Source: an uncultured Ruminiclostridium sp. (GTDB lineage Bacteria > Bacillota > Clostridia > Oscillospirales > Ruminococcaceae). Taken from it: 64,000 nucleotides of DNA. Both the position numbers and the translations under genes were made by a program. The first letter of the stretch is position 1, and every line of letters begins with the position of its first letter. The stretch is taken from contig CANQIB010000001.1 of NCBI GenBank assembly GCA_947623915.1, positions 124,001-188,000 on the forward strand. Direction: 5' to 3'. Positions 1 through 64,000 of this stretch are shown here, one piece after another. The notes under the pieces were generated by a model. That model saw only the letters and a list, made by a program, of their open reading frames with translations, was not told the origin of the DNA and ran no database searches.

Positions 1-473
1 TGAGCAGAAATTATTTTGTCAGATATTTTGACGGCTCGCGGCTTACGGAGCGGGGAAAGGGCTATATGCTGGATATTCTGTCCGCGTCGGAAATATCTCA
101 GGTAAGCTGTCAAGGCGGCGCGGTGATACTGGGTCGCGGCGCGTTCCTTGATATTTCCGCTATTCACGGGAAATTCACCTTTATAGTCGAGTCCTCCCAA
201 AGCGAACAGATAGCCGCGCTCAGCAGGTGCAGCTTTCCCGTGATGACCTGCGGCGCTTTTGAAAAGGATACCGTGTCTTATACCAGCATTTCCGACGAAA
301 ATATTACCGTTTCCCTCAACAGGAATATAACCGCGCTTTCGGGACGGAACGTTCAGCCTCTTGAGCTGCCGGTCAGCCTTATGCACGGCAGGGAGATCTA
401 CTTTACCCTTGCGGCAACGGCGTTGAGGATACTTCTGGACGATTTCGACTCGGAACTCGGAAAGCTGTACTGA
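1..473 (+). CDS. Hypothetical protein, start codon split by the window edge
   Basis: The reading frame is open from the first base. The first two bases (tg) would finish an ATG, GTG or TTG lying across the window edge, followed by SRNYFVRYFDG, so the gene is probably complete apart from one base (about 157 residues). An internal ATG at 66 would give 135 residues but drop a conserved-looking start. The product is soluble, with no signal peptide, membrane segment or motif I recognise. It lies just upstream of the promoter of the asp23-nusB operon, the place where many Clostridia carry the end of spoIIIA. I cannot name a family or function. Confidence 0.6.
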   Translation, partial: SRNYFVRYFDGSRLTERGKGYMLDILSASEISQVSCQGGAVILGRGAFLDISAIHGKFTFIVESSQSEQIAALSRCSFPVMTCGAFEKDTVSYTSISDENITVSLNRNITALSGRNVQPLELPVSLMHGREIYFTLAATALRILLDDFDSELGKLY

Positions 474-532
474 CGGTTTTTGTGCCTGTTGCGGAATTAT
501 TGTTCATATCCTTATTTTTTCTTGTTTTGGTC

Positions 533-561
533 TTGTTTTTTTGATAAAGTTGGTGTATAAT
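533..561 (+). promoter_or_regulatory. Sigma-A type promoter of the asp23-recN operon
   Basis: The sequence shows TTGTTT at 533-538, a 17-bp spacer and a perfect TATAAT at 556-561. It lies in the 148-bp gap before the Asp23 gene, about 60 bp upstream of its start codon. No other strong promoter is seen before the recN terminator at 9848, so this may drive the whole 9-kb operon. Confidence 0.65.
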
Positions 562-621
562 TAGTGTATATGCAATTTAGACGGCGGATATTTTCCGGCG
601 GTATTTTTCGGGAAGGAATGT

Positions 622-1002
622 ATGTATATGAGCACTAAGAAAAGCACACGTTCACCGGCAAGTTTAAAAATATCAAATGACGTTCTAACAAAGATAGCGG
701 AGGTGGCGGCTACCGAAATAAGAGGGGTCGCGTCGCAGGGCGAACATCTTGCGGTCAGCGAAAAAGGCGTGGGAATAGCAAATAAGTTTATTTCTCCCGT
801 AAAGGTGGTCGTACACGGCGACGCCGCGGAGATCTCGATAAATATAGTAGTATTGCAGGGATTTAAAGCCAACGAGGTGGCGGGTTCCGTTCAGAAAAGC
901 GTTAAATCCGCCGTGCAGAATATGGCGGGAGTACCCGTTTCTAAGGTAAATGTCCGTATCGCGGATATTATGCTTAATCCGGCAGGTAGTACAAATGAGT
1001 GA
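622..1002 (+). CDS. Asp23/Gls24 family envelope protein
   Basis: This 126-residue Asp23/Gls24 domain protein contains the family pattern EIRGV at about residue 33 and the central strand VKVVVHGDAAEISINIVV. Related proteins (YqhY, Asp23) sit at or near the membrane; YqhY is linked to fatty-acid synthesis control, while the exact role of most members is unknown. The start at 622 is chosen because GGAAGG at 611-616 is well spaced; a second ATG at 628 is also possible. It is the first gene of the operon and overlaps nusB by 8 bp, the standard Firmicutes arrangement yqhY-nusB. Confidence 0.85.
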   Translation: MYMSTKKSTRSPASLKISNDVLTKIAEVAATEIRGVASQGEHLAVSEKGVGIANKFISPVKVVVHGDAAEISINIVVLQGFKANEVAGSVQKSVKSAVQNMAGVPVSKVNVRIADIMLNPAGSTNE

Positions 1003-1423
1003 AAACAAGCTGACACGTCACGAGATGAGGGAAGCGGCGCTGCTGATACTGTTTCAGATGAGGCTTAACGACAGCACCTTGGAGGAGTTGTTGGAGGACG
1101 ATGAGGCGGCCTTTGAGCTGAGGTACAATAAAAGCTCGCTGAATATCGTCAACGGCGTTCTTGAAAACGACGGTATGTTCACCGAAATAATTTCCAAGTA
1201 CTCTCCGTCGCGTTCGGTAGAGCGTATCTCGCTGATGAACAGGACGATAATACAGATAGCGCTGTACGAGATGAAGTTTTGCCCCTCAGTGCCGGATAAG
1301 GTCGCGATAAACGAGGCGGTAGAGCTGTCCAAGGAATACTGTCAAAAAAACGATACCGCGTTTATAAACGGGGTGTTAAGCTCCTATTACAAAGACTGCG
1401 GCAGGGAAAAAGCCGATGGCTGA
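995..1423 (+). CDS. nusB: Transcription antitermination factor NusB
   Basis: NusB binds boxA RNA with NusE/S10 in rRNA antitermination complexes. The 142-residue all-helical product begins MSENKLTRHEMREAAL, with the family pattern R-x-x-A-L-x-x-L-F in the first helix and the C-terminal signature FINGVLSSYYKD. An upstream in-frame ATG at 950 would add residues lacking homology and lies inside asp23. The ATG at 995, with GGCAGG at 981-986, is therefore preferred. It overlaps asp23 by 8 bp and xseA by 8 bp, implying translational coupling. Confidence 0.93.
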   Translation: MSENKLTRHEMREAALLILFQMRLNDSTLEELLEDDEAAFELRYNKSSLNIVNGVLENDGMFTEIISKYSPSRSVERISLMNRTIIQIALYEMKFCPSVPDKVAINEAVELSKEYCQKNDTAFINGVLSSYYKDCGREKADG

Positions 1424-2636
1424 TTTTTTTACCGTCACCGTTTCTCAGGTGAACCGCAGACTTTCGCTTTTGGTGAGCGGGGAAAAAGCCCTCAACGACC
1501 TTTACATAACGGGCGAGATATCAAACTTTACCTTGCACAGACCTTCCGGCCATGTTTATTTTACGCTAAAGGACGAGCAGGCGTCGATAAAATGCGTGAT
1601 GTTCAAAAGCTATGCTTCGCAGACGGCGTTCCTCCCGCAAAACGGAATGAGCGTTATCGTGCACGGCAGAGTGAGCGTTTATGAACGGGACGGAGCAAAT
1701 CAGATATATGTCACCGAGCTGTTTGAAGAAGGACAGGGGCAGCTTTATATGCAGTTTCTTCGGGTAAGGGAGAAGCTGGAAAAAAACGGGTATTTTGCGC
1801 AGAAACGTGAGCTGCCTCAAATAATAAAAAACGTCTGTATCATAACCTCCGAAAAAGCTGCCGCGCTCAAGGATATGCTTAACGTTATCGGCGAGAGATG
1901 TCCTTTGGTAAAGGTCACGCTGATACCCGCGTCGGTGCAGGGAGATACCGCACCCGAAACGCTTATAGCCGCGCTAAGGCGCGCTCAGGATACCGATGCG
2001 GACGTTATAATCATCGGACGGGGCGGAGGTTCGGCAGAAGATCTTTCCGCATTCAACGATGAGGTGCTGGCTGTGGAGCTTTTCAACAGCAGGATACCTA
2101 CTATATCCGCGGTCGGTCATGAAACGGATTTTTCTATCTCGGATTTTGTTGCCGATAAAAGAGCGCCTACGCCTACGGCGGCGGCGGTAATGGTAACTCC
2201 GTTTACCTTGGAGGATATATACGGTATAGCGGACGGGCTGCTTACTTCGATAAGAACGGCGTTTGAACGCCTGACGGAAACCTACGCCGCGCGTCTGTCG
2301 GCTTACAAAAAGAGCATATCTGCGCTTTCGCCCGAAAATAAGCTGGTGTTTTACGAAAAAGAACTTTCGCTTAAAGCCGGATTCTTACAAAAAGCGGCTT
2401 TAAAGGTCATAGATAAGTGCGAGGCGGAGTTGGATAAAAAAGCGGCGCTTATTTCCGCGGTCAATCCCATGAATGTGCTTGTACGCGGATACGCGATAGT
2501 CAGGCAGGACGGCAGAGCCGTCACCTCGCCGGACAATGTGGAGATAGGCTCGCAGCTCGATATTACAGTATGCGGCGGAGAAATAAGCGCAACGGTGACG
2601 GCTAAACAGCCGACCGACGGAAAGGACGGCATATGA
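1416..2636 (+). CDS. xseA: Exodeoxyribonuclease VII large subunit
   Basis: This is the catalytic subunit of exonuclease VII, which degrades single-stranded DNA from both ends to oligonucleotides. The N-terminal OB fold occupies about residues 5-105 (ITGEISNFTLHRPSGHVYFTL). The catalytic domain follows with GRGGGSAEDL at 201-210 and VGHETDFSISDFVADKRAPTP at about 233-253, the family's active-site motifs. A coiled-coil stretch follows and the C-terminal segment VLVRGYAIV is typical. At 406 residues it is slightly shorter than the E. coli protein (456). Its start overlaps nusB and its stop overlaps the ATG of xseB, so both subunits are made together. Confidence 0.95.
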   Translation: MADFFTVTVSQVNRRLSLLVSGEKALNDLYITGEISNFTLHRPSGHVYFTLKDEQASIKCVMFKSYASQTAFLPQNGMSVIVHGRVSVYERDGANQIYVTELFEEGQGQLYMQFLRVREKLEKNGYFAQKRELPQIIKNVCIITSEKAAALKDMLNVIGERCPLVKVTLIPASVQGDTAPETLIAALRRAQDTDADVIIIGRGGGSAEDLSAFNDEVLAVELFNSRIPTISAVGHETDFSISDFVADKRAPTPTAAAVMVTPFTLEDIYGIADGLLTSIRTAFERLTETYAARLSAYKKSISALSPENKLVFYEKELSLKAGFLQKAALKVIDKCEAELDKKAALISAVNPMNVLVRGYAIVRQDGRAVTSPDNVEIGSQLDITVCGGEISATVTAKQPTDGKDGI

Positions 2637-2815
2637 AACAACTGACGTTTGAACAGGCGATGGCGCGTCTTGATGAGCTTTCAAAGCAGATGGAAAAGAC
2701 GGATATTACGCTGGACAGCTCTATGAGCTGCTATAAAGAGGCGGTGGAGCTGGTGGAGCTTTGCAAGAAATATCTCGAAGAGGCAAAGCTCACGGTCAAG
2801 AAGTCCGAGACTTGA
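2633..2815 (+). CDS. xseB: Exodeoxyribonuclease VII small subunit
   Basis: This 60-residue two-helix protein has the family pattern LTFEQAMARLDELSKQME followed by the second helix with CYKEAVELVELCKKYL. Several XseB subunits bind the coiled coil of XseA to form active exonuclease VII. The gene starts at an ATGA overlap with xseA and has a good ribosome site (AAAGGA) inside the end of xseA. Length and position are normal for the family. Confidence 0.93.
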   Translation: MKQLTFEQAMARLDELSKQMEKTDITLDSSMSCYKEAVELVELCKKYLEEAKLTVKKSET

Positions 2816-2828
2816 AAGGTTTAAACAA

Positions 2829-3725
2829 ATGAATACAGATATAAACGGTTATCCCGATTTACCGTTCGGGGAGCTTTCGGACTTTTACCGAAACTGTTTT
2901 AATGAGGCGTTGGAGAAGTCCTGTGAAAAGTTTGCTCCGACAGGCAGCGGATATGAGGCGTTGGGCGACGCGATGTCCTACAGCCTTAAAGCGGGCGGAA
3001 AACGTATAAGACCGATACTTGTGTTTGAATTTTGCCGTATGTGCAAAGGAAAACTGTCCGACGCGCTCCCCGCGGCGCTTGCCATAGAAATGATACACAC
3101 CTTTTCGCTGATACATGACGATCTGCCCTGCATGGACAACGATGATTTCAGGCGCGGCCGCCCAAGCTGCCATAAAGCGCACGGAGAGGCGGTGGCTCTT
3201 TTGGCGGGTGACGCGCTGCCGTTCGAGGCGTGTTTATCGGTCGCCGATTCGTCGCTGGAGCCGAAAAAGGCGATAAAGGTCGTTTCCGTGCTGTCCGAGT
3301 GCAGTCTAGGCATGATAGGAGGGCAGACTATCGACATCGGCGGGGCAAACACCGAAAATTTGCTTAAAATGTATTCGCTTAAAACGTCGATGCTCATAAA
3401 AGCGGCTTGCGTATGCGGCTGTATCTGTGCGGGTGCTGACAAGCGGCTGTGCGCTTTGGCGGGTGAATACGCGTACGAGCTGGGTCTGGCGTTTCAGATA
3501 ACCGACGACATTCTCGACGTTACGGGAAATGAGCAGATATTAGGCAAGCCCGTCGGCAGCGACGAAAAGTCGGATAAGGTGACTTATGTGTCACTTTTCG
3601 GGCAGGAGAAAGCTAAAAAAGCCGCTGCCGAGCATACCGAAAGGGCGCTTTCGCTGCTCGACGGTTTTGATGATAACGAATATATCAGACGTCTTTCAAC
3701 GGAACTTTTGGATAGGGACAGGTAG
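2829..3725 (+). CDS. ispA: Polyprenyl synthetase, farnesyl diphosphate synthase type
   Basis: This trans-prenyltransferase condenses IPP with DMAPP/GPP to give C15 farnesyl diphosphate for undecaprenyl and quinone precursors. Visible motifs are GGKRIRP at 56-62, the first aspartate-rich motif DDLPCMD at 97-103 and the second, DDILD, at 226-230. Phe92, five residues before the first motif, together with the two-residue insertion inside it, is the pattern of bacterial FPP synthases rather than longer-chain enzymes. The gene follows xseB by 13 bp in the classical order xseB-ispA-dxs, so it shares a transcript with the first enzyme of the MEP pathway. Product chain length is inferred, not shown. 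Confidence 0.92.
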   Translation: MNTDINGYPDLPFGELSDFYRNCFNEALEKSCEKFAPTGSGYEALGDAMSYSLKAGGKRIRPILVFEFCRMCKGKLSDALPAALAIEMIHTFSLIHDDLPCMDNDDFRRGRPSCHKAHGEAVALLAGDALPFEACLSVADSSLEPKKAIKVVSVLSECSLGMIGGQTIDIGGANTENLLKMYSLKTSMLIKAACVCGCICAGADKRLCALAGEYAYELGLAFQITDDILDVTGNEQILGKPVGSDEKSDKVTYVSLFGQEKAKKAAAEHTERALSLLDGFDDNEYIRRLSTELLDRDR

Positions 3726-3768
3726 GTCTTGGTAAAATGCACTCTTTGCAGAGGAATGGAATGATATA

Positions 3769-4281
3769 ATGAGAACAGATGAAGTAAATGTTATACTTGT
3801 TATTGCCGTTATAAGCTGGCTGTTGGCACAGATAATCAAAACAGCGTTGGATTTCGCAAAGATGAAAAAGTTTTCGGCGGAGCGGCTGACAGGTGCGGGC
3901 GGAATGCCGTCGGCACATTCCGCTACCGTTTGTTCGCTTGCCATCGCAACTTGCAGAGTTTGCGGTATCTGTTCGGCGGAATTTGCGCTTGCGATGATAC
4001 TGGCTTTGGTCGTTATGTATGACGCGACCGGAGTGCGCCGTGCCGCGGGACTTCACGCAAAGGAGATAAACCGCCTGCGCCGCGTCGTGAATGAGCTGGA
4101 CGAAGAATTTATGGACAGGTTTGACGATAAGATAGACGACATATCAAAAGACGAGGATAACATACAGGATCTTAAAGAATATCTGGGACATACTCCTTTG
4201 GAAGTGCTGTGCGGCGCGCTGCTCGGCATACTTGTGGCAATGGCATTTCCTATCGAGGTCGTACCGCTTCCCGCCGTTTGA
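3769..4281 (+). CDS. Divergent PAP2 family membrane protein (YuiD-like)
   Basis: This 170-residue integral membrane protein contains GGMPSAHSA at 44-52, the phosphatase-like histidine motif of the divergent PAP2 (DUF212) family, and YDATGVRRAAG at about 86-96. It has about three to four hydrophobic helices and a charged stretch at about residues 108-140. Canonical PAP2 enzymes dephosphorylate lipid phosphates; for this divergent branch the substrate is not established. Its place between ispA and dxs makes a role in polyprenyl-phosphate metabolism plausible, but that is inference. Confidence 0.85.
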   Translation: MRTDEVNVILVIAVISWLLAQIIKTALDFAKMKKFSAERLTGAGGMPSAHSATVCSLAIATCRVCGICSAEFALAMILALVVMYDATGVRRAAGLHAKEINRLRRVVNELDEEFMDRFDDKIDDISKDEDNIQDLKEYLGHTPLEVLCGALLGILVAMAFPIEVVPLPAV

Positions 4282-4299
4282 TAACTAAGGAGAATGGGT

Positions 4300-6096
4300 T
4301 TGCTGCTGAATAAGGATATATCTGCCGAGTACATAAAATCCCTTACGCCGGAACAGCGCCGCCGGCTTTGTGCCGAGATACGCGCGTTTTTGGTGCGTAC
4401 CGTGACCGAAACGGGCGGACATCTCGCCTCAAATTTAGGCACGGTGGAATTGATAGTGGCTCTTCATACGGTGTTTTCCACGCCGGAGGATAAAATAGTT
4501 TTTGATGTTGGACATCAGGCGTATGTACATAAGATAATAACCGGCAGAGCAAGAAAAATGAATACCTTACGCTGCGAGAACGGTATATCCGGCTTTCCGC
4601 GCAGCGACGAATCGGAGCATGACGCTTTTCTCGGAGGACATTCGAGCATATCCATTTCCGCCGCGTTGGGCATAGCCGAGGGAATGAAGCTGGACGGCGA
4701 CGACCACAGCGTCGTTGCCGTGATAGGCGACGGAGCGTTTACGGGCGGCGAGGCTTACGAGGGCATAAACAACGCCGGAAAGACCGACTGCAACCTTATC
4801 GTCGTACTTAACGAGAATGAAATGTCAATATCCAAGAATACCGGCGCATTTGCTTTATATCTTGCTCAGATACGCTCCTCACAGAAATATTACCGCACCA
4901 AAAAATCGGTAGAGGGAATACTTGAAAAAACTCCCGTAGTCGGAAAAACCATAGGAAAAGCCGCTCAAAAAACCAAAAAAGTATTGCGCGCGGCTTTATA
5001 TAACAGCAATTTGTTTGAAAATCTCGGATTTAAATATCTTGGACCTATCGACGGACATAATCTGGAGGAGCTGACCGACGCGCTTACCGTCGCAAAGCTG
5101 ATGAAACGTCCCTGTCTTGTTCATATTTATACAAAAAAAGGAAAGGGTTATCCGCCGGCGGAAAACAATTCGGGAGAATATCACGGCATACCGCCTAAAA
5201 ACTGCACGGCTGTCGACAGCGAGCATTTTAACGAGCGGTTCGGTAAGGTGCTTTGCCGTCTTGCACGGCAGGATAAAAGGATATGTGCCGTTACGGCGGC
5301 CATGAAATACGGAACGGGGCTTCAGTTTTTTGCAAGAGAATTTCCCGAACGTTTTTTCGACGTCGGGATAGCGGAACCTCATGCCGTGACGTTTTGCGCG
5401 GGGCTGGCGGCGCAGGATAAGATACCGGTATTTGCCGTTTATTCCTCATTTTTACAGCGGTGTTACGACCAACTGATACATGACTGCGCGATAGAAAGGC
5501 GTCATGTCGTTTTGGCGGTGGACCGAGCGGGATTTGTCGGAGAGGACGGGGAAACGCACCATGGCGTGTTTGATGTGCCGATGCTTACTTCCGTGCCGTA
5601 TATTACGGTTTATTCTCCGTCGAACACCGATGAGCTGGAGGCTTGCCTGAAAAAAGCCGTCTGCGAGGACGACGGCGTATCGGCTGTAAGGTACCCGCGC
5701 GGCGGCGAGTTTTACGGCGGCGACCGCGCCGAATATTCCGACTACAGATATTACAAAAACGGACGCGGAAAATTGATATTCACCTATGGCAGGATAACCG
5801 CGAACGCGCTTATGCTGCGGGAATATTGCGATGTTTTGCAGGCGGTGAAAATTTTCCCGATACAGCGCGAGATAATAGATATATGCTTAAAATACGATGA
5901 ACTGTACTTTTTTGAGGAGGGCGTGCAAAGCGGAGGTGTTTCCGAAAAGATAGCCGCGCAGCTTCTTGCCTGCGGGTATCGCGGAAAGATAAAAATAACC
6001 GCTCCGCAGGGATTTATGCCGCAGGCCGATGTATTCAGACAGCTTGAAAAGGCGCAGCTGGATGTTGAAGGAATGAGAAAAATTGTCAGCGGATAA
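4300..6096 (+). CDS. dxs: 1-deoxy-D-xylulose-5-phosphate synthase
   Basis: This thiamine-diphosphate enzyme joins pyruvate and glyceraldehyde-3-phosphate, the first step of the MEP isoprenoid pathway. GGHLASNLG (near residue 40) and VIGDGAFTGG are in place. The motif usually reading NDNEMSIS is NENEMSIS here, and the later GADGPTHHG-type motif reads GEDGETHHG; both are mild substitutions that keep the key residues. I prefer the TTG at 4300 because AAGGAG at 4287-4292 is 7 nt away, whereas the ATG at 4294 is only 1 nt from it; the product is then 598 residues. It overlaps tlyA by 14 bp. Confidence 0.93.
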   Translation: MLLNKDISAEYIKSLTPEQRRRLCAEIRAFLVRTVTETGGHLASNLGTVELIVALHTVFSTPEDKIVFDVGHQAYVHKIITGRARKMNTLRCENGISGFPRSDESEHDAFLGGHSSISISAALGIAEGMKLDGDDHSVVAVIGDGAFTGGEAYEGINNAGKTDCNLIVVLNENEMSISKNTGAFALYLAQIRSSQKYYRTKKSVEGILEKTPVVGKTIGKAAQKTKKVLRAALYNSNLFENLGFKYLGPIDGHNLEELTDALTVAKLMKRPCLVHIYTKKGKGYPPAENNSGEYHGIPPKNCTAVDSEHFNERFGKVLCRLARQDKRICAVTAAMKYGTGLQFFAREFPERFFDVGIAEPHAVTFCAGLAAQDKIPVFAVYSSFLQRCYDQLIHDCAIERRHVVLAVDRAGFVGEDGETHHGVFDVPMLTSVPYITVYSPSNTDELEACLKKAVCEDDGVSAVRYPRGGEFYGGDRAEYSDYRYYKNGRGKLIFTYGRITANALMLREYCDVLQAVKIFPIQREIIDICLKYDELYFFEEGVQSGGVSEKIAAQLLACGYRGKIKITAPQGFMPQADVFRQLEKAQLDVEGMRKIVSG

Positions 6097-6820
6097 CGGC
6101 AAAATTCGGCTGGACAGCTATCTTGCCCAAAAAGGACTTATAAAAAGTCGCACCCTGTCCGCCGAGCTTATAAGGTCGGGACAGGTCGCGGTGAACGGCC
6201 AAACGTGCGAAAAGCCTGCCTACGCCGTGTCGCCGGAGGATAAGGTCGAGATAAAAAGCCTCCCTAAATATGTCAGTCGAGGCGGCTTAAAGCTCGAAAA
6301 AGCCATAGAATATTTCGGAATAGAGGTAAACGACAGCGTCTGCATTGATATAGGAGCATCTTCCGGCGGATTTACCGACTGCCTGCTGCAACACGGAGCA
6401 AAAAAAGTTTACGCCGTCGATGTCGGTACTGCGCAGCTCGACTCAAAGCTGGCGGATGACGGCAGAGTGATTTCCATGGAAAAAACCGACATTCGTAATG
6501 TAAATATACCGCAGGCGGAGTTTATCACGGCAGACGTATCGTTTATATCGCTGAAGTTGGTGCTTCCGCATATATACAGACTGTTAAAGCTCTGTCACGG
6601 CGCGGTCGTGCTTATCAAGCCGCAGTTTGAAGCGGGTAAAGCAAATATCGGGAAAAACGGGATAGTACGCGACGAAAAGGTAAGGCAAAGGGTCTGCGAA
6701 GAGCTTAAAAAATTTGCCGAGGGATTGGGCTTTTCGGTATCCGGCGTTATTCCTTCACCTATAGAGGGCGGCGACGGCAACAGGGAGTTTTTGATGTATA
6801 TAGTTAAAAGAAAGGCATGA
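6083..6820 (+). CDS. tlyA: TlyA family rRNA (cytidine-2'-O)-methyltransferase
   Basis: The protein has an N-terminal S4 RNA-binding domain (about residues 7-65) followed by an FtsJ/RrmJ-type methyltransferase with the SAM-binding motif DIGASSGGFTDC at 89-100 and LIKPQFE near 180. TlyA enzymes methylate 16S and/or 23S rRNA; in some species they have been described as haemolysins, which is probably secondary. The start is a TTG at 6083 with GAAGGA at 6067-6072. It overlaps the end of dxs by 14 bp and the order dxs-tlyA-nadK-argR-recN is conserved in Firmicutes. Confidence 0.9.
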   Translation: MSADNGKIRLDSYLAQKGLIKSRTLSAELIRSGQVAVNGQTCEKPAYAVSPEDKVEIKSLPKYVSRGGLKLEKAIEYFGIEVNDSVCIDIGASSGGFTDCLLQHGAKKVYAVDVGTAQLDSKLADDGRVISMEKTDIRNVNIPQAEFITADVSFISLKLVLPHIYRLLKLCHGAVVLIKPQFEAGKANIGKNGIVRDEKVRQRVCEELKKFAEGLGFSVSGVIPSPIEGGDGNREFLMYIVKRKA

Positions 6821-6822
6821 TC

Positions 6823-7671
6823 ATGCAGTTAAAAGCGTTTATATGTTCAAATCTCAAAAAAAATAACAGCCTTGATACCGTGACTCGCCTTTGCAGAGAG
6901 CTGCGAGAGCTTGGCGGCGTTCCCATGATGGAGCAAAGCTACAATATATATTTTCCCAAAGAAAATATCGAATACGGAAACGAACAGCAGCTTATAGGCA
7001 AATGCGACATTCTGATAACCGTCGGAGGCGACGGGACTATTTTGCGTTGGGGGCGTAAGGCTGCCGCCGCAAATAAACCGCTGCTTGGGATAAACACAGG
7101 TCGGCTGGGCTTTATGGCTACGCTGGAAAGCGACGAGCTGCATAAATTGAAAAGACTTGCCGAAAAGAAATATTCGGTGAGCCGACGTATGCTTTTGGAT
7201 ATAAACACGGGCGAAAAAAAGTATATTGCGGTGAACGACGTGGTGTTCAGCAAGAGCCGCTTTGCAAAGCTGCCGGAATTTTCGGTATCCACAGGGGATT
7301 TTGAAGTGACTAGGATAAGGGCGGACGGCATAATTTTCAGCACGCCGACGGGTTCTACCGCTTATTCGCTGTCTGCGGGAGGTCCGATAATCCAGCCGGA
7401 CGCGGAGTGTATAGAATTTACGCCGCTTTGCGCGCATACTCTGTTCGGCAGACCCATGATCTTTTCGGCAGGCTCGCATTTAAAGGTAAGCTACTGCGGA
7501 TATGAAAGCTCCGAGGTGATAATGAGTATCGACGGAGATCATGATATCCCGCTTTCGGAAGGAGACGAAGTAAGCATACGCAAGTCGGAGCTTGCGTTGG
7601 AGCTTATAGATATAGACGGCGGCAGCTTTTACAGCGCTGTGCATAACAAGCTGATGCGGCCGCTCAAATAA
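6823..7671 (+). CDS. nadK: NAD kinase
   Basis: ATP/polyphosphate-dependent phosphorylation of NAD to NADP. The defining GGDGT motif is at 68-72 (ITVGGDGTIL), followed by NTGRLGFMA and, later, DGIIFSTPTGSTAYSLSAGGPI. It has the usual length for the family (282 residues). Two ATGs are possible, 6817 and 6823; GAAAGG at 6810-6815 is 7 nt from the second but only 1 nt from the first, so 6823 is chosen. The gene overlaps or abuts the tlyA stop. Confidence 0.93.
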   Translation: MQLKAFICSNLKKNNSLDTVTRLCRELRELGGVPMMEQSYNIYFPKENIEYGNEQQLIGKCDILITVGGDGTILRWGRKAAAANKPLLGINTGRLGFMATLESDELHKLKRLAEKKYSVSRRMLLDINTGEKKYIAVNDVVFSKSRFAKLPEFSVSTGDFEVTRIRADGIIFSTPTGSTAYSLSAGGPIIQPDAECIEFTPLCAHTLFGRPMIFSAGSHLKVSYCGYESSEVIMSIDGDHDIPLSEGDEVSIRKSELALELIDIDGGSFYSAVHNKLMRPLK

Positions 7672-7681
7672 GGAAAAAAGT

Positions 7682-8119
7682 ATGAAAAAGGAAAGACAGG
7701 CCGAGATACTCAGACTTATAGACATCTATGAGATAGAAACGCAGGAGATGCTGCTTGAAAAACTCCGCGAAAGCGGTTACAACGTTACGCAGGCGACTGT
7801 TTCCCGCGATATAAACGAATTGGGACTTACAAAGGACGTGTCCGAATACGGCGTGAGCCGATATATGCGTCTGTCCCGCGCACGCGCGGGGAAATTTTCA
7901 AATATTTTCTCGGAAACGGTAGTCGGTATAGACTATGCGATGAATATTGTCGCGGTAAAATGTCAATCGGGAATGGCGAACGCCGCCTGTGCGGGTCTGG
8001 ATATAATGGAACTGTCGTATGTGGTCGGAACTATCGCGGGAGACGATACGGTCTTTATTCTTACAAGGACCGAGGCGGACGCTAAAACGCTTTGCGAAAA
8101 ATTAAAGCAGCTTATATAA
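7682..8119 (+). CDS. argR: Arginine repressor ArgR
   Basis: The 145-residue protein has an N-terminal winged helix (ATVSRDINELGLTK at about 38-51) that binds ARG operators and a C-terminal hexamerisation/arginine-binding domain with GTIAGDDTVFI near the end. It represses arginine synthesis and activates catabolism when arginine is high. No arginine genes are near; in Firmicutes argR is regularly parked between nadK and recN. Start ATG at 7682, with AAGGAAA upstream. Confidence 0.93.
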   Translation: MKKERQAEILRLIDIYEIETQEMLLEKLRESGYNVTQATVSRDINELGLTKDVSEYGVSRYMRLSRARAGKFSNIFSETVVGIDYAMNIVAVKCQSGMANAACAGLDIMELSYVVGTIAGDDTVFILTRTEADAKTLCEKLKQLI

Positions 8120-8142
8120 GTCGGAGAGGAGGCGGGACGCTT

Positions 8143-9816
8143 TTGCTTAGAGAACTTTATATAGAAAATTTGGCGATAATTGAAAAGGCGTCTGTCGCCT
8201 TCGGAGATAAGCTGAATGTTTTTACGGGCGAGACCGGCGCGGGAAAGAGTATTCTTATCGGCGGCATAAACGCGGTGCTGGGCGCGCGCGTAAATAAGGA
8301 TATAGTGCGGGCGGGAGCGGAAAAGGCAGTTGTTACCGCGTTGTTTGATTATATACCGAACGCGGTGAGAAATACGCTTGAAGAAAACGGATATGTATGC
8401 GAAGATGAGCTTTTGCTGCAAAGGGAAATATACCGCGACGGTAAAAGTACGGCACGCATAAACGGAAAAACCGCGACTGCCGCCATTCTTAAAGAAACTG
8501 CGGGAGAACTCATAAGCATACACGGTCAGCATGATAATCTTTTGCTTATGAGCAACGACAGACAAAGGGATATACTGGATAATTACGGTCATACCGAAGC
8601 GGCTCTGGAGGAATATCGCGGCGTTTTCAGAGAGTTTTCTTCGCTGTCACGGCAGATAAAAAAGCTGTCGGAGAGCGACAGTCTGCAAAAGGAAAGGGCG
8701 GAGCTGCTGCGACAGAAAGTAAAAGAGATAGACGAGTACAAATTTTCCGAGGGGGAAGAGGCGGAAGTCACCGAGCAGCTTAATAAGCTGCGGAATTTTG
8801 AGGCGGTGCAAAGCGGTATATTCGGCGCGCTGTACGCCATTTCCGGCGACGATGAAAACGACGGCGCATACCGTCGGCTGAAAAACGCGCGTGAGCTTAT
8901 CGGATCGCTTTCCGACAGTATCCCGTCGCTGAATTCCGTTTCAGACAGATTAAAGGACCTTTTGTTTGAGCTGGAGGATATACGCGAGGAGATCGCCGAC
9001 TGCCTCCCCGGAAGCGCGGACGACGCCGAAGCCTCGCTCGAATATTACGAGGACAGAATGAGCAATATCCTGCGGCTAAAGCGCAAGTATTCCGTTGATT
9101 TGGACGAGCTGCTTGCACAAAACGAAGAATGGCGCAGGGAACTGTATGAGATAGATAACAGCGACGACGTTATAGGTCGGCTGACCGAACAGCGGCGCGA
9201 AAAGGGAGAGCAGCTCAAAAAGCTGGCGGCAAGGCTCACGGATATGAGGAAGACCGCCGCAGATACTCTTTCAAAAAGGATAGCCGAGGAGCTTGCGTTT
9301 TTGGATATGCCGGATATACGGCTGGTTTTCGATATAAAGCAGGACAAGGTAACGCTTAGCGGAATGGATACGGTGGAGATGTTGGTATCCGTGAACAAAG
9401 GCGAAGAACTGAAGCCTATAAATAAGATAGCGTCCGGCGGCGAGCTTTCAAGGATTATGCTGGCTATAAAAAACGTGCTGGCGGACAGCGACAACATACA
9501 AACGATGATCTTTGACGAGATAGATACCGGAATAAGCGGACACGCCGCGCAAAAGGTTGGGATAAAGCTGCACCAGACGGCGAAGAGCAGACAGATACTC
9601 TGCGTCACTCATCTGGCACAGATAGCCGCCATGGCGGATACACATCTGCTTATCAAAAAATCGACCGATAACGACAGAACATTTACCGGTATAACCGCGC
9701 TGGATTTTGAGGGAAGAAAAAAAGAAATAGCAAGGATAATCTCAGGCGATGAAAACAGCGGCATTTCGCTCGAAAACGCAGAGGAGCTGCTGAAACGCCG
9801 CGACTTAGACATTTAA
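8143..9816 (+). CDS. recN: DNA repair protein RecN
   Basis: SMC-like ATPase that gathers and protects double-strand break ends. Walker A GETGAGKS lies at 29-36, a long coiled coil in the middle, the ABC signature ASGGELSR at about 430 and Walker B IFDEIDTGISG shortly after. I choose TTG 8143 because AGGAGG at 8127-8132 sits 10 nt upstream and RecN proteins begin with the LRELYIENLAII strand; the upstream ATG at 8092 lies inside argR. It has normal length (557) and is the last gene of the operon, followed by a terminator. Confidence 0.94.
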   Translation: MLRELYIENLAIIEKASVAFGDKLNVFTGETGAGKSILIGGINAVLGARVNKDIVRAGAEKAVVTALFDYIPNAVRNTLEENGYVCEDELLLQREIYRDGKSTARINGKTATAAILKETAGELISIHGQHDNLLLMSNDRQRDILDNYGHTEAALEEYRGVFREFSSLSRQIKKLSESDSLQKERAELLRQKVKEIDEYKFSEGEEAEVTEQLNKLRNFEAVQSGIFGALYAISGDDENDGAYRRLKNARELIGSLSDSIPSLNSVSDRLKDLLFELEDIREEIADCLPGSADDAEASLEYYEDRMSNILRLKRKYSVDLDELLAQNEEWRRELYEIDNSDDVIGRLTEQRREKGEQLKKLAARLTDMRKTAADTLSKRIAEELAFLDMPDIRLVFDIKQDKVTLSGMDTVEMLVSVNKGEELKPINKIASGGELSRIMLAIKNVLADSDNIQTMIFDEIDTGISGHAAQKVGIKLHQTAKSRQILCVTHLAQIAAMADTHLLIKKSTDNDRTFTGITALDFEGRKKEIARIISGDENSGISLENAEELLKRRDLDI

Positions 9817-9847
9817 GCTACGGCTTACAAAAGCATAAATACATTTG

Positions 9848-9879
9848 AACCGCTCGACTGAAAAGTCGGGCGGTTTTTG
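9848..9879 (+). terminator. Rho-independent terminator after recN
   Basis: A 12-bp stem (9848-9859 with 9864-9875, one G-T pair) is capped by a GAAA tetraloop and runs into TTTTT. It separates the housekeeping operon from spoIIGA. Confidence 0.9.
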
Positions 9880-9920
9880 TCATATATTGACCGTAAATAT
9901 GGGAGTTCGTCCCCGCAATA

Positions 9921-9953
9921 TCGACCTTTTTCTCGGTCAAGGGAGAGTATAAT
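9921..9953 (+). promoter_or_regulatory. Candidate Spo0A-activated promoter of spoIIGA-sigE
   Basis: TATAAT lies at 9948-9953, but no -35 is found at the usual distance. A TCGACC lies at 9921-9926, giving a 21-bp spacer. In B. subtilis the spoIIG promoter has an over-long (22-bp) spacer and needs Spo0A bound over the -35; the geometry here is similar. The reverse complement of 9918-9926 resembles a 0A box only loosely (5 of 7), so the assignment is tentative. Confidence 0.35.
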
Positions 9954-9970
9954 TAAACAGGGGCGGAAAA

Positions 9971-10804
9971 ATGATAATATATGTTGATGTGCTGTTTATT
10001 ATTAACCTTTATGTTACATATTTTGAATTGCTTGCGGTTAGCGCGTTCACTCACCGAAGAATAAAAACGGCAAGAATGATATTTGCCGCGTCGTTGGGCG
10101 GCGCGGCGGCTTTTACGATTTTTTTGCCGCAGGACAATGTTCCGCTTACGGCGGCGATAAAGCTGTTTTCCTGCGTTTTGGTAACTCTTGCGGCGTTCGG
10201 CTTTAAAAACCTAAAGGCGTTTTTAAAGGATATACTGTGGGTGCTTTCGGTAAACTTTATTTTTGCGGGAGTAATGCTGGGGATAAGCCTTTTTGCGGCG
10301 CCGCTGAAAATGATATATTCCAACGGAGCGGTATATTTCAACATTGATTTTCTTACGCTCGTTTTGTGTACCGCAGCCGCCTATTTCCTTATTCGAGCGG
10401 TAAGGTATCTGTTGGATAAAAACGGCAGGGCGGACGGGAGCTATAAGGTGTTTATCGAAAAAAACGGGCGTTCGGTCACTTTGGACGCGTTGTCCGATAC
10501 CGGCAACGGTTTGGTGGACTGGTTCAGCGGGCTGCCCGTGATAATTTGCAGGAAAAACGCCTGTGAAAATATTTCGCCGTGTGAGATTTCCGACGAAAAG
10601 CTGCCGGAATATGTAAACGGCGTGAGGATATTGCCGTTTAATACGGTAAGCTCAGGCGGATTCGTTTATGCCTTTAAAGCGGACAACATTGTTATTTCCG
10701 ATATAAAAAGCTGCAAAGAATACCGCGTAAACGCGCTCATAGGCATCTCGCCGAATTCTTTGCAGGAGTATGACGCTATCTTTAACCCGAAAATTCTTGT
10801 ATGA
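9971..10804 (+). CDS. spoIIGA: Sigma-E processing peptidase SpoIIGA
   Basis: SpoIIGA is the membrane aspartic protease that cleaves the pro-sequence of SigE in the mother cell after asymmetric septation. About five hydrophobic helices fill residues 1-145, followed by a cytoplasmic protease domain with the active-site motif LSDTGNGL (DTGN at 176-179) and ISPNSL near the end. The length (277) is close to the family norm of about 300. sigE follows 22 bp downstream, as in B. subtilis. Confidence 0.93.
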
Positions 10805-10826
10805 AATTGAAAGGACGGTATGTGGA

Positions 10827-11540
10827 ATGACACGGGTAGGAATGATATTGCGCAGGATAATGATAAAACTGCACATCGACGGGGGAGCCGAGATAGATTA
10901 TATAAACGGCTCCGAATCGCTTCCGCCTCCGCTCAGTCCGGAGGAGGAAAACCGAGCGTTCGCGCTTTTAAAAACGGATTTCGCACGCGGACGCGAAATG
11001 CTGATAGTACATAATCTACGGCTTGTAGTGTATATCGCCAAAAAATTTGACGGCACGGGAGTGGGGATAGAGGACCTTATTTCCATAGGAACGATAGGTC
11101 TTATCAAGGCGGTAAACACTTTCAGCGTAGAGAAAAATATAAAGCTCGCCACGTATGCCTCCCGCTGTATCGAAAATGAAATACTTATGTATCTCAGAAA
11201 AACCAGTCAGCAAAAATACGAGGTGTCGATAGACGAGCCTTTGAACGTGGACTGGGACGGCAACGAACTGCTTTTATCCGATATTTTGGGTACGGATAAC
11301 GATACCGTAAACGCAAATATCGAAAACGAGGTAGAGCGCAAAATGCTGCTTAAAGCGGTAGACGGGCTCGACGACCGAGAAAAGCTGATAATGGAGCTGC
11401 GGTTCGGTTTAAATAACCGCCCCGAAAAGACTCAAAAGGAAGTAGCGGATATGATAGGAATATCTCAAAGCTACATTTCCCGTTTGGAAAAGCGGATAAT
11501 AAAGCGGCTCAAAAAGGAGATGGAGCGGCTGTGCAGCTGA
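10827..11540 (+). CDS. sigE: RNA polymerase sporulation sigma factor SigE
   Basis: Early mother-cell sigma factor. Residues after about 20 match SigE closely: [75 protein letters not shown] and the region 4.2 helix [18 protein letters not shown]. The first 25 or so residues ([16 protein letters not shown]) form the amphipathic pro-sequence that SpoIIGA removes. The start ATG at 10827 is supported by AAGGA at 10811-10815; a further in-frame ATG at 10842 would truncate the pro-sequence, and an upstream one lies within spoIIGA. sigG, the usual neighbour, is not present here. Confidence 0.93.
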
Positions 11541-11548
11541 GCCGCGGC

Positions 11549-13138
11549 TTATCTTCCCATTACCGCCATGGCGCATTTTATTCCGTCGATAGCCGCGGTG
11601 ACTATCCCTCCGGCGTAGCCCGCGCCCTCTCCGCACGGGTAAAGACCTGCCGCGCTTACCGATTGCAGATCGTTCGAGCGTGTTATCCTTATGGGTGACG
11701 AGCTGCGTGTTTCGGGACCGGTAAGCACGGCGTCGGGATCTTTAAAACAGCTTATCTTCCGCCCGAAAAGTCCGAGCGCGCACCTTAACGAGCTGCATAC
11801 AAATTCCGGCAGGTATTCCTCAGGTCTGACAAAACGCGTTCCCGGTCGGTATGACGGCTCCGTTTTTCCGAATGAGCGGGGAAGAGTGTTTTCGGTAAAT
11901 GCTCCTAAGGTAGTGACCGGCGCGCTGTAATCCGCTCCGGCGGCAAAAAATGCGGCGCGTTCTATCTTTCTTTGAAATTCTATTCCGGCGGTTATTTCAT
12001 TACTGCCGAAATCACTCGGAACAACTCCCACCAGCAGCGCGCTGTTGGCGTTTTTACCGTCGCGCGCAAAGTTGCTCATGCCGTTGGTGACGATACTTTC
12101 TTTTTCCGATGACGAAGCTATAACGCTGCCGCCGGGACACATACAAAAGCTGTAGACCCCTCTGCCGTTCGGCAGGTGGACAGCCAGCTTGTAATCGGCT
12201 GCTCCAAGCGCTTTTTCGGCGTAGTATTCGCCGTACATCGAGCGGTTTAGCTGTTCTTGAGTATGCTCTATCCTCATGCCGACCGAAAAATTCTTTTGCT
12301 CAAGCATTATCCCCTTATCCCGCATGAGATAAAAAACGTCCCGCGCGCTGTGACCGCAGGCGAGTATTATGCTGTCGGTTTCCACCGTATATTCGGTATT
12401 ATCTTTTATATAAGACGCCGAGCATATCTTTGAGCCGGTCAACGCAAAGTCGTTAAACCTTGCGCCGAAGATGACCTCTCCGCCCATAGCGATAATATCG
12501 CGCCTTATGCTTTTGACGGTTTCGCGCAGCTTATCCGTTCCTATATGAGGTTTTGACTGATACATTATCTCCCGCGGCGCACCGTGGCGTACAAGCTCGC
12601 TGAAAACGGTAAACGTCAGCGGGCTGTTTATTCCCGTGGTGAGTTTTCCGTCGGAAAACGTACCCGCGCCGCCCTCGCCGAACTGCACGTTGCTTTCCTC
12701 GTCCAACACGCCCGTTTTGCAAAACAGCTTTACCTTTTCGCCTCTCCTGTCCGCGTCGTCGCCTCTTTCGAGCACTATGGGCTTAACGCCGCATTGTGCG
12801 AGATAAAGCGCCGCGAACATTCCGGCAGGACCGAAGCCTACCACTATCGGTCTTTTTTTAAGACTGCCCGCGGCGGGAGCTTTCCACACCTGCGGGGTAT
12901 AAACGGACAGCTTTTTGTTGTGCTTTAAAAGCTCTTTTTCCCGCTTTTTATCGGTAAGGTCAAACGCGACCGACAAAACAAAATGTATATCGTCTTTTTT
13001 CCGTGCGTCAACCGATTTTTTCAGCAGGGTAAGCCCGACCAGCTCTTTCGGCGCGATTTTCAGCTTGGCTGCGATGTATTCCGTCAGCCATTCGTCGTTA
13101 TAGTTTATGGGAGCGTTTATGTCGGAATATTTATACAT
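11549..13138 (-). CDS. NAD(P)/FAD-dependent oxidoreductase (COG2509-type)
   Basis: A 529-residue flavoprotein with an N-terminal 90-residue domain, a Rossmann FAD-binding motif VVGFGPAGMFAALYLAQ (GFGPAG at 101-106) and a C-terminal FAD-contacting stretch YPCGEGAGYAGGIVTAAIDG. It matches the uncharacterised FAD-dependent dehydrogenases of COG2509, which have no defined substrate. It overlaps the end of the upstream flavoprotein gene (13131-14363) by 8 bp, so the two are probably co-translated. It faces sigE convergently with 8 bp between the stops; no terminator is obvious there. Confidence 0.88.
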   Translation of the reverse strand: MYKYSDINAPINYNDEWLTEYIAAKLKIAPKELVGLTLLKKSVDARKKDDIHFVLSVAFDLTDKKREKELLKHNKKLSVYTPQVWKAPAAGSLKKRPIVVGFGPAGMFAALYLAQCGVKPIVLERGDDADRRGEKVKLFCKTGVLDEESNVQFGEGGAGTFSDGKLTTGINSPLTFTVFSELVRHGAPREIMYQSKPHIGTDKLRETVKSIRRDIIAMGGEVIFGARFNDFALTGSKICSASYIKDNTEYTVETDSIILACGHSARDVFYLMRDKGIMLEQKNFSVGMRIEHTQEQLNRSMYGEYYAEKALGAADYKLAVHLPNGRGVYSFCMCPGGSVIASSSEKESIVTNGMSNFARDGKNANSALLVGVVPSDFGSNEITAGIEFQRKIERAAFFAAGADYSAPVTTLGAFTENTLPRSFGKTEPSYRPGTRFVRPEEYLPEFVCSSLRCALGLFGRKISCFKDPDAVLTGPETRSSSPIRITRSNDLQSVSAAGLYPCGEGAGYAGGIVTAAIDGIKCAMAVMGR

Positions 13139-14363
13139 TTTTTCCTCCGTTTAGATAGCGTGACGCGGCTTTTCCGGCGGTATAACCGCTCCTCCACGCC
13201 CAGTCCAGGTTGTACCCTCCGCAGTATCCGCAAATATTAAGTATCTCTCCGCAGAAGAACAGCCCCGACATTAACAGGGACGAAAGTCCTTTCCCGACTT
13301 CGTTTGACGGTATGCCGCCAAGGGTGGACTGTGCAAGGCTCCAATCGGACACGCCCGTTACGGGAAAACGCCAATCCTTTATCTTTCTTGCAAGAGACGA
13401 AATATCGCTTTTGCTCAGCGTGCCGCAAAGCGCGGTATGGTCGATATTAGCCGTTCTCAAAATCTGCAAGCCTATTCGCTTGTGCATAAGGCAGGTGAGC
13501 AGCTCATCGCAGGAAAGGTTGTTCCTTAGCTGTTTGGTGGCGCTCAGTATAGCCGTCAGCCCGTTTATATCCGTATCCGGCGCGGCGTCCAGCGATACGG
13601 TGCAGTTTCCTATATGCTCGGCCGCCGCCAAGGACAGATCGAAAATACATATTCCCGACAACGCGCCGTCCGCAAACTGCACCTCGCCGCGTTTAGAATC
13701 GATTATTTTTCCGTTTACATATAGCGACGCTTTGGCGTACATTCGCAGCCCTTTAAGGGATTTTACAAGGTTTATTTCCGTTCTTAAAGGGGCAAGCGCC
13801 GGATAAAGCTCGGTAACGGTATGTCCCAGTCCTTGTGCCAGCGCAAAACCGCTGCCGTCGCTGCCGAACGACGGAGCGGCGCGTCCGCCGGTCGCAAGTA
13901 TTACGCTTTTCGCAAGGTAAGTTTCACGGTTTGTTTCCAGTATGAACAAACCGTTTTCTTTTTTTATCCCTGAAATAAAGCTGTCGGTCAATGTGTTTAC
14001 CCCGCAGGAATTTGCTTTATATCTTAAAGCGTCCAGCACCGACGAGGCGGTCATGCTGTGCGGATATATCCTGCCGTCGCGGTCGGTCCTTGTGATAAGA
14101 CCGGCGCTTTTAAAAAATTCAACGGTTTCGGGAGAGTCCAGATGCTCCGTCAGCTCGCGGTCGCCGCTGTAGCACTCCGCGCAAACTTCGACGTTTGACA
14201 GATTGCAGCGCCCGTTGCCGGTGGATAAGATCTTTTTGCCTACACGCGGCAGACGTTCAAAAACGGTTATTTGGCTGCTGCCGGACTGTGCCGCGCCTAT
14301 CGCGGCGGCTAAGCCGGATGCTCCGCCGCCTACGACGGCAATATCGGTACTGTTGTTTTTCAT
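13131..14363 (-). CDS. HI0933-like NAD(P)/FAD-dependent oxidoreductase (BaiN/YhiN type)
   Basis: This 410-residue flavoprotein of the HI0933 family starts with the dinucleotide-binding motif VVGGGASGLAAAIGAA (GGGASG at 12-17), followed by KKILSTGNGRCNLSN, the family signature. The C-terminus carries GEILNICGYCGGYNLDWAWRSG, also typical. Members include BaiN, proposed to reduce bile-acid intermediates in Clostridium; most are uncharacterised, so no substrate is assigned. It is transcribed from its own promoter, divergently from the MarR gene, and followed by the second flavoprotein with an 8-bp overlap. Confidence 0.9.
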   Translation of the reverse strand: MKNNSTDIAVVGGGASGLAAAIGAAQSGSSQITVFERLPRVGKKILSTGNGRCNLSNVEVCAECYSGDRELTEHLDSPETVEFFKSAGLITRTDRDGRIYPHSMTASSVLDALRYKANSCGVNTLTDSFISGIKKENGLFILETNRETYLAKSVILATGGRAAPSFGSDGSGFALAQGLGHTVTELYPALAPLRTEINLVKSLKGLRMYAKASLYVNGKIIDSKRGEVQFADGALSGICIFDLSLAAAEHIGNCTVSLDAAPDTDINGLTAILSATKQLRNNLSCDELLTCLMHKRIGLQILRTANIDHTALCGTLSKSDISSLARKIKDWRFPVTGVSDWSLAQSTLGGIPSNEVGKGLSSLLMSGLFFCGEILNICGYCGGYNLDWAWRSGYTAGKAASRYLNGGKNV

Positions 14364-14410
14364 AATGACCTCATAATATCCGAGTTAATTTAAATTCCGT
14401 TAATAAAACA

Positions 14411-14439
14411 AGTATAACATATATTTGAAATATTGGCAA
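14411..14439 (-). promoter_or_regulatory. Sigma-A promoter of the flavoprotein pair
   Basis: On the minus strand, TTGCCA (14439-14434), a 17-bp spacer and TATACT (14416-14411) lie about 50 bp upstream of the HI0933-like gene. The 7-bp inverted repeat AAGTCCG/CGGACTT at 14439-14459 abuts its -35. It sits between this promoter and the divergent MarR gene and could be an operator; that is inference. Confidence 0.6.
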
Positions 14440-14523
14440 GTCCGAGAAATGCGGACTTTTGCCGTAAACTGCTGAATATTTCATAAGATCAAATCGACGT
14501 GAACGTGTATACGGAGGCAAACG

Positions 14524-14973
14524 ATGAATGACAGAATAAGAAGGCTCATATTATCATACGGGAAGATAAATACGCCTAATATACATACCGAGTCAAACGG
14601 ATTCAATGCCAGCGAAACGGGGGTGCTGTGGGCTATCGCTCAAATATCCTATGCCGCACCTCAAACCGAGCTGTTTTCGCTCGGCGAGCTGAACAAGCGG
14701 CTGAACTATACCCGCCCTAATCTTTCACAGACGATAAATAAGCTGCAAGACAAGGGGATAGTGGAACGCACGGTACAGGAAAACGACAGGCGAGCGACCG
14801 CCATCTTCCTTACCGAAAAGGGAAAGGAGCTTATGCAGAAAAAGCAGCGCGCTGTTATCGAAAAGTTTGAAAGGGTGCTTAGCGATATCGGAGAAGAAAA
14901 CACCGAACGATTTTTAGAGCTTTTTGAAATATTCGCGGAATCTTTTCGGAAGAACAAAATATATGATGTTTGA
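14524..14973 (+). CDS. MarR family transcriptional regulator
   Basis: A 149-residue MarR-type winged-helix protein. The recognition region reads FSLGELNKRLNYTRPNLSQTINKLQDKGIVERT, followed by the wing ENDRRATAIFLTEKGKELM, the standard MarR pattern. MarR proteins are dimers that repress nearby genes and release DNA on binding small phenolic or oxidant ligands; the ligand is unknown here. The divergent neighbour encodes two flavoproteins, a common arrangement for a MarR target. The start at 14524 has CGGAGG upstream. It ends just before the repeat element at 14990. Confidence 0.9.
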   Translation: MNDRIRRLILSYGKINTPNIHTESNGFNASETGVLWAIAQISYAAPQTELFSLGELNKRLNYTRPNLSQTINKLQDKGIVERTVQENDRRATAIFLTEKGKELMQKKQRAVIEKFERVLSDIGEENTERFLELFEIFAESFRKNKIYDV

Positions 14974-14989
14974 CTTTTGCTCATTCGAC

Positions 14990-15269
14990 GGCGGCTTTAC
15001 AATGTAAGGCCGCTCAGCTTGTCGAAAAACCCTCCCTATGGTCGGATTTTCCGACAAGCTGACAAAAAATCGGTGATACCGCATAAGCGGTATCGCTCGA
15101 TTTTTGCCGCGCTTTGCGCGGCTCTTATCAAACTTGAGGGTGAAAACCCTGATGGTTTTCCCCGTGAACTTTCCGCCGAACGGTGGACAGTTTTAAACTC
15201 AACTCTTTCCTTCCGCTTTATATTGACCTTTTTCTACAGACTGGGCGGCTTTACAATGTAAGGCCGCTC
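14990..15269 (+). repeat. Hairpin-rich palindromic repeat element bounded by two identical 26-bp copies
   Basis: This non-coding stretch in the 382-bp gap between the MarR gene and aspS contains five nested or adjacent inverted repeats. These are a 10-bp hairpin at 14991-15013; CAGCTTGTCG at 15015-15024 pairing with 15052-15061; an 18-bp stem with one bulge at 15065-15105; a perfect 7-bp stem GCCGCGC/GCGCGGC at 15106-15122; and the same 10-bp hairpin again at 15245-15267. The first and last hairpins belong to exact 26-bp direct repeats (14990-15015 and 15244-15269). The open frames across it follow the palindromes and lack ribosome sites, so I read it as a small non-autonomous mobile or REP-like element, not a gene. 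Confidence 0.6.
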
Positions 15270-15274
15270 TTTTT
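15245..15274 (+). terminator. Rho-independent terminator upstream of aspS
   Basis: A 10-bp stem starting GCGGC at 15245 and ending GCCGC at 15267, with loop AAT, is followed by TCTTTTT. It is identical to the hairpin at 14991-15013, which lacks the T run. Confidence 0.7.
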
Positions 15275-15287
15275 ATATAAAATGCTC

Positions 15288-15316
15288 TTGTTTTTTCGAC
15301 TGAAATGTGATAAAAT
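15288..15316 (+). promoter_or_regulatory. Sigma-A promoter of aspS
   Basis: TTGTTT (15288-15293), 17-bp spacer, TAAAAT (15311-15316), 40 bp before the aspS start. The leader is too short for a T-box. Confidence 0.55.
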
Positions 15317-15355
15317 ATTTGTTGAAAATTTTATCGTACCGAAAGGAAGTATATC

Positions 15356-17131
15356 ATGGCAGACACAATGAAGGGGCTGAAACGCACTCATTACTGCGGA
15401 GAGGTCGAGGGCGTCGGCGAGAGCGTGACCGTCGCCGGTTTTGTACAGAGAGTAAGAGATAAGGGCGGACTTGTTTTTATAGATCTCAGGGATCGCACGG
15501 GCATCGTTCAGCTCGTATTCGACGATACGGTAGATCCCGCCGTATTTGATAAAGCAAAGCAGGTAAAGAGCGAATATGTCCTTATGGCAAAAGGCGTTTT
15601 AAGAAAAAGAGAAAGCGTAAACACCGAGATAAAGACAGGCGACGTCGAGATAATCGTATCCGATCTCAGGATACTGTCCGCCGCGCAGACTCCTCCGTTT
15701 GAAATAGTCAACGACAGCAAGACCAACGAGGAATTAAGGCTGAAATACAGATATCTTGATCTTCGGCGCAGAAAGCTGCAAGAAAACCTTATAATGCGTC
15801 ATAAAATAGCCAAGGTGACGCGTGATTATTTTTATGATAACGGATTTTTGGAGATAGAAACTCCGATGATGATGAAGTCCACGCCGGAGGGCGCGCGCGA
15901 CTATCTTGTCCCCTCCAGACTGCACGAGGGAAAGTTTTACGCTTTGCCGCAATCCCCGCAGATATATAAACAACTGCTGATGATATCGGGATATGACCGT
16001 TACATCCAGCTTGCGAGATGTTTCCGTGACGAGGACGGACGCGCCGACAGACAGCCGGAATTTACCCAGATAGACCTTGAAATGTCGTTTATGGACGTAG
16101 ACGATATACTGGAGCTTACCGAGGGGTATGTAAAGACGCTTATGAAACAGGTCTTGGACACGGATATCCAAACTCCGCTGCTTCGTATGACATATAAGGA
16201 CGCTATGGAGCGTTACGGCTCGGACAAGCCCGACACAAGATTCGGCATGGAGATAAAGGATATTTCCAGACTCGTAAAGGACAGCGGATTTTCGGTGTTT
16301 TCCTCCGCAGTCGCCGCGGGAGGGAGCGTAAGGGCGATAGTTGCCGAAAATGCCGCTCAAACGCTTACGCGTAAGGAAATAGATAAACTGACAGAATTTG
16401 TGCGCGGAATAGGCGCGAAAGGCTTGGCATATATCCGCTGGGTAGACGATGAGCCTTCCTGCTCGTTCGGAAAATTCATGGCGCAGGGAGAGCTGGAGGC
16501 GATACTTGCCGAGCTCGGCTGCAAGAAAGGCGATGTGGCGCTTATCGTTGCCGATAAGAACAAGGTCACTCTTCCCGTGCTGGGAGCGTTGAGATTAAAA
16601 GTCGGAAAACAGATAGGGGCAATACCCGACGACGGATTTAATTTCCTGTGGATAACCGAATTTCCTTTCTTTGAGTGGGACGAGGACACGCAAAGCTGGC
16701 TTGCCATGCACCACCCGTTTACCATGCCGATGGAGGAGTGCTTGGACAGCTTGGACGACGATAAGGGCAGCGTAAGAGCAAAGGCGTTTGACCTTGTGGT
16801 AAACGGCACGGAGCTTTGCAGCGGCTCGATAAGAATAACCGACCCCGCTTTGCAGCAAAAGATGTTCCGCCTGCTCGGTCTTACCGATGAAGAAATTCAG
16901 GCTAAATTCGGTTTCCTGGTAGATGCGTACAAGTACGCGGCTCCGCCCCACGGGGGACTGGGGATAGGTCTGGACAGGCTTACCATGATGCTGTGCAAGG
17001 CGGAAAGTCTTCGCGACGTTATAGCTTTCCCGAAAGTGAAGGACGCGAGCGAGCTTATGTCGGAATGTCCTTCGACGGTAGACGACGCGCAGCTTGAAGA
17101 GCTGCATATCAAAACCACGGTGCAGCTTTAA
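15356..17131 (+). CDS. aspS: Aspartate--tRNA ligase
   Basis: Class IIb aminoacyl-tRNA synthetase charging tRNA-Asp. An N-terminal OB-fold anticodon-binding domain (about residues 1-110) is followed by motif 2, FRDEDGRADRQPEFTQID, the bacterial GAD insertion (about 290-420) and motif 3, GLGIGLDRL at 534-542. The 591-residue length is typical of bacterial AspRS. Whether it is discriminating or also charges tRNA-Asn cannot be told from this window. The start follows GAAAGGAAG. The downstream P-loop gene follows by 15 bp and is probably read through. Confidence 0.96.
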   Translation: MADTMKGLKRTHYCGEVEGVGESVTVAGFVQRVRDKGGLVFIDLRDRTGIVQLVFDDTVDPAVFDKAKQVKSEYVLMAKGVLRKRESVNTEIKTGDVEIIVSDLRILSAAQTPPFEIVNDSKTNEELRLKYRYLDLRRRKLQENLIMRHKIAKVTRDYFYDNGFLEIETPMMMKSTPEGARDYLVPSRLHEGKFYALPQSPQIYKQLLMISGYDRYIQLARCFRDEDGRADRQPEFTQIDLEMSFMDVDDILELTEGYVKTLMKQVLDTDIQTPLLRMTYKDAMERYGSDKPDTRFGMEIKDISRLVKDSGFSVFSSAVAAGGSVRAIVAENAAQTLTRKEIDKLTEFVRGIGAKGLAYIRWVDDEPSCSFGKFMAQGELEAILAELGCKKGDVALIVADKNKVTLPVLGALRLKVGKQIGAIPDDGFNFLWITEFPFFEWDEDTQSWLAMHHPFTMPMEECLDSLDDDKGSVRAKAFDLVVNGTELCSGSIRITDPALQQKMFRLLGLTDEEIQAKFGFLVDAYKYAAPPHGGLGIGLDRLTMMLCKAESLRDVIAFPKVKDASELMSECPSTVDDAQLEELHIKTTVQL

Positions 17132-17146
17132 CGAAAGGGACATTTA

Positions 17147-17740
17147 ATGCAAAACCGTATACCCGACGATTTTGAGAAGAAATGCGAAAGACCGTCTGCG
17201 AGCGCCTCGGAAAAAGACGGACGTTTTGACCAAGGGCGCGGCGGTTCGGGCTTTGCCGTTGTACATCTTATCTGCGGGACTATCTGCTCCGGTAAGACTT
17301 TTTACGCAAAACGGCTCGCCGCGGCAGAAAATGCCGTAATATTGTCCTGTGACGAGCTGGAAAACGATATTTTCAATAAATCGTTGGGAGAGTATTACGA
17401 TGTTATGTCGCCGCGTATAAAAGCCTTTCTGCTTAAAAAAACGGTGCAGCTCGCTCAATGCGGCTGCCATGTGATACTTGACTGGGGCTTTTGGAGCGCC
17501 GAAGAACGAAAAGCGACGGACGAATTTTTAAAATCAGCAGGTTTGAATGTCAAGTGGCATTATATGTCGGTTTCCCCAAAGCAAAGAGCGGAGAATATTC
17601 GTCGACGCAACAAAGCCGTTGAGGACGGCTTATGCGATGATTATTTTGTAGACAGCGGTCTGCTTGCTAAATCGGACAGACTTTTTCAGCCGCCCGAACG
17701 TGAAGAAATGGACATATGGCATGAATTTACCGAAAGTTAG
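17147..17740 (+). CDS. P-loop ATP-binding protein, AAA_33/zeta-kinase-like
   Basis: The 197-residue protein has a 36-residue disordered lead, then a Walker A motif GTICSGKT at 44-51, a Walker B-like strand CHVILDWGFWS and an arginine-rich lid (AENIRRRNKAVEDG). This is the layout of small-molecule or nucleotide kinases of the AAA_33/Zeta type. The substrate is not predictable. It lies 15 bp behind aspS and starts a run of small accessory genes. The ATG at 17147 follows AAAGGGA. Confidence 0.75.
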   Translation: MQNRIPDDFEKKCERPSASASEKDGRFDQGRGGSGFAVVHLICGTICSGKTFYAKRLAAAENAVILSCDELENDIFNKSLGEYYDVMSPRIKAFLLKKTVQLAQCGCHVILDWGFWSAEERKATDEFLKSAGLNVKWHYMSVSPKQRAENIRRRNKAVEDGLCDDYFVDSGLLAKSDRLFQPPEREEMDIWHEFTES

Positions 17741-17782
17741 ATCGGTATCACGCCTAAAATAAAACATAATAAGGAGAACGAA

Positions 17783-18034
17783 ATGATAGAATTCAGATAC
17801 GATACCCAACTGCTTATAGAGGGCGAGGGGCTGGACGAGGACGCGATATACGATTATTTTGTCGCAAATTTTAAGGGCGACAGCCTTTTGGCGGTCGGTG
17901 ACGAGGACCTTATCAAAATACACTATCACACCAACGAGCCGTGGAAAGTGCTTGAATATTGCGCGTCTCTCGGAGAGATACACGATATAGTAGTCGAAGA
18001 TATGGACAGACAGGCAAGAGGTTTAAAGGGCTGA
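17783..18034 (+). CDS. Stand-alone FakA/DAK2 C-terminal-like small protein
   Basis: An 83-residue protein whose second half, LIKIHYHTNEPWKVLEYCASLGEIHDIVVEDM, resembles the end of FakA/YloV-type fatty-acid kinases and DegV-partner proteins, which carry VHVHTxxPGxVL followed by a short ExxNMRxQ tail. The kinase (DhaL) domain itself is absent, so it cannot be a kinase alone. Small free-standing versions annotated as related to dihydroxyacetone kinase are common in Clostridia with unknown function. It has a good ribosome site, AAGGAG, and is spaced 10 bp before the amidase gene, implying co-expression. Confidence 0.7.
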   Translation: MIEFRYDTQLLIEGEGLDEDAIYDYFVANFKGDSLLAVGDEDLIKIHYHTNEPWKVLEYCASLGEIHDIVVEDMDRQARGLKG

Positions 18035-18044
18035 AAACGCCTAT

Positions 18045-18905
18045 ATGTATAAAGATATGAACTTAAAAATAGCATTGCTGCAATTACTGCCGGAAGACTG
18101 CCTTGAAAAGCAGCTGGAAAAAGGGAAAAGCGCCTGTGTCAAGGCAAAGAATATGGGTGCCGATATCGCTCTGTTTCCCGAAATGTGGAGCGACGGTTAT
18201 AAGCTCCCGCAGGAAAGCTCGGAATTGAGCGCGTTGTCGATCGATGCGGAAAGTGATTTTGTCCGCGAATTCGGGAAACTTGCCGGTGAGCTCCGAATGG
18301 CGGTCGGTATAACTTTCCTTGAAAGAAACGAGCCTAAGCCGCTTAATTCCATGATCCTTTTTGACAGGTATGGCAAGGAGCGTATGCACTACTCCAAGGT
18401 CCATACCTGCGCTTTTGATTTGGAAAAAGTGTTGAGCTCCGGCGATGATTTTCATGTGACCGAACTGGATATAGGCAAGGGAGTCATAAAGGTCGGCGCA
18501 ATGATTTGCTTTGACAGAGAATTTCCCGAAAGCGCGCGTATACTTATGCTCAAAGGGGCGGAAGTTATTTTGGCGCCTAACGCCTGTCCTATGGAAATAA
18601 ATCGGCTGTCAGCACTTCGCACCAGGGCTTATGAAAATATGCTCGCTGTCGCTACCTGCAATTATCCCAAGGGACAGCCGGATTGCAACGGTCATTCAAC
18701 GGTGTTTGACGGAGTTGCATGGTTAAGCAATGAGCCGGGTGTAAGGGATATGTGTATTCTTGAGGCGCCGGAAGAGGAAGGTATCTATTTAGCCGAGATC
18801 GATATGGATATGCTGCGCGATTATCGCAATCGTGAAGTGATGGGAAACAAGTACCGCCATCCGAACAAATACAATGCTTTGACGTCTTCGGAGAGTGATC
18901 TTTAG
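18045..18905 (+). CDS. Carbon-nitrogen hydrolase (nitrilase superfamily)
   Basis: A nitrilase-superfamily amidase with the complete Glu-Lys-Cys triad. Glu lies in LFPEMW at about residue 46, Lys in YSKVHTC at about 113 and Cys in VGAMICFDREFPESAR at about 150. Such enzymes hydrolyse amides such as omega-amides or N-carbamoyl compounds; the exact substrate is not visible. Two starts are possible, 18045 and the ATG at 18057 (MNLKIALLQLLP, which matches family N-termini better); AAAGGG at 18025 lies 14 nt from the first. The length of 286 is normal. Confidence 0.88.
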   Translation: MYKDMNLKIALLQLLPEDCLEKQLEKGKSACVKAKNMGADIALFPEMWSDGYKLPQESSELSALSIDAESDFVREFGKLAGELRMAVGITFLERNEPKPLNSMILFDRYGKERMHYSKVHTCAFDLEKVLSSGDDFHVTELDIGKGVIKVGAMICFDREFPESARILMLKGAEVILAPNACPMEINRLSALRTRAYENMLAVATCNYPKGQPDCNGHSTVFDGVAWLSNEPGVRDMCILEAPEEEGIYLAEIDMDMLRDYRNREVMGNKYRHPNKYNALTSSESDL

Positions 18906-18922
18906 GGGGAAAGCTATGCTGA

Positions 18923-19039
18923 CAAGGGTGTGTAAGCTACGAGGGTGAAATACCGTTTAAAAATTATCTCAGGATAGATAATTCCGACAAATCGCCCGAA
19001 GAAGCAGCGTTACTCATAAAAGAAACTTTCATGTTGTAA
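18923..19039 (+). pseudogene. Remnant of a small protein gene, about 38 C-terminal codons
   Basis: A stretch ending in a TAA at 19037 encodes SYEGEIPFKNYLRID and then EEAALLIKETFML, with natural amino-acid content and strong codon use, but has no start codon or ribosome site in frame. Just upstream, a good site (AGGGGGAAAG) and ATG at 18916 open a frame that stops after 10 codons. The pattern suggests an internally deleted and frame-shifted gene. The tail resembles the last helix of P-loop kinases, like its two flanking genes, but this is a weak impression. Confidence 0.4.
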
Positions 19040-19112
19040 ACGTCGGAAAAGGCGGATACGGAAAATCAAAATCACGGCGTAAACTGACATTCGGAGGATA
19101 AGGAGCGGTCAT

Positions 19113-19649
19113 ATGAAAGTGATAGCCGTTGCCGCCGTTACGGCGGGCGGAAAAACCACGGTAGTAAACGAGCTGAAAAACAAGCTGCCAAGGACCGCAG
19201 CACTTCATTTTGACGATTATTCTTTTGAGGGTGAGGTCGAGGATTTTTATAAAGCGGTTTTAGACGGAATGGATTACAACGTATGGAATTTAACTCCGTT
19301 GGAAAAGGATATTATTTCGATAAAGAACAGCGGAGCGTACGATTACTTATTGCTGGATTATCCGTTCGCGTACCGTAACGACAAAATCAAAAAATATATA
19401 GATTTTGCCGTATTTATCGACACTCCTTTGGATATAGCGCCGGTGAGAAGAGTGCTGAGAGATCATAAAAACTCAACCGCCGATGAAATTCGCAGCGATA
19501 TGGAAACGTATTTGAAATATGCCGGGATTGCATATGTACAAATGCTGAAAGATATACTTCCATCGTCGGATCGTGTGGTCGATGGGACAAAAGATTTGGA
19601 TACTCTTGTCGATGAGATAATAAAAGCTATAACCGAGGTCGTAAATTAA
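19113..19649 (+). CDS. Uridine-kinase-like P-loop protein
   Basis: The 178-residue protein has Walker A VTAGGKTT at 9-16 with the lead-in MKVIAVAAVTAGGKTT, followed by LHFDDYSFEG, an acceptor-binding strand like that of uridine kinases (HDxYY), then YLLLDYPFAYR and RRVLRDHKNS in the lid. It is therefore an uncharacterised nucleoside/nucleotide kinase-like protein, shorter than Udk (about 210). The start ATG follows GAGGATAAGGAG. It is preceded by a gene remnant and followed by a terminator, and is the last of the accessory cluster. Confidence 0.72.
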   Translation: MKVIAVAAVTAGGKTTVVNELKNKLPRTAALHFDDYSFEGEVEDFYKAVLDGMDYNVWNLTPLEKDIISIKNSGAYDYLLLDYPFAYRNDKIKKYIDFAVFIDTPLDIAPVRRVLRDHKNSTADEIRSDMETYLKYAGIAYVQMLKDILPSSDRVVDGTKDLDTLVDEIIKAITEVVN

Positions 19650-19727
19650 GAAAACGCAAAAACGTAACGTATACACCAAAACTTCCTGCGGTCGCGGATC
19701 TTACAATTTATATCAAAAATACACATA

Positions 19728-19753
19728 AAGCTGTCGCATATGCGACGGCTTTT
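19728..19753 (+). terminator. Rho-independent terminator before spoIIIA
   Basis: The near-perfect palindrome AAGCTGTCGCAT/ATGCGACGGCTT (one G-T pair) is followed by TTTTAATTTTG. It separates the kinase-like gene from the spoIIIA operon. Confidence 0.75.
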
Positions 19754-19821
19754 AATTTTGTTCTATTTCCGTACAGGCTGTCATAAACTTAAACAAATCC
19801 ACTCGGAAAGGATAGTGCAAA

Positions 19822-20730
19822 ATGATAGGATCAAAAAAGAACGAATACGACAGCGCGCTGAATACGGTAGTCCGCTTTATTCCTGAGCTTGCGGGGGTGA
19901 GCGGTGAAATAAAAGCGTCGGCGCGGGAGGTAAGGATAAGAGCGGGCAGACCGACGGTCATTTCCTGCGGCGGATATGACCATATGCTGCAAAACAAAGT
20001 CAGCGCAAAGACGGTGGAAAGCTGTGTTTCGGCATTTTGCGAAAGCTCCGTACACAGCTATGAAAAGGAGCTGGCGCAGGGGTATATAACGCTTAAAGGA
20101 GGGCATCGGGCAGGCTTCAGCGGGCGGGCGGTATACAGCGGGGACAAGGTAACGCTGATAAAGAATATATCCTCGATAAACATAAGGATAGCCCGCAGCC
20201 ATGTAGGGTGCGCCGATAAGCTGGCGGAAATATTTACCGAAAAAAATTCGGTAAAGGGACTTTTGATAATAGGCAGACCGTTAAGTGGGAAAACAACCGT
20301 GCTTCGCGACCTGTGCAGAACGTTGGGCGGCAGATATAAGCTGGCGTTGATAGACGAGAGAGATGAGATAGCCGCCGTGACAGACGGTATCCCGCAGTTA
20401 GACGTGGGAGTAAATACAGATATATTCAGCGGATTTTGCAAAGACGACGGGATAATACGGGCGATACGCTGTATGTCGCCGGATTATGTCGTGACAGATG
20501 AACTGGGCGCCGATATCTCGGTTATAGAACAATGCCTAAACTGCGGCGTCGGGCTTATAATGACCGCGCATTGTGAGGATCTCTCGGAAATGTATCTGAA
20601 CCGCGATATAAAAAGACTGACGGAAAGCGGCGCTATAAGCCATGCGGCGGCACTCAGCATGGACAGATACGGCGTACATATGACGGTGTTAAAGCTCCCC
20701 GTCGGCGGTCCCGTTAAAGTAGAACGATGA
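19822..20730 (+). CDS. spoIIIAA: Stage III sporulation protein AA (ATPase)
   Basis: SpoIIIAA is the secretion-type ATPase of the SpoIIIA-SpoIIQ channel between mother cell and forespore. Walker A GRPLSGKTTV is at 151-160, Walker B-like LALIDERDEIAAV follows, and later CMSPDYVVTDELG and GLIMTAHCEDLSE are the family motifs. The length of 302 is normal. The site GGAAAGGATAG precedes ATG 19822. In B. subtilis the operon is read by SigE; GTCATAA at 19778 is a possible SigE -35, but I find no convincing -10. It overlaps spoIIIAB by an ATGA. Confidence 0.94.
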   Translation: MIGSKKNEYDSALNTVVRFIPELAGVSGEIKASAREVRIRAGRPTVISCGGYDHMLQNKVSAKTVESCVSAFCESSVHSYEKELAQGYITLKGGHRAGFSGRAVYSGDKVTLIKNISSINIRIARSHVGCADKLAEIFTEKNSVKGLLIIGRPLSGKTTVLRDLCRTLGGRYKLALIDERDEIAAVTDGIPQLDVGVNTDIFSGFCKDDGIIRAIRCMSPDYVVTDELGADISVIEQCLNCGVGLIMTAHCEDLSEMYLNRDIKRLTESGAISHAAALSMDRYGVHMTVLKLPVGGPVKVER

Positions 20731-21221
20731 TAGGACTGCTTGTTGTGCTTTTTTCCGCGATGTGCGGGGGAGCGATAGGCTTCGCTGCGGCTGACGTATT
20801 GAAAAAAAGATGTTCATATATTGACAGAATTATGAATATTTTAGAGCAGACGCGCAGCATGATACGCTATAACCGCATGAAGTTGTCCGAGATATTTGCC
20901 GTCACCGACGGAGAACGCCGTTTTTTTGTGAGCGACGAACTGATAAAGGCTGCCGACAGCGGAGTAGACTTTCAAAAGGAATGGAACGTTTGCGTTGACA
21001 GACTGGCGTATCTTCAAAAAGAGGACAAAGCTCCGCTTTATTTTCTCGGCGAGGAGCTTGGAAAAAGCGACGCGGACAGTCAGACTGCCATGCTGATTTC
21101 CGCGGAGGAAAGGCTCTCACGCCGCTTGGAAACGGCACAGAGCGAATATGAGCGCAAGGGCAGGCTGTTCAGGACCTTAGGCATACTGTCCGGCACGGCG
21201 ATAGGAATAATATTTATTTAA
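20727..21221 (+). CDS. spoIIIAB: Stage III sporulation protein AB
   Basis: The 164-residue protein has one N-terminal and one C-terminal membrane segment (GLLVVLFSAMCGGAIGFAA and LGILSGTAIGIIFI) with a helical middle containing RSMIRYNRMKLSEIF. SpoIIIAB resembles type II secretion GspF-like components and belongs to the base of the feeding-tube channel. Gene order and start overlap with spoIIIAA support the call. Confidence 0.92.
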   Translation: MIGLLVVLFSAMCGGAIGFAAADVLKKRCSYIDRIMNILEQTRSMIRYNRMKLSEIFAVTDGERRFFVSDELIKAADSGVDFQKEWNVCVDRLAYLQKEDKAPLYFLGEELGKSDADSQTAMLISAEERLSRRLETAQSEYERKGRLFRTLGILSGTAIGIIFI

Positions 21222-21235
21222 AGGAAGCGCATAAG

Positions 21236-21430
21236 ATGGAAGTTGATCTGATATTCAAAATAGCTGCGATAGGGATAGTCGTTGCCGTGCTTAACCAGCT
21301 TTTGCAGCGTTCCGGACGTGAAGAACAGGCTATGATGACGACTATTGCGGGACTGATAGTGGTCCTGATGATGATAGTAACGGAGATCAGCAATTTGTTT
21401 GACACAATAAAGGATATTTTTAATTTATGA
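21236..21430 (+). CDS. spoIIIAC: Stage III sporulation protein AC
   Basis: A 64-residue protein with two membrane helices, beginning MEVDLIFKIAAIGIVVAVLNQLLQRSGREEQAMM, the strongly conserved family sequence. SpoIIIAC and AD are small polytopic channel components. It overlaps spoIIIAD by ATGA and has AAAGGAAG 8-14 nt upstream. Confidence 0.94.
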   Translation: MEVDLIFKIAAIGIVVAVLNQLLQRSGREEQAMMTTIAGLIVVLMMIVTEISNLFDTIKDIFNL

Positions 21431-21813
21431 ATATCATCGCTTTTGTTGGTGCGGGCGTCATAGGAGCGGTATTGTGCGCCGTTCTGAAACAGTACAAGCC
21501 CGAATTCGGGATATACATATCGCTGATAACGGGAATAATTATCCTCGGTGCGGCCGTTTTAGCGTTAAAGCCGGTGCTGGACACTCTTGAGGAGCTTGCG
21601 GGGTATTCCGGCGCGGACGGAGAATATGCCGCGATACTGATAAAAAGTCTGGCGGTGTGCTTTATTACGCAGTTGGCGGCGGAAAGCTGCCGTGACGCGG
21701 GCGAGGGCGCGATAGCTTCCAAGATAGAGTTTGCGGGAAAATGCGCCGTGGTACTGACGGCTTTGCCGCTGTTTAACGCTCTGGCGGGGCTTGTTACCGA
21801 GCTTATCCCGTAA
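21427..21813 (+). CDS. spoIIIAD: Stage III sporulation protein AD
   Basis: A 128-residue protein with four hydrophobic helices; the third carries LIKSLAVCFITQLAAESCRDAGE, the family hallmark. It is a polytopic partner of SpoIIIAC and AE in the mother-cell membrane. Its start overlaps the spoIIIAC stop, and spoIIIAE follows 19 bp downstream. Confidence 0.94.
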   Translation: MNIIAFVGAGVIGAVLCAVLKQYKPEFGIYISLITGIIILGAAVLALKPVLDTLEELAGYSGADGEYAAILIKSLAVCFITQLAAESCRDAGEGAIASKIEFAGKCAVVLTALPLFNALAGLVTELIP

Positions 21814-21832
21814 CTTGAAGTTGGGAATTGCA

Positions 21833-22957
21833 ATGAAAAAGAAAGTAAAAATCTTTATAAGTATGTTTTCGGCGTTGTTTTTGATGATAGCGCTCAGTCT
21901 GCCGGTATCTGCCCAACCGCCGCCAGACCTGGGACTGGACGAGTATGATTGGCAGCTTCCCGAAGAGGTATCCGATGATCTTGAGCAAAACGGAGTAACG
22001 CCGGAAAGCATCGCGCCGGATTTTTTAAGTGTCGATTCGGCGCTGAAATACATATTCGGGTTGTTTACCGATTCGGTTTCGGGGCCGATAAAGCTGACGG
22101 TTTCGGTGATAGCGCTGATATTGCTTTGTGCCGTATCCGATATTTTATGCGATACGGCGGGAAAAGACCTACACGGAGTATTTTCTCTGGTGTCCGTTTT
22201 GGTCGGAGCGGCGCTGCTTATGCTCCCGATAAGCTCGCTTATTTCCTCGACGGGGGAGCTTGTCAAGGCGGGTTGTTTGTTTGTAGAGGGGTTCATACCC
22301 GCGTTTGCGGGTATGATTGCGCTCGGAGGAAGGATAACGGCGGCTGCGGCGGTAAATACCGTGGTTATGGCGGGAGCGCAGGCGTTTGCGATTTTAGCGT
22401 CGAATATTATTATGCCGGCAGCCTCCTGCATAATGGGTGTAACGCTCGCGGGTTCGGTAGACCCGGAATTAAAGCTCGGCACTCTGGCGGAGGCAGCAAA
22501 GAAAATAATAATATGGGGCTTGGGACTTACGATGACGCTGTTTGTCGCGCTGCTTAGCTTGCAGAGCTTTATAACTTTGCCCGCCGACGGCATTGCCATA
22601 AAAGCGGCGAGGTTTACCGTGGCAAACGGCGTGCCTTTTATCGGAGGAACGGTATCGGACGCTTTATCGGTAATGCAGGGCGGTATCAACGTGATACGCA
22701 GTAATTTCGGCTCGTTCGGGATAATAGCGGGCGGTGCTATGATGCTGCCGTCGATGGTAAGCGTGCTTTTGTACAAGCTGGCTATGTCGGTATCCGCCGC
22801 GGTAAGCGATATGTTCGGGCTGCCGCCGCTTACGGGACTTTTAAAATGCTCGGAAAGTATATTGTCGATAATACTTGCGGTTTTGGTGTGCTTTATGCTG
22901 ATAATCGTAATATCCGTTTCGCTTATGATATTTATCGGAACAGGAGGGACGGCATGA
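21833..22957 (+). CDS. spoIIIAE: Stage III sporulation protein AE
   Basis: This is a 374-residue polytopic protein with a clear Sec signal peptide (MKKKVKIFISMFSALFLMIALS, cleavage expected after VSA-Q), then an extracellular acidic segment and about six to seven membrane helices. I choose ATG 21833 because it starts exactly at this signal peptide; an earlier ATG at 21791 lies inside spoIIIAD. SpoIIIAE has permease-like features and is needed for forespore SigG activity. It ends with the ATGA overlap of spoIIIAF. Confidence 0.93.
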   Translation: MKKKVKIFISMFSALFLMIALSLPVSAQPPPDLGLDEYDWQLPEEVSDDLEQNGVTPESIAPDFLSVDSALKYIFGLFTDSVSGPIKLTVSVIALILLCAVSDILCDTAGKDLHGVFSLVSVLVGAALLMLPISSLISSTGELVKAGCLFVEGFIPAFAGMIALGGRITAAAAVNTVVMAGAQAFAILASNIIMPAASCIMGVTLAGSVDPELKLGTLAEAAKKIIIWGLGLTMTLFVALLSLQSFITLPADGIAIKAARFTVANGVPFIGGTVSDALSVMQGGINVIRSNFGSFGIIAGGAMMLPSMVSVLLYKLAMSVSAAVSDMFGLPPLTGLLKCSESILSIILAVLVCFMLIIVISVSLMIFIGTGGTA

Positions 22958-23418
22958 AAGAAACGGTGCTTACCGTATGTATGACGGCGATAACCTGCGG
23001 ACTTTTTAAAATGCTGGTACCTGACGGGAAATATAAAAAACAGTTAAATTTTCTTATAGCCTGTCTGTTTTCCGTTTGTGTGCTTAAAGCTCTGTCCGGC
23101 GGAGCAAACATAGGAAATTTCGATTTTTCGTTTGAGAGCGCCGATGTGGTGGACTTCAGCGACAAGCTGTCCGAAAACGCGGAAAACGCCGCGGCTTACG
23201 CCGTGCGCGATAAGGTAAACGATTTGCTGGAGCAAAACGGAACTCCGTGTTCGCAAATTTATATTGTCGCGCATATTAACGGCTCGTTCGGCATATCTAT
23301 TAGTGAAATCGAGCTTGTATTTGAAAAGGGAACGTCCGACGCGTACATACAAAACGCGACGGACGCCGTACGCGAAAAGGTCGGTGATGAGATAACCGTA
23401 AAGTATTCGTTTAATTAA
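22954..23418 (+). CDS. spoIIIAF: Stage III sporulation protein AF
   Basis: A 154-residue protein with two N-terminal membrane helices (TVCMTAITCGLFKMLVP and FLIACLFSVCVLKAL) and a C-terminal ring-building-like domain (QIYIVAHINGSFGISISEIELVF). ATG 22954 overlaps the spoIIIAE stop and is preceded by AGGAGGG at 22942-22948. An earlier in-frame ATG at 22846 lies deep within spoIIIAE and is rejected. In the channel, SpoIIIAF is thought to form a ring with AG and AH. Confidence 0.92.
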   Translation: MKETVLTVCMTAITCGLFKMLVPDGKYKKQLNFLIACLFSVCVLKALSGGANIGNFDFSFESADVVDFSDKLSENAENAAAYAVRDKVNDLLEQNGTPCSQIYIVAHINGSFGISISEIELVFEKGTSDAYIQNATDAVREKVGDEITVKYSFN

Positions 23419-23430
23419 AAGGAAGATAAC

Positions 23431-23784
23431 ATGAAAGAAATTCTAAAAAGCGATAAGCTGCTGAAAATTGCCGTGATAGCGGGTATCGCGGTCGTGGTGC
23501 TGATATTCGTTTCAAACTTTGACAGCACGTTTGCGGCAAAGGATACGGTCTCCGCCGAAGAAACGCTGGAACAAAGACTTTCCGAAGTCATATCGAATAT
23601 GGACGGGATAGGAAAGGACGGAGTCCGCAGGGTAATGGTAAGGCTCGGTGAGGACGGAAGGACCGTTACTGGAGTCGCGGTAGTCTGCGATAAAGCGGAC
23701 GACGTTATTATCAGGGAACGGCTGCTGGACGCCGTGTCAAAAGCACTTGACGTATCCGTTTCAAGGGTATGTATCACAAATTAG
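23431..23784 (+). CDS. spoIIIAG: Stage III sporulation protein AG, short form
   Basis: One N-terminal membrane anchor (LLKIAVIAGIAVVVLIFVSN) is followed by a ring-building fold with VRRVMVRLGEDGRTVTGVAVVCDKADD and a final helix-strand LLDAVSKALDVSVSRVCI. SpoIIIAG of B. subtilis is 229 residues and builds a very large ring; this one is 117, lacking most of the insert between the anchor and the ring domain. The reading frame shows no break and the gene has its own ribosome site, so it looks intact and compact. Confidence 0.85.
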   Translation: MKEILKSDKLLKIAVIAGIAVVVLIFVSNFDSTFAAKDTVSAEETLEQRLSEVISNMDGIGKDGVRRVMVRLGEDGRTVTGVAVVCDKADDVIIRERLLDAVSKALDVSVSRVCITN

Positions 23785-23803
23785 CAAAATAGTGAGGTAA
23801 ACG

Positions 23804-24397
23804 ATGAAAAGAATAAATCTTATAATCAGAAGAAAGCATTTGATAATAGCAGGTCTGGCGGTAGTGCTGGGCGTCGGTTTATATGCGAATTATGCGATTT
23901 TCGGGAACATAAACGCCGCGGAGAAAACGGAAAAGGAAAATTACGGCGACGCCGCTTTCGTTTCCGCAGATACCAACGGTCAAACCGGCAAAGATACCGA
24001 AGACAATACATATGTGAGCGAAAACGCAGATATTATGACGGGAGGCTCGGACGAGTATTTCGCGCAGGCGAGGATTGACAGAAAGAACAGTCGGGCGGAA
24101 GCGGCGGAGGTACTGCAAAGCGTATATGCCGGCGGAGATCTTACCAATGACGAAATGGCGGTGGTAGCGCAGGATGCGGAGGAAATGACCGACCTTATGG
24201 AGGCGGAGACCAAGATAGAGACCATGCTGAAAGCGCAGGGCTTCGAGGACGCGCTATGCTATCTGAGCGGGAAAAGCGCGAACATAATAGTTAAATCGAC
24301 GGGACTGGACAGCTCGCAGGCGGCGCAGATAAAAAACGCTCTGCTTTCCGAGGTGGACATAGCCGGTGAAAATATCACGATAGTAGAAGTCGGATAA
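23804..24397 (+). CDS. spoIIIAH: Stage III sporulation protein AH (SpoIIIAH-like)
   Basis: A 197-residue protein with an N-terminal membrane anchor (HLIIAGLAVVLGVGLYANYAIF), an acidic low-complexity linker at about 32-75, and the conserved SpoIIIAH domain: YFAQARIDRKNSRAEAAEVLQ, then a helix-strand pair ending ITIVEVG. In B. subtilis it binds SpoIIQ across the intermembrane space (YscJ/FliF-like ring fold). It is the last gene of the operon. Confidence 0.93.
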   Translation: MKRINLIIRRKHLIIAGLAVVLGVGLYANYAIFGNINAAEKTEKENYGDAAFVSADTNGQTGKDTEDNTYVSENADIMTGGSDEYFAQARIDRKNSRAEAAEVLQSVYAGGDLTNDEMAVVAQDAEEMTDLMEAETKIETMLKAQGFEDALCYLSGKSANIIVKSTGLDSSQAAQIKNALLSEVDIAGENITIVEVG

Positions 24398-24412
24398 CAC
24401 ATACTTACGGAT

Positions 24413-24450
24413 ATAACAATACCCGCAGGAGATACTGCGGGTATTGTTAT
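24413..24450 (+). terminator. Strong hairpin after spoIIIAH
   Basis: A perfect 16-bp stem (24413-24428 with 24435-24450) with a 6-nt loop follows the spoIIIAH stop by 15 bp. It is not followed by a long T run, so it may act as a terminator or as a 3' stabiliser. Confidence 0.65.
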
Positions 24451-24478
24451 GCAAAAAGACTGCTAAACCGCATAAGAT

Positions 24479-24507
24479 TTGACATATCCGGCGGTTTATT
24501 GTATAAT
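24479..24507 (+). promoter_or_regulatory. Consensus sigma-A promoter of tadA
   Basis: TTGACA at 24479-24484, a 17-bp spacer and TATAAT at 24502-24507: a perfect match to consensus. Transcription would start near 24514, which rules out the in-frame ATG at 24499 as the tadA start. Confidence 0.85.
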
Positions 24508-24549
24508 ATGTTTGGACAGAATACTCCGAAAAGTCGGGAGGTGACGGCC

Positions 24550-25011
24550 GTGACCGTTGACGAGGAATATATGCGGATATGTCTTGAGCTTGCCCAAAAG
24601 GCTTATGATATGGGAGAATGTCCCGTCGGAGCGGTCGTGACCGATGAAAACGGGGAAATTATAGGCAGAGGCTATAATCTGCGGGAAACAAACGAAAGCC
24701 CGACGGCGCACGCCGAGATCATCGCGATAGAAGAAGCCTCCCGCGTTAAAAAAAGCTGGAGGCTGAACGGCTGTACGCTATATGTCACCCTTGAACCCTG
24801 TCCCATGTGTGCCGGCGCGATAATAAACTCCAGAATAAAGCGGCTGGTATACGGCGCTTTTGACGATAAAGGCGGAGTATGTGCGTCGCTTATGAATATC
24901 TTCGAGCTGCCCTTTAATCATCGACCGATGGTAAGGAGCAGGGTATGCGAAAAGGAATGTTCTCAGCTGCTCAGCAGGTTTTTTGAGCGGCTGAGAAGAT
25001 CGGAAAATTGA
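24550..25011 (+). CDS. tadA: tRNA adenosine(34) deaminase TadA
   Basis: Zinc-dependent deaminase converting wobble adenosine 34 of tRNA-Arg(ACG) to inosine. The zinc motif is complete: PTAHAEIIAI (His54, Glu56) and EPCPMCAGA (Cys84 and Cys87). The 153-residue length is normal. The start is GTG 24550, 7 nt after GGGAGG (24537-24542); an ATG at 24499 overlaps the promoter. A GTG at 24541 overlaps the ribosome site. It converges on the 34-residue membrane protein gene, whose stop begins at the next base. Confidence 0.93.
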   Translation: MTVDEEYMRICLELAQKAYDMGECPVGAVVTDENGEIIGRGYNLRETNESPTAHAEIIAIEEASRVKKSWRLNGCTLYVTLEPCPMCAGAIINSRIKRLVYGAFDDKGGVCASLMNIFELPFNHRPMVRSRVCEKECSQLLSRFFERLRRSEN

Positions 25012-25116
25012 TCATTTCAGATTTTTGACTGCGCGCTTATACAGCATATCTATGGCTGCCGCAGCGGCAGCCGCCAAGGCTATCAGCGTAAGTGAAACGG
25101 CTAAAAATTTTTTCAT
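25012..25116 (-). CDS. Small 34-residue single-pass membrane protein behind the XRE regulator
   Basis: On the minus strand, ATG at 25116 opens MKKFLAVSLTLIALAAAAA, a hydrophobic helix with seven alanines in a row, then IDMLYKRAVKNLK, a positively charged tail, and stop. An AAGGTGA ribosome site lies 7 nt upstream, inside the end of the XRE gene, and the ATG is 3 nt from the XRE stop. Charge distribution (two Lys before, five Lys/Arg after) suggests a single membrane span. No family is recognised. It is below the length most gene callers accept. Translational coupling to the XRE regulator is likely. Confidence 0.6.
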   Translation of the reverse strand: MKKFLAVSLTLIALAAAAAAAIDMLYKRAVKNLK

Positions 25117-25119
25117 GGA

Positions 25120-25794
25120 TCATTCACCTTCCAGCTTTTTTATCCTGTTTTCACAGTTTTTGATAAGACTGAGCAAAGCCGTGCCTTGCTTGTCGAATTC
25201 TTCTTCGATTATTCCGGTAGTTATCACGGGAGCGGCGTCCACATCGGTCTTTGCCGCGTTGAGCGCGCTGCCTTCGTCGATTTGCAGAGCCGACGAGGAA
25301 AGGTAAGGAGCAGTGTCCGCAGGTACGGAAAAAATGTTTTTATCGTTTTTGTCGTTTGTCACATAGGTTATCCTGAACGCTTTGTACACCGAAAGCATAA
25401 GCATGGACGAAATGTTTTTGGTAAGCGAACGGCATTTTATCTTTCCGAGCAGATTGAAAACTATCTCGATACTGTTTGAAATGAGCTTTTTGTTCAAAAC
25501 AAGCGCGAGGTCGCCGTTTTTGGAGTCGTTTTTGCTTTGCTCGTCATATTCGGGTATGTCCTTTTCGCTTATCATTTCGCCGCTGCTGACCGCAGAACGA
25601 CCGAGAAGATAATCGGTAGAAACATTGTAATAATCGGCGGCTTTTACCAAAAAATCCAAACCGCATTCCCGTTTTCCTTTCTCGTAATGAGAAAGCAAAG
25701 CCTGTGCTATATTTAGGTCTGCTGCTGCCTGCTTTTGTGTAATGCCGCGTTCCTTGCGCAAAAGCGTCAGGATACGCGGAAAATCCTTGTTCAT
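25120..25794 (-). CDS. XRE family transcriptional regulator with unassigned C-terminal region
   Basis: A helix-turn-helix_XRE domain covers about residues 4-62 (LTLLRKERGITQKQAAADLNIAQALLSHYEKGKRECGLDFLVKAADYYNVSTDYLLG). It is followed by a 160-residue region with no motif I know, ending in a short coiled coil (ALLSLIKNCENRIKKLEGE). ATG 25794, with CGGAAGA just upstream, is preferred; the ATG at 25827 (11 codons earlier) has a ribosome site only 1-2 nt away and lies inside an 8-bp hairpin (ATGCTTCT/AGAAGCAT, 25803-25822). The regulon is unknown; the tiny membrane protein behind it is the only obvious partner. Confidence 0.85.
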   Translation of the reverse strand: MNKDFPRILTLLRKERGITQKQAAADLNIAQALLSHYEKGKRECGLDFLVKAADYYNVSTDYLLGRSAVSSGEMISEKDIPEYDEQSKNDSKNGDLALVLNKKLISNSIEIVFNLLGKIKCRSLTKNISSMLMLSVYKAFRITYVTNDKNDKNIFSVPADTAPYLSSSALQIDEGSALNAAKTDVDAAPVITTGIIEEEFDKQGTALLSLIKNCENRIKKLEGE

Positions 25795-25910
25795 CTTCTT
25801 CCGTTTTATGCTTCTGCGGAGAAGCATGCTCCTTTCACAGTTTGACCGACTTGTGCGATCTGTTCCGCCCGACTTCGGCTCAGATAATCTAATAAATAGT
25901 CACACGGTAA

Positions 25911-25939
25911 ATTATATATGAAATATTCCGTAATGTAAA
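25911..25939 (-). promoter_or_regulatory. Sigma-A promoter of the XRE gene
   Basis: On the minus strand, TTTACA (25939-25934), a 17-bp spacer and TATAAT (25916-25911). It implies an untranslated leader of about 110 nt that contains the hairpin at 25803-25822. Confidence 0.6.
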
Positions 25940-26044
25940 GCGTGATTTTATACAAAAAATCGACACATTTTTTAGTAAATAATTCGATTTTTTGCTCAAA
26001 CGGCGGTTTTACGGGGTGAAAATACCGAAAGGAATGATGTAAAA

Positions 26045-26653
26045 ATGATAAACTACAGGCTGTACCTGATACGTCACGGCATAACTTCGGGAAATCTGGA
26101 GGGCAAATATATCGGCAAGACCGATCTGCCGCTGTGCGAAAGCGGACGGGAGGCGATAACCGAGCTTGCAAAGCAGGAGGTCTATCCCGCCGTGCAGAAA
26201 GTATATTCCGCCCCTCTCCAAAGATGTCTTGAAACCGCCGATATAATCTATCCCGATAAGCCGCTGCTCAGGATAGACGGCATATCGGAGTGTGATTTCG
26301 GCGAATACGAGGGCAAAACCCCCGATGAACTGAAAGACAGACCCGATTACATCAAATGGATAAAGGGTGGCTATGACGCCGCGCCTCCCGACGGAGAAAG
26401 CTACGGGCATTTCGCGATAAGGTGTCTTGACGGTCTGTATGAGATATTTACCGATATGATGAGTCGGGATATAACGGCTGCCGCGGTCATAACACACTCG
26501 GGAGTGATAATGAACCTTTTGGCAGGTTACGGACTGCCTAAAATGCGTCCCATAGATTTTGCCGTCGATCAGGGCGAGGGATATGAGATACATTTAAGTA
26601 CATTTTTATGGCAGCACGGACCGACCTTTGAGATAAAAGGCAGACTGTTCTGA
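26045..26653 (+). CDS. Histidine phosphatase family protein
   Basis: A phosphoglycerate-mutase-like phosphatase of 202 residues. LIRHGITSGN (about 8-17) carries the phosphorylated histidine in RHG, the second arginine is in APLQRCLETAD and the second histidine in VITHSGVIM near residue 157. The family includes alpha-ribazole phosphatase (CobC), broad-specificity phosphatases and others; no cobalamin genes are adjacent, so the substrate is left open. The gene faces away from the XRE gene. Confidence 0.88.
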   Translation: MINYRLYLIRHGITSGNLEGKYIGKTDLPLCESGREAITELAKQEVYPAVQKVYSAPLQRCLETADIIYPDKPLLRIDGISECDFGEYEGKTPDELKDRPDYIKWIKGGYDAAPPDGESYGHFAIRCLDGLYEIFTDMMSRDITAAAVITHSGVIMNLLAGYGLPKMRPIDFAVDQGEGYEIHLSTFLWQHGPTFEIKGRLF

Positions 26654-26665
26654 CGGGAGAGAAAA

Positions 26666-27193
26666 ATGATAACTGCGTCGATAGAATGGAACGAAGAAAA
26701 CATAAAAAGATATGTTACCTATACGCTGCTCGGCGGCAACAAAAAGGCAAAGATATTTATCGGCATATACTGCGCGGTAATAGTGCTGATGGCGGCTGCC
26801 GGCGTTTGCTTTGCGATTTTTACGGGATTTTATTTACTGACGGTATTCGCCGTTCTCGCAATACTGCTGGCGGTGGTGTTTGCCGTTATTCTTAAATTCG
26901 CCTTGAAAAAATATTCGTCGGATATTTTAAAGCTGAACGGCGAAAACGGGGTAAATAAGCTGGTCATTTCCCGTGAAAGCATTACAGTATATAACGGAGA
27001 GATACCTGCGGCGGTCATCGGGTGGGATTCCGTCGCGTCATTGGATTTTAACGACGGCGACGCTTATATGACTATGATAAACGGGCTGCTGTTCATAATA
27101 GAGCGGGACAAGCTGGTTTCCGGCGACTTTGAGGAGCTTGGCGGATTGGCGGCTCAGAGAATGGTGAAAAAAGATGACGAATTATCAAATTAA
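26666..27193 (+). CDS. YcxB-like membrane protein
   Basis: A 175-residue protein with two membrane helices (IYCAVIVLMAAAGVCFAIFTGF and LLTVFAVLAILLAVVFAVIL) followed by a C-terminal domain reading GENGVNKLVISRESITV, then IGWDSVASLDFNDGDAYM. This is the layout of YcxB-like C-terminal domain proteins, whose function is unknown. It follows the phosphatase by 12 bp and overlaps queH by 20 bp. Confidence 0.75.
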   Translation: MITASIEWNEENIKRYVTYTLLGGNKKAKIFIGIYCAVIVLMAAAGVCFAIFTGFYLLTVFAVLAILLAVVFAVILKFALKKYSSDILKLNGENGVNKLVISRESITVYNGEIPAAVIGWDSVASLDFNDGDAYMTMINGLLFIIERDKLVSGDFEELGGLAAQRMVKKDDELSN

Positions 27194-27809
27194 AACCGAC
27201 GAGATAATTGCCGGCCTAACGGGAGTACCGCGTTTGTTACTGCATTGCTGCTGCGCGCCGTGCAGCAGTTATGTGTTGGAATATCTGAGCGAGTATTTTA
27301 AGATAACCGCGTTTTTTTATAATCCCAACATTACCGACCGTTTGGAATACGAAAAAAGAAAAGCGGAGCTTATCCGCTATATCGGCGAAAGGCATTTTAA
27401 ATACGACGTCGATTTTGCGGACGGAGATTATTCGCCGCAGCTTTTTTGGAATATTGCGAAAGGAAAAGAGGATATTCCCGAAGGGGGAGAGCGGTGCTTT
27501 TCCTGCTACCGTTTGAGGTTGGAAAAAACCGCCGCGCTCGCCAAAGCGGGAAACTATGATTTTTTTTGTACTACTCTTTCGGTAAGCCCGCATAAAAACG
27601 CGCAAATGCTGAATTTGATAGGCGGAGAACTGGAGAAAACGGCGGGAGTGCCTTATCTTTTCTCGGATTTCAAAAAGAGGAACGGATATAAGCGTTCGAT
27701 AGAGCTTTCGGCGCAGTACGGGCTGTACAGACAGAACTACTGCGGCTGTGTTTTCAGCAAAAACAGTCGGGAAACGATGAATTTTAAGAAAATTTCGGAA
27801 AAATCATAA
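27174..27809 (+). CDS. queH: Epoxyqueuosine reductase QueH
   Basis: QueH (DUF208) reduces epoxyqueuosine to queuosine in tRNA, replacing the cobalamin enzyme QueG. The protein carries LLLHCCCAPCSSYVLEYL (Cys25-27 and Cys30), then YNPNI, GGERCFSCYRLRLEKTA, FFCTTLSVSPHKN and a C-terminal CGC. These cysteines bind the iron-sulphur centre. The length is normal for the family. queA and tgt for the same pathway lie at 51-54 kb. Its start overlaps the previous gene by 20 bp. Confidence 0.92.
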   Translation: MTNYQIKTDEIIAGLTGVPRLLLHCCCAPCSSYVLEYLSEYFKITAFFYNPNITDRLEYEKRKAELIRYIGERHFKYDVDFADGDYSPQLFWNIAKGKEDIPEGGERCFSCYRLRLEKTAALAKAGNYDFFCTTLSVSPHKNAQMLNLIGGELEKTAGVPYLFSDFKKRNGYKRSIELSAQYGLYRQNYCGCVFSKNSRETMNFKKISEKS

Positions 27810-27816
27810 AAAACTG

Positions 27817-27845
27817 TTGTCAAAAATGTTTTTTTGTGCTAAAAT
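27817..27845 (+). promoter_or_regulatory. Sigma-A promoter of the corA leader
   Basis: TTGTCA (27817-27822), 17-bp spacer, TAAAAT (27840-27845). Transcription would start near 27852 and give a 188-nt leader before corA. Confidence 0.65.
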
Positions 27846-27851
27846 AATATA

Positions 27852-28039
27852 AGTTATGACTTGTATATAAAGGGGTGAGCAATAATGTCTGCGGACGGTA
27901 ACGGGCGATGGTGCCGGTTTAATAATATTACGCGGAAATTGTCGCTTACCGGCTCTTTCCGCTGAGTTGGCTGCCGTTCCTGCCGTGTGGCTTTTGCCAT
28001 ATGACGGACCGACGTGCGGCGGCCGGAAAGAGGTGCTGT
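27852..28039 (+). promoter_or_regulatory. Structured corA leader with two mutually exclusive hairpins
   Basis: Structure A: GCGGAAA (27932-27938) pairs with TTTCCGC (27956-27962). Structure B: CTCTTTCCG (27953-27961) pairs with CGGAAAGAG (28024-28032), which contains the corA Shine-Dalgarno, and is extended by GGCTGCCG (27969-27976) with 28017-28024 (the two arms compete only for base 28024). A and B use the same bases, so only one can form. Structure B would hide the ribosome site. I see no M-box, Mn or NiCo riboswitch core. The 26-codon leader ORF covers 27885-27965. Confidence 0.55.
27885..27965 (+). CDS. Leader peptide ORF (26 codons) upstream of corA
   Basis: A short frame, MSADGNGRWCRFNNITRKLS and then LTGSFR, with a very strong ribosome site AAAGGGGTGA at 27869-27878, 9 nt from the ATG by its G run. 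It ends at a TGA (27963-27965) that lies inside the 5' arm of a hairpin sequestering the corA ribosome site. The peptide is basic and has no proline run. The strength of the ribosome site and the position of the stop suggest that its translation controls corA; the peptide itself may have no function. Confidence 0.55.
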   Translation: MSADGNGRWCRFNNITRKLSLTGSFR

Positions 28040-28972
28040 ATGCTGAAATATTACAAATCCGTAAATAACACTATCACGGAGACGGAGGAGCTTGAGGCGG
28101 GCTGCTGGGTATCGGCGGTCGCTCCTACCGAAACGGAAATATCCCTGCTTGAGGAAGATTTGGGGATAGACCGTGATTTTATACGCTCCGCTCTTGACGA
28201 GGAGGAAACCTCGCGTATCGAAAGCGAGGACGGTCAGACTCTTATCATACTTGACTATCCTGTCGCCGAGAAAACAGACGAGGACGAAACCATAAGCTAT
28301 AATACCATGCCTATGGGAATTATACTTACGGACGCCAACGTTATCACCGTTTGTCTTAAAGATAATGTTATCGTTGAGGATTTTTCTCAAGGTGTCGTAA
28401 AGGGCGTTCAAACGCAGCTAAAGACCAGATTTATTTTCTATATGCTTTTAAGGATAGCGGGCAAGTACCTGCAATATCTTAAACAGATAGACAAGCTGTC
28501 GGGTTATGTTGAAGGTCAGCTTCGCAAGTCAATGAAAAACAAGGAGCTTTTACAGCTGCTCAGCTTGCAGAAGTCGTTGGTCTACTTTTCCACATCTTTG
28601 AAATCGACCGAAACCGTGTTGGAGAAAATACATCGCGGGCGCGTTATAAAGCTCTATGAAGAGGACGAGGATCTGTTGGAGGATCTTTTGGTCGAGGTAA
28701 AGCAGGGTATCGAGATGAGCAACATATATTCCAACATTATATCCGGCACTACCGAAGCATATGCCGGTATCATCTCAAATAACCTTAATATAGTGATGAA
28801 GGTGCTTACCGTAATTACGATAGTAATGTCCGTACCGACGATGGTGTTCAGCTTTTACGGAATGAACGTCGGGGATCTGCCACTGCCGTTCACCTGGTTC
28901 ACCTTGGGTATTTCGTCACTTTTGGCGATAGTCGTTGCGATAATAATAACAAGAACAAAGTTTTTCAGATAG
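28040..28972 (+). CDS. corA: CorA family magnesium (divalent cation) transporter
   Basis: A 310-residue CorA-type channel: a large N-terminal cytoplasmic domain, a long helix, and two C-terminal membrane helices, with the selectivity motif GMN at 274-276 (FYGMNVGDLPLP) between them and a short basic tail (RTKFFR). CorA pentamers import Mg, Co or Ni down the membrane potential. ATG 28040 follows AAAGAGGTG at 28027-28035; an earlier ATG at 28001 lies within the regulatory leader. Expression is likely controlled by that leader. Confidence 0.92.
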   Translation: MLKYYKSVNNTITETEELEAGCWVSAVAPTETEISLLEEDLGIDRDFIRSALDEEETSRIESEDGQTLIILDYPVAEKTDEDETISYNTMPMGIILTDANVITVCLKDNVIVEDFSQGVVKGVQTQLKTRFIFYMLLRIAGKYLQYLKQIDKLSGYVEGQLRKSMKNKELLQLLSLQKSLVYFSTSLKSTETVLEKIHRGRVIKLYEEDEDLLEDLLVEVKQGIEMSNIYSNIISGTTEAYAGIISNNLNIVMKVLTVITIVMSVPTMVFSFYGMNVGDLPLPFTWFTLGISSLLAIVVAIIITRTKFFR

Positions 28973-29014
28973 CGTCGGAAAGGAGAGGCTTCCCTGCGGA
29001 AGCGATGACGACAT

Positions 29015-29743
29015 ATGGAAAAAGTCAGAATATCTATCGGCGGGCATGATCTCAGCCTTAAAAGCGACGATCCCGCAAAGCTGCACGCCGCAGAGGACGA
29101 GTTAAAGAAGAAGATCTCGCAGTTCGGTTCGCCGGGGCTGTCGCTTACCGATACGGTCATACTTTCGGCGCTCGATATAGCCGACGAATTACAGACTGCC
29201 AAAGCCGACGCCGCAAACGCCGCAAAAAGCGCGAAGGAGTGCTCCGAGACCGCCGCGGTTTTGAAAAAGCAGCTTGAAGAATACAAGCAAAGCGGCAGCA
29301 GCTCCAAAGAATTGCAAAGCAAGCTGTCCGACGCCGAGAGCAGGATAAGTCGGTTGGAAACAGAAAACAATTCTCTTATCGCGGAAAACGACAAAGTGAT
29401 AAAGTCGGAGGAGGCGATAAAGGAGGAAAACCGCGAGCTTTCCGAAAAGAACAAGCAGCTTGAAAGCAAGCTGGCACAGCTTGAAACGTCATGGAACAAC
29501 CTAAAGCGGGAGTACGGACGTTCCCATAACAAGAAAGACGATGTGTCGGGAGCGGGAGAACAGGAGATCGCGGTACTCAAGGATACGGTCGCGACCTATG
29601 AAAAAACGTTCGACGAGTATGTAAAGCAAAAAAGCGCGGAGCTTGCCGAGCTGAACGACGAGCTTAACGCTTTAAGAAAAAAATATGCGGACCTTAATCA
29701 GCAGATGAGCGAGATCGTAAACGACGGACAGATGACGCTATGA
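29015..29743 (+). CDS. zapA: ZapA-like cell division protein with long coiled-coil extension
   Basis: Residues 1-70 form a ZapA domain (KVRISIGGHDLSLKSDDPAKLHAAEDELKKKI), the FtsZ-ring associated protein family. Unlike classical ZapA (about 85-110 residues), a further 170 residues of heptad-rich coiled coil follow (about 75-165 and 190-235), rich in Glu, Lys and Ser. The gene sits before a U32 peptidase, its usual partner in Clostridia. A hairpin GCTTCC/GGAAGC (28988-29003) lies between an upstream AAAGGAGAGG and the start at 29015. Confidence 0.82.
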   Translation: MEKVRISIGGHDLSLKSDDPAKLHAAEDELKKKISQFGSPGLSLTDTVILSALDIADELQTAKADAANAAKSAKECSETAAVLKKQLEEYKQSGSSSKELQSKLSDAESRISRLETENNSLIAENDKVIKSEEAIKEENRELSEKNKQLESKLAQLETSWNNLKREYGRSHNKKDDVSGAGEQEIAVLKDTVATYEKTFDEYVKQKSAELAELNDELNALRKKYADLNQQMSEIVNDGQMTL

Positions 29744-31833
29744 GTGAGATACTTGCCCCCTGCGGAACGTTTGAAGCGCTTACGGCTGCCGTTAATACGG
29801 GAGCCGATGCTGTTTATTTGGGCTGTGTGGATTTCAACGCCCGAAAAAACGCGGAAAATTTTACGTCGGACAGACTTAAAGAAGCGATAGAGCTGTGCCA
29901 CAGAAATTCCGTAAAGGTGTATATTACCCTAAACACCTTGATATACGACCGCGAAGCGGAAAGCTTTATACGAACCGTGACGGAATGTGCTGAAAACGGT
30001 GCGGACGCTTTGATAGTACAGGATCTGGGAGCTGCAGCGCTTATCCGCAAGACAGTTTCGGATATTCCGCTGCACGCATCGACTCAAATGACGGTAAATT
30101 CGCCTGCCGGTGCAATGCTTGCAAAGGAACTCGGCTTTTCAAGAGTGGTACTGGGTCGGGAGCTTTCATTTGAACAGATAAGGGATATAGTGTCCTCCTG
30201 CGATATAGAAACCGAAGTATTCGTACACGGCGCGCTGTGCGTAAGCGTCAGCGGACAATGCGGCATGAGCGCGGCTCTCGGCGGACGCAGCGCAAACAGA
30301 GGTATGTGCGCTCAACCCTGTCGGCTCGGATTTTCCTGCCTAGGCAGGGAAAACGTCCTGTCGCTTAAAGACCTTTCGCTGATAGAACGGCTCAAAGAAC
30401 TGGAGGAGATAGGCGTAACTTCCTTTAAAATAGAGGGAAGAATGAAACGCCCCGAATATGTTGCCGCCGCCGTTGCCGCCTGCCGAGATTCCGTCGGCGG
30501 AAAGCCGCCGAATATGCAGCTGCTGCGCGGAGTTTTTTCCCGCAGCGGTTTTACGGACGGATATTTTACGGGAAACTTTCATAATATGCAGGGGATAAGA
30601 ACAAAAGAAGACGTTTTTGCCTCCGCAGGAGCGCTGCAGAAAGCCGAAGCCCTTTATGCAAAGCCTTTTAAAAGATATAAGTGCGATATTTCGGCAACAG
30701 TGACCGAAAATAAGCCGATATCCGTTACAGTGAGCGCAAAAGGTCATTCCGTCACCGTCAGCGGTTCGGCGCCGCAAAAAGCCTTAAAGCACGAGCTTAC
30801 CTCCGACGCGGTATGCGCCCAACTGGAAAAGCTCGGCGGAACGGAGTTTTATTGCGAAAATACTGTCGCCAGGGTCGAGCCCGGTCTTTCGGTCAGCCTT
30901 TCGGAGTTAAACGATTTCAGACGGCGCGCCGTTCGGCAGCTTTCCGACAAGATACTTGCGGAAAACACGCCGGTATATGTATTTAAATCGCCGATGTCCG
31001 ACGGTAAAGCGGGTCGGGCAGCCGTCACGCCGCTTTTTGCGGATAAAAAGAGCGTTTTGGCGGAAAAGTCGGAACGTTTCGGGTATCGGTGCGAGGTCTA
31101 TACTGCGCGGCAACTGGACAAGGCGATACAGATAAAGGAGTTTTCTTTTATTTACTGTCCCGATACGCTGCTTTCAAGCGATACCGCCGATAAGGAAAGG
31201 ATAGTGGCAGTACCTCCCGTGTTTTTGGGCGACTGCGAAAAGGAAACCGCAGAGCGGCTGGCAAAGCTAAAAGAATACGGATTTTCAAACGTGGCGGTGC
31301 ATACGCTTTCGCATATCAATATCGCCAGGCGGCTCGGAATGACGCCGTTCGGCACATATAGGCTCAATATTACAAACAGCTTTACTTTGAACGCGCTCAG
31401 CGCTCTTGGAGTAAAGGACGCGGTGCTTTCACCTGAGCTTACCCTGAGAGCCGCAAAGTCTATCTGCGCGGATCCCGATGTTAAGAGAGGGATAATAGCG
31501 TACGGACGTTTACCGCTTATGCTTACACGGCGCTGCCCGATAAACGACGGTATGCCCTGCGGCAGGGTAAAAAGAAAGAATTGTCCTCATGCTCTGAACG
31601 ACAGAAAAGGCAGGTCGCTGATATGCCTTTGCTCGGATAATGCCGTCGAGATACTAAATCCCGACGTTTTATATCTCGGAGATAAGCAGGACGAGCTGAG
31701 GGGATTTGATTTCGTGATTTTAAGATTTACTGATGAAACAGACCCGTATCGGCAGTTTTCATCGTTTGTCCGCGCCGAGCGATTTACGGAAAATTTTACC
31801 AGAGGATCGTATTTTAAAGGAACAACGGAATGA
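29740..31833 (+). CDS. U32 family peptidase (RlhA/YrrO-like)
   Basis: This 697-residue protein has an N-terminal TIM-barrel U32 domain (ILAPCGTFEALTAAVNTGADAVYLG) with the cysteine signature GQCGMSAALGGRSANRGMCAQPCR at about 172-195 and LKDLSLIERLKEL, then a DUF3656-type middle and a C-terminal repeat of the barrel. Members include putative collagenases and the RlhA enzyme that hydroxylates C2501 in 23S rRNA, which needs an iron-sulphur cluster; an RNA-modification role is more likely than proteolysis. It overlaps zapA by an ATGA. Confidence 0.9.
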   Translation: MSEILAPCGTFEALTAAVNTGADAVYLGCVDFNARKNAENFTSDRLKEAIELCHRNSVKVYITLNTLIYDREAESFIRTVTECAENGADALIVQDLGAAALIRKTVSDIPLHASTQMTVNSPAGAMLAKELGFSRVVLGRELSFEQIRDIVSSCDIETEVFVHGALCVSVSGQCGMSAALGGRSANRGMCAQPCRLGFSCLGRENVLSLKDLSLIERLKELEEIGVTSFKIEGRMKRPEYVAAAVAACRDSVGGKPPNMQLLRGVFSRSGFTDGYFTGNFHNMQGIRTKEDVFASAGALQKAEALYAKPFKRYKCDISATVTENKPISVTVSAKGHSVTVSGSAPQKALKHELTSDAVCAQLEKLGGTEFYCENTVARVEPGLSVSLSELNDFRRRAVRQLSDKILAENTPVYVFKSPMSDGKAGRAAVTPLFADKKSVLAEKSERFGYRCEVYTARQLDKAIQIKEFSFIYCPDTLLSSDTADKERIVAVPPVFLGDCEKETAERLAKLKEYGFSNVAVHTLSHINIARRLGMTPFGTYRLNITNSFTLNALSALGVKDAVLSPELTLRAAKSICADPDVKRGIIAYGRLPLMLTRRCPINDGMPCGRVKRKNCPHALNDRKGRSLICLCSDNAVEILNPDVLYLGDKQDELRGFDFVILRFTDETDPYRQFSSFVRAERFTENFTRGSYFKGTTE

Positions 31834-31852
31834 AAAAACGGGGGATAAGGAT

Positions 31853-32290
31853 ATGACGGTAAAGGTCAAAAAAACAAGAAGCGGGGCTTTGCTGCCTTTT
31901 CGCGCTACCGCGGGGAGCGCAGGCGCGGATCTTTATGCCTGCCTTGAGGAACAGGTCGTCCTTTCTAAGGGAGAAAGGCGGCTGATACCTACCGGCATAG
32001 CGGTCGAGATACCGCAAGGCTGCGGGGGATTTGTTTTTCCGAGGAGCGGAAACGCCATAAAAAAGGGACTTTCCCTTGCAAATGCGGTCGGGGTTATAGA
32101 CAGCGACTATCGCGGGGAAATAAGCGTGCCGGTAATAAATCTCGGAAAAGAACCTGTTTATATAAATGACGGCGACAGGATAGCCCAGTTGGTGATAATC
32201 CCCGTTTCGTTGTGCGACTTTTCTCAAGCCGATATTCTGGACGAAACCGAACGAAATGACGGCGGATTTGGCTCGACAGGTACAAATTAA
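31853..32290 (+). CDS. dut: Deoxyuridine 5'-triphosphate nucleotidohydrolase
   Basis: Trimeric dUTPase hydrolysing dUTP to dUMP and pyrophosphate. All five motifs are visible: SAGADLYA, PRSGNA, GVIDSDYRGEI, GDRIAQLVI and the C-terminal RNDGGFGSTGTN. The length (145) is normal. ATG 31853 follows GGATAAGG; an upstream in-frame ATG at 31733 lies within the U32 gene. It is the last gene of this group, with a 188-bp gap before mreB. Confidence 0.93.
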   Translation: MTVKVKKTRSGALLPFRATAGSAGADLYACLEEQVVLSKGERRLIPTGIAVEIPQGCGGFVFPRSGNAIKKGLSLANAVGVIDSDYRGEISVPVINLGKEPVYINDGDRIAQLVIIPVSLCDFSQADILDETERNDGGFGSTGTN

Positions 32291-32356
32291 GTAATATTGC
32301 CCAAAATTTGCGCAAAAACTGACAATAATTTATGAATATTTAAATTGCTTTTTTTA

Positions 32357-32385
32357 TTGTATGAGTTTGGATTTCGTGTTATAAT
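32357..32385 (+). promoter_or_regulatory. Sigma-A promoter of mreB
   Basis: TTGTAT (32357-32362), 17-bp spacer, TATAAT (32380-32385). A 6-bp GC hairpin AGGGGC/GCCCCT at 32439-32453 in the leader lies upstream of the AATCGGAGG ribosome site. Confidence 0.6.
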
Positions 32386-32460
32386 ATAGTAATAGCGCCG
32401 GTTTGATTTATTTTTTCGGCAGTTTTAAAAGCAATAACAGGGGCAGCGCCCCTTATTTAA

Positions 32461-33504
<1,044 letters not shown>

Positions 33505-33532
33505 ACCCTGTCGCATAGTCAATATAACTCTG

Positions 33533-33572
33533 TTTTACAGAGCGGTGTTCCCGCTCTGTAAAAATTATTTTT
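33533..33572 (+). terminator. Hairpin terminator between mreB and mreC
   Basis: A perfect 13-bp stem (33533-33545 with 33551-33563) with a 5-nt loop, followed by ATTATTTTT. It is T/A-flanked on both sides, so it may act in both directions. No clear promoter is seen between it and mreC at 33606. Confidence 0.8.
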
Positions 33573-33605
33573 AAGTTTTTTGCATCAGTTGAAAGGCCGG
33601 ACGTC

Positions 33606-34454
33606 ATGCGTGATTTTTTCAGCGGTTTTAAATTTAAAATAATCATTTGCGTTTTTGCTTTGGTCTTGGGTATCGTTATATACGCTGCGGTGTCGGGCGG
33701 CATTTCGACTGTTCCGCAGATGGTATTCACGGAAATAGCAAAACCGTTTATCTCTGCCTCCGAAGCTGTTTCTAACTGGGTCGAGGATACGCTTGACAAG
33801 TTTGTGAACGCCGATAAATACAAGGAGAGAGCAGAGGAGCTGACCGAAAAGCTGAACGAACAGTATCAGCAGCTGATAGATTTCGAGAAGATAAAAACGG
33901 AAAACGAGCAGCTTAAAGAGGCGCTGAAGATAAAAGAGGAAAACGAGGATTTCGATTTTTCGCCGCCCTGCAACATAATTTCCAGAAATCAAAACGATAT
34001 AATGGGCGGATTTATGATAGACCGCGGTTCTTCGGACGGTATAGCGCTTTACGACCCCGTCATGACTTCCGCGGGACTCGTCGGAATGGTAAGCGAGCTC
34101 GGTCCCGATTATGCGCGGGTCACGACTTTGCTGTCGGAGGACCTGAATCTCGGCGTAATGACCTTTGAAAGCAAGGTGGTCGGCATTATCGAAAACGACG
34201 CCGAACACGCCGACGCGGGCGAATGTTTAATGAGTTACGTCAGCAAGGACAGCGGGATAAAAGAGGGAGAGATAGTAAAATCCAGCGCCGGCGTGGTATT
34301 TCCGGGAGATATACTTATCGGAACGGTAAAAGAAGTGTACAATGACGAAAACGGTTTGTCGGTACACGCCGTTATTACGCCTGCCGTAGATATTCTTACG
34401 ATAACCAACTGCGTAGTTATCACTAATTTTAAAGGGCAGGGTGTTGTCAGCTGA
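33606..34454 (+). CDS. mreC: Rod shape-determining protein MreC
   Basis: A 282-residue bitopic protein with an N-terminal membrane helix (IIICVFALVLGIVIYAAVSGG), a coiled coil at about 65-112, and the two beta-barrel domain containing NIISRNQNDIMGGFMIDRGSSDGI and the second copy GIKEGEIVKSSAGVVFPGDILIGTV. MreC scaffolds PBP2 and MreD outside the membrane. The gene starts after GAAAGG and its stop overlaps the mreD start. Confidence 0.93.
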   Translation: MRDFFSGFKFKIIICVFALVLGIVIYAAVSGGISTVPQMVFTEIAKPFISASEAVSNWVEDTLDKFVNADKYKERAEELTEKLNEQYQQLIDFEKIKTENEQLKEALKIKEENEDFDFSPPCNIISRNQNDIMGGFMIDRGSSDGIALYDPVMTSAGLVGMVSELGPDYARVTTLLSEDLNLGVMTFESKVVGIIENDAEHADAGECLMSYVSKDSGIKEGEIVKSSAGVVFPGDILIGTVKEVYNDENGLSVHAVITPAVDILTITNCVVITNFKGQGVVS

Positions 34455-35044
34455 TGAATTTCCGTATTATTAAAATCGGCACGATGACTCGCCGCGATAT
34501 GATGAGGTCGTTTTTCAGATGGGCGCTCTATTCCGTCATGCTGCTTGTTTTCTTTGTGATACAATGCACGTTTCCTTTTTTAAAATGGAAGCCTTTGCTG
34601 ACGGTTTCCCTCGCGGTGGCGGTAGCGGTATTTGAAGGAGAACTGGGCGGAGTAATTTTTGCCGCAGTAGCCGGAATGGTGACGGATATGGCGGTAGGAG
34701 GGCTGTTCGGCTTTACCTCGATATGGCTGGTGCCGTGCTGCCTTATGGTCACTCTTTTGGTGGTAAATCTCATACACCGCAATATCATCAATTTTGCGTG
34801 GATGAACATTTGCGTGCTTGTTATAATCGACTTCATGGAGCTGTTATTTAAATATATTATTTGGAGAAATCCCGATATAGATGTTATCATAATGCGCTTT
34901 ATGCTTCCGAGTACGGTAACTGCCGTAATTCTTGCACTTCCGATATTTTTGCTTGTAAGGCTGATAAACAAAAAGCTCGGACTTGACACTACCGACAAGG
35001 ATATCGTTTCCGTTTTTGACGAGGCGGACCGTGAAGAGGACTAA
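34454..35044 (+). CDS. mreD: Rod shape-determining protein MreD
   Basis: A 196-residue protein with about five membrane helices (LYSVMLLVFFVIQCTFPF, LLTVSLAVAVAVFEG and others), with FEGELGGVIFAAVAGMVTDMAVGGLFGFTS, the conserved MreD region. It is a membrane partner of MreC and the rod complex. The start overlaps the mreC stop (TGATG), and PBP2 follows 12 bp downstream. Confidence 0.9.
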   Translation: MNFRIIKIGTMTRRDMMRSFFRWALYSVMLLVFFVIQCTFPFLKWKPLLTVSLAVAVAVFEGELGGVIFAAVAGMVTDMAVGGLFGFTSIWLVPCCLMVTLLVVNLIHRNIINFAWMNICVLVIIDFMELLFKYIIWRNPDIDVIIMRFMLPSTVTAVILALPIFLLVRLINKKLGLDTTDKDIVSVFDEADREED

Positions 35045-35056
35045 AACGGAGGTATC

Positions 35057-37147
35057 ATGAACAAAGTCAAAAAAACAGTCAGAACGTTGGTCTTTATACT
35101 CATGGTAGTTATCCTGTCGTTCGCCTGCACTCTTGAGCTGCTGCAAATACAGATAGTTGACGGTGAATATTATCTTTCTCAAACCACGGGAACATATACC
35201 GCAGAGCAAACCATACAGGCGGCGAGAGGTCAGATAATGACCAAGGACGGGGTTATACTCAATACAAACAAGCTGGTATACAAGGTAATAATACAAAAAT
35301 CCTTTATCAAACCCGATACCGAAAACGATATAATATCCAAAACTCTTAAAATTTTGATAAAAAATGACGAAGAATGGATAGATACCATTCCTATCTCAAA
35401 AACGCAGCCTTACGAGTTCACGGGGAGCGAGGCGGAATGTGACGAGGTAAGGGAAACGCTGGAGCTTGGCGTTTACGCGACCGCGGACAACTGTATAAAC
35501 GCGCTTTACGAAAAATATGACATCGGAAAAGAATACGACGAGCAGATGCGAAGATATATCGCGGGCGTAAGGTATGAGATGCTGATACGGGATTTTTCCT
35601 ATCAGAACAAATACACCATGGCCGAGGATATATCCTTGCAGTCGGTCATCGAGCTTAAAGAACAGAGCTTTATGCTTGGCGGTATCGACATCATCGAAGA
35701 ACCGATACGCGTATACGAGGGCGGCGAGCTTATTCCGCATATTGCGGGAAGGATAGGCGCTATCTCACAGGAAGAGTATGACGAGCATAAAAACGAGGGT
35801 TACGCGCTCAATGACGTATACGGCAAATTCGGGATAGAATGGTCGGAGGAAAAGACGCTACGGGGAGATAACGGGATAAGGACAATTACCCGCGATTCCG
35901 ACGGAACGGTCATTTCCGACGAGATAACCAAAAAAGTTTCGGCAGGCAACTCCGTCAAGCTGACGATAGACTCAAAATTCCAAAACGAAGTACAGCAGAT
36001 ACTGGCAAATCACATAAACTGGCTTCATTACAACAACGACCCTAACAGAGGAAATCTTGTCGACGCGGGCGGCTGCGTTGTTCTGGACGTTAAGACCGGC
36101 GCGGTGCTTGCCATGGCAAACTATCCGAATTACAATATGTCGGACTACTATAAACTCATCAACGATAAAAAATACAACGACCCCGAAGTGCCTAATCCCA
36201 CCTATAATCGGTGCATTTACGGATTATACCGTCCTGGCTCGGCGTTTAAGACCGTTACCGCGACGGCGGCATTGATGTCGGGAGTGGTCAACGAAAACAC
36301 CGAGATATACTGCGGAGGTATATATACCTATTACAGCGATTATCAACCCGGCTGTATCATGGGATTTACCGGCAATATAAACGTCAGGAACGCTCTGCGC
36401 TATTCCTGCAACATATATTTTTACGACGTTGCCCGCCAAATGGGGATAGAGTATCTCGCGTCGGTGGCGGGAATGTACGGCATAGGAACGGATCTTGGAC
36501 TGGAGATAGGCGGAGCGTTAGGTCATATGAGCACGCCGGAATATTTTGAATCTCTGGGAGGTACTTGGACTCCGGGCTCAACGATACAGGCGGCGATAGG
36601 ACAGCTTGAAACAACGGTAACGCCGCTCAACCTTGCCTGCATCGCTTTAACTATCGCAAATAAGGGAACAAGATATGTACCGTATCTCGTTGACAGCGTG
36701 GTAAGCTATGACGGGAGCGAAACGATAAGCAAGACCGAACCCAAGGTCGCTTATGAATTTGACGCGGATAAGCATATTTTCGACGTTATAACCGAGGGAA
36801 TGATAATGGTCGCCGACGACGTGAGATGGCCAATGTCCTACGGAGAACAACAGCTTGCCGACCTTCCGTACGGCGTTGCGATAAAGACAGGTACTCCGCA
36901 GGTCACCGAAACTACCTTTAATTCCACCATTCTGGGCTTTTATCCTGCCGAACACCCTCAGATAGCTTTCGGCATAGTTTTGGAAAAGGGCGAATTTTCA
37001 AGGCTGATGGTCAGAAACATCATAGAATCGTATTTTTACGATAATTATAAACCCGTTTATGATGAGGAGGGCAAAAACATCATTCTTCCGTGGGGAGGAA
37101 AGGAAACAAACACCGCGGGAAGACCCGAACGCGGCACGCTTTCATGA
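35057..37147 (+). CDS. mrdA: Penicillin-binding protein 2 (class B, elongation)
   Basis: Class B transpeptidase of side-wall peptidoglycan synthesis. An N-terminal membrane helix (VRTLVFILMVVILSFACTLEL) is followed by the PBP dimerisation domain (about 40-280) and the transpeptidase domain with SAFK at 395-398, SCN at 450-452 and KTGT at 610-613. All three penicilloyl motifs are complete. The length (696) suits the mre-linked clostridial PBP2. Gene order mreB-mreC-mreD-PBP2 is standard. In other Clostridia minCDE and rodA follow; here there is a 409-bp gap and then mgsA. Confidence 0.94.
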   Translation: MNKVKKTVRTLVFILMVVILSFACTLELLQIQIVDGEYYLSQTTGTYTAEQTIQAARGQIMTKDGVILNTNKLVYKVIIQKSFIKPDTENDIISKTLKILIKNDEEWIDTIPISKTQPYEFTGSEAECDEVRETLELGVYATADNCINALYEKYDIGKEYDEQMRRYIAGVRYEMLIRDFSYQNKYTMAEDISLQSVIELKEQSFMLGGIDIIEEPIRVYEGGELIPHIAGRIGAISQEEYDEHKNEGYALNDVYGKFGIEWSEEKTLRGDNGIRTITRDSDGTVISDEITKKVSAGNSVKLTIDSKFQNEVQQILANHINWLHYNNDPNRGNLVDAGGCVVLDVKTGAVLAMANYPNYNMSDYYKLINDKKYNDPEVPNPTYNRCIYGLYRPGSAFKTVTATAALMSGVVNENTEIYCGGIYTYYSDYQPGCIMGFTGNINVRNALRYSCNIYFYDVARQMGIEYLASVAGMYGIGTDLGLEIGGALGHMSTPEYFESLGGTWTPGSTIQAAIGQLETTVTPLNLACIALTIANKGTRYVPYLVDSVVSYDGSETISKTEPKVAYEFDADKHIFDVITEGMIMVADDVRWPMSYGEQQLADLPYGVAIKTGTPQVTETTFNSTILGFYPAEHPQIAFGIVLEKGEFSRLMVRNIIESYFYDNYKPVYDEEGKNIILPWGGKETNTAGRPERGTLS

Positions 37148-37269
37148 ACAGCTTAACTTTACAGTCTGTTTTATTTGAATAAATTGCACAAAAATCTGTA
37201 CTGTTTTCCGCTTTTTTTAACAAATTTTTGATTTTTATAAAGAAAATACTTTATTTGTTTGCTTTTTTA

Positions 37270-37278
37270 TGGTACAAT
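37270..37278 (+). promoter_or_regulatory. Extended -10 promoter candidate for mgsA
   Basis: TGGTACAAT matches the extended -10 pattern TGnTATAAT in five of six -10 bases plus TG; no good -35 is present. It implies a leader of about 270 nt before mgsA. A second weaker pair, TTGACC (37292) and TATACT (37317), has a 19-bp spacer. Confidence 0.4.
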
Positions 37279-37284
37279 AAATTT

Positions 37285-37556
37285 AAGTTGTTTGACCTTG
37301 TTTTTACTAAAACAGTTATACTTTTATCCGAATATCATGTGACAGTTATTTGTTCGGTATCGCAGTTCAAAGGTCATGCCATTAAACACCGCACGCAAGC
37401 GGTCAAATGCTTTGCGACGGGGCGTCCTGTCTGATCTTCGTATTCCCCGAAAATATGTCGGGCATATATGCCGCACAGTTATCCGAGCGGTTATTTGTCC
37501 GTACAGACTATTGATCGTCGGAGCAAAATATCGGCGAAGGAAGGAAGAAGAATATA
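37285..37556 (+). other. Long non-coding leader or gap before mgsA
   Basis: The 409-bp gap between PBP2 and mgsA holds no supported gene. It contains a hairpin ACCGC/GCGGT (37388-37403), the 12-nt palindrome GGCATATATGCC (near 37461-37472), CCCGA/TCGGG around it, and a degenerate direct repeat GTTATTTGT(T/C)CG (37355 and 37490). Basic short frames across it have no ribosome site. It may be a structured leader or the scar of lost minCDE-rodA genes. Confidence 0.4.
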
Positions 37557-37955
37557 ATGAATATTGCATTTATCGCACATGATTCAAAAAAAGAGCTTAT
37601 GGTTCAATTCTGCATTGCTTACTGCGGCATATTGAGCCGACATAGCCTTTGTGCTACAGGTACTACGGGAAAGCTGGTAGCGGAAGCTACCGGACTGCAT
37701 ATACAGCGTTATCTCAGCGGTTCTCAAGGCGGAGATCAGCAAATATCCGCCAGGATCTCCTGCAATGAGATAGATGTACTGATATTTTTCCGCGATCCTC
37801 TTAACGCAAAATCATACGAACCAAACGAAATGAATTTGCTGCGTCTGTGCGATGTGCATAATATACCTTTGGCAACCAATATCGCGACTGCCGAGGCGCT
37901 TATTCACGCTCTGGAGCGCGGCGATCTCGACTGGCGCGAAATCGTCAAGGGCTGA
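37557..37955 (+). CDS. mgsA: Methylglyoxal synthase
   Basis: MgsA converts dihydroxyacetone phosphate to methylglyoxal and phosphate, a bypass of lower glycolysis. The 132-residue protein shows the family signatures: [13 protein letters not shown] at the start, [26 protein letters not shown] with the catalytic aspartate region, [18 protein letters not shown] and [26 protein letters not shown] precedes the start. It stands alone between two terminator/leader zones; in other Clostridia it ends the mre-min-rodA cluster. Confidence 0.95.
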
Positions 37956-37969
37956 CAGCACGGTTTTTG

Positions 37970-37995
37970 ACGGCGCACTGCGGTGCGCCGTTTTT
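37970..37995 (+). terminator. Rho-independent terminator after mgsA
   Basis: A perfect 9-bp stem ACGGCGCAC/GTGCGCCGT with loop TGCG followed by TTTTT, 14 bp after the mgsA stop. Confidence 0.92.
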
Positions 37996-38030
37996 ATGCT
38001 TATTTGCAAGATAAAGAAAGGAAAATAAAG

Positions 38031-39314
38031 ATGGACATAGTTACCAAAAGACCGAGAGGTACGGAGGACAAGCTGCCCAGAGAGATATATAAGTGGCAGA
38101 CTGTCGAAAAAGTGGCAAGGGATACCGCAGAGGCGTACGGCTGTAAGGAGATACGCACCCCTACCTTTGAACATACGGAGCTTTTTCAGCGCGGAGTAGG
38201 CGATACTACCGACGTTGTACAAAAGGAAATGTATACTTTTGAAGATAAAAAAGGACGCAGTATAACTTTAAAGCCGGAGGGTACTGCGGGAGTAGTGCGC
38301 GCCGCGATAGAAAACGGCTTGTTAAACGACGCGCTGCCGCTCAAAACGTATTACTTCACCCGCTGTTTCAGATATGAAGCCCCCCAAAGCGGACGTCTGC
38401 GTGAATTCAATCAGTTCGGAGTTGAGGTTTTCGGCGCTGCCGAACCGTCGTCCGACGCGGAGGTCATAGCCTTGGCGAACAGCGTTATTGAAAGGCTGGG
38501 AGTAAAAAACGTTTTACTTAAAATAAACAGCATAGGCTGTCCCGCCTGCCGCGCCGAGTATCATAAGGCGCTGAAAGAATATTACGGGCAGTACAAGGAT
38601 AAGCTGTGCGATACCTGCCTTGAAAGGCTGGAACGCAACCCCATGCGGCTTTTGGACTGCAAGAGCGAGATATGCTCCGAATTTAAAAAAGACGCTCCCA
38701 TGATACTTGATTATCTCTGCGACGATTGCAAAACGCATTTTGAAAGCGTTAAGAAAAGGTTGGACGCGCTTGAGATAAAGTATGAGGTGGATCCGCTCAT
38801 AGTAAGGGGACTGGACTACTACACCAACACGGTGTTTGAGTTCGTTTCCGATGAGATAGGCTCACAGGCTGCCGTTTGTGCGGGCGGAAGATATAACGGT
38901 CTGGTGGAAGAAATAGGCGGCTCTCCCTTGGCGGGGCTTGGGTTTGCTATGGGACTTGAACGAATGATAATGGTTATGGACAGCCAAAAGGCTGAATATG
39001 CACCCGAAAAGAAATGCGACCTTTATATTGCCACATTTGACGAAGAAACTAATATTTACGCCATGACGCTTGCGCAAAAGCTGCGTGCGGAGGGATTTTG
39101 GGCGGAATACGACACCGTAGGCAGGAGCTTTAAAGCGCAGATGAAGTATGCGAATAAGATAAACGCGGCGTTCTGCATGGTAATAGGCTCTGACGAGCTT
39201 GCGGGCGGCTTTGCAAAGCTGAAACGAATGTCCGACGGAGAGGAAATATCCGTTAAACTGGACGACGGCTTTGCCGAGCGGCTGAACACCCTTATAATGG
39301 ATATTTCGCTATGA
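38031..39314 (+). CDS. hisS: Histidine--tRNA ligase
   Basis: Class II synthetase charging tRNA-His. The protein begins MDIVTKRPRGTEDKLP, with motif 1 region LKPEGTAGVVRA, motif 2 FRYEAPQSGRLREFNQFGVEVFG, the histidine-specific LVRGLDYYTNTVFEF (VRGLDYY) and a C-terminal anticodon-binding domain (CDLYIATFDEE onward). It has 427 residues. ATG 38031 follows AGAAAGGA; an in-frame GTG within the terminator at 37983 is rejected. No T-box is present, as the terminator lies only 36 bp upstream. Confidence 0.95.
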   Translation: MDIVTKRPRGTEDKLPREIYKWQTVEKVARDTAEAYGCKEIRTPTFEHTELFQRGVGDTTDVVQKEMYTFEDKKGRSITLKPEGTAGVVRAAIENGLLNDALPLKTYYFTRCFRYEAPQSGRLREFNQFGVEVFGAAEPSSDAEVIALANSVIERLGVKNVLLKINSIGCPACRAEYHKALKEYYGQYKDKLCDTCLERLERNPMRLLDCKSEICSEFKKDAPMILDYLCDDCKTHFESVKKRLDALEIKYEVDPLIVRGLDYYTNTVFEFVSDEIGSQAAVCAGGRYNGLVEEIGGSPLAGLGFAMGLERMIMVMDSQKAEYAPEKKCDLYIATFDEETNIYAMTLAQKLRAEGFWAEYDTVGRSFKAQMKYANKINAAFCMVIGSDELAGGFAKLKRMSDGEEISVKLDDGFAERLNTLIMDISL

Positions 39315-39802
39315 GTATAACGGTGCGGGAAATTGAGGAGAGCGACCTTGAGCAGGCGGTACATATCTGGAACGAGGTCGTCGAGGACGGCGTTGCGTTT
39401 CCGCAGGACACTTTTTTGGATAAAGAAAGCGGAAGAAAATTTTTTGCTTCGCAGTCGTTTACCGGTATAGCTTACGATACCGTGCTTTCCGAGGCAGCGG
39501 GGCTTTATATCCTGCACCCGAATAACGTCGGCAGATGCGGTCATATATGCAACGCGAGCTATGCGGTCAAAAAGGAGCGCAGAGGCTGTCACATAGGTGA
39601 AACGCTGGTCAGACACAGCATTGAAACGGCAAAGCGGCTCGGATTCGGTATTTTGCAGTTCAACGCGGTGGTAAGTACGAATACGGCGGCGCTGCGTCTG
39701 TATGAAAAGCTCGGGTTTATTCGTTTGGGAGTTATTCCCGACGGCTTTTTGATGAAAGACGGGCATTACGAGGATATAATACCGCATTATCTGGTGCTTT
39801 AG
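39311..39802 (+). CDS. GNAT family N-acetyltransferase
   Basis: A 163-residue acetyltransferase of the GNAT fold; the acetyl-CoA loop reads KKERRGCHIGETLVRHSIETAK (the R-x-x-G-x-G/A site) followed by LGFGILQFNAVVSTNTAALRLYEKLGFIRLG, the family's late strand-helix. The substrate cannot be predicted. It overlaps hisS by an ATGA and is followed by the DUF5131 gene, so it is in the hisS transcript. Confidence 0.88.
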   Translation: MSITVREIEESDLEQAVHIWNEVVEDGVAFPQDTFLDKESGRKFFASQSFTGIAYDTVLSEAAGLYILHPNNVGRCGHICNASYAVKKERRGCHIGETLVRHSIETAKRLGFGILQFNAVVSTNTAALRLYEKLGFIRLGVIPDGFLMKDGHYEDIIPHYLVL

Positions 39803-39814
39803 AAAGGTAGACCG

Positions 39815-40531
39815 ATGACCGATTGCTGGAATCCGTGGCACGGCTGTATAAAATTCAGCGCGGGCTGTCAGAATTGTTATGTATACCGCCGAGATGCGCA
39901 ATATGATAAAAGCAGCGAGGAAATTGTAAAAAACAAAGCCTTTTATGCGCCGATAGAGCGTTACAGGACGGGGGAGTATAAGCTCGCTCCCGAAAGCGGA
40001 GTTATATATACCTGCTTTACGTCCGATTTTTTTCTTGAACAGGCGGACGAATGGCGAAAAGAGTGCTGGCAAATGATAAAAAGGCGCGGCGATATGCTTT
40101 TTTTCATTATAACCAAGCGAATACACCGCTTTGAACAATGTATACCGCCCGACTGGGGGAGCGGATACGATAACGTCCATATATGCTGTACCTGTGAAAA
40201 TCAGCGGGAGGCGGACCGCAGGCTGCCGATATTTCTTTCGGCGCCGATAAAGAAAAGATCGATAATATGCGAGCCGCTGCTTGGGCATATCGAGTTGTCA
40301 AAATATCTTACACCCGATATTACCGAGCTGATAGCGGGAGGAGAATCGGGGGACGACGCGCGCCCCTGCGATTATGAATGGGTGCTTTCTTTGCGCGAGC
40401 AATGCAAACAAAAGGGTGTGCATTTCACTTTTAAGCAAACGGGAGCGCGTTTTATCAAGGACGGAAAGCTGTACTGCATACCGCGAAAAATGCAGCACGC
40501 TCAAGCGAAAAAAGCCGATATTGATATTTAG
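39815..40531 (+). CDS. DUF5131 (phage Gp37/Gp68-like) protein
   Basis: The 238-residue protein begins with WNPWHGCIKFSAGCQNCYVYRRD, a cysteine cluster (C-x5-GC-x2-C-Y) typical of the DUF5131/Gp37-Gp68 family, with DFFLEQADEWR, FFIITKRIHRF, VHICCTCENQREADRR and IAGGESGDDARPCDYEWV further on. The fold is radical-SAM-like and an iron-sulphur centre is plausible; biochemical function is unknown. Members are found in phages and chromosomes. A strong bidirectional terminator follows. Confidence 0.85.
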   Translation: MTDCWNPWHGCIKFSAGCQNCYVYRRDAQYDKSSEEIVKNKAFYAPIERYRTGEYKLAPESGVIYTCFTSDFFLEQADEWRKECWQMIKRRGDMLFFIITKRIHRFEQCIPPDWGSGYDNVHICCTCENQREADRRLPIFLSAPIKKRSIICEPLLGHIELSKYLTPDITELIAGGESGDDARPCDYEWVLSLREQCKQKGVHFTFKQTGARFIKDGKLYCIPRKMQHAQAKKADIDI

Positions 40532-40553
40532 ATGATTTTTACTTTAGGCATAT

Positions 40554-40593
40554 AAAAACTCCGAAACATCGACAGATGTTTCGGAGTTTTTTT
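40554..40593. terminator. Bidirectional terminator between converging operons
   Basis: A perfect 17-bp stem, AAAAACTCCGAAACATC with GATGTTTCGGAGTTTTT, with a GACA loop and T runs on both strands. It ends the hisS operon (plus) and the SPFH operon (minus). Confidence 0.95.
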
Positions 40594-40623
40594 GATATTT
40601 TTAAGCCGCCGAGCGGAAAACTA

Positions 40624-42021
40624 TCATTGCAGCAGATCGTCCTCGTTGAAAGGATCGCCACATTCGGGACAGAATTTGGGCGGATGTTCCGGATCTTCGG
40701 GCGTCCAACCGCACTTGTCGCATTTGTATTTTTTGGGAGCGGCGGGCTTGGGTTTTCCGCAGTTACTGCAAAACTTGCTGGTGTTGGAAGTACCGCATTC
40801 ACAGGTCCATTCGACTTTATTTGGAGCCGCAGGGGCGTCGCCCTCTTTGCTTTTACCGCATTCTGCACAGAATTTTCCTGTATTCTGCGTTCCGCAGGAA
40901 CAGGTCCAAGGTTCGGGCTTCTTTGCGCCGCAGCCGGAGCAGAAACCGCCGACATTTCCGTCTGCGCCGCAAGCGGGACATCTCCAACCGGAAGCGGAGG
41001 ACTGAGAAGAGGACGATTGCGTTGCCGCAGGCATACTGCCGAGAATGCCGCCTCCGGCGTTCATTGCCATATTCATTCCCATAAAGCCCATCATAGCGCC
41101 GTTTTCGTTTGCGCCGGCAGATTCGATACCCTTTGCTACCGCGCCGGTCATTACCGCACGCTGAACATCGGAATCGAGCATGGTATCAGCTTTAAGACGA
41201 TCTTTAAGCAGTTCTTTGCTCTCATCGGCAAGAGTTACAGGACCTAAACCGATATTTGTGAGGACAAATCCTCTCTCCGCCCATTTTTCCTGCGTAGCAG
41301 CGCTTGCCTTTTCGGTAAGGTTTTCAAGCTGGCTTGATATTTGACTGTAGGCAAAGTTTTCGGCGGATAAGCCGTTCAGAGCTACCATAAGACCCTGCAT
41401 AAACTCGGTCTTATATTGTTCGTTGGCAAAAATATCATTTACGGTAGTCCGTCCGGAGTTTACTCCCTTGCTTACTACCTGAGTGTAGAACTTAACGGCA
41501 GCCTCCGCGTCGGGTATCTGTATTTCAAAAGTACCGTAAAAGCGCAGATCTATCGAAGTGTTGTATTTCGGGTCAAAGTAGGGAACATTCGTTCCTGTGC
41601 CGAACTTGATACCGGGCAGTCTTTGCAGGTTGATGTATATTACTCTCTGCTCGGTGGAGGGAGTGCCGCCGTAGGTAAAGCGCGAGATGAGCTCCTTTGC
41701 GGAATCCTTGATCTGACCGGCAAAAATAGACGGTGCAGACGAGTTGTCCAGAATGTAGCGTCCGGGCTCAGTAACGACGTTCGTTATCTTACCGTTATCA
41801 ATGGTAAGCATACAAGTGTTTTCTTCCACCATTATCGCCGAACCGTTGCTGATATAATTGTCTGTACCTTTTGTATTGCTTGAGCGGGCGGACCCGTCGT
41901 GCATCTTCTCACCGTTCGCAACAACGATAGTGTTGTCGATGGCAGGGCAATGTATTGCCTCTTTCCAAGTGTCGCCGAGCGTTCCTGTCAAAGAACCTAC
42001 GGCAGCTTTAATAAGTCCCAT
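40624..42021 (-). CDS. SPFH domain protein with four C-terminal zinc ribbons (YdjI-like)
   Basis: Residues about 25-300 form an SPFH/virion-core domain (VVANGEKMHDGSAR, MVEENTCMLTIDNGKITNVVTEPGRYILDN, RFYGTFEIQIPDAEAAVKFY), followed by a Met/Gly-rich hinge and then four CxxC pairs: CPACG..FCSGCG, CSCG..FCAECG, CECG..FCSNCG and CDKCG..FCPECG (about 345-455). YdjI of B. subtilis, in the ydjFGHI membrane-stress operon, has the same plan; that operon also has zinc-ribbon proteins, which matches the two genes upstream. It is the last gene of a three-gene operon. Confidence 0.85.
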   Translation of the reverse strand: MGLIKAAVGSLTGTLGDTWKEAIHCPAIDNTIVVANGEKMHDGSARSSNTKGTDNYISNGSAIMVEENTCMLTIDNGKITNVVTEPGRYILDNSSAPSIFAGQIKDSAKELISRFTYGGTPSTEQRVIYINLQRLPGIKFGTGTNVPYFDPKYNTSIDLRFYGTFEIQIPDAEAAVKFYTQVVSKGVNSGRTTVNDIFANEQYKTEFMQGLMVALNGLSAENFAYSQISSQLENLTEKASAATQEKWAERGFVLTNIGLGPVTLADESKELLKDRLKADTMLDSDVQRAVMTGAVAKGIESAGANENGAMMGFMGMNMAMNAGGGILGSMPAATQSSSSQSSASGWRCPACGADGNVGGFCSGCGAKKPEPWTCSCGTQNTGKFCAECGKSKEGDAPAAPNKVEWTCECGTSNTSKFCSNCGKPKPAAPKKYKCDKCGWTPEDPEHPPKFCPECGDPFNEDDLLQ

Positions 42022-42046
42022 AGTAATTTATTCCTTTCATATATTA

Positions 42047-42796
42047 TTAACCTATTCGGTCAATATCCGATACTTGCCAAAGACGGTCGGCAATGATTCC
42101 GAAAGTCGAACCGCAATATTTGCATTTTCCCGTCCTCATATCTACAGGCGCTCCGCAATTCGGGCAGGTGCTGGTGTAAACCGTCTCGCTCGATTGCTCA
42201 TATCCGTACTGGTTGTAGGTAAAGATGACCTTATATGCCGCCTGGATTTTTTCGGGCTTTTGAGCCGCGTCATTTTTTATAAGCGTGCGGTCGTATCCGA
42301 CAGATATTTCAAATACGGCGGACGCTTCGTCCTGTTTGTTGCTGTACGAAGATATAGCGCATTTATGCACGTCTATATTGTCGTACTTTTCTTTTTCGTT
42401 TTTGCTCATAAGATCGGCGATGACGTTTTCCGTTTTTTTGAAAAGCGACGCCGCGCATTTTTCTTTATCCAGTCCGCCGCAGGAGCCCTTTTCAATGCAG
42501 CCGAGATAGGATACAAGCGTATTCTTTGCCATAGCGGCCATTGAATTATAGCCGACTTCGGGAAAATCCCGATTTATCGCGGTAGAATACACCGCCGAAA
42601 GGTCATGTATGCCTTTTGGAACGGTAGATTCTTCTTTGATACCCTTTGAGATAAGCCCCGTAAGCTCTCCCAGCGACATTCCCGACGCTTGCTTGACCTT
42701 ATGCCGCAGCCATAGAACAATGATCACGACTGCCGCCAAAATGACCGCAATAATTATCAGAATTATCAAAAGGGGAGTCAAAATAATGTTCGGCAT
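42047..42796 (-). CDS. Tim44-like membrane protein with C-terminal zinc ribbon
   Basis: The 249-residue protein has an N-terminal membrane helix (IILTPLLIILIIIAVILAAVVIIVL) followed by a cytoplasmic domain and ends with a zinc ribbon, CPNCGAPVDMRTGKCKYCG, then a 20-residue tail. The segment between is similar in length and layout to the Tim44-like domain of its upstream neighbour, including a VYTSTCPNCG join, so the two look like diverged paralogues. It lies 6 bp behind the upstream gene and 25 bp before the SPFH gene. Function unknown; a relation to B. subtilis YdjH is inferred. Confidence 0.75.
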   Translation of the reverse strand: MPNIILTPLLIILIIIAVILAAVVIIVLWLRHKVKQASGMSLGELTGLISKGIKEESTVPKGIHDLSAVYSTAINRDFPEVGYNSMAAMAKNTLVSYLGCIEKGSCGGLDKEKCAASLFKKTENVIADLMSKNEKEKYDNIDVHKCAISSYSNKQDEASAVFEISVGYDRTLIKNDAAQKPEKIQAAYKVIFTYNQYGYEQSSETVYTSTCPNCGAPVDMRTGKCKYCGSTFGIIADRLWQVSDIDRIG

Positions 42797-42802
42797 ATGC
42801 TT

Positions 42803-43729
42803 TTATGCTCCCTGTATGCCTTCATCTACCGTATCGTTACGAACGGTAGTAAAGTCGGTAAGTACCCAGCTGTACTGTCCTGTCGTTACCACAGAACCGC
42901 AATATTCGCAAACGCCCGAAGAGGTTATCTCAAGCGGAGCGCCGCAGTTCGGGCAGTTATGACCGTTCGCGGCGGAGACCTCCTGCTTGGTCTGAACGCC
43001 GACCGAGCGTACGAATTTCATTTTGTATCTCATATCCCAACGTGTGGTTTTGTCGCCGCGCAGGATATTGCCGGTCTTTTCGTCGGTCTGGTAATCTATC
43101 ATTCTTGCGTTAAGATAGCAGGTGAGATATTCAAACTGCGCGTCTTTGGCGTAAGATGTAAGATAAGCGGTATTTATCGCTATGCTTTCATAGTGATAAA
43201 TTACTCCCTCGTCTATCTTGCTTTGTACCTGCCTTGCGGTAGTGTTGTACAGATTTTCATGTAAGACGGGGCGCACGGGAGCAAGATCGCGTTTGCACCA
43301 TGCCGTCTGTATATCGATATATACCTCTTTGGCAAAGGAAATAAAATCGCCGGAGGAGAAGTTCGGGTCGTTTTGCTTTATAATACCCTCTATCTGAGCG
43401 GTGCGGTCAGGCAATATTACGTTTTGTCCCTGTCTTGAAACTACCGTTCCGCCCGTCACGGCGCCGTTTTTCTTCTTGTTGTTTAAAATGATTATAACAA
43501 CTATAACAACGACGACCACCGCAGCGCCGCCTATTCCGATAGACGCGCCGCCTCCTCCCGATGAGGAATATCCGTTGTCGTATGTATAGCCTCCGCCCCA
43601 GTCGTTTCCTCCGCCCCAGTCGCCGCCTCCGCCGTAATCGTAATCATTTGCGTCAAAAGCAAAAGCGCTGACTGTCGTGAGTATAACGGCTGCTGCCGCC
43701 GCCAAAATTATCCTGATCAATTTTTTCAT
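42803..43729 (-). CDS. Signal-peptide/Tim44-like membrane protein with zinc ribbon
   Basis: ATG 43729 follows AAGAGGAG and starts a Sec signal peptide (MKKLIRIILAAAAAVILTT, then VSAFA). It is followed by an unusual Gly/Asp/Trp/Tyr-rich stretch (about 22-60), a hydrophobic helix (AAVVVVVIVVIIIL), and a cytosolic Tim44-like domain (DFISFAKEVYIDIQTAWCKRDLAPVRPVLHENLY), then zinc ribbon CPNCGAPLEITSSGVCEYCG. An in-frame ATG at 43795 lies in the promoter and is rejected. 308 residues. It is the first gene of the operon. No function is known. Confidence 0.8.
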   Translation of the reverse strand: MKKLIRIILAAAAAVILTTVSAFAFDANDYDYGGGGDWGGGNDWGGGYTYDNGYSSSGGGGASIGIGGAAVVVVVIVVIIILNNKKKNGAVTGGTVVSRQGQNVILPDRTAQIEGIIKQNDPNFSSGDFISFAKEVYIDIQTAWCKRDLAPVRPVLHENLYNTTARQVQSKIDEGVIYHYESIAINTAYLTSYAKDAQFEYLTCYLNARMIDYQTDEKTGNILRGDKTTRWDMRYKMKFVRSVGVQTKQEVSAANGHNCPNCGAPLEITSSGVCEYCGSVVTTGQYSWVLTDFTTVRNDTVDEGIQGA

Positions 43730-43786
43730 TATATTTTCTCCTCTTGAGGAATAAGATAAAAATTTGAAAATAAAATTCACAAAATT

Positions 43787-43815
43787 ATTATACAATAGTT
43801 TAAGAAAAATGTCAA
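43787..43815 (-). promoter_or_regulatory. Consensus sigma-A promoter of the Tim44/SPFH operon
   Basis: On the minus strand, TTGACA (43815-43810), a 17-bp spacer and TATAAT (43792-43787): both hexamers are exact consensus. This would give strong constitutive expression unless a repressor acts; no operator is obvious. Confidence 0.85.
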
Positions 43816-43852
43816 TATTAAATAAATCATCCTAACGAAAAATTGCATGGGA

Positions 43853-45604
43853 CTAAGTCTGTTTGAATTGACTGTTGTACAGCTCGGCATAAAATCCGCC
43901 TTTTTCAAGCAGACTGCGGTGATTTCCTATTTCTACTATCCTTCCGGCGTTCATTACAAGTATGCAGTCCGCCTCTTTTATTGTGGACAGTCGGTGTGCG
44001 ACGATAAAGCTGGTCTTTCCGCCGGTCATGCGCGAAAAAGCGTTTTGTATCTTTAACTCGGTGCGGGTATCTATGCTGCTTGTAGCCTCGTCTAAGATAA
44101 GCATAGGCGGCATGGTAATCATTACTCTTGCTATGCAAAGGAGCTGCTTTTGTCCCTGGGAAAGCCCCGATGTTTCGCTTATTACGGTATCGTATCCCTT
44201 TTTCAGCCGCCTTATAAAGCTGTGACAATGCGCCGCTTTTGCCGCGGCGATTATCTCTTCATCGGTAGCGTCGGGCTTTCCGTAAGCGATATTTTCTCTT
44301 ACCGTTCCCTCAAATATCCAGGTTTCCTGTAAAACCATACCGTAGCCGGACCTTAACGAATTTCTTGTAACTTCCTTTATCGGAGCGCCGTCTACTTTTA
44401 TTACTCCGCTGTCGGTGTCATAAAATCTCATCAGCAGATTTATCACGGTGGTCTTGCCGCAGCCTGTCGGACCTACTATCGCGATATGCTGACCTGAGCT
44501 AACGGACAAATTAAGCCCCTTGATAAGCTCCTTGTCGGGCGTATATGAAAAATCCACGTCTTTAAGCTCGACATTCCCCTTTATATCCGTAAGCGCCTTG
44601 TCAGCGCTGTCCGATACCTCGTCGCTTGAGTCTATCAGCGCAAATACGCGCCTTGCGCTGGCAAAAGCCGATTGAAGCTCCGCTATAACGCCGGATATTT
44701 CGTTGAACGGCTTGGTGTACTGATTTGCATAGCTTAAAAAGCAGGAAAGCTGTCCGACGGTTATACCGCCCGGAGTAAGCGCGTTCAGCGCGCCGAATAT
44801 CCCCACTCCCGCATATACCAATCCGTTTACAAAACGGGTGGAGGGATTTGTGAGCGCGGAGTAAAACTGAGCGCGTACTCCGACTTTATACAGCTTTTGA
44901 TTGAGCGCCTCAAACCTTTGTTCGGCGTTTTCCTCTTGTGAAAAGGCTTTTACGACCTTTTGATTGCCTATATATTCCTCCGCGAGCGCGGTCACTTCGC
45001 CGCGCAGCTTTGCCTGCTCTTTAAATTTCTTCGAGCAAAGTCTTGCTATGGTGGAAGCTACTATAAGTGACAGCGGCGTTATCAGTATAACTACCAGCGA
45101 GATAGCGGGATTTATAGACAGCATAAAACAAAGCGTGCCTATAATAGTTACCACGCCGGTAAATAATTGTTGAAAGCCTTGCAGCAGTCCGTCGGATATA
45201 ATGTCTATATCCGCAACGACGCGGGAGATTATCTCGCCGTGCGGCGTGGAATCTATATATTTGAGCGGAACGCTTTGCAGCTTGTTGAAAGCGCTTATCC
45301 TCAGATCTCTGACGGTGTTTTGCGTAAGGATATTAGTACAGTAGCCCATGAACCATTGAAAAACCGCGCCCGCAAATACCACCGCCGCGAGTTTGATAAC
45401 GATGGGGAATATTTTCTGGAAATCAACGTTACCGGCGGAAATGATACAGTCTATCGCTTCGCCGATTAGTACGGGAGCATAAAGCGTCGCCAACGCGGAT
45501 ACCACGGCGCCTATAACGGTAAATATCAGATATGCCGTATACGGCTTGGTAAATTTCATCAGCCGAGCCAAAACAGAAAAACCGCCGCTTTTGTTTTTAT
45601 TCAT
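43853..45604 (-). CDS. ABC exporter half-transporter, catalytic-site Walker B subunit
   Basis: A 583-residue type IV exporter (MsbA/BmrA-like): six membrane helices (about 1-310) then an ATPase domain with Walker A GPTGCGKTT, signature LSQGQKQLL, Walker B MLILDEATSSID with its catalytic glutamate, and H-loop VAHRLSTI. The signature deviates from LSGGQ (LSQGQ), typical of the subunit completing a degenerate site. It overlaps its partner gene by 8 bp, so the two form a heterodimer. Substrate unknown. Confidence 0.9.
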   Translation of the reverse strand: MNKNKSGGFSVLARLMKFTKPYTAYLIFTVIGAVVSALATLYAPVLIGEAIDCIISAGNVDFQKIFPIVIKLAAVVFAGAVFQWFMGYCTNILTQNTVRDLRISAFNKLQSVPLKYIDSTPHGEIISRVVADIDIISDGLLQGFQQLFTGVVTIIGTLCFMLSINPAISLVVILITPLSLIVASTIARLCSKKFKEQAKLRGEVTALAEEYIGNQKVVKAFSQEENAEQRFEALNQKLYKVGVRAQFYSALTNPSTRFVNGLVYAGVGIFGALNALTPGGITVGQLSCFLSYANQYTKPFNEISGVIAELQSAFASARRVFALIDSSDEVSDSADKALTDIKGNVELKDVDFSYTPDKELIKGLNLSVSSGQHIAIVGPTGCGKTTVINLLMRFYDTDSGVIKVDGAPIKEVTRNSLRSGYGMVLQETWIFEGTVRENIAYGKPDATDEEIIAAAKAAHCHSFIRRLKKGYDTVISETSGLSQGQKQLLCIARVMITMPPMLILDEATSSIDTRTELKIQNAFSRMTGGKTSFIVAHRLSTIKEADCILVMNAGRIVEIGNHRSLLEKGGFYAELYNSQFKQT

Positions 45605-47345
45605 CTTGAAGCTCCTTTTCTATTTCTTCCGCGCTGAACTGTGACAGGCATATCTCACAGTATTCTCCGCAGGAGGCGAGCAGCTCCTTGTGCGTGCCTA
45701 TTCCGACCGCTGCGCCGTCATTAAGCACTATTATCTTGTCAGCGGCTTTGACCGTGTTTGCCCGCTGAGATATGATTATCACCGTCATATCACCGCAATT
45801 TTCTTTTATCGCGGTGCGCAGCTTCAGATCCGTGGCATAATCCAGCGCGCTCGCGCTGTCGTCAAGTATAAGTATCTCCGGCTTGCGGCACAGCGCTCTG
45901 GCAATGGTGAGCCTTTGCTTTTGTCCGCCGGAAAGGTTTTTGCCCTCCTGGAGTATCATGCTGTCCAGACCGTCGGGAAGCTCCTTTATAAAATCGTAGG
46001 CTTGCGCCGTTTTTAACGCGTTTTCTATCTCGCTATCCGTAATATCGGATTTTCCCCATTTCATATTATCTCTTACCGTACCGCTGAACAACGCTGCTTT
46101 TTGCGGAACGACGCCTATCATGCTCCTCAGCCGTTTAAGGGGATAATCCCTCACGTCGACGCCCTTGACCTTTATCGCTCCGCCGCTTACGTCATAAAAG
46201 CGCGGAATCAGATTTATCAACGTGGACTTTCCGCTGCCCGTACCGCCTATTATTCCTATCGTTTCTCCTTTATTTGCGGTAAAATCGATATTTTCCAACG
46301 CGTTTTCGCCGTTATTGTGATAGCTGAAATATACCCCGTCAAATTCTATCATCGGAGCGTTTTCAGCCATATGCGGTTCGGCGTTGGTATTTTCCTTTAC
46401 CGACGGCAGCGCTTCCAAGACCTCGTTTATCCTTGCCGCGCTTGCCGCAGATTTGGTAAATATTACCACAAGGTTGGAAACCACTATCAGCGCCAGCAGT
46501 ATCTGGTTCATGTAATTCACCAAAGCGATTATCTGACCTTGGGAAAGCTCGCCCGCGTCTACGGAATATCCGCCCAGCCAGATTATCGCAACCACCGCAA
46601 GATTAAGAATTATAGAGGTGACGGGATTGAGCAGCGCGGATATTTTACCGGCTCTTACCGCGATACGGTTTATATCGTCCGCGTTTTCCCTGAATCTTTC
46701 TTCCTCATGCTCCTGCTTTGCAAAAGCTCTTACCGCCCTTGCACCGATAAGGTTTTCCTGCGTTATCCTCGCGGTCTTGTCCAGCTTTTTCTGTATGTTT
46801 TTGTAAAAGGGGATAGTCTTTGCGGTAACGAACCACAATGTTACGGCGATAAGCGGTATTGCGGCAACGAATATAAGTGACAGCTTAAAGTCGATGGTGA
46901 ACGCCATTACCGTAGCGCCCAATACCAGAAAAGGCGCGCGCACCACCAAGCGTATCAGCATGGCGACCGCGACCTGGAGTTGATTTACGTCCGATGTAAG
47001 CCTTGTTATGAGCGACGCCGTGCCGAATTCGTCCAGCTCGCTGTGTGACAGACTGTCGATATGCGAGAAAAGCTCTCTTCTAAGCTCCGTGCCGAAGCCC
47101 TGCGACGCCACCGACGCCATATATTGACATATGAGGGCGAACGCCAAGCCGCATACTCCCAGAACGACTATCAAAGCGCCCGCTCTGTAGATAAAACCCT
47201 CGTCCGAGCTTGAAATGCCCTTATCTATTATGTCCGCCATGACCAAAGGAACGATAAGCTCGAATATAGCTTCCGTCAGCTTGAATATCGGCCCGAATAT
47301 TACTTGTAGGCGGTATTTTTTTAAAAATCTTGCCAGTTTAAACAT
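45597..47345 (-). CDS. ABC exporter half-transporter, degenerate-site subunit
   Basis: A 582-residue half-transporter with six membrane helices and an ATPase domain: Walker A GGTGSGKST, signature LSGGQKQRL, Walker B ILILDDSASALD where the catalytic Glu is Asp, and a switch region SQRANTV where the His is Gln. These are the changes seen in the degenerate subunits of heterodimeric exporters such as TM287/288 and BmrC. The protein therefore supplies a non-hydrolysing site that pairs with the partner at 43853-45604. The 116-bp gap upstream holds hairpins but no clear promoter. Confidence 0.9.
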   Translation of the reverse strand: MFKLARFLKKYRLQVIFGPIFKLTEAIFELIVPLVMADIIDKGISSSDEGFIYRAGALIVVLGVCGLAFALICQYMASVASQGFGTELRRELFSHIDSLSHSELDEFGTASLITRLTSDVNQLQVAVAMLIRLVVRAPFLVLGATVMAFTIDFKLSLIFVAAIPLIAVTLWFVTAKTIPFYKNIQKKLDKTARITQENLIGARAVRAFAKQEHEEERFRENADDINRIAVRAGKISALLNPVTSIILNLAVVAIIWLGGYSVDAGELSQGQIIALVNYMNQILLALIVVSNLVVIFTKSAASAARINEVLEALPSVKENTNAEPHMAENAPMIEFDGVYFSYHNNGENALENIDFTANKGETIGIIGGTGSGKSTLINLIPRFYDVSGGAIKVKGVDVRDYPLKRLRSMIGVVPQKAALFSGTVRDNMKWGKSDITDSEIENALKTAQAYDFIKELPDGLDSMILQEGKNLSGGQKQRLTIARALCRKPEILILDDSASALDYATDLKLRTAIKENCGDMTVIIISQRANTVKAADKIIVLNDGAAVGIGTHKELLASCGEYCEICLSQFSAEEIEKELQDE

Positions 47346-47402
47346 CGGTACTCCTAAGACTGAATTATTTACGGATCGACCGAAAAATGTCGGATTAGTG
47401 AA

Positions 47403-47429
47403 TTTCGGCGGACGATTCGTCCGCCGAAA
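47403..47429. terminator. Perfect hairpin between the ACT gene and the ABC exporter
   Basis: A 12-bp perfect stem TTTCGGCGGACG/CGTCCGCCGAAA with loop ATT. The T run lies on the plus-strand side; on the minus strand, after the hairpin, there is only TTCAC. It may still block read-through from dapB or serve as an RNA-processing boundary. Confidence 0.55.
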
Positions 47430-47461
47430 ACATTTTTATTATTACTGCCGACAGCCTGCGG

Positions 47462-47905
47462 TCAAAGCGCTTTCAGCGCGGAACAAATATCCTCGCAGCA
47501 GCTTTCCGGCACTAACAGGCATATCTCGTCGTTTCCTGTAGATACCATGAGTATCTCGGCGGATACCGAGTCGATAAGCTCGAACACCTTAGCCGCAAAT
47601 CCCGCCTGATCGCACATTTCGTCGCTTAATATGCGAAATTTTACGTTTCCGCTGGTGACAAAAGGCGTGATGTTCGATTCCGTGGTAAATCGCGCCATTA
47701 TTTTAAGCAGGGAAGGTATATCTTCGTCGCTGAAGCTGAAACCGAAGGATACCCTGTCGGACCTCGGCGGAGTCTGGGAGATCATATCAATATTTATCCC
47801 CGACTGTGCGACTGCTTTCAACACGTCGGACTTAAATCCTGTCTTTGCGGGTATATCGGCAAACGTGACCGCCGAATATCCCTCATAAGTTTTTATTTCG
47901 GTCAT
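47462..47905 (-). CDS. Stand-alone ACT domain protein (aspartokinase-like regulatory domain)
   Basis: A 147-residue protein that resembles the tandem ACT region of aspartate kinase: ITEIKTYEGYSAVTFADIPAKTGFKSDVLKAVAQSGINIDMISQTPP is like the first ACT repeat, and the second (FRILSDEMCDQAGFAAKVFELIDSVSAEILMVSTG) follows. No kinase domain is present. The gene is the last of asd-dapA-dapB-ACT, so a lysine- or threonine-sensing role for the pathway is plausible. Such stand-alone ACT proteins are known in Clostridia but their partner is not established. Confidence 0.8.
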   Translation of the reverse strand: MTEIKTYEGYSAVTFADIPAKTGFKSDVLKAVAQSGINIDMISQTPPRSDRVSFGFSFSDEDIPSLLKIMARFTTESNITPFVTSGNVKFRILSDEMCDQAGFAAKVFELIDSVSAEILMVSTGNDEICLLVPESCCEDICSALKAL

Positions 47906-47916
47906 ATTTAGCTCCT

Positions 47917-48675
47917 TTATCTTTCTGCGAGCAGGTCGGACATTTCGTACAGTCCCTTGTCTTTACCGCAAAGGAATACAGCGGCGTTTACCGCTCCGAC
48001 GGCGAATACCTGTTTTGACCCTGCCGAATGGGAAAGGGTGATAACCTCGTCGCGTCCCGCAAAAATAACGTCGTGCTCGCCTACGATAGTGCCGCCTCTT
48101 ACGGAATGTATGCCTATTTCGGTCTTTTCACGCTGTTTTCTTACGCTGTGGCGGTCGAAAACATAGTGCATTTTATCGTCAAGCTCAGCGTTTAACGCCT
48201 CCGCTATCATTATCGCCGTGCCGGACGGAGCGTCTTTTTTGAGATTGTGATGCTTTTCGAGTATCTCAATGTCAAACTGCTCGCCCAAAACCTTAGCGGC
48301 GCGTTTTGCAAGATCCACCAACAGGTTTATGCCGAGCGACAGATTGAAGGTAAAAAATATCGGTATCTGCTCCGAGGCGGCTTTTATTTGACGTATCTGC
48401 TCGTCGGTATAGCCGGTAGTGGCGATAACGGCGGGAACGCCGTTTATCTTACAGTAGTCGAGCAGGCTGTCCAACGCCGACGGGTGAGAAAAATCTATCA
48501 TAACGTCCGGCTTTTCGGCAAGGTCGTAAACCTCTTTGACTATCGGGAAATCCGAATACCGTTCGTCGGTTATATCCACTCCTGCGGTTATTACACAGTC
48601 ATTTCTTGTTTTAACTATATCGTTGATAGTTCTTCCCATTTTTCCGGCTGCGCCGGTTATAGCTATTTTAACCAT
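47917..48675 (-). CDS. dapB: 4-hydroxy-tetrahydrodipicolinate reductase
   Basis: DapB reduces HTPA to tetrahydrodipicolinate in lysine/diaminopimelate synthesis. The 252-residue protein has the N-terminal GxxGxxG coenzyme motif ITGAAGKMGRTI, the catalytic region EKHHNLKKDAPSGTAIMIAEAL and IHSVRGGTIVGEHDVIF. It is spaced 11-17 bp from its neighbours in the asd-dapA-dapB-ACT operon. This pathway also provides dipicolinate for spores, though spoVF is not seen here. Confidence 0.95.
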   Translation of the reverse strand: MVKIAITGAAGKMGRTINDIVKTRNDCVITAGVDITDERYSDFPIVKEVYDLAEKPDVMIDFSHPSALDSLLDYCKINGVPAVIATTGYTDEQIRQIKAASEQIPIFFTFNLSLGINLLVDLAKRAAKVLGEQFDIEILEKHHNLKKDAPSGTAIMIAEALNAELDDKMHYVFDRHSVRKQREKTEIGIHSVRGGTIVGEHDVIFAGRDEVITLSHSAGSKQVFAVGAVNAAVFLCGKDKGLYEMSDLLAER

Positions 48676-48692
48676 TATGTATTCCTTTTTAT

Positions 48693-49580
48693 TTATTTGC
48701 CTGCTATCCCCAGTTTATCCATTGAGGCAAGCAGCTTTGCTATCTTTTCATCTTCCATTCTAACAAGGGGAAGTCTGCATTCTCCCACATCAAGTCCCAT
48801 GATATTCATGGCCTCCTTTACGGGAATGGGGTTTACGTCGATAAACAAAGCGTTAGTAAATTCGAGAAGTTTAAGCTGCAATTCCGCGGCTTTTTTGTAA
48901 TCTCCCGCAAGGCAAAGCGCCGCTATTTCGTGGACTTCTTTCGGCAGACAGTTGGAAAGCACCGAGATAACGCCTTTTCCGCCGAGCGACATGATAGGTA
49001 CTATCTGGTCGTCGTTGCCGGAATATATGTCAAGGTCGGTTTCCGCGGCGATACGCGCGACCGCGCTTATGCTGCCGCTGGCTTCCTTTGCGGCAACTAT
49101 ATTTTTATGCTTTGAAAGCTCCTTGTAGGTCTCCACGGAAATGTTTACGCCCGTTCTGCTGGGAACATTGTAAAGTATTATCGGCAGATCGACGCTGTCG
49201 GCTATTGCGGAAAAATGAGCCACAAGCCCTTTTTGAGAAGTTTTATTGTAATACGGAGTCACCTGGAGCAGCGCGTCAGTACCGAGATTTTGCGCCTCCT
49301 TTGAAAGCTCGATGGAATATGCCGTATCGTTACTTCCCGTACCCGCGATGACCGGCACGCGCTTTGCAACGCGCTCAACGCAGAACTTTATCAAATTTCT
49401 GTGTTCCTCGTCGCTGAGTGTGGCGGATTCTCCGGTAGTACCGCATACGACGATAGCGTCCGTGCCGCCGGCTATCTGCTGTTCGATAAGCTCGGCAAAA
49501 CGGTCATAATTTATACTTCCGTCGGCTTTCATCGGCGTTACTATCGCAACTCCTGAGCCGGTAAAGATAGTTTCTTTCAT
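48693..49580 (-). CDS. dapA: 4-hydroxy-tetrahydrodipicolinate synthase
   Basis: DapA condenses pyruvate with aspartate semialdehyde. The TIM-barrel protein has VVCGTTGESATLSDEEH (catalytic Thr pair), then ILYNVPSRTGVNI with the tyrosine, and VAAKEASGS with the Schiff-base lysine. The length (295) is normal. A small hairpin ACGGCTT/AAGCCGT (49637-49655) lies between asd and dapA, perhaps a processing or weak attenuation site. Confidence 0.95.
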   Translation of the reverse strand: MKETIFTGSGVAIVTPMKADGSINYDRFAELIEQQIAGGTDAIVVCGTTGESATLSDEEHRNLIKFCVERVAKRVPVIAGTGSNDTAYSIELSKEAQNLGTDALLQVTPYYNKTSQKGLVAHFSAIADSVDLPIILYNVPSRTGVNISVETYKELSKHKNIVAAKEASGSISAVARIAAETDLDIYSGNDDQIVPIMSLGGKGVISVLSNCLPKEVHEIAALCLAGDYKKAAELQLKLLEFTNALFIDVNPIPVKEAMNIMGLDVGECRLPLVRMEDEKIAKLLASMDKLGIAGK

Positions 49581-49680
49581 ACGATGTACCTCCCGTATTA
49601 TTTTTATGGTTTAACGGAAATTTTCATTTTAAACGCACGGCTTGCGATAAGCCGTCCGAACCTTGTCAAATGGGCTTTGA

Positions 49681-50754
49681 TCAGTCGAAATAACCCTTTG
49701 CCGCATACAGCTCCGCCATCAGGACAGCGCCGCCCGCGGCGCCTCTCAAGGTGTTGTGTGAGAGTGAAACGAATTTATAATCGTACTGTGTATCCTCTCT
49801 TAAACGGCCTATGGATACCGCCATGCCGTTTTCAAGATTTCTGTGCAGGGCAGTCTGAGGCATATTGTCCTCTTCAAAGTAGTTTAAGAACTGCTTTGGC
49901 GCAGACGGAAGCTCCAGCTCCTGCGGCGCGCCTTTATATTCTTTCCAAAGCTGTTTTATCTCGTCGATAGACGGTTTGTTTTCAAAGCTGGCAAAAACTG
50001 CCGCAAAATGACCGTTGGACACCGGCACACGCAGACATTGAGTCGTTATCATCGGCTTATCCGCCTTGACTATCTTATCGCCCTCGATATGACCCCATAC
50101 CTTGAGCGGCTCTTGCTCGCTCTTTTCTTCCTCTCCGCCTATGTAGGGAATTATGTTATCTATCATTTCGGGCCAAGTCTCAAAGGTCTTTCCCGCGCCG
50201 GAGATAGCCTGATAAGTGCAGGCAAGCACCTTTGTTATCCCGAATTTGCGCAGGGGATTGAGCGCCGGAACGTAGCTTTGTATCGAACAGTTCGACTTAA
50301 CGGAAATAAAACCTTTTTTCGTACCGAGGCGTTTTCTCTGCGCCTGCACGATTTCCATATGGTCGTCGTTTATTTCGGGGATTATCATCGGCACATCGTC
50401 GGTAAAGCGATGTGCGGAATTGTTGGACATCACGGGACATTCATGCTTTGCGTAAAGCTCTTCGAGCGCCTTTATCTCGTCCTTTTTCATGTTGACCGCG
50501 CAGAACACAAAATCCACCTGCTCGGTTATTTTGTCTATGTCCGCGGTCGCGTCCATTACCACCATATCTTCCATGGAGCGGGGCATGGGCTTTTCAATGA
50601 GCCAATGTGCCGCCTCCTTATATGTTTTTCCTGCTGAGCGCGCGGACGCCGCAAGCACCTTTACTTTAAACCAAGGGTGGTTTTCAAGCAAAACAGCAAA
50701 ACGCTGTCCCACCATACCGGTAGCTCCTATAATACCGACGTTATAGCTTTTCAT
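49681..50754 (-). CDS. asd: Aspartate-semialdehyde dehydrogenase
   Basis: Asd makes aspartate semialdehyde from aspartyl phosphate. The 357-residue protein begins MKSYNVGIIGATGMVGQRF, and has KSNCSIQSYVPAL with the catalytic cysteine, AISGAGKTFETWP and GHFAAVFASFENKPS, of the archaeal/eukaryotic-like (type II) branch. An open frame continues upstream to 50865 but includes leader sequence, and homology starts at 50754. It is the first gene of the asd-dapA-dapB-ACT operon. Confidence 0.94.
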   Translation of the reverse strand: MKSYNVGIIGATGMVGQRFAVLLENHPWFKVKVLAASARSAGKTYKEAAHWLIEKPMPRSMEDMVVMDATADIDKITEQVDFVFCAVNMKKDEIKALEELYAKHECPVMSNNSAHRFTDDVPMIIPEINDDHMEIVQAQRKRLGTKKGFISVKSNCSIQSYVPALNPLRKFGITKVLACTYQAISGAGKTFETWPEMIDNIIPYIGGEEEKSEQEPLKVWGHIEGDKIVKADKPMITTQCLRVPVSNGHFAAVFASFENKPSIDEIKQLWKEYKGAPQELELPSAPKQFLNYFEEDNMPQTALHRNLENGMAVSIGRLREDTQYDYKFVSLSHNTLRGAAGGAVLMAELYAAKGYFD

Positions 50755-50948
50755 AAGTTCACCGTGTCTTTCTTTTGATCTTTTTTTATTTTTAAACGGC
50801 TTGTATTTAAAAATAAAAGCCGCTATTCGACAGGCGGCAGTAATGCAGATAATAGAGTCAAACACTCTACAACATTCAGTATGTGCCGTTGACTGTTCTG
50901 CTTTATATTAAATACAAAAACCCGATACCGCAGCCGGTGCATGTATCG
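50755..50948 (-). promoter_or_regulatory. Structured 190-nt leader of asd with attenuator-like hairpins
   Basis: On the minus strand the leader contains CGATAC/GTATCG near its 5' end followed by GGTTTTTG; a stem GCAGA/TCTGC enclosing TAGAGT/ACTCTA; then GCCGC (50838-50834) with GCGGC (50823-50819) followed by TTTTATTTTT, an attenuator-like hairpin. CGGCTT at 50822-50817 can also pair with AAGCCG further down. I cannot find the lysine riboswitch core, so any ligand is unknown. Confidence 0.45.
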
Positions 50949-50953
50949 TAATA

Positions 50954-50982
50954 ATATTACCATATTTTATGCGTTTTGTCAA
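50954..50982 (-). promoter_or_regulatory. Sigma-A promoter of the asd-dap operon
   Basis: Minus strand: TTGACA (50982-50977), 17-bp spacer, TAATAT (50959-50954). It is divergent from the queA promoter, with about 20 bp between the -35 boxes. Confidence 0.75.
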
Positions 50983-51004
50983 TGCTAAAATGTGAAAAAA
51001 TTGA

Positions 51005-51033
51005 TTGATTTTTAGGAGGAGATGTGATATTAT
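51005..51033 (+). promoter_or_regulatory. Sigma-A promoter of queA
   Basis: TTGATT (51005-51010), 17-bp spacer, TATTAT (51028-51033), about 50 bp before queA. Confidence 0.6.
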
Positions 51034-51080
51034 AGTTATATGTTTTTGACGGACAGATTTTTTCTCAGGGGATAATTCAA

Positions 51081-52109
51081 ATGCAGAAAAAAGACTTTTA
51101 TTACGACCTTCCCAAGGAGCTTATCGCGCAGACGCCGCTTGAGCCGCGCGACAGCTCCAGACTCATGAAAATAGACAGACAAACAGGCGAGATATGCCAC
51201 GACCGCTTTTATAACATATGCGACTATCTTCGAAAAGGCGATCTGCTGGTAATGAACGATTCCAAGGTCTTTCCCGCAAGGCTTTACGGAGTTAAACGTC
51301 AGACAGGCGCGGCTGTGGAATTTTTGCTGTTAAAGCAGCTTTCCCACACCGACTGGGAGGTAATGGTACGCCCCGGCAAGCGTTTACATATCGGCGCAAG
51401 GGTGGATTTCTCCGACGAGCTGAGCGCCGAGATAACGGATACGCTGGAGGGCGGAAACCGTGTCGCGCGTTTTTTCTTTGACGGCGTATTTTTCGATATA
51501 CTGGACAGGATAGGGCAAATGCCGCTCCCTCCGTACATAACGGAAAAACTGGAGGACAAGCAAAGGTACAACACCATATATTCCCATGAGCTGGGCTCTG
51601 CCGCCGCGCCTACGGCGGGTCTTCACTTTACCGACAGAGTGTTTGCTAAAATTGCCGAGAAAGGCATAGATACGGCGTTTGTGACGCTTCATGTCGGGCT
51701 GGGAACGTTTCGTCCCGTAAAAGAGGACGATATTTTAAAGCATAAAATGCACGTCGAGCATTTTTCCATACCGCGGGAGACCGCCGAAAAGATAAAAGCC
51801 TGCAAGCAGCGCAAGGGCAGAGTCATCGCGGTCGGCACGACAAGCTGCCGCACGCTGGAGGCTGCCGCGGGAACGGACGCGAACGGCGAGATAAAGCCGA
51901 TAACGTCGGATACGGGAATTTTCATCTATCCGGGATATAAATTTAAATGTATCGACGGACTGGTAACGAATTTCCATTTGCCGGAAAGTACGCTTATCAT
52001 GCTCGTAAGCGCCTTTTTGGGCAGGGAAAAGACGCTTGCGGCATATCAAACGGCGATAGAGGAAAGATACAGATTTTTCTCTTTCGGGGATTGTATGCTG
52101 ATAATTTGA
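51081..52109 (+). CDS. queA: S-adenosylmethionine:tRNA ribosyltransferase-isomerase QueA
   Basis: QueA transfers the ribose of SAM to preQ1 in tRNA to form epoxyqueuosine. The 342-residue protein starts DFYYDLPKELIAQTPLEPRDSSRLM and contains DLLVMNDSKVFPARLYG, GSAAAPTAGLHFT, VTLHVGLGTFRPV and TNFHLPESTLIMLVSAFLG, all family motifs. tgt, the preceding step, lies 1.1 kb downstream and queH at 27 kb completes the conversion. The metallophosphoesterase between them is not part of the pathway. Confidence 0.96.
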   Translation: MQKKDFYYDLPKELIAQTPLEPRDSSRLMKIDRQTGEICHDRFYNICDYLRKGDLLVMNDSKVFPARLYGVKRQTGAAVEFLLLKQLSHTDWEVMVRPGKRLHIGARVDFSDELSAEITDTLEGGNRVARFFFDGVFFDILDRIGQMPLPPYITEKLEDKQRYNTIYSHELGSAAAPTAGLHFTDRVFAKIAEKGIDTAFVTLHVGLGTFRPVKEDDILKHKMHVEHFSIPRETAEKIKACKQRKGRVIAVGTTSCRTLEAAAGTDANGEIKPITSDTGIFIYPGYKFKCIDGLVTNFHLPESTLIMLVSAFLGREKTLAAYQTAIEERYRFFSFGDCMLII

Positions 52110-52128
52110 AGATATTTCGGAGAACAGT

Positions 52129-53220
52129 ATGAAGATTTTGAAAATATCGCTGCCGGAACAGGCGCGGATAATTTGCATAAGCGACATTCACGGGTGCAGT
52201 TCTGAGTTTTGCAGCTTACTTGACAAATGCGGTTACCAAGCGGGAAAAGACTATCTGTTCATACTCGGCGATATGTTGGAAAAAGGGAAACATAACGTTG
52301 CGGTGCTGCGAAAGGTCATCGAGCTTTCAAAATATCCGAATGTGTATGTCATAAAAGGAAACAACGATACCGATTGTCCAAGCATGGCGTTTTACGACAG
52401 CAGGGAAAAATTTCTTGAACGGTTGGAACGTCGACCGTTCAACGCCTTCGTTGAAATGGGACAGACGCTCGGCATAACGGATTTTTCCGATGATTTTGAG
52501 GAAAAACGCGCCAAAGTCCGCGACGGATTTTACGAGGAGATAAAATTCATAGACGAGCTGCCTTACGCCATAGAAACTCAGCGGCATATTTTTGTTCACG
52601 CGGGGATAGAAAACCGACCCGACTGGGAAAACGGCAGCGAATGGTTCGCCATGTGCGCACCGTGGTTTTTGCGCGCAGAACATATGTCCCCGAAAACGGT
52701 GGTGTGCGGGCATTTTCCCGTGTATTGCTTTGAACGCTGCAACAATTCAGATTTGCCGATAATTGACAATAAAAAGCGGATCATCGACATCGACGGCGGT
52801 GCGGTGACAAAATGGGCGGGACAGCTAAACGCGTTCGTTATCACCAAAAACGGCGAGCGGTACAGCTACGACAGTTACTTTGTCCCGATAGGAGCGGAGG
52901 AAACGACCGTAAAACGCGCCGTATCGTCCGACCTTACGCCGGAATATGCGGAGTGGGAGAGCCACGAGCTGCAAATTCTCGAAAATAACGGCGGAATGCT
53001 GCTTGTAAAAAATCTCGCTACCGGAAAAACGGGGCTTATCCCCGAAAAATTCACCTTTAAAGCGCAGGACGGGAGCTTGCGCGGCGGGATAAATCTAAAC
53101 GCTTTTCTTTCGGTGGATAAAGGCGAGCGCTTTTGGGCTGTCGAGCGCTCCTGCGGCTATTGCTTGGGCATTTCTCAGGACGGCAGGGTAGGCATGGTGC
53201 CGGTAGACTGCTTAGATTAA
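52129..53220 (+). CDS. Metallophosphoesterase with C-terminal SH3-like modules
   Basis: Residues 1-235 form a calcineurin-like phosphoesterase: SDIHG at 18-22, LGDMLEKGKHN, KGNNDTD and GHFPVY, the metal-binding motifs. Residues about 265-363 form two short beta modules, with NNGGMLLVKNLATGKTGLIPEKFT and GISQDGRVGMVPVDCLD, similar to SH3-like domains. It resembles serine/threonine phosphatases of the PrpE/ApaH type; substrate unknown. It is placed between queA and tgt with gaps of 19 and 24 bp, so it is in the same transcript. Confidence 0.8.
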   Translation: MKILKISLPEQARIICISDIHGCSSEFCSLLDKCGYQAGKDYLFILGDMLEKGKHNVAVLRKVIELSKYPNVYVIKGNNDTDCPSMAFYDSREKFLERLERRPFNAFVEMGQTLGITDFSDDFEEKRAKVRDGFYEEIKFIDELPYAIETQRHIFVHAGIENRPDWENGSEWFAMCAPWFLRAEHMSPKTVVCGHFPVYCFERCNNSDLPIIDNKKRIIDIDGGAVTKWAGQLNAFVITKNGERYSYDSYFVPIGAEETTVKRAVSSDLTPEYAEWESHELQILENNGGMLLVKNLATGKTGLIPEKFTFKAQDGSLRGGINLNAFLSVDKGERFWAVERSCGYCLGISQDGRVGMVPVDCLD

Positions 53221-54375
<1,155 letters not shown>

Positions 54376-54402
54376 GATGTTTCTATCGGAAAGGACATTT
54401 AA

Positions 54403-55008
54403 ATGGATCTTACAACTCTGATAATCCATTCGGTCCTGCTTGCCGTCGGCTTGGCTATGGACGCTTTCGCCGTGTCCATTTCAAACGGACTTGCCATGAA
54501 AAAGGTCGCGGTCGGGCAGGCTTTGGCCATCGCGGGTTCATTCGGGATATTTCAGGCTCTTATGCCGCTGCTCGGATTCTTTTTAGGCAGCAGCTTTTCG
54601 GATTTTATTTCACGCTGGGACCATTATATAGCCCTTATTTTTCTCGGATTTATCGGCGGGAAAATGATTTTTGAGGGGATAAGAGAGTTGAAAGGAAAAA
54701 GCGGCGGCGACTCCGATACCGAGGAATACCGATTTTCTTTCGCCGCGCTGATGTTTCAGGCGGTCGCTACAAGCATAGACGCTTTGGTAGTAGGTGTCAG
54801 CTTTGTGGCTATGGATATGACAGTATCGGACATGATAACGGCGGTATCCGTGATAGGTGCGCTTACTTTCCTGATAAGCCTTATAGGCATTTTTGCCGGA
54901 AAGCGTTTCGGCGACCTTTTGGGAAGTCGGGCGGTGGTCGTTGGCGGCGTTATACTTGTAGGGATAGGATTGAAGGTATTTATAGAACATATGTTTTTCG
55001 GCGGTTGA
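54403..55008 (+). CDS. mntP: Putative manganese efflux pump MntP
   Basis: A 201-residue protein with six membrane helices in two similar halves: AVGLAMDAFAVSISNG in the first and FQAVATSIDALVVGVSF in the second, the DUF204/MntP motifs, with their aspartates in the helices. MntP exports excess Mn(II). In many Firmicutes yajC occupies this position after tgt. No Mn (yybP-ykoY) riboswitch is visible; the 27-bp gap is too short. Confidence 0.88.
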   Translation: MDLTTLIIHSVLLAVGLAMDAFAVSISNGLAMKKVAVGQALAIAGSFGIFQALMPLLGFFLGSSFSDFISRWDHYIALIFLGFIGGKMIFEGIRELKGKSGGDSDTEEYRFSFAALMFQAVATSIDALVVGVSFVAMDMTVSDMITAVSVIGALTFLISLIGIFAGKRFGDLLGSRAVVVGGVILVGIGLKVFIEHMFFGG

Positions 55009-55026
55009 TTTTATTGTCGGCCGCTA

Positions 55027-55055
55027 TTGCTTTTTTTGACGGAATGTGGTATTAT
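55027..55055 (+). promoter_or_regulatory. Sigma-A promoter of remA-gmk-priA operon
   Basis: TTGCTT (55027-55032), 17-bp spacer, TATTAT (55050-55055), about 31 bp before remA. A TTGACG at 55036 is closer to consensus but too near. Confidence 0.5.
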
Positions 55056-55085
55056 ATATCTAGTAATTTTGACGGAGGAAACTGT

Positions 55086-55328
55086 ATGGAGCTTATAAAT
55101 GTCGGATACCAGAACACCGTTAATTCCGATCGCATAGTCGCTGTCGTAAACGCGGACGCTTCTCCGATAAAAAGGATAATTTCCACCGCAAAGGACAACA
55201 ACATGGCAATAGACGCCACCTGCGGCAAAAAGACGCGCACCGTTATAATCACCGACAGCAACCATGTCATTCTTTCGGCGCTGGATATAGACAGATTTAA
55301 AGGATATACCGAAAACGGGCAAAAATAA
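55086..55328 (+). CDS. remA: Extracellular matrix regulator RemA (DUF370)
   Basis: An 80-residue RemA/DUF370 protein: MELINVGYQNTVNSDRIVAVV, SPIKRIISTAKDNNM, ATCGKKTRTVIITDSNHVILSALD. RemA forms octameric rings that bind upstream of matrix and osmoprotection genes in B. subtilis; in Clostridia it is a conserved companion of gmk. ATG 55086 follows GGAGGAAACTGT; an in-frame ATG at 55005 lies upstream of the promoter. Confidence 0.95.
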   Translation: MELINVGYQNTVNSDRIVAVVNADASPIKRIISTAKDNNMAIDATCGKKTRTVIITDSNHVILSALDIDRFKGYTENGQK

Positions 55329-55338
55329 GGAGAAAACA

Positions 55339-55944
55339 ATGTCAAGAGGGATTCCGATAGTTATTTCCGCGCCGTCCGGCTGCGGAAAAGATACCATACT
55401 CGAACAGCTTTTTAAAATAAACGACAATCTGGTATATTCCGTTTCCGCGACCACCAGACAGCCGCGTGAGGGGGAAAAGGACGGAGCAAGCTACTTTTTC
55501 CGCACCCGCAGCGAATTTGAAAAAATGATAGCCGATAACGAGGTGCTTGAATATACCGAATATTGCGGAAATTATTACGGCACGCCGAAAAAAGCCGTCG
55601 AGGAAATGCTTTCCGCGGGAAAAGACGTTATTTTAAAGATAGAAGTCGAGGGCGCGATGAATATTAAAAAAATATTCAGCGAATGTGTTCTTATTTTTGT
55701 TCTTCCGCCGTCTTTTACCGAGCTTGAGCGACGGCTCAGAAAGCGCGGCACGGAAACCGAGGAAACCATCGCTTCAAGGATAAAGCAGGCTCGCGCCGAG
55801 CTGGAGTTTGCGGATAAATTCGATTATATGATAGTAAACGGCGACCTTGATAAGGCGGTGCGGGACGTAAACACGGTTATACTTTCCGAAAAGATGTCCT
55901 CGAAAAGAAACGCCGCGTTGCTTGAGCTTGTGAAAAATTCGTAG
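55339..55944 (+). CDS. gmk: Guanylate kinase
   Basis: GMP kinase. Walker A-like IVISAPSGCGKDTILE (with Asp where Ser/Thr is usual: SGCGKDT), then VSATTRQPREGEKDG, YFFRTRSEFEKMI, EYTEYCGNYYGTP and IFVLPPSFTELERRLRKRGT, all family motifs. 201 residues. It follows remA by 10 bp and is followed directly by priA: the usual rpoZ and coaBC are not between them. Confidence 0.93.
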   Translation: MSRGIPIVISAPSGCGKDTILEQLFKINDNLVYSVSATTRQPREGEKDGASYFFRTRSEFEKMIADNEVLEYTEYCGNYYGTPKKAVEEMLSAGKDVILKIEVEGAMNIKKIFSECVLIFVLPPSFTELERRLRKRGTETEETIASRIKQARAELEFADKFDYMIVNGDLDKAVRDVNTVILSEKMSSKRNAALLELVKNS

Positions 55945-55953
55945 GTGACCGCC

Positions 55954-58428
55954 TTGAATGTTCATGAAAATGAAAATCAATGCACAATAGTGTCGGTAGT
56001 CGTCGATAAAGCGCTGTACAGCTTTGACAACGCATATGATTATACCGTTGCAAATGACGTTTTGCCCAAGGCGGGTCAAAGAGCGGTCGTTCCGTTCGGG
56101 AAAGGCGGCAAAAAGCGTATAGGCTTGATAACGTCGGTCAGAAAAGGCAATGCCGCAGGTCTGAAAGAGATAATATGCACGGTCGACGACGGTATCCTGC
56201 TGAATGACGAGATGTTGGGCTTGGTCAATTATCTTAAAGACACTACTTTCTGTACCTATTTCGACGCCGTAAAAACCTTGCTGCCGGGAGGTATGGCGCT
56301 TGATATTTCCGAAAAATACCGTTTTGCTCCCGAATATGCAAACGGCAATGCCGAATTTTCGCTAAGCGTACAGCAGCAAAACGTTGTTTCAAGGCTGTTG
56401 GCGTGCAAGACCTCAAAAGAGCTGAACGACGTAATAGAATACGGCTTGGAGCAAAAGGACAAAAAAGTCATAACCGAGCTGTGCAACGTCGGCGTTTTGG
56501 AAAAGCTGGATATTGTTAAACAGCGGGTCGGCGACGAAACTCAAAAAAACGTTCGCTTGACCGAGTATTATATGAACGGCGAATATTCTGAAAACGGCGG
56601 CAAACCCCTTACCGCCAAACAGAAAGCCGTCGCGGATATGCTGCTGGACGGCGGCTGCGCCTCGGAAAAAGAGGTATGCTATAACTGCGGCGTAACGACG
56701 GCGGTAATTGATAATCTGGAAAAGAAAAACGTTGTCGAGATATTCAGCGACGTTATCTCGCGCTCGGTGACCGTCGACGCACGCGCCGAACGGTCGATAG
56801 AGGATATTGTCCTGTCCGACGAGCAATATTCCGCCTATAAAGGGATATGTGAGCTTACCGACAGGAACAAAGCGAGCTGCGCGCTTTTAAAAGGCGTGAC
56901 AGGCAGCGGAAAGACCACGGTTTTTGTAAAACTGATAGACCATGTGCTTTCTCAGGGAAAAACCGCGCTGCTGCTTGTGCCGGAAATAGCGCTTACGCCT
57001 CAGATGGTACACAGTTTTACCGAATTGTTCGGAAACAATGTTGCGGTGCTGCACAGCAATCTTTCGCTCGGAGTCAGGTCGGACGAATACAAAAGGATAA
57101 TGAACGGCGACGCAAAGATTGTTATAGGCACGAGAAGCGCGGTGTTCGCACCTTTGGAAAATATAGGGATAATAGTCATCGACGAAGAGGGAGAGCATAC
57201 CTATAAATCGGAAAAAGCGCCGAGATACCACGCCAGAGATGTGGCAAAGCACCGCTGCGTATATCATGACGCGGTGCTGCTGCTCGCCAGCGCTACTCCC
57301 TCTCTTGAAAGCGCATACAGCGCTGAGATAGGCAAGTATTCTCTTTTTGAGCTTAAAAACCGTTACAGCAGCTCAAAGCTGCCTGACGTTTATATAGTCG
57401 ATATGAAAATAGAAAACGAGCTTGGAAACCGCAGCAATTTCAGCACCGCTCTTGCGGACGGAATACGGGAAAACCTTGAAAGGGGCGAACAATCCCTTTT
57501 ACTGCTGAACAGGAGAGGGTATCATACATATATAAACTGCCTGAAATGCGGTGAAGTGTATAGCTGTCCTAATTGCAGCATACCGTTGACATATCATAAG
57601 GCTAACGCTTCGCTGGTATGTCATTACTGCGGATATACCGAAAGGTATACGGGAAAATGCAAAAGCTGCGGTTCGCCTTTTTTATACAGCGTAGGAACGG
57701 GCACTCAGCGGATAGAGGAGGAATTGAGCCGGCTTTTTCCCCAAGCGCGCGTACTGCGAATGGACGCGGACACGACGATGAGCAGAAACGCTTATGAAAC
57801 AGGATTTTCACAGTTTAAAAACGGGGATTTCGATATCATGGTGGGAACACAGATGATAGCGAAAGGGCTTGATTTTGAAAATGTTACTCTGGTGGGAGTA
57901 CTGCTGATAGACAAATCCCTTTACGCGGGCGATTATCTCGGATATGAAAATACATTTTCACTCATAACGCAGGTCGTAGGCAGGAGCGGACGCGGCAGCA
58001 AAAAAGGACGTGCCTTTTTGCAGACCTATACGCCGGACCATTATGTGCTTAATCTTGCGGCAAATCAGGATTACGACGGCTTTTACCGACAGGAGATAGA
58101 GATACGCAGAGAGCTTTTGTTTCCGCCGTTTTGTGATATTTGCGTGGTCGGCTTTTCCGCCGTAAATGAAAAAGACTGCGAAAAAGGGGCAAGAGATTTT
58201 CTTGAGATACTCGCAAACAGCATAAAAAATTCGGATATTCCCGTACGGGTGCTGGGGCCGTCAAAATGTACCGCCGCGAGAATAAACGGAAAATACAGAT
58301 ACAGGATAATCATAAAATGCAAAAACAACAAAAAATTCAGACAGCTTATGAGCGGCTGTCTGTTGAAAGCATATAAAGTGTTGGGCAAAGTCAGCTTTTA
58401 TGCGGATATGAACGGTGAGATAAACTGA
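55954..58428 (+). CDS. priA: Primosomal protein N' (replication restart helicase PriA)
   Basis: PriA reloads replisomes at stalled forks. It has an N-terminal DNA-binding domain (about 1-100) and the helicase with LKGVTGSGKTTVF (Walker A), VIDEEGEHTYKSE (DEEH), and the zinc-binding CLKCGEVYSCPNC..VCHYCGYTERYTGKCKSCGS with eight cysteines. The last helicase motif lies in LITQVVGRSGRG. I favour the TTG at 55954, 5 nt after AGGTGA; a GTG at 55945 is possible. It is about 824 residues. Confidence 0.93.
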   Translation: MNVHENENQCTIVSVVVDKALYSFDNAYDYTVANDVLPKAGQRAVVPFGKGGKKRIGLITSVRKGNAAGLKEIICTVDDGILLNDEMLGLVNYLKDTTFCTYFDAVKTLLPGGMALDISEKYRFAPEYANGNAEFSLSVQQQNVVSRLLACKTSKELNDVIEYGLEQKDKKVITELCNVGVLEKLDIVKQRVGDETQKNVRLTEYYMNGEYSENGGKPLTAKQKAVADMLLDGGCASEKEVCYNCGVTTAVIDNLEKKNVVEIFSDVISRSVTVDARAERSIEDIVLSDEQYSAYKGICELTDRNKASCALLKGVTGSGKTTVFVKLIDHVLSQGKTALLLVPEIALTPQMVHSFTELFGNNVAVLHSNLSLGVRSDEYKRIMNGDAKIVIGTRSAVFAPLENIGIIVIDEEGEHTYKSEKAPRYHARDVAKHRCVYHDAVLLLASATPSLESAYSAEIGKYSLFELKNRYSSSKLPDVYIVDMKIENELGNRSNFSTALADGIRENLERGEQSLLLLNRRGYHTYINCLKCGEVYSCPNCSIPLTYHKANASLVCHYCGYTERYTGKCKSCGSPFLYSVGTGTQRIEEELSRLFPQARVLRMDADTTMSRNAYETGFSQFKNGDFDIMVGTQMIAKGLDFENVTLVGVLLIDKSLYAGDYLGYENTFSLITQVVGRSGRGSKKGRAFLQTYTPDHYVLNLAANQDYDGFYRQEIEIRRELLFPPFCDICVVGFSAVNEKDCEKGARDFLEILANSIKNSDIPVRVLGPSKCTAARINGKYRYRIIIKCKNNKKFRQLMSGCLLKAYKVLGKVSFYADMNGEIN

Positions 58429-58442
58429 TTGAGAGGAAAATT

Positions 58443-58928
58443 ATGGCAAAAAGAAATATCGTAAAGCTCGGAGAAGATGTTTTAACCAAAAAAAGCCGCG
58501 ATGTGACGGTATTTGACGATAAGCTCTGGACACTTTTGGACGATATGTATGAAACAATGCAGTCGGCAAACGGGGTAGGGCTTGCGGCGCCGCAGGTCGG
58601 CATACTAAGAAGAGTTGTGGTAATAGACGTCGGCGACGAAAACGGGCGCATAGAGCTTGTAAATCCGACTGTTACTTCAATGAAAGGCAAACAGAGAGAG
58701 TTGGAGGGGTGCTTATCCGTTCCCGACCTTTGGGGGTATGTGGTACGTCCCGCAAAGGTAAAGGTAAAGGCGCAGGACCGCTACGGCAAGGAATTCGTGA
58801 TAGAGGGCGACAAGCTGCTGGCGGTCGCCATGTGCCACGAGATAGACCACCTCAACGGCGTTATGTTTACCGATATTGCGGAAGAGGTACTGACCGCTTC
58901 GCAGCTTGAAGAAAGAAAAAAAGGCTGA
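58443..58928 (+). CDS. def: Peptide deformylase
   Basis: Fe/Zn enzyme removing formyl from nascent proteins. The three motifs are complete: GVGLAAPQVG at 44-53, EGCLSVP with metal-ligand Cys90, and HEIDHLNG at 132-139 with the two His ligands and catalytic Glu. 161 residues. It is followed by fmt, the enzyme that adds the formyl group, as in nearly all bacteria. Confidence 0.96.
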   Translation: MAKRNIVKLGEDVLTKKSRDVTVFDDKLWTLLDDMYETMQSANGVGLAAPQVGILRRVVVIDVGDENGRIELVNPTVTSMKGKQRELEGCLSVPDLWGYVVRPAKVKVKAQDRYGKEFVIEGDKLLAVAMCHEIDHLNGVMFTDIAEEVLTASQLEERKKG

Positions 58929-58983
58929 CAGGCGTTTTATTTCCCGACTAAATGTCAAAGCTTCGGAAAAGAAAGTGAGATAT

Positions 58984-59916
58984 ATGGATATTGTTTTTAT
59001 GGGCACGCCCGATTTTGCGGTGAGCGCTTTGGACGCGATAGCCGAACGACACAATGTTCAGGCGGTGTTTACACAGCCGGATAAACCGAAAAACAGGGGA
59101 AAGAAGATAGTTTTTTCTCCTGTAAAGCAATATGCCGTTGACCGCGGTATGAACGTGTGCCAGCCTGTTTCGCTAAGAAAAGGCGAGGACGCGGACGAGG
59201 CGTTTGAGCTGTTAAAACGGCTCTCTCCCGACTGCATAGTGGTGGCGGCATACGGTCAAATACTGCCGGAAAGAATACTCGAACTGCCAAAATACGGCTG
59301 CATAAATATCCACGCTTCGCTTTTGCCAAAATACAGAGGAGCGGCACCGATACAAGCGTGCATCATAAACGGAGAGACCTCGTCGGGAGTGACCGTTATG
59401 ATGATGGAAAAAGGCTTGGACACGGGAGATATGCTGCTAAAACAGGCGGTAGACATACCTTTTGATATGACGGCGGGAGAATTGCACGACAAGCTGGCGG
59501 CGCTCGGCGCGGAGCTTATTTTAAAGGCATTGGAACGTCTGCCCGAAGGGATTTCCCGTGAGAAACAAAACGACGCGCTGTCATGCTATGCGCCTGTTAT
59601 TTCCAAGGAAATGTGCAGGATAGATTTTTCGCAGCCGGCAAAAAAAGTTTACGATTTTATTCGCGGAATGTCGCCGTCGCCCTGCGCTTATACTTTTTTG
59701 AACGGTAAGCGTCTTAAAATATATTTTGCCGGACTGACGGATACTTCATCACCGCTTCCCGCCGGACAAATAGCCGATACCAAGCGGTTTTCGGTAGTCT
59801 GCGGCGACGGAAAGTGCGTTGAAATGCTGTCGGTCCAGGCGGAGGGCGGAAAGAGAATGTCCGCGCAGGATTTTTTGAGAGGAAATAATTTGAAAAGCAC
59901 CGATAAGCTCGGCTAA
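58984..59916 (+). CDS. fmt: Methionyl-tRNA formyltransferase
   Basis: Transfers formyl from 10-formyl-THF to initiator Met-tRNA. The 310-residue protein begins MDIVFMGTPDFAVSALDAI and has IVVAAYGQILPERIL, NIHASLLPKYRGAAPIQ with the catalytic NIHxSLLPxYRGxAP motif, and a C-terminal tRNA-binding domain. An in-frame ATG at 58906 would add 26 residues overlapping def; homology begins at 58984. Confidence 0.95.
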   Translation: MDIVFMGTPDFAVSALDAIAERHNVQAVFTQPDKPKNRGKKIVFSPVKQYAVDRGMNVCQPVSLRKGEDADEAFELLKRLSPDCIVVAAYGQILPERILELPKYGCINIHASLLPKYRGAAPIQACIINGETSSGVTVMMMEKGLDTGDMLLKQAVDIPFDMTAGELHDKLAALGAELILKALERLPEGISREKQNDALSCYAPVISKEMCRIDFSQPAKKVYDFIRGMSPSPCAYTFLNGKRLKIYFAGLTDTSSPLPAGQIADTKRFSVVCGDGKCVEMLSVQAEGGKRMSAQDFLRGNNLKSTDKLG

Positions 59917-59944
59917 GGCTTATCAAAACGGGAAAGGAACTAAT

Positions 59945-60625
59945 ATGGGTCTGTATGAATGGATATATATACTGATACTTGTTGTAGTCGGTCTGTCTAT
60001 GTATGCTTCTTACAATGTAAACAGCACCTTCAAAAAGTACAGTAAGGTTTTAAGCTCGCGCGGTCAGCCCGCAAACGTCGTAGCACGGCAGATACTTGAC
60101 GCCAACGGCTTATATGACGTTGATATTGCAAGAATAGCGGGAAATCTTACCGATAACTATAATCCGCGTACCAAAACGGTATCGCTTTCTCAGACGGTGT
60201 TCGACAGCACCTCCGTCGGCGCTATCGGCGTAGCCGCTCACGAGGTAGGACACGCTATACAGTACGCCAAAGGATACACGCCTATAAAGATAAGAATGAC
60301 GATTTTGCCGATAGCGCAATTCGGCTCAAGCGCATGGGTGCTTATTTTCATTCTGGGGATAGTCTTTAGTTTTCCGCTGCTTATAAATATAGGCGTAGCG
60401 CTGTTTGCTTTCATTGTGGCGTTTCAGCTTGTAACACTGCCGGTAGAATTTAACGCGAGCCGCAGAGCTATCGACACGATAGAAAGTCAGGGACTGCTGT
60501 ACGGCAACGAGCTTATCGGCGCAAAAAGAACGCTTCGCGCGGCAGCCATGACTTATGTTGCCGCCGCCGTTATGTCGATATTACAGCTTTTGAGGTTGAT
60601 TTTAGCTTCTTCCAGACGCAACTGA
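59945..60625 (+). CDS. Membrane zinc metallopeptidase (YugP-like)
   Basis: A 226-residue protein with an N-terminal membrane helix (IYILILVVVGLSMYASYNV), the zinc motif HEVGHAIQYAKGY (HEVGH at 99-103) and two or three later helices. It is a member of the neutral zinc metallopeptidase family Zn_peptidase_2; substrate unknown. It conventionally sits between fmt and rsmB in Clostridia, as here. GGGAAAGGAAC precedes the start. Confidence 0.9.
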   Translation: MGLYEWIYILILVVVGLSMYASYNVNSTFKKYSKVLSSRGQPANVVARQILDANGLYDVDIARIAGNLTDNYNPRTKTVSLSQTVFDSTSVGAIGVAAHEVGHAIQYAKGYTPIKIRMTILPIAQFGSSAWVLIFILGIVFSFPLLINIGVALFAFIVAFQLVTLPVEFNASRRAIDTIESQGLLYGNELIGAKRTLRAAAMTYVAAAVMSILQLLRLILASSRRN

Positions 60626-60644
60626 CGCGCGAAAGGAAACGAAA

Positions 60645-61967
60645 ATGACAAAGACGGCACGACAAATCGTACTCGATCTGCTTATCCGTATGGAGCTGGC
60701 AGGCTCTTATTCAAATATAATACTGGATAACGCCTTTTCCGAAAACAAAACATCGGGTAAGGACAGGGCTTTTGCCGCCGCGCTGTTTTACGGGGTGCTG
60801 GAGCGCCGCATGACGCTCGATTATCTGATAAGATATTATTCCAGCCTGGAATTTGACCGAATGTCGCCCAAGATAATACAGATAATGAGAATGGGCTTTT
60901 ATCAGCTGCTGTATATGGATTCCGTGCCGGATAACGCCGCGGTGGACGAATCGGTAAAGCTGGCGGATCATATAGGGCGGGGCGGAGCAAAAGGGTTTAT
61001 CAACGCCGTTTTGAGAAATTTTATCCGTGACGAAAAACGTATAGATCACAAGGACCTTGACGATATAGGCAAACTTTCCGTGGATTATTCCTGTCCGAAA
61101 TGGCTTATCAAAAAATGGAACAGAGAGCTGGGTGAGGAACGCACATTGGCGTTTCTCAAAGCGTCTTTCGACCGCCCGCCGATATACGCAAGAGTGAACA
61201 CTTACAAATATAAAACGGCGGATGTTATCGAGCAGCTTAAATCGGAGGGGATAGGCGCAAAGAAAAATCCCTTTTTGGAGGAATGTATAGAGCTGTCGGA
61301 CACTCGTTCGGTAGACAGCTGCGCCGCCTACCGCAAAGGAATGTTCCATATACAGGATATATCGTCGCAGCTATGCTGTCGTATAATCGCCCCCATGTTC
61401 AACGAAACGGTCATCGACCTGTGCGCCGCTCCCGGAGGAAAATCCTTTACCTGCGCGGAGATAATGCAAAATCGCGGCAGGGTGTTGAGCTTTGACCTTT
61501 ACGACGGCAAGGTCGACGTTATCAAAAACGGAGCGAGAAGGCTCGGACTGTCGGTTATTGAGCCCGCCGAAAACGACGCGCGGAAATTCAACGCCGATAT
61601 ACCTCAGGCAGACAGGGTGATATGCGATGTTCCGTGTTCGGGGCTGGGTGTTATCCGCAGAAAGCCGGAGATAAAATATAAGCCCATGAAAAGCCTTGAG
61701 GATATACCCGATACTCAGAAAAAGATAATAGATACGGCCGCGGGATATGTAAAAGTCGGCGGTACGCTTATTTATTCCACCTGCACGGTGAGCCGTGACG
61801 AAAACGAAAACGTCGTCGAGGAGTTTTTGAAGGAGCACGGGGAATTTGTTCCTGTTGTAGTTCCTGTAGGAACAAACTTGCTCCCCGATTCATATATGAG
61901 GACGATGCTGCCGTCGGATATAAACGGCGACGGATTTTTTACCGCAACATTACGTCGAATAAGGTGA
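60645..61967 (+). CDS. rsmB: 16S rRNA (cytosine(967)-C(5))-methyltransferase RsmB
   Basis: The 440-residue protein has an N-terminal NusB-like RNA-binding domain (about 1-145), then the methyltransferase with VIDLCAAPGGKSFTCAEIM, RVICDVPCSGLGVIRRKPEIKY (catalytic PCSG) and LIYSTCTVSRDENENVV with the second cysteine. It methylates C967 in E. coli 16S rRNA. Its TGA-to-ATG gap to rlmN is 4 bp. Confidence 0.94.
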   Translation: MTKTARQIVLDLLIRMELAGSYSNIILDNAFSENKTSGKDRAFAAALFYGVLERRMTLDYLIRYYSSLEFDRMSPKIIQIMRMGFYQLLYMDSVPDNAAVDESVKLADHIGRGGAKGFINAVLRNFIRDEKRIDHKDLDDIGKLSVDYSCPKWLIKKWNRELGEERTLAFLKASFDRPPIYARVNTYKYKTADVIEQLKSEGIGAKKNPFLEECIELSDTRSVDSCAAYRKGMFHIQDISSQLCCRIIAPMFNETVIDLCAAPGGKSFTCAEIMQNRGRVLSFDLYDGKVDVIKNGARRLGLSVIEPAENDARKFNADIPQADRVICDVPCSGLGVIRRKPEIKYKPMKSLEDIPDTQKKIIDTAAGYVKVGGTLIYSTCTVSRDENENVVEEFLKEHGEFVPVVVPVGTNLLPDSYMRTMLPSDINGDGFFTATLRRIR

Positions 61968-61971
61968 TTTT

Positions 61972-62988
61972 ATGGATAAAACAGATATTTTGTCGCTGAC
62001 TCTCGACGAATTACGCACGAAAATCGACGAGATAGGCGAGCAAAAATTCCGCGCTTCGCAGATATATGACTGGTTACATAACAAAAGAGTCCGCGATTTT
62101 TCCGAAATGTCCAATATTTCTGCACAATTAAGAGAGAAATTAAACAAATATTTTTGGATAAATTCAATAAAAATTAAAAAAAGACTTGTATCTGACCTTG
62201 ATAATACTGTAAAATATCTATATGGGTTGTATGACGGTGAGAAAATAGAGACCGTACTTATGGAATACAAGCACGGCAACAGCATATGTATATCCACCCA
62301 GGTCGGCTGCAAAATGCAATGTAAGTTTTGCGCTTCGACAAAGGCGGGATATGTGCGCGACCTTTTGCCGTCGGAAATGCTTTTGCAAATATACGAGAGC
62401 GAAAGGGACAGCGGGCGAAAAATAAATCATGTCGTGCTTATGGGCATAGGCGAACCGCTGGATAATTTTGACAATGTCGTTCAGTTTCTGAAACTCCTTG
62501 ACGAGAAGCCGGATATGAGCCTGCGGCACATTTCCGTTTCCACCTGCGGTTTGGCGGACAGGATATACGACCTTGCGGAGCTGAAGCTCGGTATAACACT
62601 GTCGGTTTCGCTGCACGCTCCTACCGATGAGATACGCAGCGAGATAATGCCGGTAAACAAACGATACAACATTTCTCAGCTTATGACGGCTTGTAAATAT
62701 TATTTTGAAAAGACCGGGCGGCGAATAAGCTATGAATTTGCCCTTATTGACGGAGTGAACGACGATAAAGCTACCGCCGACAGTTTGATAAGGCTTTTAA
62801 AAGGGCAGAACTGTCATGTTAATCTCATACCGATAAACGCCATCAAGGACGGAGTGTTTTCGCGCAGCAAGTCTGTGGAGGAATTTAAAGAGATGTTGTC
62901 CGACGGGGGGATAAACGCTACGGTAAGGCGCACGCTCGGAGCGGATATAAACGCGGCGTGCGGTCAACTCAGGCGTGACGATCAATAA
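61972..62988 (+). CDS. rlmN: 23S/tRNA A2-methyltransferase RlmN (radical SAM)
   Basis: RlmN methylates C2 of A2503 in 23S rRNA and A37 in some tRNAs. The 338-residue protein has the radical-SAM cluster CKMQCKFCAST (Cys113, 117 and 120), GIGEPLDNFDNVV, HISVSTCGL and a conserved C-terminal Cys near 332 (ADINAACGQLR) that forms the methyl carrier partner. It is followed by prpC after 16 bp. Confidence 0.95.
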   Translation: MDKTDILSLTLDELRTKIDEIGEQKFRASQIYDWLHNKRVRDFSEMSNISAQLREKLNKYFWINSIKIKKRLVSDLDNTVKYLYGLYDGEKIETVLMEYKHGNSICISTQVGCKMQCKFCASTKAGYVRDLLPSEMLLQIYESERDSGRKINHVVLMGIGEPLDNFDNVVQFLKLLDEKPDMSLRHISVSTCGLADRIYDLAELKLGITLSVSLHAPTDEIRSEIMPVNKRYNISQLMTACKYYFEKTGRRISYEFALIDGVNDDKATADSLIRLLKGQNCHVNLIPINAIKDGVFSRSKSVEEFKEMLSDGGINATVRRTLGADINAACGQLRRDDQ

Positions 62989-63004
62989 TTAAGGAGAGCC
63001 TTTA

Positions 63005-63736
63005 ATGAAGGTTTATGCAAAAACAGATATAGGGAATATGCGCGACGAAAATCAGGACTGTGTCTGGACGGGCGAGCTTATCGAGGGGGAAGCCGTCGCG
63101 GTCATTCTTTGCGACGGAATGGGCGGAGAAAACGCCGGAGGCTTTGCCAGCGCGGCTACGGTCGATTTTATCAAGGACAGGCTGATCAAAGGTTTTCGCA
63201 GCGATATAACGCGCAACCAGATACGCAATCTGCTTATCACCTCCGTAACGGGGGCAAACAGCGTGATATACGATACCGCCATGTCCGACGAGGACAAAAG
63301 CGGAATGGGCACGACCTGCGTTGCGGGTATAATTTATAACGAACGCGCTTATTTGATAAACGTCGGCGACAGCCGCTGCTACTTCTTTTACGACGACAAT
63401 ATGCAGCAGATAACCAAGGATCACACATATATAAGAAAACTCATCGAAAAAGGCATAATCACTTACGAGGAGAGCAAGACTCATCCCGAAAGGAACAGGA
63501 TCACCAAGGCGGTAGGAGTTTTACCGTTCCTGACGCCGGATTATTTCGAGCTGGACGTCAAAAAGAACGACCTTTTGCTGTTTTGCTCCGACGGACTCAG
63601 CTCATATGCGGAAGATATGGAGATAGCAAAGGTCGTTGCAAAAACGGCGGTGTCACAATGCTGTGACAAGCTGGTGGATTACGTCAATAAACACGGCGGC
63701 AGAGATAACGTTACTGTGGCTGTTGTTTCAATATAA
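63005..63736 (+). CDS. prpC: Stp1/PrpC family PP2C Ser/Thr phosphatase
   Basis: PP2C phosphatase with metal-binding residues in GNMRDENQDC, ILCDGMGGENAGGFAS, GMGTTCVAGIIYNERAYLINVGDSRCYFF and LLLFCSDGLSSYAED, then GGRDNVTVAVV. It counteracts PrkC, whose gene starts 100 bp downstream. The pair responds to muropeptides and controls cell wall, growth and germination in Firmicutes. Ribosome site AAGGAGAG. Confidence 0.94.
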   Translation: MKVYAKTDIGNMRDENQDCVWTGELIEGEAVAVILCDGMGGENAGGFASAATVDFIKDRLIKGFRSDITRNQIRNLLITSVTGANSVIYDTAMSDEDKSGMGTTCVAGIIYNERAYLINVGDSRCYFFYDDNMQQITKDHTYIRKLIEKGIITYEESKTHPERNRITKAVGVLPFLTPDYFELDVKKNDLLLFCSDGLSSYAEDMEIAKVVAKTAVSQCCDKLVDYVNKHGGRDNVTVAVVSI

Positions 63737-63835
63737 AATTTATATAAATGCCGAACGGCTTACCGCACGGGCCGGCAAAAGAGATTGCCAGTATTTACGG
63801 CAAACTCGCTATAAGTGCGGAGAAACGGTGGTATT

Positions 63836-64000
63836 ATGGAAAACGACATGGATAATATGATCGGAAAAAGACTTGACGGCAGATACGAGCTTATAGAGCT
63901 TATCGGCGCCGGTGGTATGGCCGACATTTACAAAGCCAGAGATATTACCGAGGATAAGACGGTCGCTGTCAAGATCCTTAAAAATGAATTTGCCGGTAGC
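63836..64000 (+). CDS. prkC: Ser/Thr protein kinase PrkC, N-terminal part (cut by window end)
   Basis: The first 55 codons are present: MENDMDNMIGKRLDGRYELIE and the glycine-rich loop ELIGAGGMADIYKARD with the VAVKILKNEF strand containing the ATP-binding lysine. This is the start of a eukaryotic-like kinase domain, very probably PrkC (with C-terminal PASTA repeats outside the window), given its place after prpC. The ATG at 63836 follows the spacing of GCGGAGAAACGG. Confidence 0.9.
   Translation, partial: MENDMDNMIGKRLDGRYELIELIGAGGMADIYKARDITEDKTVAVKILKNEFAGS

Follow-up and report, generated by a model that had tools for sequence, protein, structure and literature searches.

The window, the 64,000-nt stretch of Ruminiclostridium sp. 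DNA analysed here, encodes a CorA-family Mg2+ channel whose start at 28040 matches the starts in relatives and whose gene is the sole PF01544 match in its genome. Judging by sequence alone, its upstream neighbour (27174–27809) is presumably QueH-like, and we take the downstream genes (29015–31833) to be ZapA-like and U32-peptidase-like. The corA leader, single-copy in its genome, contains the following features, all on the forward strand.

27817–27845 (+), sigma-70-like promoter, TTGTCA-N17-TAAAAT with TG before the -10, 10/12 matches
27869–27878 (+), Shine-Dalgarno sequence of the leader ORF, AAAGGGGTGA, read directly, in a region conserved in alignment A1
27885–27965 (+), leader ORF (uORF) of 26 codons, ATG at 27885 and TGA at 27963–27965, MSADGNGRWCRFNNITRKLSLTGSFR
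27894–27899 (+), uORF codons 4–5, GAC GGT (D4-G5), with Asp kept and Gly where most relatives have Pro
27903–27908 (+), uORF codons 7–8, GGG CGA, within the conserved rare-codon patch identified by codon counts
27874–27893 (+), segment 1, covering the uORF Shine-Dalgarno, start and first codons, predicted 5' side of helix 1:2 (minimum free energy fold, covariation)
27931–27950 (+), segment 2, predicted 3' side of helix 1:2, including the hairpin A 5' arm at 27932–27938 (minimum free energy fold, covariation)
27953–27962 (+), segment 3, the hairpin A 3' arm (27956–27962) and the hairpin B 5' arm (27953–27961), read directly and by covariation
28024–28033 (+), segment 4, the corA Shine-Dalgarno region and hairpin B 3' arm, read directly and by covariation
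28040–28972 (+), corA, CorA-family Mg2+ channel with YGMN present, PF01544 at 179.6 bits, above the cut-off

A similar promoter motif precedes the uORF in many relatives of the genus (by eye), and no intrinsic terminator-like site was detected in 27700–28100 of the window. An earlier note on this DNA had proposed a translated-looking 26-codon ORF with its own Shine-Dalgarno sequence before corA, overlapping two mutually exclusive hairpins, and direct reading placed the uORF, its Shine-Dalgarno sequence and both hairpins exactly where that note had put them. In hairpin A, GCGGAAA (27932–27938) pairs with TTTCCGC (27956–27962) at 7/7 positions, and in hairpin B, CTCTTTCCG (27953–27961) pairs with CGGAAAGAG (28024–28032) at 9/9, covering the corA Shine-Dalgarno sequence as the note had suggested; the two share 27956–27961 and thus exclude each other. 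A third predicted helix (1:2), over the uORF start, was absent from that description. The fold of the window leader is more stable than its shuffled versions (z = -2.67; 1/200 shuffles as good). Between segments 3 and 4, the window also has an extra stretch (27968–28023) predicted to form a long hairpin; an insert at the same place is found in two members of its clade (L003 and L004) and is absent from the other 12.

To profile the leader across relatives, 256 corA leaders were examined, i.e., 46 from the genus, 122 from other genera of the family, 43 from other families of the order and 45 from other orders of the class. These represent 46 of 48 matching genus genomes (two weak matches with E about 4e-4 were dropped), 122 of 128 non-genus family genomes (G111, G149, G234, G272, G299 and G302 were left out), 43 of 48 from other families and 45 of 61 from other orders; many of the relatives' genomes are incomplete. 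The family includes Merdimmobilis hominis and Acetanaerobacterium elongatum (both Oscillospiraceae, Clostridia), since the stretches from G074 and G102 are identical letter for letter to the records of these species.

Using as criteria a Shine-Dalgarno match of at least 4 nt and a start of the form M-x(1-3)-[DE]-P, a uORF was found in 171 of the 256 leaders, with [DE]P at codons 4–5 in 167 of these 171. By rank, Asp-Pro-type uORFs occur in 40/46 leaders of the genus, 80/122 of other family genera, 34/43 of other order families and 17/45 of other orders. Typical starts are MTADPCGK, MKADPCGH, MAADPNGR, MNPDPYSR, MSPDPSGS, MDGDPGSR, MSPEPSRK and MDADPGEK. The acidic residue occurs without proline in eight more leaders, namely those of the window, its four sisters and three members of other genera; the window and its sisters have D4-G5 or D4-E5 (starts MSADGNGR, MSADEYGR and MSADGNWR). 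The window copy is thus, by its sequence, an atypical family member, having lost the proline, and the absence of a proline run pointed out in the earlier note is true of this copy and peculiar to its lineage, as most relatives have Asp-Pro. By the criteria used, 77/256 leaders have no such uORF, including 28/45 outside the order. In three of the leaders without a uORF (L129, L137 and L140), a longer upstream frame ends 13–33 nt from the corA start, as if the leader had been lost when corA joined an operon. Two leaders (L173 and L174) have MSPYP instead of MSPDP, with Tyr for Asp and the proline retained.

When uORFs were chosen blind to the peptide, by a Shine-Dalgarno match of at least 6 only, 133/256 leaders yielded one, of which 118 have [DE]P at codons 4–5; every other offset from codons 2–3 to 11–12 gave 0–2. 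In the controls, [DE]P occurred in 0/11 uORFs on the opposite strand and 1/329 in shuffled leaders. All four Pro codons are used (CCT 61, CCG 33, CCC 20, CCA 4), which points to selection on the amino acid and hence the peptide, and Asp appears as both GAT and GAC. Across the 179 selected leaders, Asp is nearly fixed and Pro can be lost. Strong conservation is confined to codons 4–5; codons 6–10 are partly conserved and conservation fades after about codon 10. Lengths range from 11 to about 50 codons, the C-terminus is free to vary, and the stop falls anywhere from about -143 to +56 relative to the corA start. The conservation of the leader frame, for which the earlier note had asked, was strong at codons 4–5 and did not extend past codon ~12. 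The initial observation holds and is larger than first described; from this comparison of sequences, it is a real and widely conserved regulatory leader.

The codons that follow the motif are themselves unusual. In the 179 selected leaders, Arg is encoded by CGA in 11/12, 14/18 and 51/60 cases at codons 6, 7 and 8, and Ser by AGT in 40/44, 17/19 and 22/29 at codons 7, 8 and 9, together with Gly as GGG at codon 7 (63/75) and Leu as TTA at codons 9–12 (39/58); CGA accounts for 1/67 Arg codons at positions 16–19. The preference for CGA and AGT wanes by about codon 13, and TTA and ATA are frequent to about codons 13–15. AGT is also common at codon 2 (21/51 Ser). By comparison, CGA makes up 6% of Arg, AGT 5% of Ser and GGG 12% of Gly codons in 44 ORFs of the window, and codons 2–20 of corA behind the same leaders have CGA at 9/125, AGT at 11/168, GGG at 16/142 and TTA at 15/232; rarity is therefore benchmarked on these two sets, not on each genome. 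Our reading is that codons 6–12 are a slow patch that would hold the ribosome just as Asp-Pro is added, with an unseen RNA-level constraint as the alternative explanation of the codon choice.

The leader is nearly specific to corA. A pattern scan of 247 family genomes gave 24 matches, 23 of them just upstream of corA, and the reversed pattern gave 0. A narrower pattern, which required GGG and [AC][AG] behind the motif and occurred in 3/247 genomes, had been replaced by wider ones. Among the 119 matches listed from a collection of 84,980 genomes, 62 sit 58–198 nt before corA, and the hosts among the matches listed include Acetanaerobacterium elongatum, Marasmitruncus massiliensis, Merdimmobilis hominis and Ruminococcus flavefaciens; among the remaining 57 are N-termini of long ORFs and matches in other phyla. 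Two loci (L360 and L401) were set aside, at 39 and 126 nt from the locus end, and the match in L378 was rejected as antisense within a cytidylate-kinase-like ORF (named from its sequence). No similar DNA was found in a phage collection, and a phage origin of the leader was rejected.

The relationship to the M-box riboswitch (RF00380) differs between orders. In other orders of the class, 13 corA genes lie 135–454 nt behind an M-box, with distances worked out from coordinates. Six of the 13 (G551, G578, G586, G630, G671 and G676) have an Asp-Pro uORF between the M-box and corA, one (G652) has an Asp-Thr uORF, and six have none. At one such locus, L251, the M-box (980–1143), uORF (1396) and corA (1501) stand in tandem. 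Behind this M-box, inspection by eye shows a terminator-like stretch that includes a T-tract, suggesting transcriptional and then translational control. Under strict filters, by which weak matches are lost, the M-box was found in 0/71 genus genomes and in 10/197 order genomes, in none of them at a listed corA. This distribution indicates that a corA gene may use an M-box, the uORF, both or neither.

Consistent with the earlier note, which saw no M-box in the window leader, the window matched no Rfam family at gathering scores; two sub-threshold matches nearby, retrieved at E up to 10, were implausible and rejected. In 20 relatives scanned, the M-box of L251 was the single known RNA family upstream of corA, the other Rfam matches in these loci (an FMN element, a THF element and two tRNAs) lying elsewhere.

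The pairing of the four segments was evaluated in an alignment of 15 leaders of the window's clade (A1), in which the percentage of paired cells leans toward the model because these sequences also served to choose the columns. Helix 1:2 (27874–27893 with 27931–27950) has 84.1% of cells paired and seven doubly changed pairs; its covariation score (0.275; best slid version 0.130) was reached by 0/500 shuffles and its doubly-changed count by 14/500, making it the best supported of the three predicted helices. Helix 2:3 (hairpin A) has 85.8% of cells paired and three doubly changed pairs, with a score reached by 0/500 shuffles, a doubly-changed count matched by 102/500, and a slide of -2 that scores 0.277 against 0.280. 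For helix 3:4 (hairpin B), 88.3% of cells are paired with two doubly changed pairs, the score being matched by 19/500 shuffles and the count by 115/500. Further pair types were not above shuffles for 1:2, 2:3 or 3:4 in A1, and sliding the partner by 1–3 columns reduced the cells paired in all three. The covariation of the two hairpins, for which the earlier note had asked, is apparent for A by score and weaker for B. Overall, covariation supports helices 1:2 and 2:3, and 3:4 more weakly.

In an alignment-free test, the segment from -14 to +14 round the uORF start was complementary to downstream sequence at p ≤ 0.05 in 97/177 leaders, while the flanking segments were so in 9/177 and 9/177, equal to chance; the window's own 1:2 complementarity has p = 0.18. 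In an energy test, p ≤ 0.05 was obtained for 1:2 in 83/167, 2:3 in 61/167 and 3:4 in 35/167 leaders, the last weakly above controls. These tests cover 177 and 167 of the 179 selected leaders, the rest having too little room. The best reading of the three helices is that they would together form a four-segment translational attenuator.

To explore the direction of the switch, the leaders were folded with a modelled ribosome footprint. In free leaders the corA site was 0.31 open, and 0.46 with a shuffled middle. A ribosome at codon 4 opened the corA Shine-Dalgarno sequence in 67/179 leaders and closed it in 9/179, compared with 32/177 and 23/177 for shuffled leaders. For the window, modelled openness was 0.32 free, 0.58 with a ribosome at codon 4 and 0.35 with one at the stop. 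Mean openness across the whole set of leaders was higher with the ribosome at the stop (0.53) than at codon 4 (0.42), counter to the sign we propose. Where the stop lies >45 nt upstream of corA, the codon-4 ribosome opens the site more in 21 leaders, against nine for the stop ribosome; where it lies ≤45 nt away (99/169 leaders), the stop ribosome does so in 62 and the codon-4 ribosome in 11, and for these near-stop leaders the test says little because the footprint overlaps segments 3–4. The footprint effect is modest in this modelling, in which early holding or drop-off most likely corresponds to corA being on. The earlier note had termination at the uORF stop opening corA; given the codon-4 folds and the window values, that direction is probably reversed, and the deciding part appears to be codons 4–12, not the stop codon, whose position is scattered.

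We consider it somewhat more probable than the alternatives combined that the leader is a cis-acting, ribosome-based and Mg2+-sensing translational attenuator, with corA opened when ribosomes pause or drop off early. In this mechanism, the strong Shine-Dalgarno sequence would load ribosomes onto the short uORF, where the M-x-x-Asp-Pro chain and the rare codons would cause them to pause or fall off while covering segment 1. At that stage segment 1 would be occupied and segment 2 still untraversed, so that 2:3 (hairpin A) could form, leaving segment 3 unable to mask the corA Shine-Dalgarno sequence, and CorA would be made. With ample Mg2+, stable ribosomes would translate through segment 2 or stop on it, breaking 2:3, so that segment 3 would close the corA site via hairpin B. 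If no ribosome were present, 1:2 and 3:4 would form and both the uORF and corA sites would be closed. Drop-off would also free segment 1, and favouring 2:3 would then depend on rapid re-initiation. The conserved uORF, the Asp-Pro at fixed codons and the rare-codon patch are direct observations, as are the near specificity for corA and the co-occurrence with the M-box in other orders. We infer the direction of the switch, the role of Mg2+ as the signal of the Clostridia corA-leader family, and the pausing or drop-off of these bacteria's ribosomes at Asp-Pro. A single Asp-Pro may not stall ribosomes when EF-P is present, because the stall described in B. subtilis was for repeats and without EF-P.

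The sign is where translational coupling enters, an unlikely competitor that keeps the direction of the earlier note: a ribosome completing the uORF would melt hairpin B and pass to corA, so that completion would mean on. In 99/169 testable leaders the stop comes no more than 45 nt from the corA start and coupling is possible there, as a ribosome at such a stop would remove 3:4 by occupancy, and the all-leader average also goes its way. However, coupling does not predict the scattered stops or the unconserved frame past codon ~12, the modelled stop ribosome of the window leaves its Shine-Dalgarno sequence closed, and early drop-off would lower CorA when Mg2+ is short, which is the wrong sign for an importer. 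Somewhat less probable than coupling is that the motif senses a translation signal other than Mg2+, such as the activity of EF-P or the ABC-F protein YfmR, tRNA charging or elongation stress. Rare codons would presumably slow any ribosome, and in B. subtilis without EF-P, overexpressed YfmR relieves Asp-Pro stalling (PMC11381351). Against this, the motif is linked to the gene for a Mg2+ channel and in six genomes shares its upstream region with an M-box riboswitch, and codons 6–12 encode many amino acids, making a single charged tRNA unlikely as the signal.

The remaining two explanations concern the parts of the leader taken separately. A riboswitch in helix 1:2 that binds Mg2+ or another metal directly, with the uORF incidental, would account for the strongly covarying helix over the uORF start; it is improbable given that the window leader has no Rfam match, that the peptide motif persists across genera whose segments 1–4 diverge widely, and that Asp-Pro is conserved at the amino-acid level. 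Conversely, the uORF might encode a functional small peptide, acting for example on CorA, as a conserved and translated-looking frame could suggest. This we hold to be the most improbable of all and set aside because conservation is absent outside codons 4–10, being strong at codons 4–5 only and partial at 6–10 with a variable C-terminus.

Taken to its full extent, the attenuator reading leads to a broader proposal, on which we are evenly divided: an undescribed family of Clostridia corA leaders in which the ribosome itself is the Mg2+ sensor, through Asp-Pro at codons 4–5 and a rare-codon trap acting on a three-way RNA switch at the corA start. Such a family would be convergent with enterobacterial MgtL and MgtQ; within the window's order it would replace the M-box riboswitch, and in other orders it would add a second Mg2+ checkpoint behind one. 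If true, Mg2+ sensing by ribosome destabilisation would extend from a few enterobacterial genes (mgtA and mgtB) to CorA and to much of the Clostridia, gut and rumen species among them. A rare-codon trap that holds the ribosome while the destabilising chain is too short to stabilise it would then be a new design element. The 179 selected leaders provide a ready mutational record in which codons 6–12 look deliberately slow. They open the way to testing whether Mg2+ is generally sensed by a short acidic-proline chain combined with slow decoding, and raise the question of why some lineages use a uORF in place of, or behind, an M-box. A literature search, covering mostly non-subscription papers, found no account of a corA uORF or of CorA regulation in Clostridia.

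The leader was compared with known Mg2+-responsive systems. In B. subtilis lacking EF-P, Asp-Pro repeats stall ribosomes (PMC11381351), and in mycobacteria an M-box controlling a uORF has been reported (PMC12810186). The M-box (ykoK) is alike in preceding corA in the 13 genomes of other orders, six of them with an Asp-Pro uORF; it differs in being aptamer-based, and it was not found in the window or, under strict filters, in the 71 genus genomes. The corA motif is described as gamma-proteobacterial (PMC6429828); the hosts here are Clostridia, and the sole Rfam match at the leaders scanned was one M-box. As with corL of E. coli and Salmonella, a uORF precedes corA. E. coli corL acts inversely on corA, responds to Mg2+ and works with Rho, and CorL has few acidic or Pro residues, unlike the leader here (PMC11552253). 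The resemblance to MgtL and corL logic suggested in the earlier note is supported.

In E. coli, MgtL carries a destabilising EPDP (Glu2, Asp4), and low Mg2+ leads to drop-off and transcription of mgtA; with EttA present, a toeprint puts Pro3 in the P site (PMC11282234). Like mgtL before mgtA, the window has a short ORF with its own Shine-Dalgarno sequence directly before a Mg2+ transporter gene, and the family (171/256 leaders) has an early acidic-proline motif, here D4-P5 in most. The mgtL switch is described as relying on a Rho-dependent terminator (PMC11282234), whereas here the Shine-Dalgarno sequence of the next gene would be masked. The transporter family and phylum also differ, as do the rare-codon patch at codons 6–12 and the window copy without Pro, which keeps D4 and has G5; we do not class this copy as an MgtL-type leader because its proline is lost.

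The RNA has a parallel in Salmonella mgtQ, between mgtC and mgtB, which uses Asp2 and Glu5 in the peptide and stem-loops 1:2, 2:3 and 3:4 to open the mgtB ribosome-binding site (PMC8092293). The likeness lies in early acidic codons, in 1:2 and 3:4 opposed to 2:3, in 3:4 masking the ribosome-binding site and in control at translation, which is proposed here (PMC8092293). In our leaders, segment 1 is predicted to pair with segment 2, and segment 2 alternatively with segment 3; the 3:4 masking is perfect in the window, with 88.3% of cells paired, weak covariation and p ≤ 0.05 in 35/167 leaders across the clade and wider set, respectively. Unlike our leader, mgtQ is an 8-codon uORF inside an operon, serves another transporter and belongs to enterobacteria, and its account, in the portion available, mentions no rare-codon patch such as the one present here (PMC8092293). 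By analogy, the leader peptide resembles MgtL and the leader RNA resembles mgtQ.
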